Of a stretch of DNA of 64,000 nucleotides, positions 1-64,000 are shown one piece after another. The stretch covers positions 20,391,149 to 20,455,148 of the forward strand of contig NC_045146.1 in NCBI RefSeq assembly GCF_008831285.2. Direction: 5' to 3'. Position numbers and translations under genes: made by a program. The notes beneath the pieces are model-generated. The model made no database searches. It was given only the letters and a program-made list of their open reading frames with translations, and was not told the DNA's origin. Numbering within the stretch: the stretch's first letter is position 1; the number at the start of each line of letters is the position of its first letter. Origin of the DNA: Nymphaea colorata. Taxonomy: Eukaryota > Streptophyta > Magnoliopsida > Nymphaeales > Nymphaeaceae.

Positions 1-2730
1 TGTTTGTCTTTGTAGGTTTATCTTTTGATGTTGCATCAATCCAAGTTTAATTTTGGCACTGGAAGAAGATGGTCGCTAGCTGCTCCTTTGATCCCACCAC
101 TTCCGCCCAATCCGCATCCGGAAGGAGTAAAAAGTGACATACTTTCACCCAAAAACAAAACTCTCCTGCAGATGTGTCCGCCAAAGCTCACCAGGGATTA
201 AATTGCATATAGTCATCTTTTCTGTCACTCACCCTCACCAATTTGAACACCTTAGTTCAAGACAACCTTAGATTTAGCACCACTCATTTGCGTAGGAGTC
301 CGAGATCCTATAGTGAGCAAGAAATAAGGGTCTCACATAATCCCCAACAATGGGATTCTGAGTTGAGAATGGAATGCTATCATTTGACCAACATGACAGC
401 ATTCTTCAAGGAAATGGAAGTGAGGAGTTCAAGTTGATCTAACATATGACTAAAAATTAAAGATTTACTGCTAAAAAATTAGTTGCTATAGGAACATTAG
501 CAATGGTTTTATAGTACATCAATGAAGCAATGTGCTTCTAGTAGCACTTTATGGTGCTTCTAGTGATAATTTTTTAAATTTTAGTCATCTAATAACATTC
601 AACATATGGCATATTTGAATTTATTTTTATATATTAAAATATTATTTAAATCTACTATATAGCTAAGACTAAAAACTTGTCACTAAAAAACAGTCATCAT
701 AGGAGTGTTAATGATGGTTTATATTATAACAATGGTTCATGGTGCATTCAACAATACTTATGGTGTTTTCAGCTATGTAATTTTTAGTTTTTAGGTACCT
801 TTCATTTGTTGTTGTCAAACTTTACGATGTTAAGCCCAGGATGTCGAGAGAGATTTCATTTTTTAAGAATGGAAATGAAATGAAGAGATGGATTGTTAAA
901 GGGATGAAGGTCTGGACTGTTTCTGGGATGACCTCCCCCGGACGGCCGGACCACGCCCTCCCCAACAGAAACTTATCTCATTGATTAAGTGTTTTTTTAC
1001 AATAATCATAAAAACAACCTTTTGGTACTGTAAAAAACACATACATATTTTTCATAGGTAATCAAAACCATAAAATTGAAAAAAATGTCATGCTGGTCAA
1101 CTTTAGGACGTTTTACAGAAGACCTTTCAATGTCTGAAAATCTACTTTGATCGCTTAGTTACCAAGATAGTACACAAATAACCGCTCATTCCTGGGGGTG
1201 ATGACAAACGTGAATCGGCAATGGGTGTTGTCAGAAAAAAAAAAGGGTAGGAAACCCCTGTTCATCATGATTCCCTTTATAAAGGAAAGTATTACAGCTT
1301 TCTTATGAGATGGTTTCTGCATAGGAAAGAAATCTCCTCTATCCTGTTGTTAACGATAAGGAATCCAATCCTATGATGTCAACAAACAAGTATGAGGCAT
1401 TGCCTATTGTGTTGATTTTCTTTATGTATTTAAAGAGAGTGCATCATGAAGGTAAGAACAGCTTACGTGAATCTCAGTTTTACCTTGTATTATTCGTTGC
1501 ATTTCTCGAAGACCTTTTCACCTTGTCATAGAGTGAATCTCAAGTTCCATGCTTTAGCAGCATAGCGAAGAATCCTACGTTCTGGAGATGTGGGCTTGGA
1601 AGAAAGGAGAAGTATGACAGAAGAACAGCAAACGGAAAGAAAGATGGTCATCCCGAAGGCAGCGTCGGAACTTTCGAGTCCCTGAATATGCAGGTCACAT
1701 TGTCACCATGATTTGTTGGTATGTTTGTTCGCGCGACATAGAGCTCCAGATTGAAATGAAGCGGATCGATCTGCCACATACTTGGTTGTGCTGTGTCTGA
1801 GTTTGGCTAACCCAGCTTCGTGGCTTCATGGCTTATACGTTCTAATCACTAAAACGTTACAAGATTATAGACATATATTTGCTGTTTGCCATCAAATTAC
1901 TCAAAGTTAGTTGGTCGGCCAAATCGTCAGCTGCCAAATTATCTAACAGCAAGCACGGTTAGTGAGCAGCCAAGCCATACCCTGTGGAAGGCGAGCCTTG
2001 CAATTTTCTTAACTATTTCTTCATGACTATGTCTAAAATAAGAACAAGAATCCTATTGAAGAGGGATCTCTGTCGCATTTGTGCGAGAAAAAACAACTGA
2101 ATGGTGACTTTAACAATGCATCCTCTTCCGGCCTTCCGTTTTATGTAAATAAAAATTTGGACTTTTCTTTTTAACAAAGGTCCGGAACCTGCCTCCTAGC
2201 ATCCATCAATTGGAAATAAAAATTTGCACGACATCAGCTTCTTCAACAATTGCAATAACTTAATTTTGCAATTAAATGCACTCAGACACAAACCACCTGA
2301 ACACTGGAGAGAGAGAGAGAAAGATCCAAACAATCAATTATGATTCAGAGCAACAATAGAAGTTCAACCAGCAACCAATCGCCCCTCCCTCTAGACAAGA
2401 AACCAAATATCAAACTCCTGTCAGGTCTCCAAGTTCAGTAACTTGACCACGATCGTCCTTCGGTGGGCCGTTGTCAAGGCAGCGCATCGAGGAAATCCGT
2501 TTCATTGTGAAACGGATCAGCCTTGTCTCTGTTGTACATGTAGAAACTCGGTGTTCACGCTGGACAAACCGCGGACAACAGTTTGATGCAGAGGAGAAAT
2601 CAGACGTTGTGAAGCCTTTAGGAATTTTACGAGAAGAATTTTCCCTGATATGATTCCTTCAAACGGCTTTTAGGCCTGCCCACCAGCCATTAATTATGTT
2701 GGCCAGCAGACGCTTTCTTGAATCACTGTT
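1..2730. other. Intergenic stretch, left edge
   Basis: I see no gene here. The stretch is AT-rich with only short unremarkable ORFs. It contains a diverged direct repeat (about 448-540 and 666-750). The last few hundred bases before 2731 probably include the 3' untranslated region of the minus-strand membrane-protein gene. I did not find a clear poly(A) signal. Confidence 0.5.
448..760. repeat. Diverged direct repeat, about 218-bp period
   Basis: Two blocks share an ordered set of words: GACTAAAAA, then CTAAAAAA, then ATAGGA, then a GTTAATGATGG/CATTAGCAATGG-type word, then ATGGTTTATA-type sequence, then CAATG and GTGC. One lies at about 448-540 and the other at about 666-750. They have drifted considerably. 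This looks like an old duplication or the remains of a transposable element, and no coding capacity is visible. Confidence 0.35.
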
Positions 2731-5124
2731 TTAAGTGGAACTCAAGATTAATCCATCAATTTCCAGAGGAAAAAGCAGTCTTCCCCATTGGCATCCAGTA
2801 GGGACAGACTCAGGTGGTTCAACTATTGCAATGCCATCTTCGGACCTTTTCAGAACTCCCATTACACATACTCTCTTTCCTTCTTCTATGTACCTGTTCA
2901 TCATTTAGCACTAAACTTTTAAGAAATTGAACACAAAAAACATGTGTTTACAGTGAAAATTAGCAAAATTTTAAAGAATATATGACATCATAACTAGTAG
3001 AAGATTAGTGCATTTTCATCTTAAAATTATGAGAAACACACATATAATGATATAAAGGAACACCAAATGCACCATAGCCTACATCTGCCTATACAAACTC
3101 TTCTGGCAAACGAAGGCAGCATGTACTTACCCTTCCTCTAAGCATAACAAGCACGCTCCATCCTCTAGATTTCTCTCTGCTAGCCAACTCTTCAGATATG
3201 GTGACAAGGGCTGACTCTTGCTTTTGGTGTTAACCAGAACGTTTTCATCAATCAATGGCAAAACTTTGGAACCAAATCCAGCTCTTACTGTGGCTCTCAA
3301 ACCAGAGATCCTATCTGTTATATAGAAATCTGTAACGAATCTCTGTTCAGAGGAAGCTGTTAAGTACCAATAAGAAAGCAGAAAATTCAAAAACAACATA
3401 ATACCAACACTCAGATTATTAAAAGAAGAAGAAAAGAAACCTGCACAAAAGTTACTTGGCAATAGATTACGTGTTCGGGATTTTTAAGGTCTAAAATTGC
3501 ACATCTGGCCCAGTAATACCTTTTCCTTTGGTACAAATAAAGGAGGTTACTAGCAGAGACTATGAACCCCTTAAACTGAGAACTCCATACCGGCCGATAA
3601 ACATTTTTCAGCCCACATGGATGTGTAAGACCTTAAAGAACTATAGACACCATAAACATTTTGGCAACGGAAGAAAAATAAAGATCTGTTCAAACACGCT
3701 ATATCACTTAGAAGGTTACAGAAGTTACTGATATTGTCCAAGGTACAGAAGCTACTTCTTGCAAACAGTGTGCTTGCAATAGGAGTTCTGCAAGTTACTG
3801 CAGTGACCAATCCAGACAATCTCTTAACTATTTTATGCTGTGATGCTCTTACAATCAAAAGCACTGCATATTGAAATCATATACAGAGTGCGCCTGTTGT
3901 TTATAATTAGAAACAAATGCAGATTACTTTATTGCATTAAGATTTTCATTTTCACAAGCTGCTAAAAGTTACAAAAGCTATCGCATGATCTAATTCTAAG
4001 TTCAAGATAAACTAGCATTTGGCATGTAGACGAGTATGAGAATCTAACTGCAGTGTTGGTCATTTCTATGAAAATGAAATTGTTCATGTCATGCTGTACC
4101 AAAGGTTTTATGTCTTCCCAGGTTACTTTGTAATGACTAACAATTAGTAAAAAATCAATCATCCACTCTACTCTCGGTCCCTGCTCACTGTAGAAGCAAG
4201 CAAGGATGCAACAGCAGTTCACTATCATTCACCAGTTAAACAACGGATGCAGAAAAGAGCATTACAAAGAGAAGAAAGAAAATGCGCAATATGAAAAATG
4301 TCAAAAATGAAAAGGTCTACATGGTTCCTAATCTCTTACATTTGCTTTGAACGATTAATTCATCTAAGCAGCAAGACACTTGACTTGCGTATACAACGTT
4401 GTGTACGCAACTTTACGTGGGACGGGACCGTAAATGAAGGTGGTAGGTTGGGTCTTTTTGGGATAATGACGTTGCATCTGTTTAAAATTGACACAAAACC
4501 TCTTCAAGACTCTACATATGAAGAAGAAAGAACAGTTCCAACAAGAAGAGCGCAGAAGCTGCACCTCTGAGTATGCTAACCTCCAAATGGACCAACCACC
4601 ATTAAACAAGGAAGCGAGCCCTCCGTACTCGTACAAGCTTGTAGAGGTGTACACGCACCTGGCTGCCTTCTCATATGAAGATTCAAGCGCCACACTCCCA
4701 CACGTAGCTACCTGATGCCCATTGAACCATTGCACGCATTAATGATGACATTGACCAATGACCATAAAACTAAAACATCACAAAGAGACACCAAACTCAT
4801 GCAAAGCAAGGAAGGACATCCAATCCCCTCTGTTCCAAAAGCATCATTTAGACATTCACCCTCTTATGGACAGTAAATCTAAACGAGGACCAAATAAGAG
4901 TGTCTACTAGATGTCAAAGATGTAACAGCAAGCCAATAAATCACAAGCTCCCAAAGCCAATAAATCACCTTCCCCCTGGGCTTACGCAAACTACACCTAC
5001 TCCCAGAAACGTGATGCAGACGTAGTACATAACCAGCGCGCGTAAGACGTGGTATGTCTATTGCCTTGGAAAAAAATTATTTGATTTTGACGCTCCCCAC
5101 GCCCCACACCCACACCGATACCCA

Positions 5125-5160
<36 letters not shown>

Positions 5161-5620
5161 AAAAAAAAAAAGGTGCAGCTTCGAAGAAAATGGAAATGTT
5201 TATTGTGTGAAGCCGTTAGAAGTAATGAACTATATAGATCCAAGGGGAGGAGAGGGAGAGATGAAGAAACGGAAAGTGGAAAACGAAAACCCTAGGAAAC
5301 AAGAGGAGTACCCCGGTGACCTTGACGAAGTGTCCCTCTGCGGCTGTGGCGAGAGCGGAATCGGGAAGGCGGGAGAGAAAGAAGGAAAGGGCGCGATGCC
5401 TCCAGTTCCAGGCGTTCCAAAAGAGAAGGGCGAGGAGGAGGGCAGAGAGCGCGAGGAGGATGAGGAGAAAGAGTGCGTTGTGGACGGCGAAGAGGACGAA
5501 TGCGAAGACGGAGACGCCGAGGGCGAAGAGGAAGAGGAGCGTGCAGGTGGCCGCCCTGGGGATGGTCGACCAGAACGAGGCTTCCCTGCCATCGCGGCCC
5601 CTCCACGACAGGTCGTTCAT
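2731..5620 (-). CDS. Two-pass membrane protein, At1g16860-like
   Basis: Four coding exons on the minus strand: 5620-5312, 4711-4565, 3342-3131 and 2893-2731. All three introns are GT-AG and join in frame to give 276 residues. Two adjacent hydrophobic segments (about residues 25-45 and 49-69) are separated by AVHNA. After them come HFVKVTG, RCVYTSTSLYEY (121-132), a VTDFYITD block and PTGCQW near the C-terminus. These words in this order are characteristic of the plant 'uncharacterized membrane protein At1g16860' family, whose function is unknown. The Arabidopsis founder is much longer, with a low-complexity N-terminal half that is absent here, so this is either a short paralogue or lacks an upstream exon. 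The first in-frame ATG was chosen as start; the only earlier in-frame start-like codon is GTG. Intron 1 holds an AAAG microsatellite. The exons were deduced by eye from family conservation and splice sites. Confidence 0.88.
5124..5171. repeat. (AAAG)n microsatellite with poly-A tail
   Basis: About nine AAAG units run into a poly-A stretch. The repeat lies in intron 1 of the At1g16860-like gene, where it reads as CTTT on the coding strand. Confidence 0.95.
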
Positions 5621-5628
5621 CTCATCAT
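5617..5628 (-). promoter_or_regulatory. Minimal upstream ORF overlapping the start codon
   Basis: Read on the minus strand, ATGATGAGATGA encodes Met-Met-Arg-stop. Its TGA overlaps the predicted start ATG (5620-5618) of the At1g16860-like gene, as ATGA. Scanning ribosomes would meet two out-of-frame AUGs within 8 nt before the main AUG. This could lower translation or need leaky scanning or reinitiation. The layout is seen directly; the effect is inferred. Confidence 0.5.
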
Positions 5629-5639
5629 CCCTTTCTTTC

Positions 5640-6600
5640 TTCACCCCGTCCCAGGGAGAGAAAAGAGAGCAGCGGAAGAAGAAGCAAGAGTAGTGAGGAA
5701 ACAGGAAGCCTCCACAGTTTCATTTCAGTCAAACCCCGCCCTTGAAATGCCGTAAAACTGCCCACGTTTTATGTAGCTCCCACTCCCAGAACAGAAAGGA
5801 GGAGCAGCCAACCAAGCGTTCAGTTGAGCCCACGATTGAACGCAAGAGTTTTTGAGATGAGATGGACTTACTTGTTCATGGATCGATGGAGACCGCATAT
5901 CCAGATCCATCCTGCAAACCTAATGAGATAGACTTGTTCTAATCCAGATCAATCCCGACCAAATAATCCAGATCCATCCCTATTAGTGAACGAATACTCG
6001 GCCCTATCTATGCATACGATTCCAGCCAAATGATAAAAAGGGGTTATTTTAAGCAACTGTGACGGACGATCCACATGAAAGTGTCCGTTTGCTTATTTAA
6101 TGAACAAATATTTAGCCGCGGCTTTTATTATTTTGAGTAGCACGTGACGTGAGATCCAAATGTTTCAAGCACTTTAGACCCGCAACCAAGCCTGGAGCTT
6201 CATGTGAAGGATCAGCTAATTTCACGTGAAGGCTGCAACAAAAACTCGCTTTTAGTGAAGATCCGTTTTCTTTTCTTGCCTCAACCAAATTTTTCTTAAA
6301 TCATTCAACAAATTCTAACCAGCATCAGTACCCTTTACCCTCAATCCGACTGAAACTGGTTACTACTACTTGCACCGGGGTTGCAATACCCATATTAAAA
6401 TTATTTTAAAAAATAATTGTAGAAAAGTAAAAAGCGTCTACTTTTTTTATTAAAAATTTCAAAAGTACCTTCACCCCCACTTTGTATGTGCACTTAACTC
6501 AATCTATCTGAGTTGCCGTAAGTAAAAGCTGTAAAGCAGTTGAACTTGTCATTCCAAAAAGTTCGTGGCGCATTGAAGCAATAAAACGCAACCCAATTTG
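5640..6600. other. Intergenic, upstream of membrane-protein gene
   Basis: No gene is recognised. This should contain the promoter of the minus-strand gene. The word AATCCAGATCCATCC and close variants recur around 5895-5985. A CACGTG-containing stretch lies near 6141. No convincing TATA box could be fixed. Confidence 0.4.
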
Positions 6601-6601
6601 A

Positions 6602-6603
<2 letters not shown>

Positions 6604-6682
<79 letters not shown>
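6604..6682 (-). tRNA. tRNA-Leu(TAG): tRNA-Leu, anticodon UAG
   Basis: The minus strand gives a 79-nt class II tRNA. The acceptor stem is GACAGTT/AGCTGTC (one G-T pair). The A box is TGGCCGAGTGG. The anticodon stem CCAGA/TCTGG encloses the loop TTTAGGC, so the anticodon is TAG. A long variable arm follows, then the B box GGTTCAAATCC. It reads CUA-type leucine codons. No intron is present and CCA is not encoded, as is normal for nuclear tRNAs. A T run about 17-20 nt downstream (TTTT near 6583-6586) can serve as the pol III terminator. All arms pair, so it looks functional. Confidence 0.96.
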
Positions 6683-7535
6683 GTGTTGGTGATGAGTATT
6701 CCGCTTGCACTAACTTATTATTACTTTGTTTTTTTTTTTTATTCCCCAAACTTCGAAACCGTCATCTTCGACCTACAATGGCTGCGGAAAGTTTTCGTTC
6801 GAAATTTCCTTACGGCGATTATTTCCTTTTTTATGATGAACAGAGAATAGAGAGATTGTATTCTAAATTTCTAGTGCTTAGTATGGTAGCCTCCAAGGAT
6901 ACTGCCCTCGTTTTCAGCTTTCCTTCTCGATTTAATATCCAAGTTGGATGCTAAGTAAGTTATAGCACCTGTGTTGGTGGGAAAAGGTTTTGGAGGCTAG
7001 CACGGGGGACTCTAGTATGCATCCTCTTGGTCTCGAGCGTTGGGTGCTGGAGACTTTATGATCCAAACTCCCATGGGACATGATGTTTTAGTTTATCGAT
7101 TTCGATTTGGAAAAATGTGGATTCATTTCTTTTCTTTTCTTTTAATTCCAATTAAAACAAGAAAGAGTTCAGCCGTGGGGAGAAGTTTGCAGGGCTAATC
7201 CTCCCGCCCAACATTACCATCTCCACAAGCATGGCAGTTTTACATAAAACTGTTCTATGGCAATCTGTTTCAAAGCATGTCTGTCCTTAGTAATCTCTGA
7301 CCCATTCTCTGTCGTATAAACAAAGTTTCCTGTCATCTTATGAGTACATCTATAATACTTTAAGGATGTAATATTGCTTATAGTTCTGAAAGCCTCTATA
7401 ATTCAGGTAACGCCAACAAAACTTTGTTTGCTCCATGTTTCAGACAATGGGCATGGCATTTTCTGTTGTGTGGTTACTGAAGAAACATACGCAATTGCTG
7501 TAAGATTCACTCTGAGATGGCTCGGGTGATGACTG

Positions 7536-7781
7536 TTAAGATGATTCCCCTAAAATAGCAGCGTGGATGAATCTCTTATTGTCAGCAAGTTCGTGAATGA
7601 TATTTCTTTGTTTCCCTTTTCTCTGGGGTCTCGCACCTGTAACACTGGAAACATGCTCCAAGGAACTAGAGCAGGATTTCCTTCGACAAGTGGAAACTAA
7701 AGTAGCTTGAAGTTCCATTTTACTCTTTGCTGGACTTTGACACTTCAACTTGCACTTATTGATGCATGATCAAGTGATCAA
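7536..7781 (-). other. Unassigned exon-like ORF
   Basis: The minus strand is open for about 80 codons ending in TAA at 7536-7538. It has a basic, serine-rich composition with words such as CRRKSCSSS, GARPQRKGKQRN and IIHELADNKRFI. The composition is more protein-like than the surrounding ORFs. I do not recognise a family and could not join it to upstream exons with convincing splice sites. It may be the last exon of an unannotated minus-strand gene, or chance. Confidence 0.2.
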
Positions 7782-8273
7782 AAAAAAATATTTATAGTGC
7801 ACTCCCCTGCTCACAACTCCTATTGCATATTTCTCTGTTTTTCTTTCTGAAGGTTACTCTTTGGAGTTTTTGGTGAATGGCATTTCTTGTTTCCTTGATT
7901 AGTGGAACACAAGACGATAATACAGTTTCAATCCACCATATTTTCCTCTTCTGTTCGTGTCATCCAAAACATTGAGGAGTATCCTTGCCAATCTTTTATC
8001 CGTTCTGCTTGTCCGTCCCCGTCCGTCTCACCTATGTGGAAAGTGACTTACGGAACCTATTAGCTGAATAGGATACTTAAAGAAGTGTTAAGTTCGGTGT
8101 ACATGAAATTTTGTTTTGATTTGATAGACACATAAATTCTACTTAAATTGCAATTTGTCCTAGTAAAGGTGAATCGTGTTTGGCTCTTTTTGGGGCTTCT
8201 CGATATCAACAAAAGATTTGTTACGCCTGACCTGTCATCACTGGTCTGGTCTTCTCCTCCTGTTCACTCTCTC

Positions 8274-8365
8274 GATTTTACAGGAAATGTTCACTGGAGC
8301 TACTCGATAGATTTTTTGTGTAATCAAATTTCACTCTGTTGATTTTACAGGAAATGTTCACTGAG
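8274..8365. repeat. Local duplication, 67-bp spacing
   Basis: The words GATTTTACAGGAAATG and TTCACTG occur together twice, starting at about 8274 and 8341. In both copies a TGTATAATCAAATT-like word follows. This is a simple local tandem duplication in non-coding DNA. Confidence 0.75.
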
Positions 8366-10205
8366 GCTTTGTATAATCAAATTAAGAATTTCTTAGTTCT
8401 TCTTTTTCATATAATATATTTATCATTTGGTGACGTTTAATTTCAGGTATTTGTAATTCCACTGATTACAACTGCATTAGTCATTTGAGGCTTTATTGTT
8501 TATGATCTATGGAGGGTGCCCTCGCTATACGCCTTTTCCTAATTATCACTCTCATCTCCTGCCTCCGCACTCTATGGACGCCTTATCATCGATTTCCAGA
8601 AGCCAGAAAGTATTCATAGAAGTATTTGAAAGTGTTTCAGATATAATTCCAATATTTCTTGCTTGTCTTCTCTACACAATGCAAAATCATTGCTATTTTC
8701 ATTATTATTTGTAAGTTTGCGACTTGACCTTTTGCCTCGGTAATTGACCGGGCTGTCCTGCTACCTTTTAAAGAATTCAACACATCTCTGTTTCAAAGTG
8801 GAACCGAGGGACCCCTTTTTTTAGCTTCAGCAGAGGCGTTCAAGTCAATCTGACACTGACCTTTGCTCTCTTTTTGTGATGTTTTGGAGCTTTTCACTGC
8901 CTTCTATGAAAGTTGTGCTTCTATGTATCGCATTGAGTCAGCACAACTATCAGTAGGAGTAGGTCACTAGTGTCAAGCTTGACGATCATACCTCATGGAA
9001 GTTATCTTCTTGAAAATTCTAATAGTCAGTTTATCTTGAAAATTTTTGAGACGACTTGTCTAGCAAAGCCATGGTGACATCTTGAAACTTTAGGAAAGTT
9101 GACCTGTAAGAAAAAGCAAGTCTGAAGAATGCCACAAGAAAATGGAAATATATGACCATTTCTCTGTCTCAAAAGATTGCTAGATGGGATCTGGATTTGT
9201 TGACAAGTCGCATATTCACAGTAACTTGGGATATACGTATAGCTGTATGCAAGATTCGCCACCAAGAAATGTACAATTCAAATCAAACTTTATTTAATCC
9301 ATATGTGGTGACTGGTTAGGCATGATTCAAGTGGGAATTACTTGTGTCAGACCACTGAACACCTGGTCAACAAAATCAAGCCCGGTCTTCCATTACATGC
9401 ACCGTTTGGCCCCTTTTTCTCACGAAGTGAAATATTGATATATTATCTTACGGATTGTGTTATGTTAGGTAGTGGACTGGCATTGTCTTTTTGGAAGTGG
9501 CGCAAACTTTACCATCCCTTGCATGTATTTTTGTGGCCTACTCACTGCTTTATTTTGTTTACATTTGAATAACATTTCTTGTTGAGGTTGCTGTCAGTTC
9601 CTCATGCTTTACGTCGTGATGTTAACTCTTCAACATTGTTATTTGGAAGTTTGCCCGTATTTGTAAATGTAATATTCCATCTGCCATGATCATCATCTGT
9701 TTGGCTTTTCTTGTCAAAGAAAATGGAAGCCATATGTTGGATTCTGCAGTTTCCTTCATCTTGTCCTCTTGGACTTCCTTGAGTACAATTATTCTTATGA
9801 TAACAGAATTTTCTGTTCCAGAAATCTAAATGAAAGTTGATGTAGAATTCCAAAATCTTAGTGTAGGTATAGTGGTGTCTTTCATCCGATCTCCACTTGA
9901 AAGCGAGGACAGGGCACTGATGGTTAGTAGGATTGTCGCTCTATCTTCCAACTTGATCATTCTTATGTATGACTTGGTTGCATGCATTTATAGTTTTACT
10001 ATCAATGTTATGCTGCTTGTTTACTGGCATTTTCCTTTTTAGTTGCTGGCAGCTAAATAATGGTGACTGCTGCCTTCAAACGGGCTATCCTGCTTAACTA
10101 TGTAATTCTATTACTTCATTTGTTCTCCTTCTACCGTGTTTTTTTTTGGAATCCACATCTAGTTTGCGATTCACTTTCAGTCCCCATGACTAGCTCCTTC
10201 GTGCA

Positions 10206-10221
10206 CCCCCCCCCCCCACCA

Positions 10222-10307
<86 letters not shown>
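10206..10307. repeat. Compound microsatellite C(n)-(CT)n-(TA)n-(CA)n
   Basis: A 12-base C run (10206-10217) is followed by about 15 CT units, about 23 TA units and a short CA run. Such arrays are highly length-variable and prone to assembly and sequencing error. Confidence 0.97.
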
Positions 10308-11801
10308 TGTTGCACCACGTCGCAGCATTGCAGAATAACAAAAGATAGTATTGCAGATTTGTATATAAACTAGGGAGCCCTAGATCGTCCAAACTAGCCA
10401 CGTCTGCTGAAAAATTACGTCACTGTCTGCATGGTTTTTGGTTACAAAGGCAATGGGGACTTGTCACCGGGAAAGCAGAGTTTGCGGTTCCGCATGTAGG
10501 GATCAAGAAATATGACAATAGCGGCCTGCAATATGACATGCATGCGCGCGTTGAATATTCAAAGAGTATCTATATTTGGAATAGCTATTTCCTGATTGTA
10601 TACGTCTTTTAACTGCGTATATTTCTATTAATTTGCATATGGAAACTACGAAATATTATTCCAATGTCTAAACATCAGAAAACATGGTGTCTTATGCGTT
10701 CTATAAATGTCTTTATTTCTCAGATTCTATAAGTTTCCAGGTGCCTTTCTCTCTTGTTTCCTTGTAAATAGCAATATTTAATGTGGGTCTCATGTTTGTT
10801 TGAGTTACTCATGACTAATTTTCGCGACTATGACTGAAACGTCTGAACAGCCAATCCAAGCTGATGTTAATTCATAAGTGCCACCCTCGTCTAAGAATTG
10901 TGCCGCGAGTGGAGTTGTGTATGAGCCATATTATGTCTGGTTAGCAGTCTGCCGTGGAGTCATAGTCGAAATGCGGTTTGAATTTAGTATTTAATTTTCT
11001 TTGTGGAAACCACCCAGGGGCGCAGAGACTTTGGTGCTTCCCCGAACATAAACCCTCAAGTACCGCTTCCCGGAACACAAAACCTTAAGTGCCATTCCTC
11101 ACCCCCATCCTTGTTTGCAAGGTGTAGGCGCCTTTAAGTTTTGAATCAGTGACTCGCCGTCAAGCTAGTTGATTCAAATGTCAGCCTAATTGTAGACCCA
11201 CAAAACTGCAGACAAAATGAAACTTAATTTTTTGTGGGTTCTGATGTATATCTCACTATAAATCTGTCTAAACGACACTCGTAAACTAACAGGTGGGTTT
11301 TGTATGCGATCAGCATTTTTGGAGAAACATTGTGAGTACTTTCTTTGGTACAAAACTATCTTTCTTAAAACTGCTTAACTACAAATCATGCACTTAAATT
11401 GGCACATGGGAAGGGGCTGGGGAATGATCAATGATCAAGGGATGCAACAAACTAGCGATGGCCGGTTTTTGTTTCGAACTTTTGTAGTGTTAATTTTGTA
11501 TGTTATAATAAGGGAGGCACAAATATGCAATTTGAAGCATAGTGGGTCTGTTACCCAGACTATATATCTATGGAGACTGGGGGAGGGGTAAGAGATTCGG
11601 CTTTCAGTTGAGCAGTAAGACGAAATACTCTTCCCACCCACCCAAAAGGAAGCAATGAATGATATACAGTCTTTTCCTTTTCATACAAAAAAATTCAATA
11701 TTTCATGATAAATCATGTCCCGCTTCTGATAAAAACAGACAAATCCATAATTTTTTCGTTAAAAACTTTTGAACTGACTGTTTGGTATTTGTTTAATCTC
11801 A

Positions 11802-11840
11802 AGGACCTGACCTCGCCAAGGACCTGACCTCGTTAGGACT
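11802..11840. repeat. Short tandem duplication
   Basis: AAGGACCTGACCTCG occurs twice in tandem with a period of about 19 bases. It is non-coding. Confidence 0.8.
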
Positions 11841-12289
11841 TTATCACGTTGGCGCCGTTTTTGCAATACACAAGGCATGCAGTGAGTGCCTAAGGGGAAG
11901 GTCTGGGCAAGCACGTCCAACTTTGCACGTCTCTAACTCAAGGGGTGTAGTTGTTTGATTTCTAATGCAGGACAAAGCTGCAGTCGTTTTCCCAAAGATG
12001 GATTTTGACCAACTTGAAAAAGTATTCTGTACAGATATCCATTAAAACTTTGAAATAAAGCTAGAGAAGAGCGGAAAAGGAGAAATTCCTCTGTGGTTTT
12101 TAAGGCTTCTTTGCTTCTCCATCTCGAAGAACTGAGGTTCAATTTCGGCTCTGAAAGTTTGTTGATGTAGCCGAACAAGCCATCTTCATAGGTATTTTTG
12201 TTGACCAAGATGGTGAGTTGGAAAAGCTTAGTCAAGCAAAATGCGTGCAGCCAATGTCGCAGGACATTTCAGTTTGTGCTCAGCTATTC

Positions 12290-13130
12290 TTTACGAGAAA
12301 TTGCCTGAAAATGATGTGTTGGGCGTCCTGCTGTGGAAGAGAATCGGTATCCCAAGAGTAGTTCCCTTTCTTGTCGTATTGAGGCTCAAGGAATCCGGTA
12401 TCTTGATCTGATCAGCTGATGCCACAGGTATTCGAACCGACTGCCTACAGATTCGGTTCCGACTTTGGGCATGGATAAAAGAAGGGAGTCGAGATGGGCA
12501 ATGAAAAGAGCCGTAAAGGCTGCAACAAGTTCGGCTTGGTGTCCAAGAAATGGACAGGATTTCCTCGCGGCCGAAAGAATCGGTGGTGCCTTTAGGGAAT
12601 GTGTTGTACATCGTTGATTGTAAAATGGAAGGAAGAAGGGACCCATGGGGTCTTCTGCTGTGAATTTTGGCCGTAAGAGCTGGAAAGCGGCAGCAGGTGG
12701 CTTCTCCTCGAATCACTCAGTCCCTTCTGCCCAAGCTATCCCATCTTCCCCCCGCCCCCGTTTTCTTTCACTCCACAAGGACCCCTCACCCGCAGCAACG
12801 TTAACGTCTCTCCCAGGCCACACGTAGACGCCTTGCTGGCGTGTGCGTGGGCCAGCTGGAACGCGGACGAAAGAGGATTCCCGCGGACGCTCCTCTGGGT
12901 TGGAAACCCCGACGCTTCCAGCGGCATCCTGGTCCACAGGACGACCCCACCTGTCGCCTCCCCATTGGTCGACTCATCGGGATTAGGCACGACGCTTTTG
13001 CTTTAGTTTTTGCCCCTCGAACGATCACCGTCACTCCCTGTCCTTATCGGCACTCCCACCTCCTCCCGCCGGAGTCCAGCTTTCAGACGTCCGCGTTCGT
13101 GCTCTTCCTCTTCCACCACTTCCTTTTGTT
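12290..13130. promoter_or_regulatory. GC-rich promoter-like island, no gene assigned
   Basis: The region is markedly GC- and CpG-richer than its surroundings. It contains a CCATTGG (CCAAT-box type) word near 12961 and a TTTATATGG TATA-like word near 13133 on the plus strand. Overlapping ORFs of 60-140 codons exist in several frames, as expected from GC-rich sequence, and none has recognisable motifs. It could be the promoter of a non-coding transcript or a decayed gene. Confidence 0.3.
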
Positions 13131-14680
13131 TTCTTTATATGGAACGTTTGCTAATTAACATTTTCAATTATCTGTTTAACAGTGGTGATCGTGTTCATTT
13201 GAAGTTGATTAATTTCTTGTGAGGTTAATAGGAACCATGTAGCTAGCGCTCGGCAGTTGAAGATTACTTGCTACTTATACCTCAGGTGGTGAACGCGGTG
13301 GAATGGGGGAGACCCACCTTGGCGTATGATATAAGTGTTTGGCTTTTTTGGTTTTCTTTTATCATCAACAGACTGCTGTTTGTTGATGCATATTCTTGTA
13401 CCGACATAGATAGGGTCCTGTTCACATGAACTTGTTCGATTAGTCTGCTCTAAATCCGAGTTCGATGTTTAATTGAGCTCTGACATGCAGGCAACATCTG
13501 ATTAATCAAGCCCAGCTGTATTAATATATATTGATATTTCATTTTGTGTCCTGATTATCTCATTACAATTCGGGGACAAACAGTTTTCCGTATTATTGAA
13601 TTTCTTTCTGTAAATGGCGAACAGCAACCGAACTACAGATGCTAATTTGGTGAAACTAAAAACGCATTGATATCTTGTTTATTTCATTAATGTGAAAATC
13701 GACATCCCAACTACAAGTTAATCTCCACAAATCTAGGACTATAAGAACAAGGTATTCTCTTGCGTCAAGTTTTGTGTGTGTGTTGTATAGCTTCAAACGA
13801 AGAGATTTCTCCAACAGATTAACTGTTATGATCATGTGTCTCCAGCCTTAATGTACCACGGCTTCTAAATCATGGATGCATAAAAACAACCATTTGTTAG
13901 CCGGATCATCATGCCGCAAACATGTGTAGTTTACGTCCTTTTTCTCTTTAGTAAACATATTTTTTACTTTTTTTCCTGAAATAGTGTGGGGTTTCTGTCA
14001 TACAACACCAACTTGCTTTACATAATTAGAGTTGCGGTGCTAATCTTCGGTGCAAAGTTTGAGCCATGCATGTGCAAAGCTGCCAAAGGAAAAAAAAGGA
14101 CAGATGGGAACGCAATGTAGTAGACATGAAATTCGGTTCATTTAACATTTCAAGCTCCACAAGACCATTTTATGTGTTCACATTACTTTGGAGGCATCTA
14201 ATCGTGGTACTAATCGCATAAAGGAAGCACTAGGAATCCTTTCACGGTATTTATGACTTTTTTGTTTTCCTTTCAACAATAAAATCAAAGTGCCTTGCAC
14301 ACTAATTATTAAGTACACTTTCTTTGGAAAGCTATCACAAGGGTGCTCATGTATCAGATTTCAAATCCTGTGAGGGCCTTATATATGTATCCAGACCAAC
14401 CAGGACGGGATCATATAAATTGCACCTGAATAGTTAATTGAATCTAAAATTGTTATCAAGTTTTCTTTTTATTTCGGTAATATCTATATTTATGTGAATC
14501 CGAATCTCACTAGACAAATAGAACTTGTAAGGGGGTAAACTCAAAGATAGTGTCACCCAGTTACATACTCCTGATCTCTCATCTGGTAATCCTGCCCGCC
14601 GGTTCCAATTTGGCTCATTGGTTCACAGGAAAGATTGCAACGAAACCCGGGAAAACAGCTAAAAAAAGGTAAGAATAATA

Positions 14681-14687
14681 AATAATT
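14681..14687 (+). promoter_or_regulatory. Candidate HD-Zip I binding core AATAATT
   Basis: AATAATT fits the AATNATT core bound by HD-Zip I proteins. A second match, AATTATT (flanked by G as AATTATTG), lies at 14879-14885 in the likely 5' leader. Both are upstream of an HD-Zip I gene, so autoregulation is possible. The motif is short and common in AT-rich DNA. Confidence 0.25.
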
Positions 14688-14790
14688 AGAGACTGAAAAG
14701 CAACAGGCACCAAAGAGAATTCCACACGCCATGTGATTTGATTGGTCCACACCATCATACTGGAAAGCCACATACTCATCCAAACGTCCT

Positions 14791-14800
14791 TTTATATATA
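14791..14800 (+). promoter_or_regulatory. TATA box of the HD-Zip I gene
   Basis: TTTATATATA lies about 140 bases before the start codon. This places transcription initiation near 14825, in AGAACACGCGCACACC. The implied leader of roughly 110 nt has no upstream ATG. Confidence 0.6.
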
Positions 14801-14933
14801 TGTGTGTGTGATTATCTACAAGAACACGCGCACACCAACCAAATTCATCAACGCCATATTCTCATCATCTCCTTAATTAATTATTGTTAGAAAGGGAAGC
14901 AGAGGAGAATAAAGGAAGGAGCCTCTCGCATTA

Positions 14934-17247
14934 ATGATGGAGAGGGAAGGGTACTGCACAGGAGATGACGAATCGGATTCAGTGACGATCATAAGACCCT
15001 CCTCTTCCCACAAGGTCAGGAAGAAGAGGAGGTTCAGCCAAGAGCAGATCAGGTCCCTGGAGAAGATATTCGAGAACGAGACCACCAGACTCGAGCCCAG
15101 GAAGAAGGTGCAGCTGGCCAGAGAACTGGGGCTGCACCCCAGGCAGATCGCCATCTGGTTTCAGAACAGGAGGGCTCGGTGGAAGACCAAGCGCGTGGAG
15201 AAAGACTACGGCCTCCTCAAGGCAGATTACGATGCGCTGCTTGCTAGCTTTGAATCTCTCAAACAAGAGAAACAAGCCCTTCTTGAACAGGTAACTTGTA
15301 AGTTTTGCTGTTTGCTGCTTTCTGGTTCATCATATATTCTTCGCGAAGATGGTTTCTGGAACTTCAAATTGAATTTCTTACTAGAGAAAAATACTTTTCT
15401 TTTTCTCGGATTGATCATGCGATTGAAGCGAGCATGCATGTTCCGAGAATCCAAGGTGATCTCGTATTCTTCCCCTTGAGAAGGAAGCTGCCTTCTTAGG
15501 ATTGCTGTGCATGCTGTTACATATATTAAGAAATTAAGATCCATGAGCGTACTAAGCAAATTATAGAACATCCGGCTCATCCCCCTGACTTCGAAAGGCT
15601 GTCTGAACGGCCCTCTCATGAACACAAGCCAGTAGCCATGCAGGAGCGAGCTGAATTGATGCTTGCTTATGTGAAAATTAAATGTTTGTTCTCCAAAAGT
15701 ATCTAGAATATTTATGCGTAGATCCTTTTTTGCAAAACACGTCTCCGTAACATATTTTTTCTGTTCATGATTTGTCTGATCACAAGTCATTAAACCTTTT
15801 TTCTTTCTAATGCAAAAATGAATCTTTGAACGACTTAATTAGACCACTTAGTGAGTCTACATATCTAGAGATAGGCCATGTATAAGCCTTCATCGCCCTG
15901 CTCCTGCGCTGCATGAAAAAGAAAGAAAGAAAAAAGAAAACTCATACAGTGAATAGGTAACCTTGAAACTTGGCCTTGAGTTTTTCACCTTCACACCATT
16001 CCCTTAGACTCACTTTACCATATCAATTGAGCTGCCTATTGCGCAATGATTGGTTCAATTATTGAACTTATGCTGGTTGTCAAATCCATATCGGATTATT
16101 CGGCTTCTCTGACACACTGCTAATTAGGGTGTGAATCATGCGTGACATGAGTGTGGGACACGCTATTATTAGCATGACCAGCACCTAACAATTAACACAT
16201 GCTATCTGCGATAGTTACGTAGTTTTTTAGCATCTTCTGTCATATCTTAGAAATAGAAACTTACTTTTAACATAAACAGCGTAAGAGATAACAAAACTAT
16301 TTAAAATAACAAACACGAACCATCCGTTCTTGTCTTGTGAAAGTTTCGAAACCCCTGTATTTATTTCGTTCAAGCAACCTACTCGATCGGTTGCAACCCT
16401 GGAGGATGATCGTTGCTTCGAAAATAAGAAACTTTTATTTAGTATAAACATTCATTTGTATCTTTCCAGCTTCAAGGCGAGGAATAAATTAGTAATCTTC
16501 CGCGTCCGTGACTCTAGTGGAGACAGGTCGAACGGCCCACCTCTTCGATTCGAGGAAGGGTCAGCTTGAGCCGGTGTACGTGCCCAGTCTGCCTGGTCCA
16601 TCATATATATATATATATAGTCCTTGAATTATCTGATCCTCCTGGTCCAAACTTGACACGCACAACCAGATCTACAGTACAGTTGCCAACATAAATTTAC
16701 AACAGTTCTAGATCCATCCCTGCATTGGATCTTCTCTCAGATCCCGGTCTGTAGCACAAAATATGGGCTTAGATCTGCTTCATATCGGAAATGCTTGAGG
16801 GGATATATACTTGCAAGTTGCATGAAACGGGCAAGTAATTAAGCAAACTATACTGCTGTTTGTTCTGATATACAGATAGAGAAGCTGAGCAGGCTGTTGG
16901 AAAAGCGGCCCGAGTCGGATGCCGGGGAGCAGAGGGCATGGTGCGAGAACAGCGTTGAAGGCTGCTCGGAAAATAGAGACCGGAAATCGGGCTGCCAAAA
17001 GGACATGATGGGTCGGGAAGGAGAACCAGATATGAGGTCGGGTTTGTTGTCAGACAGTGAGTGCAGCAAAGCGATGGAGAAGTCGAGGAAGGAGGAAGAC
17101 CAGGATCATCAGGACGGGGTTCTCGCCGAAATCAACGGCTATGGCTGCGGACCCTCTTGCTTTTCTGGTAGATCCTACGGCCTGGAATCGTCATTATGTT
17201 GCTATCCTGACCAAATTTCGCAATGGCCTTGGGAGCTCTGGCCTTAA
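14934..17247 (+). CDS. HD-Zip class I transcription factor, ATHB7/12-like
   Basis: Two coding exons, 14934-15290 and 16876-17247, joined at a phase-0 GT-AG intron of 1585 bp, give 242 residues. Residues 30-87 form a homeodomain, with [12 protein letters not shown] at its start and the recognition-helix signature [10 protein letters not shown] at 75-84. It is followed directly by a leucine zipper with leucines at 95, 102, 109, 116 and 123. The intron falls inside the zipper, between residues 119 and 120. The [15 protein letters not shown] and [10 protein letters not shown] words and a C-terminal aromatic motif (QWPWELWP, ending at the stop) point to the HD-Zip I clade of ATHB7 and ATHB12. Those are nuclear, ABA- and drought-induced growth regulators; this role is known of the family, not seen here. 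HD-Zip I proteins dimerise and bind CAATNATTG-type sites. Two tandem ATGs (14934 and 14937) start the frame; the first is used. It has no START domain, so it is not HD-Zip III. Confidence 0.93.
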
Positions 17248-20201
17248 ACGTGCCGACTAATTATAGAGAAGAAGAAGAGGAAGAAGAAGTTGGTCATACG
17301 TTGCGGTGAGTTGGAGATGTCGGCCGTTCCTGTAAATTACAAGCGGTCATAACAAGAAAATGCATCGAGATGCTACTAGCTAGCTAAAGCTTCATTAGTT
17401 TGTTGATGGGGGGACGTAGCCCTCCCGTTTGTGCATGTAACAATACTGGACAAAATCTTCCTTAGTCTCTGTCTCTGTCTCTCTCTCTCTGTTATTATGT
17501 GGATCTGATTTACTGACATTTAACAATCAAGAACTGAACTTTTTCCTTCATGAAAAAACCCATTTTTATGTCAACTCTCTCCCTCTCTTTCTCTATCTGG
17601 CTTATAAAATCTGCCTTAACAAGAACACCATTTCGATATTAAATTCTAGGTTCGGACTTTTATAGATTTCAGCACTGTAATTATTTCGTAAGAAAACAAC
17701 TGAAAAATGTGAGATTCAATTTGGAAATATAGCTGAATGCACGATCGCAAAAAACATGTTGTACATACTTGTCTGTTGTGGACTATGCCCAATTGCCCAT
17801 GCATGGTGTTTGAGCCGCTGACTATAGATCCTACTTTTGAGGCAAAAAGCTGAAACAAATGAAACGCTTTTACCTTTATCTGTAAAACAAAAGTTAATGA
17901 GAGTAAGAACATTGTTTGATTGCATGAAACATAAATTCAACTGTAAAATTCCAAGTGTAAAATAACGGATTTTTAGTTGAACTCCTCCAAATGTTTAAAT
18001 TAAATGGTACGTAAATGCTATCTTTTTTTTTTTTTTCTTTCTTTCTTTTCTTCCAGTTTCGTTAGAGTGAGTAAAGGAAGTCCCACCACCTAAGTGAAAA
18101 CCAAAGCCTCTTTCCTACCCTCAAGGTCCAGGCAGCACTGATGCTTGGGATGGAGCCCATATTGAACCCTTCTATTAGCACAAAAAGTATGTGGTGCCCA
18201 TGCCATTAGAACCAGCAACTTCCCATCTACGAATGAGATTGAGTTGCTATGCATACCTTTGTGCACGCACGAAAGGGGATGTGGGGTATTGTTGAAATCT
18301 ATTATAAAATGATGGGCATTTTTTTAACTTTTTTTTTGTTTTTTCAAATCCCTTTTACCCTTTTAAAAAGTTTCTTTTCTTATTCTAGCAAGGGTATTTT
18401 GGTCATTGCATAACCTGGTGCATGCATAGAGTGTGCATATAACCAGCCTCATCTAGAAACACCCCCCCCATGCTGGTTGAAGGCTTAGCCAGGAAGAATT
18501 ATTTGATGATAATTTAGGTACAAATCATCACCCAAAGATTCTGCCACGTAGCTTCCAATAAGTGGGATGAATGCTAACGATACTATCTTGTTGAACATGA
18601 CAAAAAAGAACTGCAAACAATAATGCATCATATTCATGATTTTTTACCTACAAAAAACGGCGTTCCTCTTGAACTTATCAAGGTGAAGAAAATTTTCAAC
18701 AAAGTCATTTAATGTGTCAGCATACTGGTTCTGCAATAGAGTAAATAAACTTTTCCTAGCAATCACCTCTATAACAATCTCTATTATTGGTGGCCCTCTT
18801 GCCCACCCGGGATGAACCAGCAGCAAGGTTCATTGTAACAGCTTTATTGACCAAGCATGTTTGGCTGAGCGGCTAGAGTACAATGGAACCAAAGTAGAGA
18901 CTAGTCTTGGTCTACATGATGCATGCCGAGTTCCGAGCTCCAGTTAAATAATGTCTGTCGTTAGCATGCCAATAGGATTAGCTTGAGATTGATTCTAACT
19001 TCTAAGCATGGATTAATGAGGTGCCCTTGCACCAGAATTGAACGAGGTTTACAAGCACATATTTGGTTCAATCAATGCTGTTTGAATGTTCCCTTTTTTT
19101 GAGCTCACATTGTCACCTCTGCATTCATCAAATTCATGTTTTTACAAATGTAATATAATAAAAGTACTGAAATGCATCACTTAGTCATTATTATATAACA
19201 AGGGTGGAGTAGGTTTTAGATGCCCAATAAAGGATTTGGTTATACATTGGCTGCTTCCATTATCGAAACTCTTATGTACTCAACAAAATTGATTTGCTAT
19301 GCTACAAAATGGTCCAAAGTTACTTGGCCTGTTTCCTCTATTACCCTAGCGGTCAAATTATGCAAAAAATAGCACATACTATGTTCTCATGGCTTTTTTT
19401 CAAATGTAAGAGTCCCATGAGATACTATACGTTACAACTTAATCTTATGGTACTCCATTATGGAGCGCTTTGTTACTTGTAGTATCATCTCATCAAAAAG
19501 AAAATCTGGATCTGAACCCTTTTAAGTGGGCAGGAGCAAGACCTTATTCAGTATGTTTTCTTGACTCCAAAGTTGCTAAACCAAACCGCACATCAGTATG
19601 TTAACTATCTTCTCAATGTTCTCGTGATGCTCATCAGCTGCATCATCGTCTCCATATATGGAGGAGGAGAGCTACCAGTACCCCGAAAAGGGAATAAACA
19701 AAAGGAGATATACTGACGCGCGAAAATGTCACCAAATATCTGGTCAATATGAGTTACACTATTACTGATGATTAAGCAAGAACGTCGATAAAAGTGATGT
19801 CAGCAGATGGAGGTGAGGGGAAAGAAATGGAGAGGTCGACGGTGAGAAGAGAAGGAACGAAGCACTTGTCGTAAGGAGAAAGGGATCTAAGATTTCCTTG
19901 TCGAATGTGTGATGTTCTTCTTGATTTCACCCTGTTTTTTCTGGATATTTTATCTTAAATGAGCTAAAATCTAGGCAAATAAACTTGCCTAAATTTTGAA
20001 GTGGTAAAAGGTAGGATAAAAGATCCGTCTTGCTAGTAAAAGGCGGACTGGGAATAAGACCTATAGAAGGAATGATTAATTCAATGTTGTTAAAAACCAA
20101 AATTTGTTGCATATTGCAAGAGGGATCTAATGAATACATGGTTATCTACAGGCTTGATTTGCGAAAAATATATTACAAATGAGGATCATATCATGGATTC
20201 C
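17248..20201. other. Intergenic
   Basis: The first few hundred bases are probably the HD-Zip I 3' untranslated region. Beyond that the region is AT-rich with short ORFs only, and I recognise no gene or complete mobile element. Confidence 0.5.
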
Positions 20202-20209
20202 ATCTACCT
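20202..20209. repeat. Target-site duplication, left copy (ATCTACCT)
   Basis: This is the 8-bp direct repeat flanking the hAT-like element. The identical right copy is at 23096-23103. Eight base pairs is the typical hAT duplication length. Confidence 0.85.
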
Positions 20210-20714
20210 TAGGGCTGCACACGAGCCGAGTCGAGCTCGAGCTTGCCCAGCTCGAGCTCGACTCGACTCAACGAGCTCGAGCTCGAACTCGAGTCGAGCT
20301 ACCTAACACAAGCTCGAGCTCGACTCGATTAACTCGATTAGCTCGTCTAAATAAAAATGATCCTTCTTTTTAAAATATCTAGTAAATTTCATGACGTGGG
20401 ATGAAATTTGTGAATCACTCAACTCTGCCAACAGTTTAGAGCTGCAAATAGACACCATTTGGTATTAGACTGTTCTCATTATTAAATATTATAGAATCAT
20501 AAGCTGATGACTGAACTGAACAAAATGTAAATAGGACATAATGTATACAAGGAAATAAAAGTTTAAAATTAGCTACACAGTATGGTAAAATAACAGCCAA
20601 CTTCAGTAGCTTCAGCATATGTCCTTTGATGGAAAAACAAACGAGCAGATTCAAGTCCAGATCTGAGCAGAGCATCATCTCCCAGAGGAAATTGGATAAT
20701 AGCAGCAAAGTATT

Positions 20715-21240
20715 GAGCAAGCTTTAGAATATAGTTTGAGAAAACGTAGACAGGAGTCGAGATCAAGGCTATGCAGAACAGAAAATAACCCATGACCTCT
20801 GGCTTTGCATGTAAATCCCCAGCATCCTCAACCTCCCAGCTCCAAAGGCCTGTCCACACAGTGTCTCCAAAGCACTTCCCATACCCAGCTGCCATGATCA
20901 CCAAAACCCAGTTCAAATTTCCAACAGAAATCATCCAATACATAGATGATATAATAAAGGACATGCTCCTTAGTGCAGAACAGAAAATACGCAAATGATA
21001 TAATACAATATATGTTCCTTAGTACAGAACAACTAGCAGATAGAAACAAAGCATTTTTGGTTTGATGTCATGGGCTGCCATGTCTTACCAAGAAGCCAAA
21101 ACCCAGCCCTGCAACCACATAGTTCTCTATGGACACAGCAGCGAGCTCCATAGCCATAGCTTCTTGCTCTCTATCAGTGATCTCCTGCACAGAGTGGGAC
21201 TGCTCTGGTTCTCCAGCAGGGGAAGTGCGTTGGAGACAAT
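20715..21240 (-). pseudogene. Truncated MATE (DTX) transporter fragment inside the hAT-like element
   Basis: On the minus strand a first exon piece (about 21240-21090) carries PLLENQSS and ESKKLW in one frame and ELAAVSIENYVVAGLGFGFL in another. The second frame ends at a GTAAGA donor. A CAG acceptor at 20889 starts the second exon, which reads [18 protein letters not shown] then RMLGIYMQ, hallmarks of plant MATE antiporters. It is broken in several ways. The stretch expected between ESKKLW and ELAAVSI is missing, with a frame change. About six bases are added after MQ. A frameshift follows RSWVI, giving a stop near 20770, and the next MATE-like words ([14 protein letters not shown]) lie in another frame. 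Only the N-terminal third of a normal ~480-residue protein is represented. The intron shows it came from genomic DNA, not a processed transcript. Confidence 0.82.
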
Positions 21241-21414
21241 CTAGCTTACAATGAAGTACGTCAAACATGAGAAGCTAACAACCTAAAAGAATTTAACATG
21301 AGAAAATGTTGTACTTTTACAGATGGATGCACATTCTCGCTGTTCTACTCTTTACTGGCAGGCCCTTTAGTGTAATGTGCACTAAATATTATTGCAGGAT
21401 TCCCAGCCATGGCC

Positions 21415-21620
21415 CATGAATGAATGAATGAACAGAAAAAATCATCCCAGGCAACAGAGCAAGAAACAACGTGAGAAGATAAATAAAAAGAAAGAATAAT
21501 AAAAGCTATTTATTTCAAGCCATGAATGAATGAACAGAAAAAATCTTCCCAGGCAACAGAGCAAGAAACAACGTGAGAAGATAAAGAACAAGAAAGAATA
21601 ATAAAAGCTATTTTTTTCAA
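21415..21620. repeat. Tandem duplication, two copies of ~105 bp
   Basis: Two near-identical units start with CATGAATGAATGAA, contain CCCAGGCAACAGAGCAAG and CAACGTGAGAAGATAAA, and end in AATAATAAAAGCTATTT. They differ by a few substitutions and a 4-bp repeat-unit change. The duplication lies in a non-coding part of the hAT-like element. Confidence 0.92.
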
Positions 21621-23095
21621 TGTTTCATGCCTAGACCCTTTAGTGCCTAAGTGAAGGCCTTGCACACAGGTGGATCAACACATGCCTGGCACACATGTCA
21701 TAAACAATATATAAAAAGAATTTATGTTAATGAAATAAAAAATCACGTGAACATGAAGGAAGAAAAAGGAAATGTGGATCAATGTTGTTCCTGTAAAGCT
21801 TGGTGAACAAGATTTAAGAAAGAAAATATTGGACAGGCGAGATTTGAAGGTTTCTAACATGGCTAAAAACCGTCGACTGCTTAGGAAGAGCAAATTTCTT
21901 CCAAGCAATCACTTTGCACGAGGAAAAAAAATAACAAAATCTCTTTGACCCCTTTCTAGCCTTCTTTCTCATTTCTAACCACCAAAATAGGCATTGCATC
22001 AAGAAATTCAAAACAACAAAACAGGCTTCACAAAACAGGTAAGAAGGAGGAAGAGGAAGAAGATGAACAACAAGGAGAAGAAAAGAAGGTTGAAGGGGTA
22101 CCTGACGTGAAGGCGGGGGCAGAAAGCACGCCTCTAGAAGCAATTACGACCTCAATATTTATCCCTTTCTAAGATCTCTGCCAAAATAAAAAGCAAAAAA
22201 ATGATTAATAAGAGGATGAAGTCAAGGATTTGTTTGAAAGCACAGGCGCAGCACAAGATGTTCAAAACTTTGACCCCTGGAGGAGCATTAGCATACCATC
22301 GGGCGTTAGGCAGAGCAGAGGGCGGTGGTGGGCCGGTGGCGGTGGCAAAGAAGGAAAATGAGGAGGAAATGCAGACAGTGGAGCTGTCGTTCACGTGCTT
22401 GTGCAGACCCTGCGAAGGTGAGTCTGTGAGGATGAGGTGTCACCGTGTCACGGACTCACGAGAGTTTAAGAGAGAGAGAGGCAAAGAAAAAGCGCATGAA
22501 AAAGAGGGGAACATACCTGGTGCTCACACAACAAGCGTTGCCAATCTTTTGGGTCGTCTCTGGATGCTCATTTGTGTTCTTTTCATTGTGTGGACTGTCG
22601 TGGGGAGCCTAAACGAAACGCAGACGGCAGGCCGGATGGTGGAGCTGGTGGTTAGATGTTGAATGCCATTGCCGGACGGTGGAGCTGGAGCCTGGTGGTT
22701 AGATGCCAAATGCCGGCCGGTGGTCCGGTGGAGATGGTGTGCGGCGGTGGCGGTCTGGGCCGTCTGGCGGAGAGGAGAGGACTGGATAGATAGTCGACGG
22801 AAGAGAGAGAAAAGGGGAAAAGAACTTATAACCGATCAATTTTTACCCTAAACCGGTGAACCGGTTTTGGTAAATTTGTGTTATCGGTTTTCAAAATTTA
22901 AACGGTTTTATATAAACGAGTCGAGTCGAGTATAAACGAGTCGAGTTCTTAAAACTCGAACTCGACTCGTTTACTCATTCGAGTTTCATTGTAAGCTTGA
23001 ACTCGACTCGTTTATAAACGAGTCGAGCTCGAGCTGAGTTTAACCGGGCGAGTTCGAGTCGAGCCCGAGCTGGCTCGACTCGTTGTGCAACCCTA

Positions 23096-23103
23096 ATCTA
23101 CCT
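23096..23103. repeat. Target-site duplication, right copy (ATCTACCT)
   Basis: Identical to 20202-20209. It marks the right boundary of the hAT-like element. Confidence 0.85.
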
Positions 23104-23470
23104 TTAGTAACTAGCTAGGATAAGGCAGAGGAGTGTGGTACATGCATGTGCGGACCATAAAAATAATATAGGAGTCATTTAGTTGGGAAAGCATATCATA
23201 CTAGAGAGGGTAAGATGGTGATGAGTTGTAGGAAGATCGATTGTGCATGTATCATAACAACCCTGCCCACTCGGACAATGGGCTTCGGCTGGTAGCTGGT
23301 GGATTCCAACCGACCTCCTAACAGCTTTGGTTTCAACCCTAAGGGCCCGTTTGATGGGCGGGGTAAATTGAGAGGAACGGTTGAAAAATGTACGGGCGGA
23401 TGAAATTTCACCCGCCTGACTGAAAACGTAATAAACATGGTGAAAGTTCACTCGTTTGACGTAAATGGGA

Positions 23471-23543
23471 GCGGGTGAAACTTCAACCGCTCGAAAGTCC
23501 GAGCTCGCAGCTCGGACTTTCGACCGGGTGAAGTTTCACCCGC
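23471..23543. repeat. 73-bp near-perfect palindrome
   Basis: The inner arms CGAAAGTCCGAGCT and AGCTCGGACTTTCG are perfect complements around a 3-base centre. The outer arms GCGGGTGAAACTTCA and TGAAGTTTCACCCGC extend the hairpin, with minor mismatches in between. It lies 128 bases inside the left end of the PIF/Harbinger-like element. Confidence 0.9.
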
Positions 23544-24315
23544 TCGACATGTTTGCCTTTTCACCCCAATTCCTCCCGCTCGACATGTTTGCTTCTTCAC
23601 CCTTCTTCCTCCCTCCGCTGCTCCTCCTCCCTCGCCGTCGCCTTCTCACCGTCGCACCAGAGGCGTCTGCTGGTTCCCTTTCTCTCTTGCTCGCAGCTCC
23701 GCTCCTTCGCTGGTTCGCCAACGCCATAGTCGCCGCTCTCAAGTAACGATTTCTCCTTTTTTCTTGCTCTGTCCCTTTCAGAAACACCCAAATCTATTTG
23801 TTCTCTGTTTTTACACATTGCTGTCGTTGTCTCTCTTTCTCTCTCGTTGTTGCTTCTATTGCTCTCGTTGCATGTAGATTCCATAGTTTATAGAGAGAAG
23901 GAAGGGGACGGTAGGTTGAGCTACGTGGGAGAAATCTGTCTATCTCTCTCTCTCTCTCTTTCTCTGTTGTTGAGGTCCAGATTTCTTAGACGTTTCGTGT
24001 TTTGCTTATTAGTTCAAGATTTAGTTCTTCGCTGACCTTTATCTACAGTCGGGGATTCGAAGAATTTTCTGTTTAGTCCGTGTTTTTTTTGGATCTCCAG
24101 TATAGTAATTGTCTGGATTTCCTGAAGAGTTGCTGATTGCTTTCTTTGGTGCTTCTTTAGGTGCGATGTCCGCCTCTGCTTCGATTTTTTTTCTCCCGCT
24201 TCTTGCCCTAAGTTCTTCTAGATTTGGGCATGTCATTTGCTGAGGAGTCTCTGCGTCCCTCTTTGCCGGCTTGATGTTTTGTTCTGCATAAACATGAAAT
24301 CTTGAGGAGAAAAAC

Positions 24316-24729
24316 TTGATTTGGGCGTTTCATTTGCTGCCCTCTGTTACTGCCCTCTCCACCGCCAGTTGCTCCTTATGCCAAACAGTTGCATATGTGC
24401 CCCTTGTACATATACTAGAGGACAAAATCAAGCATCAACAAGGTAAACTAGTTGAAGCAAATAGACGTGCTAATGCTTCATTTGTTTTTGCTGGTTGGCT
24501 ACTTAGTATGAATGTCTTACAGCAGAAGAATAAAGAAGGGGCACATATGCACAAACCTATGATGGACACCTTACATGAAAGCATTTCGAAGTGGAACCAG
24601 AACAGTGAACTTTCTGAAGCAGTTTTATATATTCAAAGCATGCAAAGACATACGGAGAACCTGGAGAAGGACGTGGAGGATATCTCATTCTTTTGCTTGT
24701 CTGTTTACATGAATTCTCAGTGTGATTGA
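24316..24729 (+). other. ORF inside the PIF/Harbinger-like element, unassigned
   Basis: An open frame of 137 codons includes charged, helix-prone stretches such as EDKIKHQQGKLVEANRRA and MQRHTENLEKDVEDIS. It may be part of the same captured coiled-coil gene as the fragment at 24960-25180, spliced or shifted in frame. I do not recognise the family, and expression is not implied. Confidence 0.25.
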
Positions 24730-24902
24730 TCTCAGGGAACATGCAAATTGGTTATACACATCATTCCTGATACATATTGATCAATGATTTTTTTATTGTT
24801 GTTTTACTTTCCTTTTTTTGAGTCAGACCATGTACCTTGCTTTGTTATTGTCCTCATTCCTTCTAAAATGCTTGTTACATTACAACTGCCAATTCTTGAG
24901 TC

Positions 24903-24938
24903 AGGCCATGCTGCATCCTTAGGCCATGCTGCATCCTT
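24903..24938. repeat. 18-bp tandem duplication
   Basis: AGGCCATGCTGCATCCTT occurs twice in tandem, just before the coiled-coil fragment. Confidence 0.9.
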
Positions 24939-24959
24939 CGCAGTGCAGCTGAAAGAAGC

Positions 24960-25180
24960 AATGAGGCCCAATCTCTACTCATGAAATTTGGGGAAGCACA
25001 AGAAACCATGAAATAGGCAGATGATGTGCTCAATGCATTGCTAGATGCCTATAAAGCTGCTAAGCATGAGACGGTAAGGTGGAAGAAACTTGGGGAAGAT
25101 TTGATGGTGGAGAAGGCTGCCCTCTTTGCCGGCTTGATGTTTTGTTCTGAAGCTAACGATTCACTTTCATTGTTTGAAAC
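24960..25180 (+). pseudogene. Degenerate coiled-coil fragment, possibly kinesin-12-like
   Basis: One frame reads EAQSLLMKFGEAQETMK, then an in-frame TAG, then ADDVLNALLDAYKAAKHET, WKKLGEDLMVEKAAL and on. The charged heptad pattern and the KLGEDLMVEKAAL-type word recall the long tail of plant kinesin-12 (KIN-12/PAKRP/POK) proteins. That assignment is from memory of the family and is tentative. The stop codon and the lack of a start make it non-functional as read. It lies inside the PIF/Harbinger-like element, so it was probably captured. Confidence 0.35.
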
Positions 25181-25599
25181 AGTGTATATGCATTCTGTTC
25201 TGGTTTCATGGCCGACGATATGCTTTTATTTGGTAGTATTGTATACAATGAAATGAAGTGATAATTTATTGGTAAACATATGTTGGTAGTATCTTACTGA
25301 ACCTTGGGTTTTATGAATGCATCAAGTTCTGAATCACTCTATATTCAGTTAAGGTTTTTGTTGATTATGCGTTCGTTCTAGATGTGTTTAACTAAATTAA
25401 TGGTGCGATCCATGAGATGGAAGAGAGGCTTTTTGAGGAACCTTGATGTATTGGTCTTGAATGGATTCTGAACTATGAACTATCGATATGGTTTGATCTT
25501 GATTTCTTGAATGCATAGACAAGAAAGAGCAACCTTTTGATGCCTTCCTTTGTCATCTCCCAAGTCAGATTTGGAGAGGAGAATACACAAAAAAACAAC

Positions 25600-25760
25600 A
25601 TTTACCATATTAAATTCTTTCTGTGCATCAAACAAGGTTAAATTTACCATGTTAAATTTTTCATGTGCATCAAACATGGTTAAATTTACCACGGTAAATT
25701 CTTTCCGCCCATCAAACAGGGCCTCAGATTGGAAGAGGGAGAAATTTCATTCTGTAAATT
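25600..25760. repeat. Tandem degenerate copies of a TIR-like motif
   Basis: Three units of about 50 bases repeat the pattern GCATCAAACA-GGTTAAATTTACC-TTAAATT, at about 25626, 25667 and 25708. The last contains CCGCCCATCAAACAGGGCC, which closely resembles the terminal inverted repeat at 25807-25825. The right end of the element may have been duplicated repeatedly. Confidence 0.7.
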
Positions 25761-25828
25761 TTTCCAAAAAAATTTAGCATGGTAAATTTACCGCCTTAAA
25801 TTTCACCCGCCCATCAAACGGGCCCTAA

Positions 25829-26870
25829 AAGACATATGAACCATGACAATCAGTTATTTAACAACTCAAATTCTCACAATCTTAAGCACAAGACTAAACT
25901 TTTAAAGTGAGCGTTGCAGTCTACCCTCCTGAAGGTACACACGCTCATACATGTGCGGGACCTCAAGTCCAAGTGTTAATCGATTTTGATACTACTGTAA
26001 CAACTCTACCCACCCATACACCGGGTTACAAGACTAAACTTTTGAAAGTGAGTTGTTACTTAGTTTGAAATCGTCTAATTTGTAGTGTCTCCAGTACCTT
26101 GTCTTCCTGCTACTAATTGGTCGCTACTATTAATAGCCAACTGCAGGTTGTTCTGTTCATGTTTACCCTGTTTTGTTTTGTATTGCTTGATGCTTTTCAT
26201 CCAGTTTATTTTGGTTTTTCTTGTTTTTGGCATATTCTTCTTGTTTACCCTGTTTTTGTCTGCATTGGAAGGCAAGATAAAAGATAAAATATAAGCATGA
26301 GAGAAAAATATGGGTAATTATATAAGGCTGAACATGTGACTCAGGTTTTACCAAGTATCCTTAGGTACAACCTCTAAAGCTTTTAGTCGCACTTACAAAA
26401 ACAATCATCAATTTCTGGTTTGGATGATCTAAACCACGTTACAGTAACCATGATGAATTATAAATAATACATGCTATCCTTATAGGTATGGGGTTCATAG
26501 TATTAGTTATGTTATTTACCTTCAAATTTTTTCCACGGTTTTTTCCAATAACAATGCTTCTTGCAGCATACATTGAAATGCATAACGTTTACTTTTCATC
26601 ATCCATATAAAAGTTCAGATGGAACCATAATTTAGCCGTTGATGTGAGATAAATTAGTGTTGTTATTAAGGGTACGTTGATGGGCCAGACAACTTATTTT
26701 ATGAAAGAAGTTATCTCTTTCGTGCACATCGACCACCTTATTATAAGCAATTATGTGTCAAAAAAATAATAATAAAGAGCCACTGTTTTGTATGTCTAGA
26801 CGAATTCACCATTGTGATATTACCATTGTGATATAGTCAAGGACAACAAATGAGCGAGCGTTTAAAGTGT
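25829..26870. other. Intergenic
   Basis: AT-rich, with no gene recognised. A short tandem duplication, TTACCATTGTGATATA, occurs near 26809-26836. Confidence 0.5.
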
Positions 26871-26878
26871 CTGACTGG

Positions 26879-26960
26879 CTATGTCACAATGGTACAGGTA
26901 CAAGTGCTGGTAGGAGTACGGGGTTACGGGTATGGCGTTTTTATAAATCTTGGTACGGTG

Positions 26961-27001
<41 letters not shown>

Positions 27002-27206
27002 TTTAATTCAAAAAATTTAAAAAACCAAATGATGTATCACATTACAATGTTCCTTTCATAAATCTATAGATAATCTCATAAATAAAAAAAACAAAAACAA
27101 AACTTTTTAAGTTATAATATAGTTTGGATCTAGTTTCGACCCGAAACTAGATCCAAACGTACCGGGCCATACTGCTTACCGGTATGCCGGTACCACGGTG
27201 ACATAG
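26879..27206. mobile_element. hAT-type MITE, 328 bp
   Basis: The ends are inverted repeats: CTATGTCACAATGGTACAGG on the left, CTATGTCACCGTGGTACCGG on the inverted right. Flanking octamers CTGACTGG (26871-26878) and CTGACCGG (27207-27214) differ at one base and look like an aged 8-bp target-site duplication. The interior has a TA microsatellite (26968-26996) and a perfect 17-bp-arm hairpin (27122-27158). No ORF is present, as expected for a MITE. Confidence 0.65.
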
Positions 27207-27214
27207 CTGACCGG

Positions 27215-28270
27215 TAGAGAAATTATTGGGACGTCATATTGAATATGACGAAGGGTTTATCGGACACATAAAGGTGGACCAAAACCCTGTCAATCTGTTG
27301 AATAGTAAATCAACCAAGTCGGGACTTAGTATAGTCCTTTATCTAGTCCAAGAACAAAAAGAGGGCATTTGAAATTAATGATGTAAATGGATCGGATTTA
27401 AATTGGATATTTGATTAAACCACTTCAAAAAGAACTTGATATGTCAAGAAATTTGACATAACTATTAACTAGGATCAAACTTGGTTTTAATTTAAGAAAT
27501 GACATCCAGCCAGATTTAGATTTAAATTAAATATCCACTTAGATTCCAATTCAGCTCTTGATAATCTGGTTGTGTATTTAAAAACCAAATTCAAAATTGA
27601 GTATGCAAATAAAAGTCGGTTTTGGATATAATATCGATTTTCTTCGTTCATTTCCGGATACTAAGATCGAATATATTAACATCCGATGAATTCGGATTTG
27701 GTAAGGGATACCTCCAATCCAAACTGTTGACATCCCTATTCTGAATGTTGGTTCTTAGTCATCCACCGACAGGAACAAGAATTAACAAACGGGGCCGGGA
27801 GATGGGCTGCGTTTGCATGGATGATAACGTGTTTGCCATCCATGAACAGTGAATCAAACGGTTCAAGCCTTACTGTATTTTCTTCCTAATAATCAAGAAA
27901 ATCTCATTTTCTGGTCCGGTTTTCTCAGAAAAGGGAAAATCATACTTTTATATATATATATATATTTTTTCCGAAGCCCTCCTTCTCTCGTACCAATTTT
28001 TTTAATGGCGTTTTATTGCATCTCCATATTTGAATATTTAACTTACTTTTTGCCATCGCATCATCTGGACGTTTTCGTAAATAAGGGCACGCAGCGTGTG
28101 CCACGCTGGCTCAAATTCGAAACGGGACTCCTGAGTGGCTTTTACGTTATTTAAATGAAAAATAAGGCCCAAATTGGAGATTGCTGCTGAAATTTGAAAA
28201 CTCATTCGCCTCCCGCTCCTTCGACAAAAGAGACACTCTCCTCAGCCCCCTTCATCCCTTTCTTCTCCCA
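27215..28270. other. Intergenic, upstream of kinesin-5
   Basis: No gene. Words such as GGATCGGATTTAAATTGGAT (about 27390) and the inverse-type ATCCAAACTGTTGACATCCC (about 27718-27737) suggest the ends of another diverged MITE, without clear duplications. The last few hundred bases are the kinesin promoter side. Confidence 0.4.
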
Positions 28271-28279
28271 AGAATCCTC

Positions 28280-28304
28280 ATCTCCTCTCTCTCTCTCTCT
28301 CTCC
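28280..28304 (+). promoter_or_regulatory. CT-rich tract in the kinesin-5 leader
   Basis: A (TC)n pyrimidine tract ends eight bases before the kinesin ATG. Such tracts are common in plant core promoters and 5' leaders. No clear TATA box is visible upstream. Confidence 0.5.
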
Positions 28305-28311
28305 CTGTGCA

Positions 28312-31300
28312 ATGGCTGGCCGCCACGAGAAGGAGAAGGGAGTAAACGTCCAGGTCCTCCTCCGCTGCAGGTATGGAAATGGCGTCCATCTATCTTTCCT
28401 CCTCAAATCAGAGATCGATTTCTTTGCTTCGCCTCCTGATTTTCTTTCTTCCCTTCTCAAATTTCAGGCCATTCAATGAAGATGAGTTGAGAAGCAATGC
28501 CCCTCAGGTCATCACTTGCAATGAGTACCAGCGCGAGGTCGCCGTCTCTCAGAACATCGCCGGCAAGCAGTTCGATCGGGTCTTTACATTCGACAAGGTC
28601 TACTTCCCCTTCTTTAAGCTTTTCCCACACTTTTCCATTAGATAGATCTGTCTGATTTAGTTTCTGAATTTGGGAGCATCCGATTACCCTGCTTCAATTG
28701 CATTCTTGCGTAATGGTTCAAAATGTCGCCATCAAGTGTCTCCCTTGTGTTCTTTCGCCCCGTTGATTTTCTATTTGTTGATTCCTAAGATTATGTCAAT
28801 AGATGACGGATGTGAAGCAACGAGGATATAGTTCTTACCGGGGTCGAACTTTCAAAGATTCGATTTGAAGAGACGATCTAGTGAAGGCCTGTTATTAGTC
28901 GGGTGGGGTTTGCTGCAATCACCTTTAATTTTTGTCTCCGTGTCATGGCACAGGATTTTTTAGGAGATTATTTCCTCCAATGTGCGATCTATAGTTGCAC
29001 GAGATTTGTCAAAGCGATCTGCTCTGAATAATTTCCTATTTCTCGAGCCTTTCCTGGCCATTGTGATGGTAATTTTGGTTCAGAAGCGGGGATTATCTGA
29101 TAAAGGTTGCTGCTCCTGCATTGTTAACCTTTGTTCGATGGAGATGGAAGCACATACATAAAAATAGAGATATCTCTATTCCGGTATATCAATAGGAATT
29201 GCTCCACGACGCACCCGTATATTTTTCTACTGGGGAGGTCTAGAAAAAAACATGATTGTTTGTCTCCTACTGGTTAGGTATGAGTAGACTAGATCATAAT
29301 CTCGGAACCCTGTTTACGTTTGTTTATGCTGTAGGTTTTTGGTCCTGGTGCTCAGCAAAAGGACTTGTATGATCAAGCAGTTGTGCCTATAGTGAATGAA
29401 GTTCTGGAGGGATTCAACTGCACAATATTTGCGTATGGTCAGACGGGAACCGGAAAGACTTACACGATGGAAGGGGATAGCAAAAAATCAAAGGTGATCT
29501 TTTTCTGAAAGGCCGCACTGTCTTCATTGATCCTCATTTTCATCTTTTCTTTTTGGTTACCTTGATTGAATCATTGAAAGACGATTGCATGGTTGTTTCC
29601 TGTTCGTGTTCAATTTAGCATCTCGACTTTCTTTTTTTCTGGGATTTCAGTGTGGCGAGTTGCCTTTGGATGCTGGTGTCATCCCTAGAGCTGTGAAGCA
29701 GATATTTGACACCCTGGAGAGTCAAAGAGCTGAATATAGTGTGAAGGTCACATTTCTGGAGCTGTATAATGAAGAAATTACCGACTTGCTGGCTCCAGAG
29801 GAACTGTCAAAGGTTACATTGGAGGAGAAGCAGAAGAAGCCATTGCTCCTTATGGAAGATGGGAAGGGCGGTGTCCTTGTCAGAGGCCTTGAGGAAGAAA
29901 TTGTAACGAGTGCCAGTGAAATATTTTCCTTGTTGGAAAGGGGGTCTGCCAAGCGGCGAACTGCTGAAACACTACTGAACAAACAGTCTAGGTTTGCATA
30001 TTTGATTTCTTTAGTTCTTTTTCCTTAAAGATGATTTACTTAAGCTTTCTTAATGGTCTTCAAATGCAATTTTCCCAGTCGTTCACATTCCCTATTTTCT
30101 ATTACCATTCACATCAAAGAAGCAACTCCAGAGGGCGAGGAACTTATTAAATGTGGGAAATTGAATTTGGTTGACCTTGCTGGTTCTGAGAATATATCGA
30201 GATCTGGTGCTAGGGAGGTAAGCCTATGACTCCGGCAGCATTTAAGGAATGAAGTAATTTTTCTGGAATTTGTGTCGCCTGTGTGCTTCTGATTATTGCC
30301 AGGAAGTGTGTGTTGTTTTGTAAAGTTTAAATTTATAGACCATTTGAACTAGCTGGTTTTTCAATTTTCAAATCAGGGACGTGCAAGAGAAGCTGGAGAA
30401 ATCAACAAAAGCCTACTTACACTTGGCCGAGTTATCACTGCTTTGGTTGAGCATCTTGGTCACGTCCCATATAGGTGGGTGGGTGCATTTGCGTCTAATG
30501 TGTGCATCTATTTGAAGTTTCTTCACTGATTGGTTAATATTGAAAATTTGAAACTGTCAGGGATAGCAAACTTACCAGGCTATTGCGTGATTCTTTGGGT
30601 GGACGGACTAAAACTTGTATCATTGCTACGGTGTCACCATCTGTTCATTGTTTAGAGGAGACACTAAGTACTCTGGACTATGCTCACAGGGCCAAAAATA
30701 TCAAAAATAGGCCAGAGGTTCGGATAGATACTTTTTTTGTAAACTGCTATTGCATTTATAAATTGTTGCTAGTTGGTACTTGGATGTTTTTTTTAAATCC
30801 TGAAAGCTTTAGTGACTTTATGTTGTTTAGTTGATTCTATTTCTGGATGGCCGGATTGGTTTTCTTTTTTCCACTATTTTTTTGGGGGTTGCTGAGGTTA
30901 CTTGAAGTATCTGATGCCAATGAACATTTTCCAATACAGGAACCAAACACTGGTTCTTGGAATCCAATCCTTTATAAAATCCATCCTTAGTCCTTGCCAA
31001 CTATAATGTTCTTTTGGTTGGTCTCCTGTTCTTCTATACAAACTCAGTTTTCTTTGAGAAGGAAGCCTTATTGCATGGACTACTGCACCCTAATTCGTAC
31101 TGGCCGGGTTTTCCTTTCCAGTTGAGTATTGAGATGATGTGATTGCTGTCCTTCCTTGTGTACTCATACGATCCCAGGGAACCTCTGCAGCTATGTGGAA
31201 CAAGTGGCTGATATTATTCTTGTTCAATTGGATGTGGACTAGCTCATGGTGTTATATTGCCATTTTTTCAAATTATGTACAGTGCTATCCTATGAACCAT

Positions 31301-34300
31301 GTGCTGCTTTAATTTTTCCTTCTTTGTTAACTATAGAAGCTGTTGAAATTTCCAGGTGAATCAGAAAATGATGAAATCTACACTCATTAAAGATCTATAT
31401 GGGGAAATTGATCGTCTTAAAGCTGGTAAATTTTCTACTTGTGCCATGTACCTGATGGCTCATTTTGGTATTTATTTGTTGAATTCCAGTTTAGGTATGG
31501 ATACTTGTGCTATATACAGATGTGTGATGATGTTTAGGCTTTCTCCTCCATAAATTATTCTTTCTGTTTTCTATTAGAGGTTTATGCTGCTCGGGAGAAA
31601 AATGGTGTCTACATTCCTAAGGATCGTTATCATCAAGAGGAAAGTGAAAGAAAAGTATGTCATATTCATTTCTTGGCATTTTTTCTGAACAAATTAGATT
31701 TCTATGATCTTTTCTTGCAGCTTTTGGATGCATATTGTTCTTAGTTATTCTCCTGGTTTTAGCAGCATGAGGATACAAAAGTATTTGTAGTTGTTTCATT
31801 GTTGCATGTAGTTATTATGCTTCGAACTAACTTTAAAGTTTAAACCCAAGTAATCCTCTGTTGAAGTCACACGAATCTTCTTTGTTTGTGAAACCTGACC
31901 TTATTGGAGCTCTGTATGGTACTGTCTCCAAATGTCTGGCTCTGGATGTCTCCAATGCTTTTACAGTTGACACCCAAGTCCCTTTTGGAAATCTCTTGTG
32001 AAGGCTTGGTTCTTGACTTGCAACCTCAAAAGAAGTTAAATGGGCTTGGGAATTTTCTTTTTAACACTCTGTGAAACTCAATGTATGCCAGTGTTGTTTG
32101 GTGCTTCTAAGGAGGCAATCTTGATGCTTGTTCGTTTACCTTCTGCATTTATAGATGATTAAAAACAGTAGATCCCTCGTTTTTTTCAGTTTCATAATAT
32201 TTGAAATGTAATGTGAGTGGTTGCATGTACTCTTTTTGTTGGTTCTTGCTTCTCTGTTGTTTTATATTCTGTTTCTACGAATTTGTCTTTGCTACCTTGA
32301 TACATGGATTCGTGGTTTGAAGGCAATAATTTTCTTGTTTTGTAACATTGGCTTGTCTGTTTGTGGGTTTACCCTTACTGATCAAGGTTGACATTACAAT
32401 CTTACTTTTTGATCATGTTTTTGTTCCAGGCCATGTCTGAACGAATTGAGCAAATGGAGAGTTTGCTAGATTCAAACCAAAAGGTGCATGGATCTACATG
32501 AGCCCTTTCTTAAGGGTTGGCTTCCTTAGAAATTTGTCTCCCCCAAACCCTACTTTTTTTCTAATGGTATATCTATGCATGTTCTGTACCTGCAGCAAAT
32601 TGAGGACCTCCAAGGGAAATATGTTGCTCAAGCTCAACATGGCGAAGTTTTACAGGCAAAACTTGATGCGACACAGGTTTTTTATTTGACTTGTTTATCT
32701 GTTTGGTTAGAACATTCAATATGCTTGCCTTTGTGAAATTAATTGAACGTATGTCATAAATTCACAGAAAGCTCTGGAAGAGACAAGGAAGTCACTTTCA
32801 GTGGCTAAGGAAAACCTCAAGAGGTCTCATTATACTATCCGGGAGAGGGAGTATGTTATATCCCAGCAAAAAAAATCAGGTTCTTGATTTTGGAACTTAT
32901 ATGATTAAAAATATCTAGCTTAAAAATGTGTGGACTGGAAATAAATTTGGCTTCAAATATTTTTGCAGAAAACGATCTAGCTCATCAAGCTTTCAGCTTG
33001 CGCTCTGATTTGGAAAAATCTGTTCGAGATGTATCTGCATTGTTTGCTAAAATAGGTCTGTCTTTCTCTGAAGGTGATAGGTTCTTGTACATTTGAGATT
33101 CCAATATCCTAAATAATTTTTCGCTATTGCATTTTTGCCAGAGAGAAAGGAGAAGCTAAATGCCGGGAACAGATCATTGGTTGATGAATTTAAAACAGAG
33201 CTCTTTGAAAAGCTTAATGTACTCTCAAATATAGTGGACATCTCAATGAGCCAGCAAATTCAGTATCTTGAAGCTGTTGAAAAACAGTGTAGTTCTTGCC
33301 TAGATTTCCATGACAAGGTTGTCACTTATCGATAAGATAAGCTCTTCTATGAACCCATTGCAGTGTCTTGATATCTGTAATATTGATGTGGCAGTCTCAA
33401 CTGGAGTTCAAGAAGAAAATGTTGGCAATGAAGGGTTTGTATTCCTGTCATCTAGAAACATTGCAAAATGTTGTCCGTCTGCATAAAGCAAATGCAAATG
33501 CAAACTTAGAAGAGGCTGTCTCGTTGTGTGCCAGCGACTTCTCTTCCCTTGAAGGGGTAGGCTGTTCTACATTTTAGGTTTTCATTTGCCATGTGATTTC
33601 TTTCCCTAATGAAACTTCTCTCTTTCCCTGTTTTCCCTTTAGATGGTTAATGCAGAGGCTGGAGAAGCAGAAAAGATGTTCAAGGATATCCAAACTACTT
33701 TTTCTGATCAGCAAAGAGAAATTGCCGATTTTGCCCGAGAACTGAAGGAGGTGAAGGCAATTTGGCTGCCTCTTGTCATCTTTATCTGATCATTGAGTTT
33801 TCCTTTTGATTTTCTATTTGACATTATGGTTGTTGGTCAACTTCTCTGCATAATTGGTGTACTGTTCTTTTGTTTGTTTATAGAGATCTCGTATAAGGAT
33901 TGAGTTTATGAAAGAAGTTTCTCTGACTACTACTGGCTTTTTTGAGAAGCTGGGCGAAGAATCAAAAAAGCTCCAAACCCATCTGTACCAAACACATGAG
34001 GTTTGTGTGCAAAGTATTGCTGATTTTCAGAAGGCATATGAGGTATTAAATTTGCTGGTTATACCTTCTTTTGCTTACTTGATTTACATCTTGATATTGT
34101 CTAACATAATGTTTTTTGATGTACAGGAGCAATCAAAGATGGATGAAGAGAGACTTTTACAGGACATTGGTGCTTTGGTGTCCACGGCCATGCATAGGAA
34201 AAAGGAATTGGTATGCAGTCAGCTGGAATAACTTTTTTGCAGGAATTTGCAGAACTGATTATTTTATTGTATTAGGTAAATATGCGGCTTTTGAGTTTGA

Positions 34301-35813
34301 GGGATGCTGTTTCTGAGGAACAGCTGTCATCTCAACAGCATGTGTCTGTGATAGAGGGTGTCACACATGATGCTAAAAGAAAATGGGAAGAGTTCTCCGC
34401 CAAGGCTGATAATGATGCGAAGGACACTGCAGATTTTTCTGCAGCCAAGCATTGTCGATTGGAGGACTATCTTCAAAAGTGGTTAGTGAGATCAGGACTT
34501 CTATACAGGCTCCTTCTTCATTCGTTCGGTTTTGCCCTCAAGCTTACAATTTATTTTCGAGCTTCTCTGATTTTTTTGATGTGGTGCCTGCAGTGTTAAG
34601 ATGACAGATGCTGCTTCTGCCCATTGCATGAGAACTTACGATGCTGTAAGGGGGATGGGGAAACAGCATGTTGTAGCATTAGAGTCTCTTGTTAGGTTGG
34701 TAAATATGCCTGCTAGAGAAGTTTTTCATTTTACTTCTGTTTGCTGCTTTCATGTTTTTGATTTAGTTTGCTTGCAAGAGCACGCTTGAACGGTTTATAG
34801 AAGGTTCATTTTTTTAGATTCAGGACACCAAGGTCTGCTCTAAATAGTCAAATGCCAAATGGCTTGCTGAATGTTGGCAAAGCATATCCACTGCACTTAT
34901 GGGTGACAAAATTTGCTGAAGCTACACTCATGTGATGCTCGCAATTTTGGCAAAAGAAAAACTGAATGAGATCACAAGAAAAATTTGCCATTTTGCCAGA
35001 TTTTGTCAACTTCAAATGCCTTTTTTTAGTTAGACTACCGCTGTTGCATTTGCATAAGTTTTGAGCAATGACACTTATTTGCTAAGCCTATTTCAATATT
35101 TAAGCTTTTTTTATCGTTGAGCAGGGATGCAATCTGCTGCAATGAAACACATGATGCTGAAGTAGATGCTAGCCGAATTGCTGCCAGTGAAGAGATTGCT
35201 CAAGAAGCTGAGAGCCTTGTCCAACATGTAGAGGGTAAGTGCTTATTTTTTGCAGTTCTTAGGATTGCACAAAAATTAATGGTATTGTGAACAGGTGTAT
35301 CTGAGCGTGAGCGTGCCTATCGGGATGATATATTGTCAGCTGTGATGGCTCACTCAACTGCTCTTACAAATCTTCGGGATGCACATTTCTGCCAAGTTCA
35401 GGACATTCAACAGCAATCAGGGAGATGTTTTGATGAAAAATATATGGTTAGTTATGATTAAAAGACAAACTCATGCTGATGATTCACACACATACATGCA
35501 CATGTATGCAAACACATATGCTCATTTGTTTCTTTTGAATGAACGTTAGTTTTGATGACTTGTCTTTCTATTGAAGGATTATGAACCAACTACCACGACA
35601 CCGGGAAGGAAGGAAATATGTTTGCCCACAAAAGAGATGATAGAAGAAATGCGGATGTTGCCATTAGAGATGCTGGTAAAGGAGTTTAGACAAAAAAGTC
35701 CCTATGAGGATGGGGAAGATATTTCTATAGATGATGTGCTCAAGGAGACAAAATTTGTTCAAAGTTTCACAAGTATTCTTGATTCCCGATCTCCGCTGAA
35801 AGAACTAAACTAA
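28312..35813 (+). CDS. KIN5: Kinesin-5 motor (BimC/KRP125 type)
   Basis: Twenty-three exons join in frame to a 1019-residue protein, the usual length for plant kinesin-5. Exons 1-12: 28312-28370, 28468-28597, 29335-29493, 29651-29991, 30079-30217, 30377-30474, 30561-30717, 31356-31425, 31578-31654, 32430-32483, 32596-32676, 32768-32879. Exons 13-23: 32969-33055, 33142-33317, 33395-33556, 33643-33750, 33884-34042, 34127-34210, 34276-34481, 34594-34695, 35125-35234, 35295-35446, 35577-35813. All introns are GT-AG. The motor domain (about 10-361) has the P-loop GQTGTGKT at 98-105, switch I NKQSSRSHS at 226-234 and switch II DLAGSE at 262-267. A coiled-coil stalk follows. The tail has TTTTPGRK, with a Cdk-type T949-P950 site in the BimC-box position. 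Kinesin-5 tetramers slide antiparallel microtubules in the spindle and phragmoplast. The short N-terminus, [19 protein letters not shown], matches the RSW7/KRP125a-type subfamily, supporting this start. Confidence 0.94.
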
Positions 35814-38800
35814 GTGACTGCAGTTGCTTCTCTTTGTTGAGGATTCGCTTCAATTGTGTGTGTGATGGCATAGTTCTGCAACTAACACCGTTCTCCGAAG
35901 GAATTATTGTAAGAGCTGGTGTACAATTATTATGTATTTTAAAGAAACATGTAACATAGCTTTTTGGTTGAGGTTTGGATATCTGGAGTGCCCATCTGCA
36001 AGAAGATTATTGCTGCGGGTGCAATTTGGATGAAAATCAATGGAGAACCTGTTGATATTGTTGCAGGATTCATATACATCAATATTGTTGATGTTTTGAC
36101 AATTCCACAGAAGTGCCTGTTGTGTCTGTTATTGGTCTATACTTACTTTTGGTATTTAAGATGTAATCAGCTTAGCTCTTAAATGAAATCTTTAGATGTT
36201 TTTTTCTCCAAACTTTTGAATCTTATGGGAGTATGAGACGACATTGGTGATAGCGTACTTTTGGTGCTGTAGGAATGCTAGTGCATATTGATACCTGAGT
36301 TCAGCTACAGTTTGACACGATTGAACTATAAATGAAAGGGCCAACTTTTTCGGTATTATTAGCTTCTTCATGATATGGCCAATGTGGTTGATTCTTCTTA
36401 TCAATGAGTATCTGATAAGCGTATAAAGGATTCAGACGGGAAGAGAACCGAAGTTTAAATCTATTCAAGGTCTTTGTATCATTTATCGGTTAACAAATCA
36501 TCCTTTCTTTGTCGAAATGAGTTCTCTTCACTTGGGGATGTTCTTACAACAGTCATGGAAGTCTATTTGGAACTCAACTGGGGATGTGCTTACAACAGTT
36601 ATATGAAAGTTAGTTATCCAATAATGCACCACGATTGAATAAACGGACGAGTAACGTACTGCCTCCCTCGACGATTCAAGTGAAGGGTCCGAATCTCATA
36701 ACCGAACGATAAATTGTTAACAGGCCGTGGGATTGCTTTTACTGAGAATCTTCCTCTCCTCATGGCTTCTGTCGTGTATTGAGCTAGTCGGACCAACTTC
36801 TCTCTGTAAGAAGAAATTTTATCAATATCCTCGAGAAGGTTGGTGAGACGAACTTGTGGGCTTCACTTATGTGCTCATCAGTGTAAAGTCAATCTGCTGA
36901 AATCACAGGCCCAGAGAACTTAATCAGGTGGACCACTTCTGGGTAATTTAACATTTACTCAAGCTGTGAGTAGCTGTGCAGACGCGTTCACAAAGCTTGG
37001 CACCTAATTTCCTGCCATTGAACGCACAACTATTGCTGTTATCGTTATTATTTGTTTTGAAAGGTTCCATTAATTGAATCTGGAAAGCAAACATATTCGG
37101 ATGAACCGTTCATATTGGTCATGGTGGAATCAAGTTTCTGCCTTTTTGATTGAGCTACTTGAAAAGTTGATCTATCTTTTGAGATGTTGTCCTTAAAATC
37201 CAACCGATGGTCCAATACTAACTCCCGTTTACACCTCGTTGCATCGTTTAGAGCAATCATCATCGAAGTTGCAGGGAATGATTGGCAAGACTGATTTCGG
37301 GTTCTCATCCAGATTGAGCGAGCAAACTTTGTAGAGAACCCTTTTCCCGAATTCCATGCTGCTTTTTTCGCACTATGGTGGCTTATTTTCTTTGATTTAG
37401 TGTGAGCAAAGAGGTTCATTTTTTGGATGAAGACATTATCTAGTAATCACCTAAAATTCGAAGTCGGTACCTTCATCTCGTAGGCAGGTAAGTCTTTCTA
37501 TGGCCTACGAGCGATAATTCAAACGCTTTTTGAGTATGTCGTCCGACTAGTATCCTGTTTACATGATGAATCCAAAAGTACCCTACGGTTGCCTGATCAC
37601 ATCAACACTTTCACGCTCATCACCATTGGGCAACTGCATTCCATTTCTAGAATCATGACAACCATTGACTAACCTTCGATTCTCTGCGAACATATGGCCA
37701 ATGTTGCGATGCAATTGCTTTTGTCAACTTCCGGCCCTGTCCTGTTGGCACATCCCAATTCCCCTGCATATTCTTTGAGACGCAGATGCACATATCTCCA
37801 GGAGATCACTCTCTCTCTCTCTCGCTAGATAAATAAATAAATAGGTGAAGAGAAAATGAAGGCCACCAAATAATGATCACCAAATCAATTGACAACAAAA
37901 CTAGGACCTTCTACTGATGTTAAGAAAACGTCAATAAGGGTGGTCAACCGGTTTCCATGACAAATGGTGTTTACAACTAAGATTTAGTTTCATTCACCAC
38001 GTCAATCAGTCACTTTTTCTGTACAAAGCATGAAAAGTTTTTTTAGAGACCAAGAAGGGCGTCGATGAGTGAGGCTAACAGTCTCACTGTCCGTGTTCGG
38101 GGCTTCAATATGATTTCAATGTCGCTCCGTCTCGTCTGGCTGAGATGATCGAACAGATGAAGAAGCTTTTTATAAAGCCTTTTGGTGTTGGTTCGGTGGT
38201 TGATTGAATCTTTTCAGAAGAGTTGCAAGCACCTGCCTAGCCTAAATTGCATGCAACACACGCATTCGACGATTAAAAGATACGATTGCCCAGAAAAGTA
38301 ATGGACTTATAAGGCAGAGGAAGAAGACAAGAGAAAGCTGGGGGGCAGAAAAAAAGAAACTGATATGAATCCGACGTGAAATTGGTTCACTGAGAGGGGA
38401 GTTGTGCAATTTGGAGCGATTCGTGGAGACAGAGACATGGTGAGGGGGCTGTTGTGCTGGCAGATGCACCTGGACCAGGGCCGCAGCAGCCATCGTTTCC
38501 GCTGCTCCTGAGCCTTTCGCAGCATGAACCCAGAAGGTTGGCGGGTCACCAATTAAGCAGGCAGAGCCTGAACCTGAGCCCGTGCCTGCGCCTGCTCTAC
38601 GGACCCGAACTTCAACGGGAGGTCAAGGAAATTAAATGCAACGAGCGACATAACATTGGGACGGTTTCATAAATCATAATGGCAGCTCATAAAGGAGGAA
38701 CAGGCAGGAGGGGAGAGAGAAGAAAAAAAAAAAATGGAGGAAGGCGCAAAAGAAGTGATGGTGGTGGCGCTGTACCGTCTTTCCTTTCTTTGTCTTTTTT

Positions 38801-41740
38801 ACCTGATTTCCGAGGCGACGAATCCCCCAGGCAAAGAAAGAAAACAATGGGAAAGGACGATAGCCATCGTATAATGAGGACAACCTTCTCTAGTTTTACA
38901 GGTATGACATTTTTGTGCCCCTCCAAACTCCCATGCTTCCTCAGAGAAAGGGAGGGAGAGATACGGACCTGGATCTTTCTCATATTTCATTCGATGCTTG
39001 ACAAGTTGAAAGCTGCAAACAATGCGTTCACGGCACATCAATCCATTGGGGATCATTTAAGAAGGTGAATCAACCGGATTTGGAATTTCTGACATAAACA
39101 AGTATGTTAAAGGTGCCAATAAAATTTATACTTAACAATGGGTGAGATAAAAAATTCTCTCCTTGAAGCACAGAAATGTACATAAATAAATAAACAAATA
39201 TATATGTAAATAAATACAATGTTGTCAAAAGTGCCTTGAAATACCAATTCAAGCGCATTAATGAATTTAATAGTATAATTCATCCATTATTATAACAAAA
39301 AATTGTATCTCCCAGAAAAGGTTGCTGGACAAAGATGGACGGCCAATTTTTAGTTCGAATTTAAAGATGGATTTTAATGTAATGTATGCTGTAATAAATT
39401 TTGCATGACCCATAAATTTTCTTCATAATCCTCAAATTATGACGGACATGTGATTCTTCTTACAGTCCAAAGAGCATTTGCAGATAAAGAAGAAGAAATG
39501 CATAATGCATATTAGAATTTTGGCTTAACCAAAATGCGGCACCTGCTGCAGACGTGTATGTATATAGTTGACAGGATTGAGTTATCCTATATGTACTGAA
39601 ATATACGTTAATACAAAAAAATGTATAGATTGGTCATGATGTAGCCAGGCCAACTATGGATTTCCATTCGACGCTATCTTCCTTTCTTATAAGTGTCATG
39701 AATCTATACGTGGGGAGCGATTTTTATAGAAAAAGAAAGCGGGTTTCAAAGCAAAAGTTCAGAATCAACAATTCAGAGCTGCGTACTCAGAATTTTCACA
39801 TGTCATGTGTTGGGGAATGGCATGGTCGAAGATGCGATTCTTAGTAAATGCAGCAAGCTCTGAGCAGATATATTAGGTCCACAGTATTTATTTATTTACT
39901 TATTATTTATGTTATATTTAGGAATCTGACCTTGAAATTTATTGGATTCCTCGAGATCTGCGTGATGAGCAGGTTTTCAAGGGGAACTAAAAAATTTAGG
40001 AGCTCAAAAACGATCTTTCGGAAATCAATTCAATTCCTGAAAATTGTGCTCTAGATGAGAGAGAGTGGAAACTAAAAGGGAAAATTTTAGTGAAACAACT
40101 GGATGCCTTTTTCAGCAAACGTGCGAGTCATGCTGAGCACATCCATGACATCTTATTTAGCAATTAGCAAAATGTAGCTTGCAGCTGGTTCTATGAACTG
40201 AGGAAGTGGTTTAATCCTTCAAGTTTAACCACAAGCGTATATGTTCTTATGCTTCAAATCTTAAAATCGCTGTCAGAAATTATAAGCTTCAAGGCTGAAA
40301 ATTAAGTGGTCGAACATGCATGTCCACTTTAATATATGAACCGATTTAGTATAAATGGGACAGAGTTTGTAAGACCATATGCTCACATGCCCAACCACAG
40401 CTGTCGCAGATACATTTTGCGTATAAATATGAAAAACAACTGCCCTAAAAGCTATACATTAATATCCAAAACTCTGAATGAAAAGGTAGAAAAAATTGTT
40501 GCTTCAAATACTGGAAAGGAAAATATCGTGGGCTATCGTTAGAATCTCGTCTTCTCATCTGTTATGAAACCTAGGGAGCACATGGTACCGTCGACATTTT
40601 GAACGGAAGCTCAAAGTTAAGTTAACTTTGTAAAACACAATGATACGGTTCTTGTGCAATTACAAAGTTGTTTTGAAAAAAATCCAAGGAGATGCAAGTC
40701 ATTCTTCTCTTCTGGCCACCAAATTTGTAGAATTTCGTGCACAAAAAGAAATAACTGCTTTACCTTTTCCCGAAAAAGTCTGACAGGAAAACGCAGGTTG
40801 CTGACTGGAGGCACAGTGGCGTAGAGTTGGGAATTGACGAGCGGATCGTTCGGGAATTCAAGTAATTGCAAGAATACCAGACTTGTTTGTCGGATATGCA
40901 AATTAACCTCCTTAATTAGATTAGATTAGATTATATTTTGACACGAACACACGATCATTCCGTTTTCATGGCGGTGACACTCTCTCTCCCTCTCATTCAA
41001 AGAAATGAATCACAGCCTACCCCTTTTTGTTGTCAAAAGAGTTTCTTTATGTTTTATTGTGTTTTTCCGTTTTCTTAGTTCCATATGTATGCAATATTAT
41101 CCAGATGGGGTTATGTTGATAGAAGCAATCATAAGATCATCCAGATACTAAAGCAACTGTAAATTCCAGGAAGAGGAAGGAGGGGAGAAATAAGTTAGGC
41201 AGTTTCAATCTCTCAACGAATTGCCAAGAAGTTACCCACCATAGAACGCTTGATATCTAATATACTGACATGGTGTTGAGTGAATTACACTTGCGTTTAA
41301 AACAGGATGCCTCCAATCGAGAAGGAGAGGAAAGAAAAGACGGAAAGATTGTGAGTAGAAAGCAGCAGTTCTTTTTTTCTTTTTCTTTTTTCCTGCGTTG
41401 GACATGTGCAAATATTAATGCGGCAAATGACAGACGAATCCTAATTGAAGGGGAAGGCGAAAAGGCACAAACAAGGCAAGAGAGGACGAAGCAGCAGTCA
41501 GACGAGCGAAGATTTATCTGCTCTTCCTTTTCTTTTTTCCCCGTTAAGACTAATTGAAGAGTTCAACCACTCCGCACCAAATTAAAGAACTCCCTGCTAG
41601 TCATCATACTTTTATAATTGTGTTTTGGAAGCGTCTGCACGTGGAGGGAGGGTTAATCGCCATAGACCAGTCCTTCACCAGCACTGATAGATGAAAAGGT
41701 TAAAAGGTTAGGGACTTATTTGTGGTGGCACTGTTTAGGA
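35814..41740. other. Intergenic with unassigned ORFs
   Basis: The first several hundred bases are probably the kinesin-5 3' untranslated region. Two minus-strand ORFs, at 36614-36796 and 37048-37419, have protein-like composition but match nothing I recognise. A GC-richer patch lies at about 38440-38620. A 54-bp-spaced duplication (TGGGGATGT, CTTACAACAGT) lies at about 36533-36610. ATTAGATTAGATTAGATTA lies near 40916. No gene is claimed. Confidence 0.4.
37048..37419 (-). other. Unassigned 123-codon ORF
   Basis: This open minus-strand frame has basic N-terminal composition (HTKSKKISHHSAKKAAW) and a polar C-terminal half (SKRQKLDSTMTNMNGSS). There are no recognisable domains. It could be a last exon, a decayed gene or chance. 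I could not find convincing upstream exons. Confidence 0.2.
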
Positions 41741-41810
41741 ACCCAAGGACGCCTTAGGGTTTCCAGTTACTGTATGAATGAGGGAGGGTAGGCAGAGAGA
41801 GATCAGAGAT

Positions 41811-41834
41811 CACGTGTGTGTGTGTGTGTGTGTT
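41811..41834. repeat. G-box followed by (TG)n tract
   Basis: CACGTG at 41811-41816 runs into a (TG)n microsatellite. It lies about 400 bases upstream of the MIR166 hairpin, so the G-box could be a promoter element. The juxtaposition may also be chance. Confidence 0.4.
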
Positions 41835-41998
41835 TAGGCCAAAAGAGCAGAGCTATAGAAAGGGTTGTGGTCATTCGTGTAAACAGCACTTGGGCCTTTA
41901 TCCCTTTTCGTCATTGCCTCGGGACGTCAGATGCCAATTTCTACCCCTCTCTCTCTCTTGTTACCTTCCACCACCACCTCTCCCCGGCCTTTCTCTTT

Positions 41999-42006
41999 CT
42001 ATATCC
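41999..42006 (+). promoter_or_regulatory. Candidate TATA element for pri-miR166
   Basis: CTATATCC sits in a CT-rich stretch about 215 bases before the hairpin. It is the best TATA-like word in the right place, but weak. The true start of transcription cannot be fixed by eye. Confidence 0.25.
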
Positions 42007-42220
42007 TGCCCGCCTTGCGAGTCCTCGGTTTCCAGGTCCCTCTTCCCCCGACCTTCCTCCCGTCCCTGCGGCGTCATCACTCGTTTCATTCATATCGTGA
42101 TGATGGCGGTCATCATTCCGTTGCAGGAGGGAAGCGGGAAGCTTTTTTGCAGCGACAACTTCGGAAGAAACCCTAAACTTTTAAGCGGAACTTTTGGGAG
42201 GTTTTTTTTTGTGTTTGTGG

Positions 42221-42241
42221 GGAATGTTGTCTGGCTCGAGG
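42221..42241 (+). ncRNA. miR166 star strand
   Basis: 21 nt on the 5' arm, starting GGAATGTTGTCTGG. It faces the mature miRNA with the expected 2-nt 3' overhang geometry. Confidence 0.85.
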
Positions 42242-42327
42242 CCGGTCTCACGTGTATGCGAAGACAACCGGTTTCCATCTCTTCTCTTTTTCTCTGGTAC
42301 CGGTGTTGTTTTCTCGTGTGGCCGTTC

Positions 42328-42348
42328 TCGGACCAGGCTTCATTCCCC
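42328..42348 (+). ncRNA. miR166: Mature miR166
   Basis: 21 nt, starting with T (U in RNA) as expected for AGO1 or AGO10 loading. It is identical to the conserved land-plant miR166 sequence as I know it. Confidence 0.95.
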
Positions 42349-42356
42349 CCAAATCC

Positions 42357-44580
42357 TACTCCCCATTAACGCCATGGCCCTCGAACTCCCTGAACACTCG
42401 CGGTATATAATATAGCAAAGGTTTGTCGCCATTTTTCGTTTTTATTTTCATGTTCCTACTGTTTTTCTTTTAGCTCTCTAGTCGGCAGGGGGAAATGATG
42501 GTGAGAGACCTGAAGTTTATGCAATGGCGAGATTGGTGCAATGATGTAGGTAAAAGTTTTGCCATGATAGGGTAGGTCTTATTTCTTTGATGCAAAAACC
42601 AGTTTATCGTCCTGCGTGCACGTTTTTGTCGCCGTTTCTTTCACGATCTATTGATTCACCGACATGATCAGTTCTTTTCTTTTTCGAGGAAATAAAATTT
42701 CATCCTTTTGCAAGTTTTATTTCTCGTTTGTATTCCTTTGTTTACAATAATACTTTCTGATATGAGTCCCCGTGGTAGATCCTAATGTCTATTTGCTAAG
42801 TTGTTGACGTTAGAGGTATGGCATGACAGATTTTCTTTGATGCAAGGATCGTTTTTAACATCGCATCAAGATCTACATCTTCAGGATCTGATGATCTTCC
42901 TCTCGATATTTGTGGCGTCGCGCAAACCGTTTTTTCCCCCCTTTAATTGGAGAATAATATTGCTTCCATCACCCAACTTTTTCCGAGAAAATGTACAGTG
43001 AGGTGATTGTTTTCTTTCTTTTTTTCCTCTGTACAAGGCTGGATGGAGTCCCTTCACGCTCTGTTGATGAAGCCTACTTGTTTATTTTCCTTGTGAACGA
43101 GGGATTAGGTGATCCGTTACATTTTCTGGTTGTGTTCCGCAGATGTGCACGTTTTAGGTAAGTGAATTATTTGTTGGAGCCTTTGGGGGCCTTGTCATCT
43201 TCATTGGTTCACATTCTATTTCTGTGATGTCTCCAAATCAGCGTCTGTACCAAAGTTTGAACCAGAATATGATATGATTCTTTGGCATGAAGTAGCTAGT
43301 TGGCTCCCTTGTTGATATAAAGAAGGTTACTAGGGTCTAGGGTGCATTATGTTGGTATCGTTTTCGTTTCCACTTCTTGTTTTCTTTTTGATTGAACGGT
43401 ACGGCAAACAGCTGTCTTCTTTAGCAGAAAGAAGAAGAAGAAGAAGAAGAAGACATTCTGATCTGAATTAATTTGGATGTTTATGCATTGTGTTCAAACC
43501 ACCCCACAACCAGTAAAAGCGGCAATGGGCTTGCTTTCTATTTTCGTGTATGTCAAGGTTTACATCGTGCTGCCTGAAGCACAAGCACATGCATTCATAT
43601 TTCACTTGTTGGTTGATTTCTATGATCATGTATGTTCATGTTTATGCTGTGCAGCATCAAGCACACGCGCGCTAATTCACTTAATATACTTGTCCGCCTT
43701 ATGGTACTCTTTTTCTAGGTTATTCTTAGCTTCTTCATGGGTGCATTTTTGCCTTCTAGAAAAACTCCTATGCCGAACATACATAGGTAATCATTGCTCT
43801 TATACCCAAGCGGACACGAAGCCACAACTGTATATCTATACACTAGATGGGGTTAATTCAAGCAGTGTCCTTATCGTTTCTGAGCTTCTTAACAACTTCT
43901 TCTTCACAGTTTAGGCATCTCACTTTGCTCATTACACTGATCTTTATCTAATGCGTGCAAAGTCGGCTGGAAGTGGGCTGGAAAAGTGGGGAAAAGGAGA
44001 TTTGATGTGCATGGTTGAGAGGAGAAGTATCATGGTGACCATGTGAGGAACACATGGACGGAAGATGGGGGGGAGGAGGCCACGGGAGCTCTTTGGTCCC
44101 CAAGCTGCGCACTAGCGCGGAAGATGGCCCGCTACGTTATCGATTCTTGGTCGCTGTCCATGCATTAATGCGGGCATTTATTTGCCTTCGCCTTTTACCT
44201 TGCATGGTACCAAAAGCAAGAAAAAGAAGGTGACTAAGTGGAAGCTATCTTTGGCTCTAAATGTTGACGAGAATCAGAATTTGAAAGCCCGTTTTTTTTT
44301 TACTCTTTTGACTCTTCCGATGCTGTTGGGTGAAATTTTCTTCCTCGAAAGTTTCCCTTATTTTGTGACTGTCATGAAGGAATCTAAATCAATATGAGAG
44401 AGAGAGAGAGAGAGAGAGGTGTTGAAAACGATGATGGTCAGTTGATCAGGGAACCTTTTCGAGTGATATTGCTCCTCCCCATGCTTAACTTCAACTTTAA
44501 ACGTGCAGCAATAAAGGGCGTCTCTGAGAGGAGGAAAAAACGAGGAGAATCGTGCTGTCGTACATGGAAACATTAGTTAA
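42357..44580. other. Downstream of MIR166
   Basis: Probably includes the rest of the pri-miR166 transcript. There is a (GAA)n tract near 43428-43452 and a (GA)n tract at about 44395-44418. ORFs in this stretch (such as 43477-43914) have no recognisable motifs. Confidence 0.4.
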
Positions 44581-47500
44581 TAGTTCTTTTGTGGAAATCG
44601 AAACGTGTTGACTTCCTCTGTGTTGATCTCAGATTAGGGTTTCTCGAAGGGGCTTTCGGAGGTAACGCGCGCAGGAAGATGAGGAGAAGGAGAGCAGCAG
44701 CAATCACCGGGGCAAAGGGGTGTGGTCCACGTTTTACTACTGTTGCATGGGACTGTTTGGTCGTCCGCAATTCACAGGTGATGAAGGTTGGCTTCGGGCG
44801 GCAGGACATGTAAAGGACGGAGTACAGTTGCAGTGTGCTATCCTTTGTCAGCTGCTTGGGTGGCTCTCTCTGTCTGCATGTGCCATTGAAAGCCTAACTT
44901 CTTGTTCCGAAGCCTCTGTAGGCGAATCTCCTGGCCCCTTTGTGTATGTGTGTATGTTGAAGAAGATGTGGGCTGACATGCAGATGCAGATTTTACTCAG
45001 GGTGGTTGCTCGAGTACGCAATCATTTTTATGTAAACTCTGGCGCTATTGATGGACTGGTTACTCACTCGTTGCTGAAAATGATCTGGCATCTGCAACTT
45101 GCAGGTCCTGCTGCCCGTCCATAATAATTCTGTGGTCCAAACTCCTTTTTCGTTCATTTACATCTAACGAGCATGGTGGCAAAAAATGAGCTTCCACTTT
45201 TTACTGCCACCGTCTTACCCTGTTCATTGCATTCACGAATGTAATTGTCAGGGAAGCAAAACTTGGTAGTCCATTGCTCACTTTGGTGGCACTCATAGGC
45301 GTTAGTGTCATGCAGCAGATTGCTGCCCAATGCCGATCGATGATCTAAGTGGTAGTGTAGTTGAAATTTCCTCGAGCTTTTTCGCTGCTGACGGATCACT
45401 TTTAATCATTTCCTCAAGTTATATCATGTCTTCGATGAACAAAGATTGGTTATTTGAAAACATACGTCCTATCCATGTAAAAGCTTTGCTTGGCACAGAA
45501 ATCGTGATCGTGGCTAGAAACTTTGATCTCTGCTTGGATCCAAGAGGTACCTAAACAGTTGGTTTCTGTGAATAATTCTCCAGATGAACAGGAGGTGAAA
45601 AGCACTATATCAAGAAGTGAAAAGTGTGCTCCATACAAATCAAAGTAGATTCCCTACCATAACAGCGAGACAAGTGGGCCTTGCTTGGCCGTTATGACCT
45701 GAATTCGAGACTCTGGATTGACCCACTGACGAGATAGGCTCGACTAATTAGGCCGCTTCACCAATTAATTGCACCGGGCCTAGGGTGGACTGAGCATTGA
45801 CCCGGTCTGTCAGGTGTATGAGCCCAAAAAGGGTGGGGTTAAGATCCCCCATAAGTTAGGCAATCGACAGACAGATACACCAATGCAGCACCATCCCATT
45901 AGCCCGTAAAATATTGGCCGGTAGATAGCCGATCGTTTTGTGCTGGACCTTGCTGAAAAACCAGGCTGATCTGCGCCGCGACTGACGGGCACACTCAGAC
46001 GTGGGCTACTCGTCCGTGACACTGCTGCCACCTACCATATTAGGTTCCAGCCAAGTGATATCTGGAAAGCATAAGCTCCCAGCGCCCCCAGCTAAAGCTT
46101 TCTTTACTTTGGCGAAACTTTTGTGATGGAGTGACAGAAAGAGCGAAAAGAAACGATAATCATGCTCTCCAATGCAGACTTCGACTTCAGAAAGTCGAGA
46201 AAACAAAGCTGGCCTTCACAAAAGTGCTGCTATACCTAATAATGGATCCTTTCTACTCACAAAACTTTTTCTTCCAAACACTGGTTCATGAAACAGTAGC
46301 TAGATTCTTTAATCACGGCGAGTGCAATCAATTCATTATTTAGTTTAACGAAAAAGACACAAAAGAAAACAAAATTTGTAACTCTAACTGACATATAGTT
46401 TTTTTTTTTTTATAGACAGTTGGTCTTTTTTATTTCACATAAATGACTACATTGCTTGCACATTGAGACGCACCGAGATCTCCTGGCTGGCGCTTTTTGG
46501 TTGAATTTGATAGCTTCGGATCTTAGATCCGAAGCACCATCAAAGAATGTGCTTGTCAAAATCCTCAGTTGATCTCTATAAGATCTAGGTTACACATTAA
46601 AAACAATGGATTTAAGATCCTCAGTTGCATCTTGTATCCGCAATCCTTTTGTGGAAGGATATATATGTTAATTTTTTCGAGATTTATTTATTATTTTTTT
46701 CTGAAAAATATTCACTTGATGTTCGTGTAAACTAATGAGCATCACAGTAATCGCAAATATTTATCCGCAAATATATAAATCACGTTCAGGATTTATATAG
46801 TAGATATGCCATTTGAAAAAATGGTCGAAGGAAGCTCACAGTGATTTATGACATTGCATGAAGGGGGAGCTATGGCATCTTCCCCCTTCCGATCCGGTTT
46901 TCTTTGTAATCGATTTTGTTTCTGTTTTCATTAAACTCAAGCCAATGTTTTAAAACCCGATTACTTGGGACTCGACTCATCCATTCTTGACGAGGACTAG
47001 GACTGAGTTTTGTTGGATATTGTTTATAAAAAAGCAACAACGTATAACTTGTGATTTAAATATAAAAAAGTTGTAAAATGTCTTGAACACATGTACAACT
47101 CAGATAGAAGCCAATCTAACATCATATCATTACTAAATTACATTTTCTCAAAGAAGATATTAGACAATTATGCTGCTGCTCCCGTTTCATAATTGTATAA
47201 TATGTAGCAAGAATCAATACATAAATGAACTCAAAATGTATGCTGTATGTAAAGGTTATGCCAAACTGAAAGACCAAAAGTAAAGAGTCCAATGTCCTAA
47301 GAATTTGAAATAAATACATTGTAAATGAAGTTAAGCCTAATTAATCTTAACTTTTCATTTGTAATAATCTACAAATAAATTTAATAAATGAACAACAATT
47401 CTAAATTCTTATATTACAGTAAGTTAGAAGATTCATGCAAAAAATAAAGTAAGAAACAAACAAATAAATGACCTTATTAATGACAAAATACAAAGTATAT

Positions 47501-50500
47501 TGCAGAGAACAAGCGAGTTTCAGCAAAAAAATGGGTCCCGCTACTGGGTGGAATTGGTAGAGGGCTGAAGCAACTGAGTCAATTTGAGTTGGCGAGTTTC
47601 TAAACATTGACTCAAGCTGGATAGATCCTCTGATCCACTGGGCATTCACATGAGGCTAGTGAGCAATTCCATGTGCACCAAACACACCTTAGGAGGATAC
47701 TTAAGTTTAAAAATGCATTTCAGTTAGATGAATGTTAAAGCCTTCACGACTGGGCATATCATTTTCCTCGTTGTCTTTGCTACGGAAAGTAAAAAAAGGT
47801 GAAAAGATAACAACACTTCTCTCACACCAAACCGTCGCTGTTTCGAGCTTTTTTAGATTATAGGCAAAATAGTATTTTGTCGCTCACTTAACAACAAACT
47901 TGGCGAACGATTACTTGTAGATCTTTGTGCGTGATTAACCCTGAAAGAGGCTTATGTGGACCCTAAGCTTCTGTTGTTATCTTAAGAACAAACTTTACAA
48001 CTTTCTAGTTTCCTCGGAATCTCACTGTTGCAGATAGCTAGCAAATAAAATTTAATTAAAAGCAAAACTAAATAATTCAGGGCGGCTCCAACCAAGAAGA
48101 GGAATAAAGATCTGCAAGAAAGCTAAGCCTCCATTTGAAACATGCATTGTACGTGAAGTACGATCACCTACAAAGATGCAAAAGGCCATGAATTTAAAAA
48201 GCAAGGTCTGAAAAAACAAAGCAATCGACAAGAAGGTCAAAGTACGGGGATGATCATATTATAATTATTTTAATCAGCAATGTATGATTGTTCTAATATT
48301 CAACACTTTAATCTTAAGTAATACGATTTCATTTGTGGCGACTGCGAGTTCGAGACGTTAATAGAAATAGGAAAATGCAAAATATTTTACAAAGAAAAAT
48401 GAAAACGCCGGATCTTTAGTTAGTATTGAAAAAAATCGATCGCAATTTTCAACATTATATTTTTTATTAGCGCTTGCGAACGTGCGTGAAAGAATGAGAT
48501 ACTGGTTACATTTGATGAGATCATGAGCGAGAAAGCAAATAATTGACTTGTAACTTTGGCGGAAGAGGATATGGTATCCAATGGAGAGTTTAGTCCAAAC
48601 ATGAACTTTTGAAAATGATAATTTAATTAACGAATCAAATACACTAAAAAGCAAATGACGATACAAAAATATGCACATGGATTTTACTACCAATGCTAAT
48701 ATGCTAATTTGATGCATGCATCCATGCGAATTAACCTTAGCTGTGCCATCTAAGTCATGAATACCTTAATAATCATGGTTTTTATAAATTTCTTTATAAA
48801 TAAAATATGTTGAAAGATTGCCCTTATTTGATCATCTTTATAAATATTTCTAGTGATGTGTTCATGGGAAACATCATCTTGAAATGTTACCTAGTAGAAT
48901 TTCGAAAACCGCGCGCAAAGAAGTGTTTTCAGATCATATATAGTTCATGCATGTGTTTCCCTTAGTGTCATGACTTTTCGAGGAAATACGTTTCTTACCA
49001 CTTTTGATGGGAATTTTAGGGTGATTAATGTTGAGGCCATTTTGTAAGCAACAAGTTTTTTTTTTAAGTTTCAATTGAACCGTCGTTTTTGTATACATCT
49101 GAATGACATTAAGGTTAGATGGAAGTGGTGATTACTAGTTGCATAATCTGACAACTAATTTTGCAAAGGACATGAGTTGTTTTGTCAATTCAGAATGGCT
49201 TACATGCTTCGAAAGTGGATTATGACAATGAAAAGCCTAAAAAATTCACAGAATAACAAAAATATGTTACTCGAATGTTGTAATTGCTCGCCTGGTTTAT
49301 GTTTTTAATATATGTCAAACATAAAAGAGTGACTTACAGCTGAACTTTAAGAAGCATAATAGTTTTGCAACCCAATAGTTAAGCTGATACTTTCTATATG
49401 TATAAGGTATACAAGCATTTTTAATTAAAGTTACACTATAGATCATATGATAAAACAAAAGGGGGTTGTATCTTTGGTTAATTTGCATGGAAGTGCAAAT
49501 ATGTACGATTCAGTGCGTAGGGACAAGAAGTTAGTCATAAGTAGAGATAATGATTTTATCGAGGATGCTTTATAAAGTTGAACAAAAGGATGCAAAAAAG
49601 TATATTAATTCTGTTGCAACTGAGTTTTCAGAGAAGGAAAGATTAAAGAAATAAGAAAATAGTGTCAAATACTCTTTTTCATATGCTCCTAAAGTTCTTC
49701 CAAATTCAACTTGTATTGCTCAAAAATTACGAAGTCAGAGTTTCGATCAAGATATTTACTTAAAAATGGGTAACACTAACGATGAACATTTCTTAGTTTA
49801 TTTTTGTGTGGGTTGTGAAGATTTAGGTGTTGACGAGTCATTCCTGAAGCAAGACGAAGGAAAGCTATTGACAAATTAATTAAAATAATTAATCATGAAG
49901 AATGACATGGACAAATTAAATAAAATTATATCAATTGGTACGAGTTGAATCTGCAAGGCTAAGAAAAAGTTAGAGCTTCTACAAACGGAAGGTCAAATCA
50001 ATGTTTATGTTGTTAGTTTATAAGTCGTTCAGACTCGTTATTTTTTCTGACCACTCCAATTTCCGATATTGAAGTGAAAATTAACAATTCCGTCTGGGAT
50101 ATTTTTATAGCGTTAAAATGAAATTAGCGTTAAAATGAAATAACTTGATGTTGCCCGTTTTGCTTGTCGAAATATATCATATTTTAAAGTTCTCAAAAGT
50201 TCTTTTATGAAAAAATTGCAAGTTAGCAATAACTTGGGCCGAGCTCAAATTAAATAAATAATATCTTGTTGATTGATGAATCATCCAGCTTATTTCAAAA
50301 GCAAAGTTGGAAATGTTTGCAATTAAGTTCACTTGAACAAAGCTAGACTTTTCATTACCAGGTAATCCGTATATTAAAAACCCAAATCAACATCATTTGA
50401 AGGTGGTCATATCGCAATCAAAGTGGAAGTTCGTCATCAAGAACAATAATATAGTATTTCACGAATTTTTCATAAAGATTGAGTATTTCATGAATTTGTC

Positions 50501-51000
50501 CTAAAAATTGTGGCATATTAATAAAACATAAAAACATAATGTCACAAAATTAATTTTCCTCAGTTTTTGAAACATAGTTATGAAATAAGCCCCATACAGG
50601 TCCTACAATGTTATGGTTCATTCATCATTCAAGCTTCGTGAATTTTGTACTATTCATTAGAGACGCGGCATTGAAAATCAAAGAAATGATGCAAGTTAAG
50701 TATTCCAGGGCGGTTCTTACAATATTTAATTAGCGTTTAAATGTCAAAAACGGTTTTTACCAACAGTTGATTTTTTTCTTTTCCACTTGTGAATTCATCT
50801 TAATTGTAACCTTCCCACTTTTTAAAATCTAACACGGTAAATAAGAAATTTGAACAATGAATTCGGGGAAGGAAACATATATTTTTCCGTTAGTGACATG
50901 TATCATGTGCTCACCAGCATGTCACGCTCGTCAAAACTACTTGGTTAAAGAGAAGGGATACATTTTTACAGTCAAATGATCCACGGGCTCCCTTATTATA
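44580..51000. other. AT-rich gene-poor region
   Basis: Strongly AT-rich, especially from 46.4 kb on. ORFs are short and have no motifs. The stretch at 44600-45130 is less AT-rich, with ORFs up to 134 codons that I cannot assign. No element boundaries could be defined. Confidence 0.5.
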
Positions 51001-51009
51001 TATATCCGA

Positions 51010-51345
51010 ATGCTACACTGTTAAAGTTTACTTTCGTATTATTGATTATTGTGAGAAATCTTTAAAAATTTATAATTTTTTTTAAGTGATCGATTGTTTT
51101 GGTTCAGAGTATTTTTTTTTTTTTGGTGAAACCAAAACTTCTAGGAGATGGGTTTAGGTTTGTTGAATAGTTGCAGTGGTATCAGAGCTCATTCAACACT
51201 CAGACATCCCACATCCATGAATCTGTGTTTTTTATTGAAGAAGAATTGTAATGCTTCAAAAGTTTAGTCCTTTATTGAGAATTGTAAAAAATTTTGAGGG
51301 GCTTATAAGGTGAGTTGTTAAGTGATCAGTTGTTTTGGTTTCTAG
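51010..51345 (+). mobile_element. TRIM-like LTR retroelement remnant
   Basis: TGGTATCAGAGCT at 51177-51189 matches the classic primer-binding site complementary to the 3' end of initiator tRNA-Met. Two similar blocks lie on either side. Each runs from an AAAGTTTA word through TATTGA and a TTATAA-type word to TTAAGTGATC, and each is followed by TTGTTTTGGTT. They span about 51020-51107 and 51255-51341. An LTR, a primer site, a very short interior and a second LTR would fit a terminal-repeat retrotransposon in miniature. The copies are diverged and the outer boundaries are not clear. Confidence 0.45.
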
Positions 51346-53116
51346 CCTTTTCAATTTAAAACAAAGATTTTAACGGCGCGCACTCAGACCGGAGGCCTAA
51401 GTTTTGTATGATAGTGGGCCAAGTAGTGTGGCATAGAAAACTAAGGCTGTTTAGTGTGGGGGAGGCCAATGAAGATGATAGGAATGTGAGACTACTTGCA
51501 GACCAAACGTTGGGGTAGAAAGGGACACATGAGTCGACATATCTCACCCTATTTGTGGCTCTTCTCGATCTTAATAAATGAAGCGAAGGCCCTCCTACAA
51601 TCCGCCAAACTTGAATTTCCGTCGTTTGGGGGACAATTGCGTGCACTCGGAATACACCAACTGGTTAAGTGTAGCTGTTTAAGAAATTTTTTGATCGTTT
51701 ATATTTGAGAAAACAGTCGCCAAATGTTCCTGCGCTCCGTATTTTTCTTTCTGGGGATAGCTACGTGACACGAACCTCGCTTTTAAAATTTATCATTTCG
51801 TGATATGCGAGAATTTTCCGGAACTTTTAAAGAAAAATATCTGTTTGCTTTTGGGAAAAATGGTGCGCTCAATTTAATTGTCCGGCTTGATTGAGCTGGA
51901 AAAAAACCATATCTATTGTAATATACCGGACGATTATGAACCTGACATCCATCAACTAAAATTCTTTGCCTACATTATCTATCAAAGAAGTTTGCAGCAG
52001 TGAGAACGCATGCATGAATAACAGTACTTATCATCAGTATCGGTACAAGATCGGGTTTTCATGTCTAAGTTTTTCTTTTTCTTTTTGGAAACTTGTATTA
52101 TTTTACACTAGGTTTTTACAGCTTTTCTGCATCGGAAAAATAAAAGAGGCCGAGTCAGCCTGAATTCAAGAGGACAGTTGATTTGCACTGGAAAGAATGT
52201 TCTCCTTAATTTGTTGGTTTGAAGTAGGTTCGATCTTAATTAACCAGGAAGGTGAGCTCATGATCTCCTTCAAACCTTTTGAAATGACTGAACCACCAAT
52301 TTATCAGTTCTAAGTAGCCTCATCGGCGACGGATCGGTTGGTTTGGAACCAAGAAGTGGGAATGTACCCGCGGGCCTTAGGTAGTCTCCAGGATGAAATA
52401 TGTAGTGCTGTAAGCCTTGGTCGGTGAAAGTACAAGTCTTGTGCGGATAACTCATCGTCTTCCCCCTCAACCGCAAGTTCAGAAAACTTCAAGTACAGGT
52501 TGCGTGCCGGGCTACGGGCCACGTAAAGCACTCATGTCCATTCAATGGTGTGGGGAAAAAGACAACAGATTTACAGGAAACTTTCTGCCGTTCTGCATCA
52601 ACTTTCACTAGCCCCGAAGCAGTAGTTAAGTTGACAGTCCTGGTTCCCTGTCGTCTTTGGAGAACGAAGGAAGAAAAGCAGTAGGCCAGTTTAAGTGATG
52701 ATGACCCCTTAATCCCGGCATACTTTGTGAAGAATGATTGTTTAAGCTAACGGCCTCGATATATATATATATATATTTTATAGGGAAACAAATGCAAGCC
52801 AATATTTTATGTGAGAGCGCAAAAGCAAATGCGGGTCTCTGTTTCCTCTCCACCGCTCCCAGCAAATGAGTATTGTATTTATAACTTTGTGCTCTGCATA
52901 GCAGGACCATCCTTAGGTCCACTGCGCAACCACAAATGTAAATGAAGGATTAAGCAGAAAAACAGCGAAGACCAACAGAAGTAGGAAACAAATGCGCAGA
53001 AATCCTTTTATGTCAATCCCGCATCAAGAAAAGGCTGCGGCTCCCTCTGTACATGAACTCATTCTACAACGTGACTGTACTTTGATTTCGTAAAGACTGC
53101 CACAATTACCAATCGT
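51346..53116. other. Intergenic, downstream of EBF-like gene
   Basis: No gene is recognised. A TA microsatellite lies at about 52758-52776. The right-hand few hundred bases are likely the 3' untranslated region of the minus-strand F-box gene. Confidence 0.5.
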
Positions 53117-54856
53117 CTAACAAACTAGGTCGCATTCAAAATGGCTCAACTCGAAGGAGTCGATCGCCTTCTGGCTCAATCCGGGGCAGTTCCTTAGGTT
53201 CAACGTCGTCAGCCACAACATTTTGTGGAGATGAGCCAAGTCTGCATCCGTAATAGTGCCGCCTGAAACGTCTAAATCCCTTAACTCCGTGCAGTAGAAG
53301 GCAATCACCCGCAGACAATGGCCACTCAGCCTCGGGCAGTCACCAAGGCTTAGTGACTTCAGCTGTGGACCGAAGCAACGACATATCTCAGAAATGGAAG
53401 AATCAGTTAAGCCTGTACAGCCATTTAAGGTCACCCTCTCAATGGGGCGGACTTCCAGACCGGAGCCCATCATCAGTAGGCTGGCAAGACCTCGATCCGA
53501 TACTTGCTCCAGGCCAATGAGCTCCACTTCGCGCAGGTTTGAGCAAACACTTCCTATCCAATCCAGGAAAGCGTCCCCTAGCAAAACGCAGCATCCCACC
53601 ATTAGGGTTTCCAGTTTATTGCAGGAAGGTGGTGAGTTTAAACCTGCCCATGATCTGCTCGTCTCTACAATGGCGTTGCATCTTGTCAGCGAGAGGCTCT
53701 TGAGGTTTTTGGCATACCCAGAAAGGAACTCCACCAACCCACTGAAAGAAACCCGGTGGCACGCCTCCAGAGCAAACTTCTCCAATGCACCTACCCCTCG
53801 ACCTATTGCCACAAGACCCTCATCGTTCAATGCCCAGCTCCCGCTAATGGATACGCTCTTCAGATTGGAGCACTCCATTCCGACGGGCCTAAACCTGGCC
53901 AAGCTCCGCAAGTCAGGAGAGTCGAGGAAAGCAACATCTTTGTTCTCCACGTCGGCGCCGCTGGCATTCTGGGTTGCAACGTCGAAGGAGTAACCTTCGA
54001 GAGAGAGCGAGGCGAGGGCCCTGCAGTGCCTCACTAAGGCCAGCACAGCGCGAAGATTCGCGCGAAGCTGTGCGAGCTTGAGCCTCTTGAGATTCGGTAG
54101 TCCTGCGAGAATCGCGAACACGCCTTCGTCGCCGACGAGCCGGCAGCCCTTCACGGAGATGGAATGGAGGGTGGGAGTGTAGGCCCCGAAAGCCTTGAGG
54201 CTGCTGTTCCCGATGTTTCTGCAGGACTCGACGCTTAGTGTGGTCAGCTTCCTCAGCCCTCTCGCCACCGCCACCATCCCCTCGTCCGTGATCAAGGGGC
54301 ACTCGCACAGATCGAGTTTCTCCAAGAGAGCACAACCTCTGGACACGCAGACGAGCCCCCTGTTGGTTACGTAGAGACAACCCCAGAGGGCGAGCGACTT
54401 GAGGCAAGGGAAGCCGGAACCGACGATATCGAGGCCACAATCGGTCACCCCATGCGGCACTCGAGTCGAGTACGACGCCGCCTTCCGGACAAGGAAATCC
54501 CCCCTGATGCTCAGATCGCCGACGATCCCCTTCGCCCACTTGCAGACGGCCATGGCGGCCAGCCTCGTGTCCATGGCATGGCTCCCCTCTAAGCACCTCT
54601 TCATTCGGTCTCCCGCGCCGGACTGGTTGGCCGACTCCTTCACCTTGAAATCCGATATCTTCATGTGAGCTTGCAGTAGCAGAAACTTCTTGCACACGGC
54701 GGCACACAGCCATCGATCCGTAGGGTCGGGGTTGTAGCTGAATATCTCCGCGATGCACTCGTCCGGCAGACGATTAAATGGGTTCTCCCTGTCGTTACCT
54801 TCTCTCGGCAAACCCCTAGTCTTCTTCCTCCTCCTAACTTCTGCTGCCACCACCAT
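53117..54856 (-). CDS. EBF-like F-box/LRR protein, intronless
   Basis: A single uninterrupted frame of 579 residues. An RRRKK cluster lies at 8-12 and an F-box near 27-65, starting NRLPDECIAEIF. A linker contains DTRLAAMAV and GDLSIRG. About 16 cysteine-containing leucine-rich repeats follow to the C-terminus (such as CPLITDEGMVAVARG, CTGLTDSSISEI and CPRLSGHCLRVI), ending HFECDLVC. The linker words and C-terminal shape resemble EIN3-binding F-box proteins (EBF1/EBF2). Those act in nuclear SCF complexes to ubiquitinate EIN3/EIL1 and restrain ethylene responses. EBF1/2 are longer (over 600 residues) and, as I recall, have one intron, so this may be a divergent paralogue with other targets. The frame stays open upstream for 54 more codons, but a TATA box at 54923-54916 lies inside that extension. 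I therefore start at the Met at 54856, about 60 bases downstream of the TATA box. Confidence 0.9.
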   Translation of the reverse strand: MVVAAEVRRRKKTRGLPREGNDRENPFNRLPDECIAEIFSYNPDPTDRWLCAAVCKKFLLLQAHMKISDFKVKESANQSGAGDRMKRCLEGSHAMDTRLAAMAVCKWAKGIVGDLSIRGDFLVRKAASYSTRVPHGVTDCGLDIVGSGFPCLKSLALWGCLYVTNRGLVCVSRGCALLEKLDLCECPLITDEGMVAVARGLRKLTTLSVESCRNIGNSSLKAFGAYTPTLHSISVKGCRLVGDEGVFAILAGLPNLKRLKLAQLRANLRAVLALVRHCRALASLSLEGYSFDVATQNASGADVENKDVAFLDSPDLRSLARFRPVGMECSNLKSVSISGSWALNDEGLVAIGRGVGALEKFALEACHRVSFSGLVEFLSGYAKNLKSLSLTRCNAIVETSRSWAGLNSPPSCNKLETLMVGCCVLLGDAFLDWIGSVCSNLREVELIGLEQVSDRGLASLLMMGSGLEVRPIERVTLNGCTGLTDSSISEICRCFGPQLKSLSLGDCPRLSGHCLRVIAFYCTELRDLDVSGGTITDADLAHLHKMLWLTTLNLRNCPGLSQKAIDSFELSHFECDLVC

Positions 54857-54869
54857 TTCATAGACAAAG

Positions 54870-54887
54870 AGAGAGAGAGAGAGAGAA
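54870..54887. repeat. (GA)n tract in the EBF-like leader
   Basis: A GAGA/CTCT tract lies about 15 bases before the start codon, at the expected start of transcription. It reads as CT on the coding strand. Confidence 0.85.
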
Positions 54888-54915
54888 TCGAGGTGTAGGG
54901 AGGCAGTAGATGTGG

Positions 54916-54923
54916 CTATATAG
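54916..54923 (-). promoter_or_regulatory. TATA box of the EBF-like gene
   Basis: CTATATAG lies about 30 bases before the GA tract and about 60 before the chosen ATG. It implies a very short leader and argues against the longer upstream open frame being translated. Confidence 0.6.
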
Positions 54924-54929
54924 GGAAAA

Positions 54930-57900
54930 GGAATGGTGCAGGATTCATTATGAGCCAGGTGTGTGAGGGAGACTCCCGGGAGGGAAAAAAAGAAAAAAGA
55001 AAAAAGAAGAGAGAACAAAGACGGGGCTGGGAAGGGGGATTATAATTTCTGAAGATTTCAGAGAAACGTGGGGATCAGAACTGGCAAAAAAGCTAAACGT
55101 GGATGGTCATGAGCGCACGGTTTTCAAATTCATACCCCATCTTTGGCACATGCATTGAGTGCTCTCAGTAGCCTTGTCTTTTTGTTATCGTCTTTCCTTT
55201 TTCCTCTACCACAAGGTGAAAAAAATACAAGCATGATGAGATTATTCATCTCGCCCTGCGATCCATACAACTAACAAAGGATGGGCCTTCAATGTTCCGT
55301 TCCGGTTGCTTCCTGCTCTTGAATTCTGTCCAAATGAACAAGTACTTCGCCCCTTAACAAACACTTTTGACACATTAGAGTCCACAGGTCCCACTTGTTA
55401 GATGGCATTTCGGACGTCCTTTCGGCGCATTCCCGGCTCCACTCATCACGTTCTCCAAACTCAAAGTCAAGCGATCTCGGTCCACCCTCATCCTGACAAC
55501 CCATCAGTCTCCTTCTCAAAGTTTTCAATCCATGCATCACGGGCCAAAAGTCTGTTATTTATTGCGAGTCCGAATAAAGAGCTTGCTGAGCGGCTGACGC
55601 AGTGTTATCCACACCAGCAGACGAACTCTTCACATATATAGCGAACACAAAAGCAGGGTCTAAACGCCTATCTACTCAAGCCTGCTCACAATTTATACCT
55701 ATCAATGCTTGACAGCACTCGGTTTTAACTTAACGTGGCCTCGCCTGAGCTCCGTTCACGTCGCTCATGAAAAATGCGGGCGTCGAGTTCAGATCACACA
55801 GAGGATCAGCTGGCGCACTGATTCTGTGGGACGACCTAACTAGCTTTCCATCTACCTGCTGTCGAGAACCATTTTCCGCTTGGCTATATGGTATCTGTAA
55901 TCATCTCTACAACGAATTACTCTCCGGCAGCCCGGGTAGATCCCCAAAACCGCGTGAATAGTGTCGGAAGGGACCGACCTGAGATGTTTGACCGAGACGA
56001 TACAGCCCATCGGATTCTTCTTTTAGTTGTTATTTTAAAAGATTTTCCGGGCATGAGCCAACTTGAACAAGTGGATTTCATTATTCAAAGTGGTGTCGTC
56101 TCAAAAGAACCACTGGAAATGGCATTTCCTTCCCCCTTTCTTTTCGCAGATTGCAACTTGGAGGATTCCCTGTCGAGAATTATGGGAGGCTGGATAATAA
56201 TGATCTATAGTAGGTAGATCTCGGAGAAAAAGAAATGGAAAAAGGAGAAAAGTATTGTGGGCATGAGAATTTCAAAACTAAGAGAAGGTTTAAGATAACA
56301 GAGATATCAACCAATCATTTGGGTCGGCAGATTTCATGGAGTTTCCAACAGTTTTCGTTCGTAGACAAGGTGCTTTTGATGAGTGAACCTGCGTTGGGCC
56401 AAGATTTAACGAAATGAGCACGGACTACAGTCGGTTTTTCTTCACACATAAATATATGTTTGGACCAATCTCGATACTTTCCAACTTCCAATGTCGTTTA
56501 CGAAACATAAAACCGATTTGATGCATAAAATTCCAATTCTCATCCTTTTGAGATTAAAATGGTAATCTCTCTACAATGGAAAACAAAATATATAATTGGA
56601 AGGAGCGGAATTGTGTTTAATTGAACATCAAGCCGACACGGGGACCGGACTATATTTCTGTGTGTAGTCGGAAATTGGTCAGGAGAATTAAAACTTGATC
56701 AAGTTACATTTGGGCAATCTGCGTCTACCAAACTGGGTCTGGAGAGGATTGACTAGGCTTCTTCGCTTGAGCGGCACTGCGTTCCGGAGTAACGCTTCCG
56801 ACTTCGCTTACTGCCTTTGATCGCATCGTCAGCATGTCAGCCGTCGCTCAAGATTCATGCAGCATAAGTACGACTACGGATACCAATGATCAGTACTCTC
56901 CTCTTCTTAATTCTGCCTACAAATTATTAATGTTGGACTTAACAGACTTGAACTAGTCGCTGCCTGGGTCAATCCACCGGTTTTTTTTTTTTCCTTTTCC
57001 TTTTGTTACATTATGCACTTGCCATAATTTTTTTTTGCCAATAACAAATGCATTTCGCTGAAGAATTTAGGGTTCGCCAAACATCGAGATTCTTGCCATT
57101 TCGATTTTATTCCCCTCCCTCCGATAAGCCTAATGAACGGCAGCCATTGAAGATTCAAAACTGAACAACAGGAGAGAATGGGATTGATGACATTTCTTCT
57201 TCTCTTCCCTCCATTTTCGTCTTATTCCGAGCCGGAACGCCCTTACAGCCACAGGCATCCTTCATTCTTAAAATAATATTATATTTTGTTGTTGTATTCC
57301 CTTATCACTCTGCACATACACTCGATTTGTCACAAAAGACAAAGCAGCATCCACGGCAAGGAAGTAAATGAGACTGACCGACTTCCGCGCATAAAGCTTC
57401 GATGCAGAGAGTCCTACAGTGGCACGCTGTTTGGCCGCGTGAAGGCCCCCGGCCAGAGCCCCAGCTACTCGATCAAGAACACCAATATTCTATCATCGCC
57501 TTTACGCCTTCCACCATCCCTCCTACATGCACTTGGCCCTTATGTGTGCTATTCTGCATTTATTGATAATTCTGCAACTTGGGAGACAAGCCAACTTTAT
57601 TCGAGCTCTAGTTGGAAGAAAAGCATTTATTCAGTCCTCCTGTCGTCACATACTATTGATCCCTGTAAGAAAGATGAGTTTGGTTTAATTTCACCTTATT
57701 CTCGCTATCGAAATTAATAGCGTTTACTATTGTTATCATATGAAGTCAAGGCCAGGGTGAAACGACTGGCCTGCGAAATGTTCTCCTCATCACGCTGAAA
57801 TCAGAGCTTGAGATGGTGCACGCAGATTATTTGATGCGCCTCAGAAAACTTTGTGAGAAGGTTGCCTGTCAGGAGAGGAAAGCTTCTCCTTCATCTTCTT

Positions 57901-58395
57901 CTTCTTCTTAGATATTATCTATATATACCACTTTGTGGAATATGATAAAGAAGATCTCCTTCATCTACATCGTATGTATATGCAGATCCGATCTTTGGCT
58001 TACCGAAGGTCTGAGATTTCCCCCCCGTATTGTTAGCATGATGGAATTACCAGAACTTTCAACTTTGTATCAAGATATGCAGTGTATCGACCTTCGAAAT
58101 TCCAGGGTCGCCAATGGAGTACTCTGTGCCACTCACAAGTTGAACATACATCCTTACTGTCAAATAAATTTCAAAATTCCTGCTATTTGAGTCCATGAAC
58201 TTGTGTTTTTTGTTATAAAAATTACCGCTGCTATTTTCCTTTTTTTCTTTTACCAAAAAAGTGAGTCTGTTTAGCAAAACTACCATTTTAATCATTATTT
58301 TTTGCGTCCTAACAACTTCATTTCACTTGTTGCTTCTAGTGCACTTCTCAGTTCTCATAAGACTTCAAAAGATCTTCTTCTCTTCCAACCACCCA

Positions 58396-58439
<44 letters not shown>

Positions 58440-61400
58440 TCTCTAATTCGTAAGGACTTTCTGCTTGTCGGATGCGTCTCCTGTCCTTTTCTCATTTTTA
58501 ATAATTTAAAATTAAGTAACGTCTGCATCTGCTCTCTAAAATCGACAATTTGCTGGTTTGTTTTCCTTCATTCTCTTACAAAATGACTGTAATCTGGGGT
58601 AATGTAACCTACCACAGTGCCGGTCTTGTCCTCACATGCTTGATCTGAAGGGGACCCATCTCTGATTAAATTGTCAATTTCAACTTCTAATTGATTGAGG
58701 GACGTGTATATACTTAGATATATATGCCCCTTCCTTCCAAACTGATGTGACAAGCCAATGTCGTCGACGACGAAAATGACCGAATTCATGGCCTGTGTTA
58801 AAGATGCATGTCTCACGACGTACCCCTCATACTTTATTCAAACACATCGTTTGGTGCATCTGAATATCGAGTGCAGCCTGTCGAACGGTAAGGGATCTTT
58901 GATAAATCTTGGAATACAGAAGTAAACCATAAAATTTTTAATTTCATAATTTTCTCTTGTCGTTAATTATTAGGATTTTTGTGACAAGGAGTTAGATCTC
59001 GAGAAACTCTTTACCTATTAATTCTTGCTAAAGAGTGGGGACAAGCATTTAAAATCAAGCCAGATTGCAGAGCTTTGTTTTGCAAAAATGAATAAAAAAA
59101 AGTGCAACTGAAGAAACAATTGTTTCTAATGATCAGTAAGTTACATGCTTATTTAAGAAGAAAGATTTTAGAAATACGACACGAGAGGGTAATTAGAACG
59201 CAAAGTCCCTTGTATAGGAATAATTGTGCTAGTTTGGAAGCAAGAAATTGAACGTAGTATATTAGAGCGAGGAGCATTATTTGAGGCCGCCTTCAAGAGT
59301 TGCCTTTTCTAACTGGACTTCACAATAGTGCCATAGATGCCCACAATGAAGATAAGTTTGGAGGCAAAAATTTCAGAACTGGAGTGTGTGGGACAGATCA
59401 CTTGAAAACGAAACTCAAACATATCTACGGAATTCAAATTGTGCGTGTCCTTTGACAGCCAGTCCTTTTCATCCGGTGGCTACAAATTGTTCAAAGTGAG
59501 AATGAGCAAGGCAAGACGATGGGAATAATTAGCATAACTTTAATTCAAATAGCATACCCGTTCTATCACAGCCATCGATATTGATAGGCTTTGTTTATGT
59601 ATACCATGCAAATTCATTACACAAATGTCCTTTTTATGTTCTTTAGATATAGAATTGTTGTTAATACCTTTATCTCCTTTTAGAAAATCAATCGCCTTGT
59701 CGATTGAGGCAATCTCTTAACTTCTTTTGCTGATAATGATTTCGCTTCTAACAGCAATGATCTTGCGCTTTTAAGCATTTCCTTCCCAATTACGATAATC
59801 TTGCCCCGCTTTTTACTTTTATCTCTCTCAATCTGGATGAAGAATTGTTAAGTCTTACCATTCTTTATGAGAGAAGATTGCTTTAGGCTCACTTGGCATT
59901 AGAATAATTCCTTCTCTCGTTAAAACAAGTTGCAATGATGCCTGCGAAATATTTCTTGAGACCGTGTAAATAGAAAAGGTGCAAAGTTAATGCACTCAAG
60001 GAGAAAATGTTCAAACAAAGGAGCAAAGCTGTCGTAGATAAAGGGAAAATCATTATCGACAAAAAAGGCAATAGATTGTCTCAATCATAAAGGAGATCGA
60101 TATCCCAACTTGCAAAAAGAATCTAAGAAGCATTCGCATCAATTCCGTAATAGAAATGCAATCATATTTAAATATCTTTGTTGAATAGATTTGTATTATA
60201 TAAATGAAGCCTATACTAAAACCAGCTAACAAGGTTGATAGCTATGGCCTTCCATGATGAAGGTCGAGATTTTCACCTGATTGTTAGGATCATCTTCCCC
60301 AAATTTTAGGGTCGTTTGAATTTGTAATTCTTTAATTTTGTGGCAATAAAATGGGATGGTAGACCACTCTTCCAGCAGGCTTGCATTCGAAGGTTGATAG
60401 ATACGACCTTCTGAGGTGAAGATGAAGGTGGAGATAAAGATGAAGATGGAAATTTTACTGTTACCACATGAAACCCATTCTCTTTTCTAACTTGTTCTCA
60501 TTTTTCATATGAATACGGAGCAGGGCACTTCCGAAGAAGATCTAAGTTGCAAATGGGTAGTCTGCAGATTCACCAATCCATGGATGTGAGGTTCATCGAA
60601 GGTAGCCTGTAGGGGGGCCGGAAAAGCGCATCACATACTGATTACGTTACGCCCAGGACAGGACAATTGGTGGCGTGCGTTGAATGTCACTAGGTTTGGT
60701 CATATTAAATATGACGAGATGACTTGTCAAACTTTATCCAGTACTTTTAGAAGCAACAGTTTTTAACTTTATGGATTGTCCGAACGTCGTTGGAATTGAA
60801 GTAATGGAATGGGATACTAAAAGGAAATCTGGGAATAGCCTGGAAATATAGATACTGGATAGCACCATCTCGCTTTTTCAAGTTTAACTATTTTAGAAAG
60901 TTTCTAAGCCGGCCACATGTTTACAAAAAACATGATTTGTGGAAAGTTGGTAAAAACCAGGTACAAAATCCAAGCCCATTAAGATTAGTTATTAAAATAT
61001 TGTTTCTGCAATCTAAATAATCTTATAGATACTATCTTAAGGGTGATTTTAGTGAGAAACATATATTAAGTTAGTCGTTTTCATTTTTTTTTTACTTTAA
61101 CAATTCCTTTAAATAATCGAGGAACGAGCTACCCTCTAACATCAAATTTTATTATACTAAAAAAGTCAAAAAAAATTATAACAATAACATGAACTAAAAT
61201 ATGATTTATATAGAATTAGTATTTAAAAACACGAGGAGGTTCATATTTTATTTAAAATATGTTTAACAAATTTAAGAGGTTTGGTTTTTATCCCTTTGAT
61301 ACTTACCAATTAGTCCAAGATTTGTACCCAAAGGTTGACTGTGAAATAAGTTGATAAAAAAAAAAATTGTTTCGATGTGACCATGTGACCCTGTCATCTG

Positions 61401-62100
61401 GCTCAGTCATCAGCCAACCAGAGACACACCAGGTAATAGGTGAGCCCGTACTACAATGACTTGGAAAAGACACGGGAACTTCACTTGAGGAATTTGCATT
61501 GGATCCGATTGACGGGCAGCTACATGGCAGAGTTAAAAAAATTATTTCAAATTGAAACATTTAAGCCAATGAAGCACTTTCAGGAGCAATCAAAGGAAGA
61601 ATTCTTCCTAAGGACATTGCAGTTTGGGAAAACTCTATGTTGATCTTTCTTTTCCCCAATAAATTCTTTCATCCACCACCTTGACCATCGAGCGCAAGGG
61701 CGGCAGAAGGCATTTGGAGATGTTAATACCTAGCAGTAAACTTGTTCAACGCTTGAGATGTCATTAACTGTTATATTCCACACTTTGTCATAATCACAGT
61801 CACCCACATGCATGAAAATGACGTCGTCAGCTCTAAGATATTCCACATTCCTCAATTAGAATTGTGGCTAATGAAGGTAATAGAGGCAATAAACAATAAG
61901 TGCAGGAATGGTCATGTGATCATTTGCGGTTGTTTTTATTACCGTAATCGTTGATCTTCTTTATCTATCAATAATAGTAAGCTACATAACAATCTAATCA
62001 TCTTCTGCGTATTTCAATGGTTATATATTTTAAATATGGAGCAAAAGATTAGGTTTGGGTTCTATGTATGGGAGTCATGATGAGCAGTACTGGGAGCCCA
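54930..62100. other. Intergenic, gene-poor
   Basis: The left few hundred bases are the EBF-like promoter side. ORFs of up to 143 codons (such as 57286-57717 and 55888-56217) show no recognisable motifs. From about 58.8 kb the region is AT-rich. GGTCATATTAAATATGACGAG near 60697 resembles a word near 27234, so the two may share a dispersed repeat. No gene is claimed. Confidence 0.45.
58398..58436. repeat. (TA)n microsatellite
   Basis: About 19 TA units, ending ATGAAT. A simple repeat prone to length variation. Confidence 0.95.
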
Positions 62101-62715
62101 CATGGTGATTGGGGAAAGCGAACATACCACGAAAGAGAAAGACGCCAAAACCGCCCGTTGTTTTACAGAATCCAGGGCCCTTTCTCTCGTCCCCCGTCGC
62201 GTCCTTATCCAGAGATACCGCGAAGTGCCTCCAACCCAAATGCGACGAGAAGCCCCCAAAAGATTTTGCACCTCAGGCTGGAGAGAACGATTTAATTATG
62301 TCCTCTGCCACTCTCATCCTCTGGTTCTCATGGCTGGGCCGCCGTTGTCGTCCGGGCCATCTTATATATGGCCGGCGAGTGTTTTGTCGCTTGGACAAAG
62401 AGTGGAGCCGGAGGGCAGACGCAGACGGGATGGGGGGTCGGCCTTTCCTTTCTTTCTCTTACGATCGTCACCACAACTGAGCCATTTGCAACTGCCTGCA
62501 GGCAAGTGGGTACAAGGGCAAGTGGTCTCCTGGACTCTTGCCTGCAGACTCCCTCTTCTTCAATCCCAAATCTCTCTCTCTCGCGCTCGTCATGCTTGTG
62601 TATCGCTGACGCAATCCACTTCACGGTCACCGTGGAAAGTAGCGCCTGCGCCGCCCTATAAACTCGATTTGGATCTATTATCCAGCACATCTGCTTCAAC
62701 ACATCAGCTCAGATA
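62100..62715 (+). promoter_or_regulatory. Promoter-like GC island, no gene assigned
   Basis: A GC-richer island in AT-rich surroundings, with overlapping ORFs in several frames. TATAAA at 62657-62662 in CCGCCCTATAAACTCG is followed about 30 bases later by CAGCACATCTGCTTC, a good plant core-promoter layout. A second TATATA word lies at about 62363. No coding exon follows in the remaining 1.3 kb, so the transcript may be non-coding, start beyond a long intron, or be extinct. Confidence 0.35.
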
Positions 62716-64000
62716 AGCAAAAATTGTCATCATGTTAAGAAATAGGATCCGATTCAGATTTAAGAAATGACAAATGGCTTGGATGGACTTAGTTTTAAAT
62801 AAATATCTTATACCCAATGTTCATACATTTTGAAAGTCCGTTTAAACATATCATGATAATGTAGTTCAAATTCAGTTTGAAGGTCAGATTGGGATTCAGA
62901 TGTGCATTTGAAAATCAGCTTTGGATCGAATTCAGATAGTGAATTTAAATTTGGATTCAGATAATCAAAGATATCATACAGCCCTCACAATATACTTAGA
63001 CCGTGCCCTGTAGGACATATCTCAGGGATGCGTTATAAAGATGAAGATCATACATGATATACACATCCAATATAATGTATTTGAAAAAAAATGAAGTTTT
63101 AAATTATATTATTTGGACATAAAACATGAAGTGATATCTTTAAAAATCGGGACATTGCGAACCACTGACTTTTCTGCGTACAAATTACTGTCATTCACGC
63201 GATCTAAAACTTGTTCTCCGCTAAAATGTTTGTGAATCATATATAAAAAGTTGGATGAACTACCGATCTCATCATTTTTGAAAAGGTCATAAAACTTTTA
63301 TCAGAAGGTATCGGCACTCCTAATAGCACCTTTTCCTTGCTATAGTGAAACTAGTTTTACCAATAAGTACTTTATGAAGCAATTTACAGAACTCGCTCTA
63401 ATATTTCTCTTTTAATGAATATTCACTTCTGAACATTCCACAAAGAACAAGATTTTTTTTTAAAAAAAAAATCAAATATACTAAATCACATACTTTATGT
63501 AAAACAGAGTTTTTGATTAGTCTTTTTTTTGTATCCATGAGCTTAGGATGTCCTTTTAAAGAAGTCAGTTTAAATTCGACTAAAATATCTGAGAGATCAT
63601 CTTACTCTTAACAATGCAATTGACATGAAATCGTAGACCAACTAATAGAGCTCATGTCTTTCTACTAAATTTCTTAATGATAAGCTCAATATATATGTGC
63701 TCTTTTAGGGTTGAATGATTGAATCATAAGCCAGACAAGTTCCTGATAATTGGATTTTTTACTTCCCACTATTCCCATTACTTACGACCAAACCAAGTTG
63801 TGAATGGACATATATATAAACTTAGACAAGCATGGATTGCAAGCCGAATCGTTCACCTCTACCATCGATACATGGAAATCGATCCAATATTTGGGAGTTG
63901 TACATGGATTCTGACCAACGTTCTTAAAGTTGCACTCGCATGTGCCACATACGAGCCCAAATCTTATTGGATAAACAGCTTCATATTTCTTGTGGACCTC
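62716..64000. other. AT-rich right edge
   Basis: No gene recognised. GGATCCGATTCAGATTTAAG and related words at 62740-62990, ending near ATCATACAGCCCT, resemble the diverged MITE-like sequence near 27.4-27.7 kb. No duplications were found. Confidence 0.4.

Follow-up and report, generated by a model that had tools for sequence, protein, structure and literature searches.

How did a piece of a MATE transporter gene come to lie between a matched pair of terminal repeats in the genome of Nymphaea colorata? We analysed a 64,000-nucleotide stretch of contig NC_045146.1 (the window; all coordinates below are positions within it unless another contig is named). Very probably, the interval in question is a complete non-autonomous plant element of the hAT superfamily, of the Pack type, that carries a two-exon MATE piece from genomic DNA.

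A first-pass annotation had proposed a 2886-bp element with matching ends, a perfect 8-bp duplication and subterminal arrays, and on all of these points we agree with it. The element spans window positions 20210–23095, 2886 bp, between exact 8-bp copies of ATCTACCT. Its end sequences are TAGGGCTGCACACGAGCCGAGTCGAG (left) and TAGGGTTGCACAACGAGTCGAGCC (right, read on the other strand), identical at 11 of their first 12 bases. The boundary features are:

20202–20209, left target-site duplication ATCTACCT, identical to 23096–23103
20210–20221, plus strand, left terminal inverted repeat TAGGGCTGCACA, 11/12 match to the right end
20222–20343 (inner edge approximate), left subterminal array of CGAGTCGAG and GAGCTCGAG motifs, partly self-complementary; from motif counts, a tandem array at 20222–20328, and inverted repeats
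22911–23083, right subterminal array of CGAGTCGAG motifs and TATAAACGAGTCGAGT repeats; from motif counts, and direct and inverted repeats
23084–23095, minus strand, right terminal inverted repeat TAGGGTTGCACA, 11/12 match to the left end
23096–23103, right target-site duplication ATCTACCT, identical to the left copy

The arrays are confined to the two ends. Across the 64-kb window CGAGTCGAG has 13 sites. The two arrays of the element hold 12 of these, 4 at the left (141 bp, 20210–20350) and 8 at the right (186 bp, 22910–23095). GAGCTCGAG has six sites in the window and none outside the element, where 5 are at the left end and 1 is at the right. The array motif occurs in both orientations directly inside each end.

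These features point to the hAT superfamily. The duplication, exact on both sides, has the 8-bp length found in that superfamily. The Ac branch of hAT has the duplication consensus nTnnnnAn. That pattern is not matched by ATCTACCT, which fits nnnTAnnn, given as the consensus of the Buster branch (PMC3517528), though a single insertion site does not decide between the two branches. The 12-bp termini are short inverted repeats of the hAT kind, for which the same source gives a range of 5–27 bp (PMC3517528). A repeated short motif in the subterminal region, another hAT trait, is present as well; in Ac such a motif is repeated in the subterminal 200 bp, as hexamers bound by the Ac transposase (PMC3260210). 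Six-frame searching of the element against Pfam (stops read as X) found no transposase domain at E ≤ 1, in keeping with the annotation's claim that none is encoded, so the evidence for hAT consists of the termini, the arrays and the duplication. The same search returned MatE at E 0.00039 (20.6 bits, under the cut-off of 24.9). It also returned MFA1_2 at E 0.89, which we rejected as a chance match.

No detectable transposase, combined with an interior derived in part from a host gene (PF01554, 7dqk), is what characterizes Pack-type elements. The gene piece here comprises parts of two exons and the intervening intron of a plant MATE (DETOXIFICATION) transporter gene. Its parts, with one short partial copy, are:

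21089–21148, minus strand, MATE exon part 1 (ELAAVSIENYVVAGLGFGFL); the joined peptide matches PF01554 at E = 1.7e-9
20889–21088, minus strand, presumed intron GTAAGA...CAG, 200 bp, phase 0, with a 49-bp imperfect tandem repeat; from the sequence and the gap-free alignment of the joined peptide
20772–20888, minus strand, MATE exon part 2 (39 aa), followed by an in-frame stop; Pfam PF01554 E = 7.4e-6, PDB 7dqk E = 3.4e-9
20686–20772 (far boundary approximate), minus strand, MATE-derived sequence in another frame after a frame break; from an 86-aa read-through match
21220–21238, plus strand, 19 bp that repeat a section of exon part 2 in inverted orientation (95% complementarity with 20862–20880), possibly due to chance; from an inverted-repeat search

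A Pfam comparison of nine separate reading frames of the element gave a single MatE match, that of exon part 2, which ends at PF01554 profile position 83. A TMEM132_C hit to another element frame (E 0.14, under the cut-off) was discarded as a chance match. Exon part 2 alone also matched PDB 7dqk, 'Protein DETOXIFICATION', with 39.2 bits. Neither the 68-aa frame of exon part 1 nor the post-break stretch 20686–20772 had a Pfam match when searched by itself. The 48-aa peptide spliced from both exon parts gave the PF01554 (MatE) match listed above, and positions 1–49 of the joined query aligned with 7dqk chain positions 82–130 at E = 4e-11 (45.7 bits), gapless across the joint. Reading through the frame break, the 86-aa sequence matched PF01554 at E = 8.9e-14 over profile positions 27–108 of 161; the fragment covers about half of one MatE profile. 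These matches sustain the annotation's claim of host-derived MATE sequence inside the element.

The gapless match across the presumed intron supports the retention of a phase-0 intron, which in turn argues for capture at the level of DNA. The piece was thus probably taken from DNA, not from mRNA. Because its coding sequence is partial and frame-broken, we regard it as a pseudogene fragment. A reading frame that opens with ATG leads into exon part 1, from which splicing to exon part 2 would be possible. Relative to what we take to be the plant motif YMQRSW, the SQ in MQSQRSW resembles a 6-base insertion. A Pack-type element would also have its donor gene somewhere else in the genome. In the rest of the window, a tblastn search for a donor or second copy gave E values of at least 0.89 among the best 10 matches listed. 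A blastn search there gave a best E of 0.15, with lengths up to 77 bp, among the best 30 matches listed, so that neither search turned up a clear relative.

About 2.1 kb of the element interior is without identified source, and we count this against our best reading. Two features stand out there:

21420–21620, tandem duplication of 102 bp, two copies with 95% matches; from repeat searches
22296–22790 (edges approximate, by eye), G+C-rich stretch with GGTGGAGCTGG-type repeats; from the sequence and a 40-bp tandem repeat at 22631–22723

The G+C-rich stretch had no Pfam match. As for a second captured gene, the AQYFAAIIQFPLGDDALLRSGLESARLFFHQRTYAEATEVG stretch was searched against PDB up to E 10 and matched nothing there; the 64 aa that include it likewise had no match in Pfam. 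A search of window positions 19000–25000 for RNA families found none.

How such an element would arise and move can be outlined by analogy with described systems. Termini and subterminal arrays would be kept while the interior is filler, part of that filler being the MATE piece. A hAT transposase supplied by an autonomous relative elsewhere in the genome would bind the subterminal motif, cut at the termini and paste the element in trans, leaving the 8-bp duplication. Three capture routes appear in the literature: repair errors after excision (PMC3260210), template switching (PMC8277862) and joint mobilisation of neighbouring elements (PMC8903248). Here the MATE piece would probably have been gained by template switching during break repair in an ancestor element or else by joint mobilisation, in which two neighbouring elements move together with the host DNA between them. 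We infer capture by the element itself, as against capture by an ancestor or carriage as a passenger between two elements.

The most basic challenge to this account holds that the matching ends and the duplication arose by chance around an old MATE pseudogene in the chromosome. We scanned the whole window for exact 8-bp repeats bounding 12-bp termini with a match of at least 11/12, and found two pairs, the second of them inside the arrays. Of 20 simulated sequences as long as the window (second-order Markov), 4 also yielded one such pair, so an 8-bp duplication with 12-bp termini is by itself not decisive and could arise as this challenge supposes. The case for an element is strong only because duplication and termini bound both motif arrays, and these arrays are limited to the two ends. 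Aligned with each other, the outermost 60 bp at either end score 38, which none of 4498 random place pairs reached (5000 drawn, 502 touching 20100–23200 dropped); the best random pair scored 36, so this score is a modest control on its own. Taking these together, we find coincidence barely credible.

If the element is real, the MATE piece could still have arrived as the cargo of a different mobile element, for instance a Helitron or MULE, that inserted into the hAT element. The composite interior, in which further short repeats accompany the 102-bp tandem duplication, would suit such a history. Against it, a scan for exact duplications of 5–10 bp next to 12-bp termini matching at 10/12 or better, which degraded nested elements and Helitron ends would escape, gave 15 pairs, all 15 in the subterminal arrays; we consider nesting very unlikely. 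A variant that touches only the route has a firmer footing: two hAT elements flanked the MATE piece and their outer ends later acted as one, with no template switching involved. Joint mobilisation has been put forward as general for Pack-type elements (PMC8903248), and the right array holds internal inverted repeats such as multiple ends could leave. Within the element, however, the 16- and 17-bp end sequences (up to 4 mismatches) were found only at its own termini, a weak objection in that the model allows internal ends to have been lost. This route is a tenable possibility, to be held tentatively. A bolder proposal concerns function, namely that a hAT family captures gene pieces repeatedly in this plant and that the MATE piece affects its donor transporter gene, through either an antisense transcript or a short chimeric protein; we judge this very improbable.

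The window contains a homeodomain-leucine zipper gene (exon 14913–15479, Homeodomain and HALZ), a kinesin gene at 29570–30028 and an F-box/leucine-rich-repeat gene at 53117–55039, and a tRNA-Leu gene was predicted at 6603–6682 on the minus strand. HALZ is a mark of plants, and the three protein-coding genes, taken with the plant-type MATE piece, point to nuclear DNA of a plant. A second short hAT-like candidate was noted at 46935–47617, with 667 bp between exact 8-bp repeats of ACTCAAGC and termini CAATGTTTTAAAACCCG and CAATGTTTAGAAACTCG matching at 14 of 17 positions; it is statistically weak alone, as 98 of 4498 random pairs align equally well. A 37-bp inverted repeat at 23469–23545 (95% complementary, 3-bp spacer), near GGGCCCGTTTGATGGGCGGGG at ~23343, may belong to a further small element next to the hAT element.

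The annotation had also remarked that gene capture is less documented for hAT elements, and this is a fair statement: PMC3260210 calls it rare in hAT, yet documents it, with gene fragments in 2 Ds2 and 9 Ds-l4 maize elements. A close parallel is maize Ds2-22, a Ds2 element of the Ac/Ds family with filler DNA (PMC3260210). Like the Nymphaea element, it is a non-autonomous hAT with an 8-bp duplication, short termini and subterminal repeats, and its captured piece consists of two exons with their intervening intron, derived from a host gene. The gene in Ds2-22 encodes an IAA amino acid hydrolase, whereas here it is a MATE gene. Ds2 has ~200 bp of each end in common with autonomous Ac. Ds elements have termini C/TAGGGATGAAA and AAACGG subterminal repeats (PMC3260210), where ours has TAGGGYTGCACA and CGAGTCGAG arrays. 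The Ac/Ds terminus and that of our element are alike in the first five bases.

Other hAT elements with gene-derived interiors have been described. Pack-hATs, so named in maize (PMC8903248), share with our element hAT termini, an 8-nt duplication, a non-autonomous nature and internal coding DNA; they differ in species and in the family of ends. Hatvine-6 of grapevine, likewise hAT, has variable, gene-derived interiors matching host introns and exons. Its duplication length is 9 bp as opposed to 8 bp here, and its members are described as sharing transposase coding sequence, whereas none was detected in our element (PMC2528002). In animals, hAT elements make up 208 of 370 Pack-TIRs (PMC8277862).

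The family of ends in our element was not found by text searches of open-licence papers, judged by their titles, and it may nevertheless have been described. When viral contigs were searched with the terminal pattern, one match appeared, within a short inverted repeat of the phage-like contig L001, and we set it aside as unrelated. A longer pattern, run over genome contigs, gave no match. At L001 2536–2694, TAGGGTTGCACAGGCCGAGCCGAG is followed ~150 bp on by the inverted end GTGCAACCCTA, a resemblance to the element ends that we put down to chance; by eye, reading frames of this contig resemble phage terminase, portal and capsid genes.

Since gene-carrying hAT elements are already known, the Nymphaea element is an ordinary though clear example of them. 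It offers a clean, structurally complete case of a gene piece in a hAT element with the intron kept, and gene pieces of this kind are easily misannotated as transporter genes.
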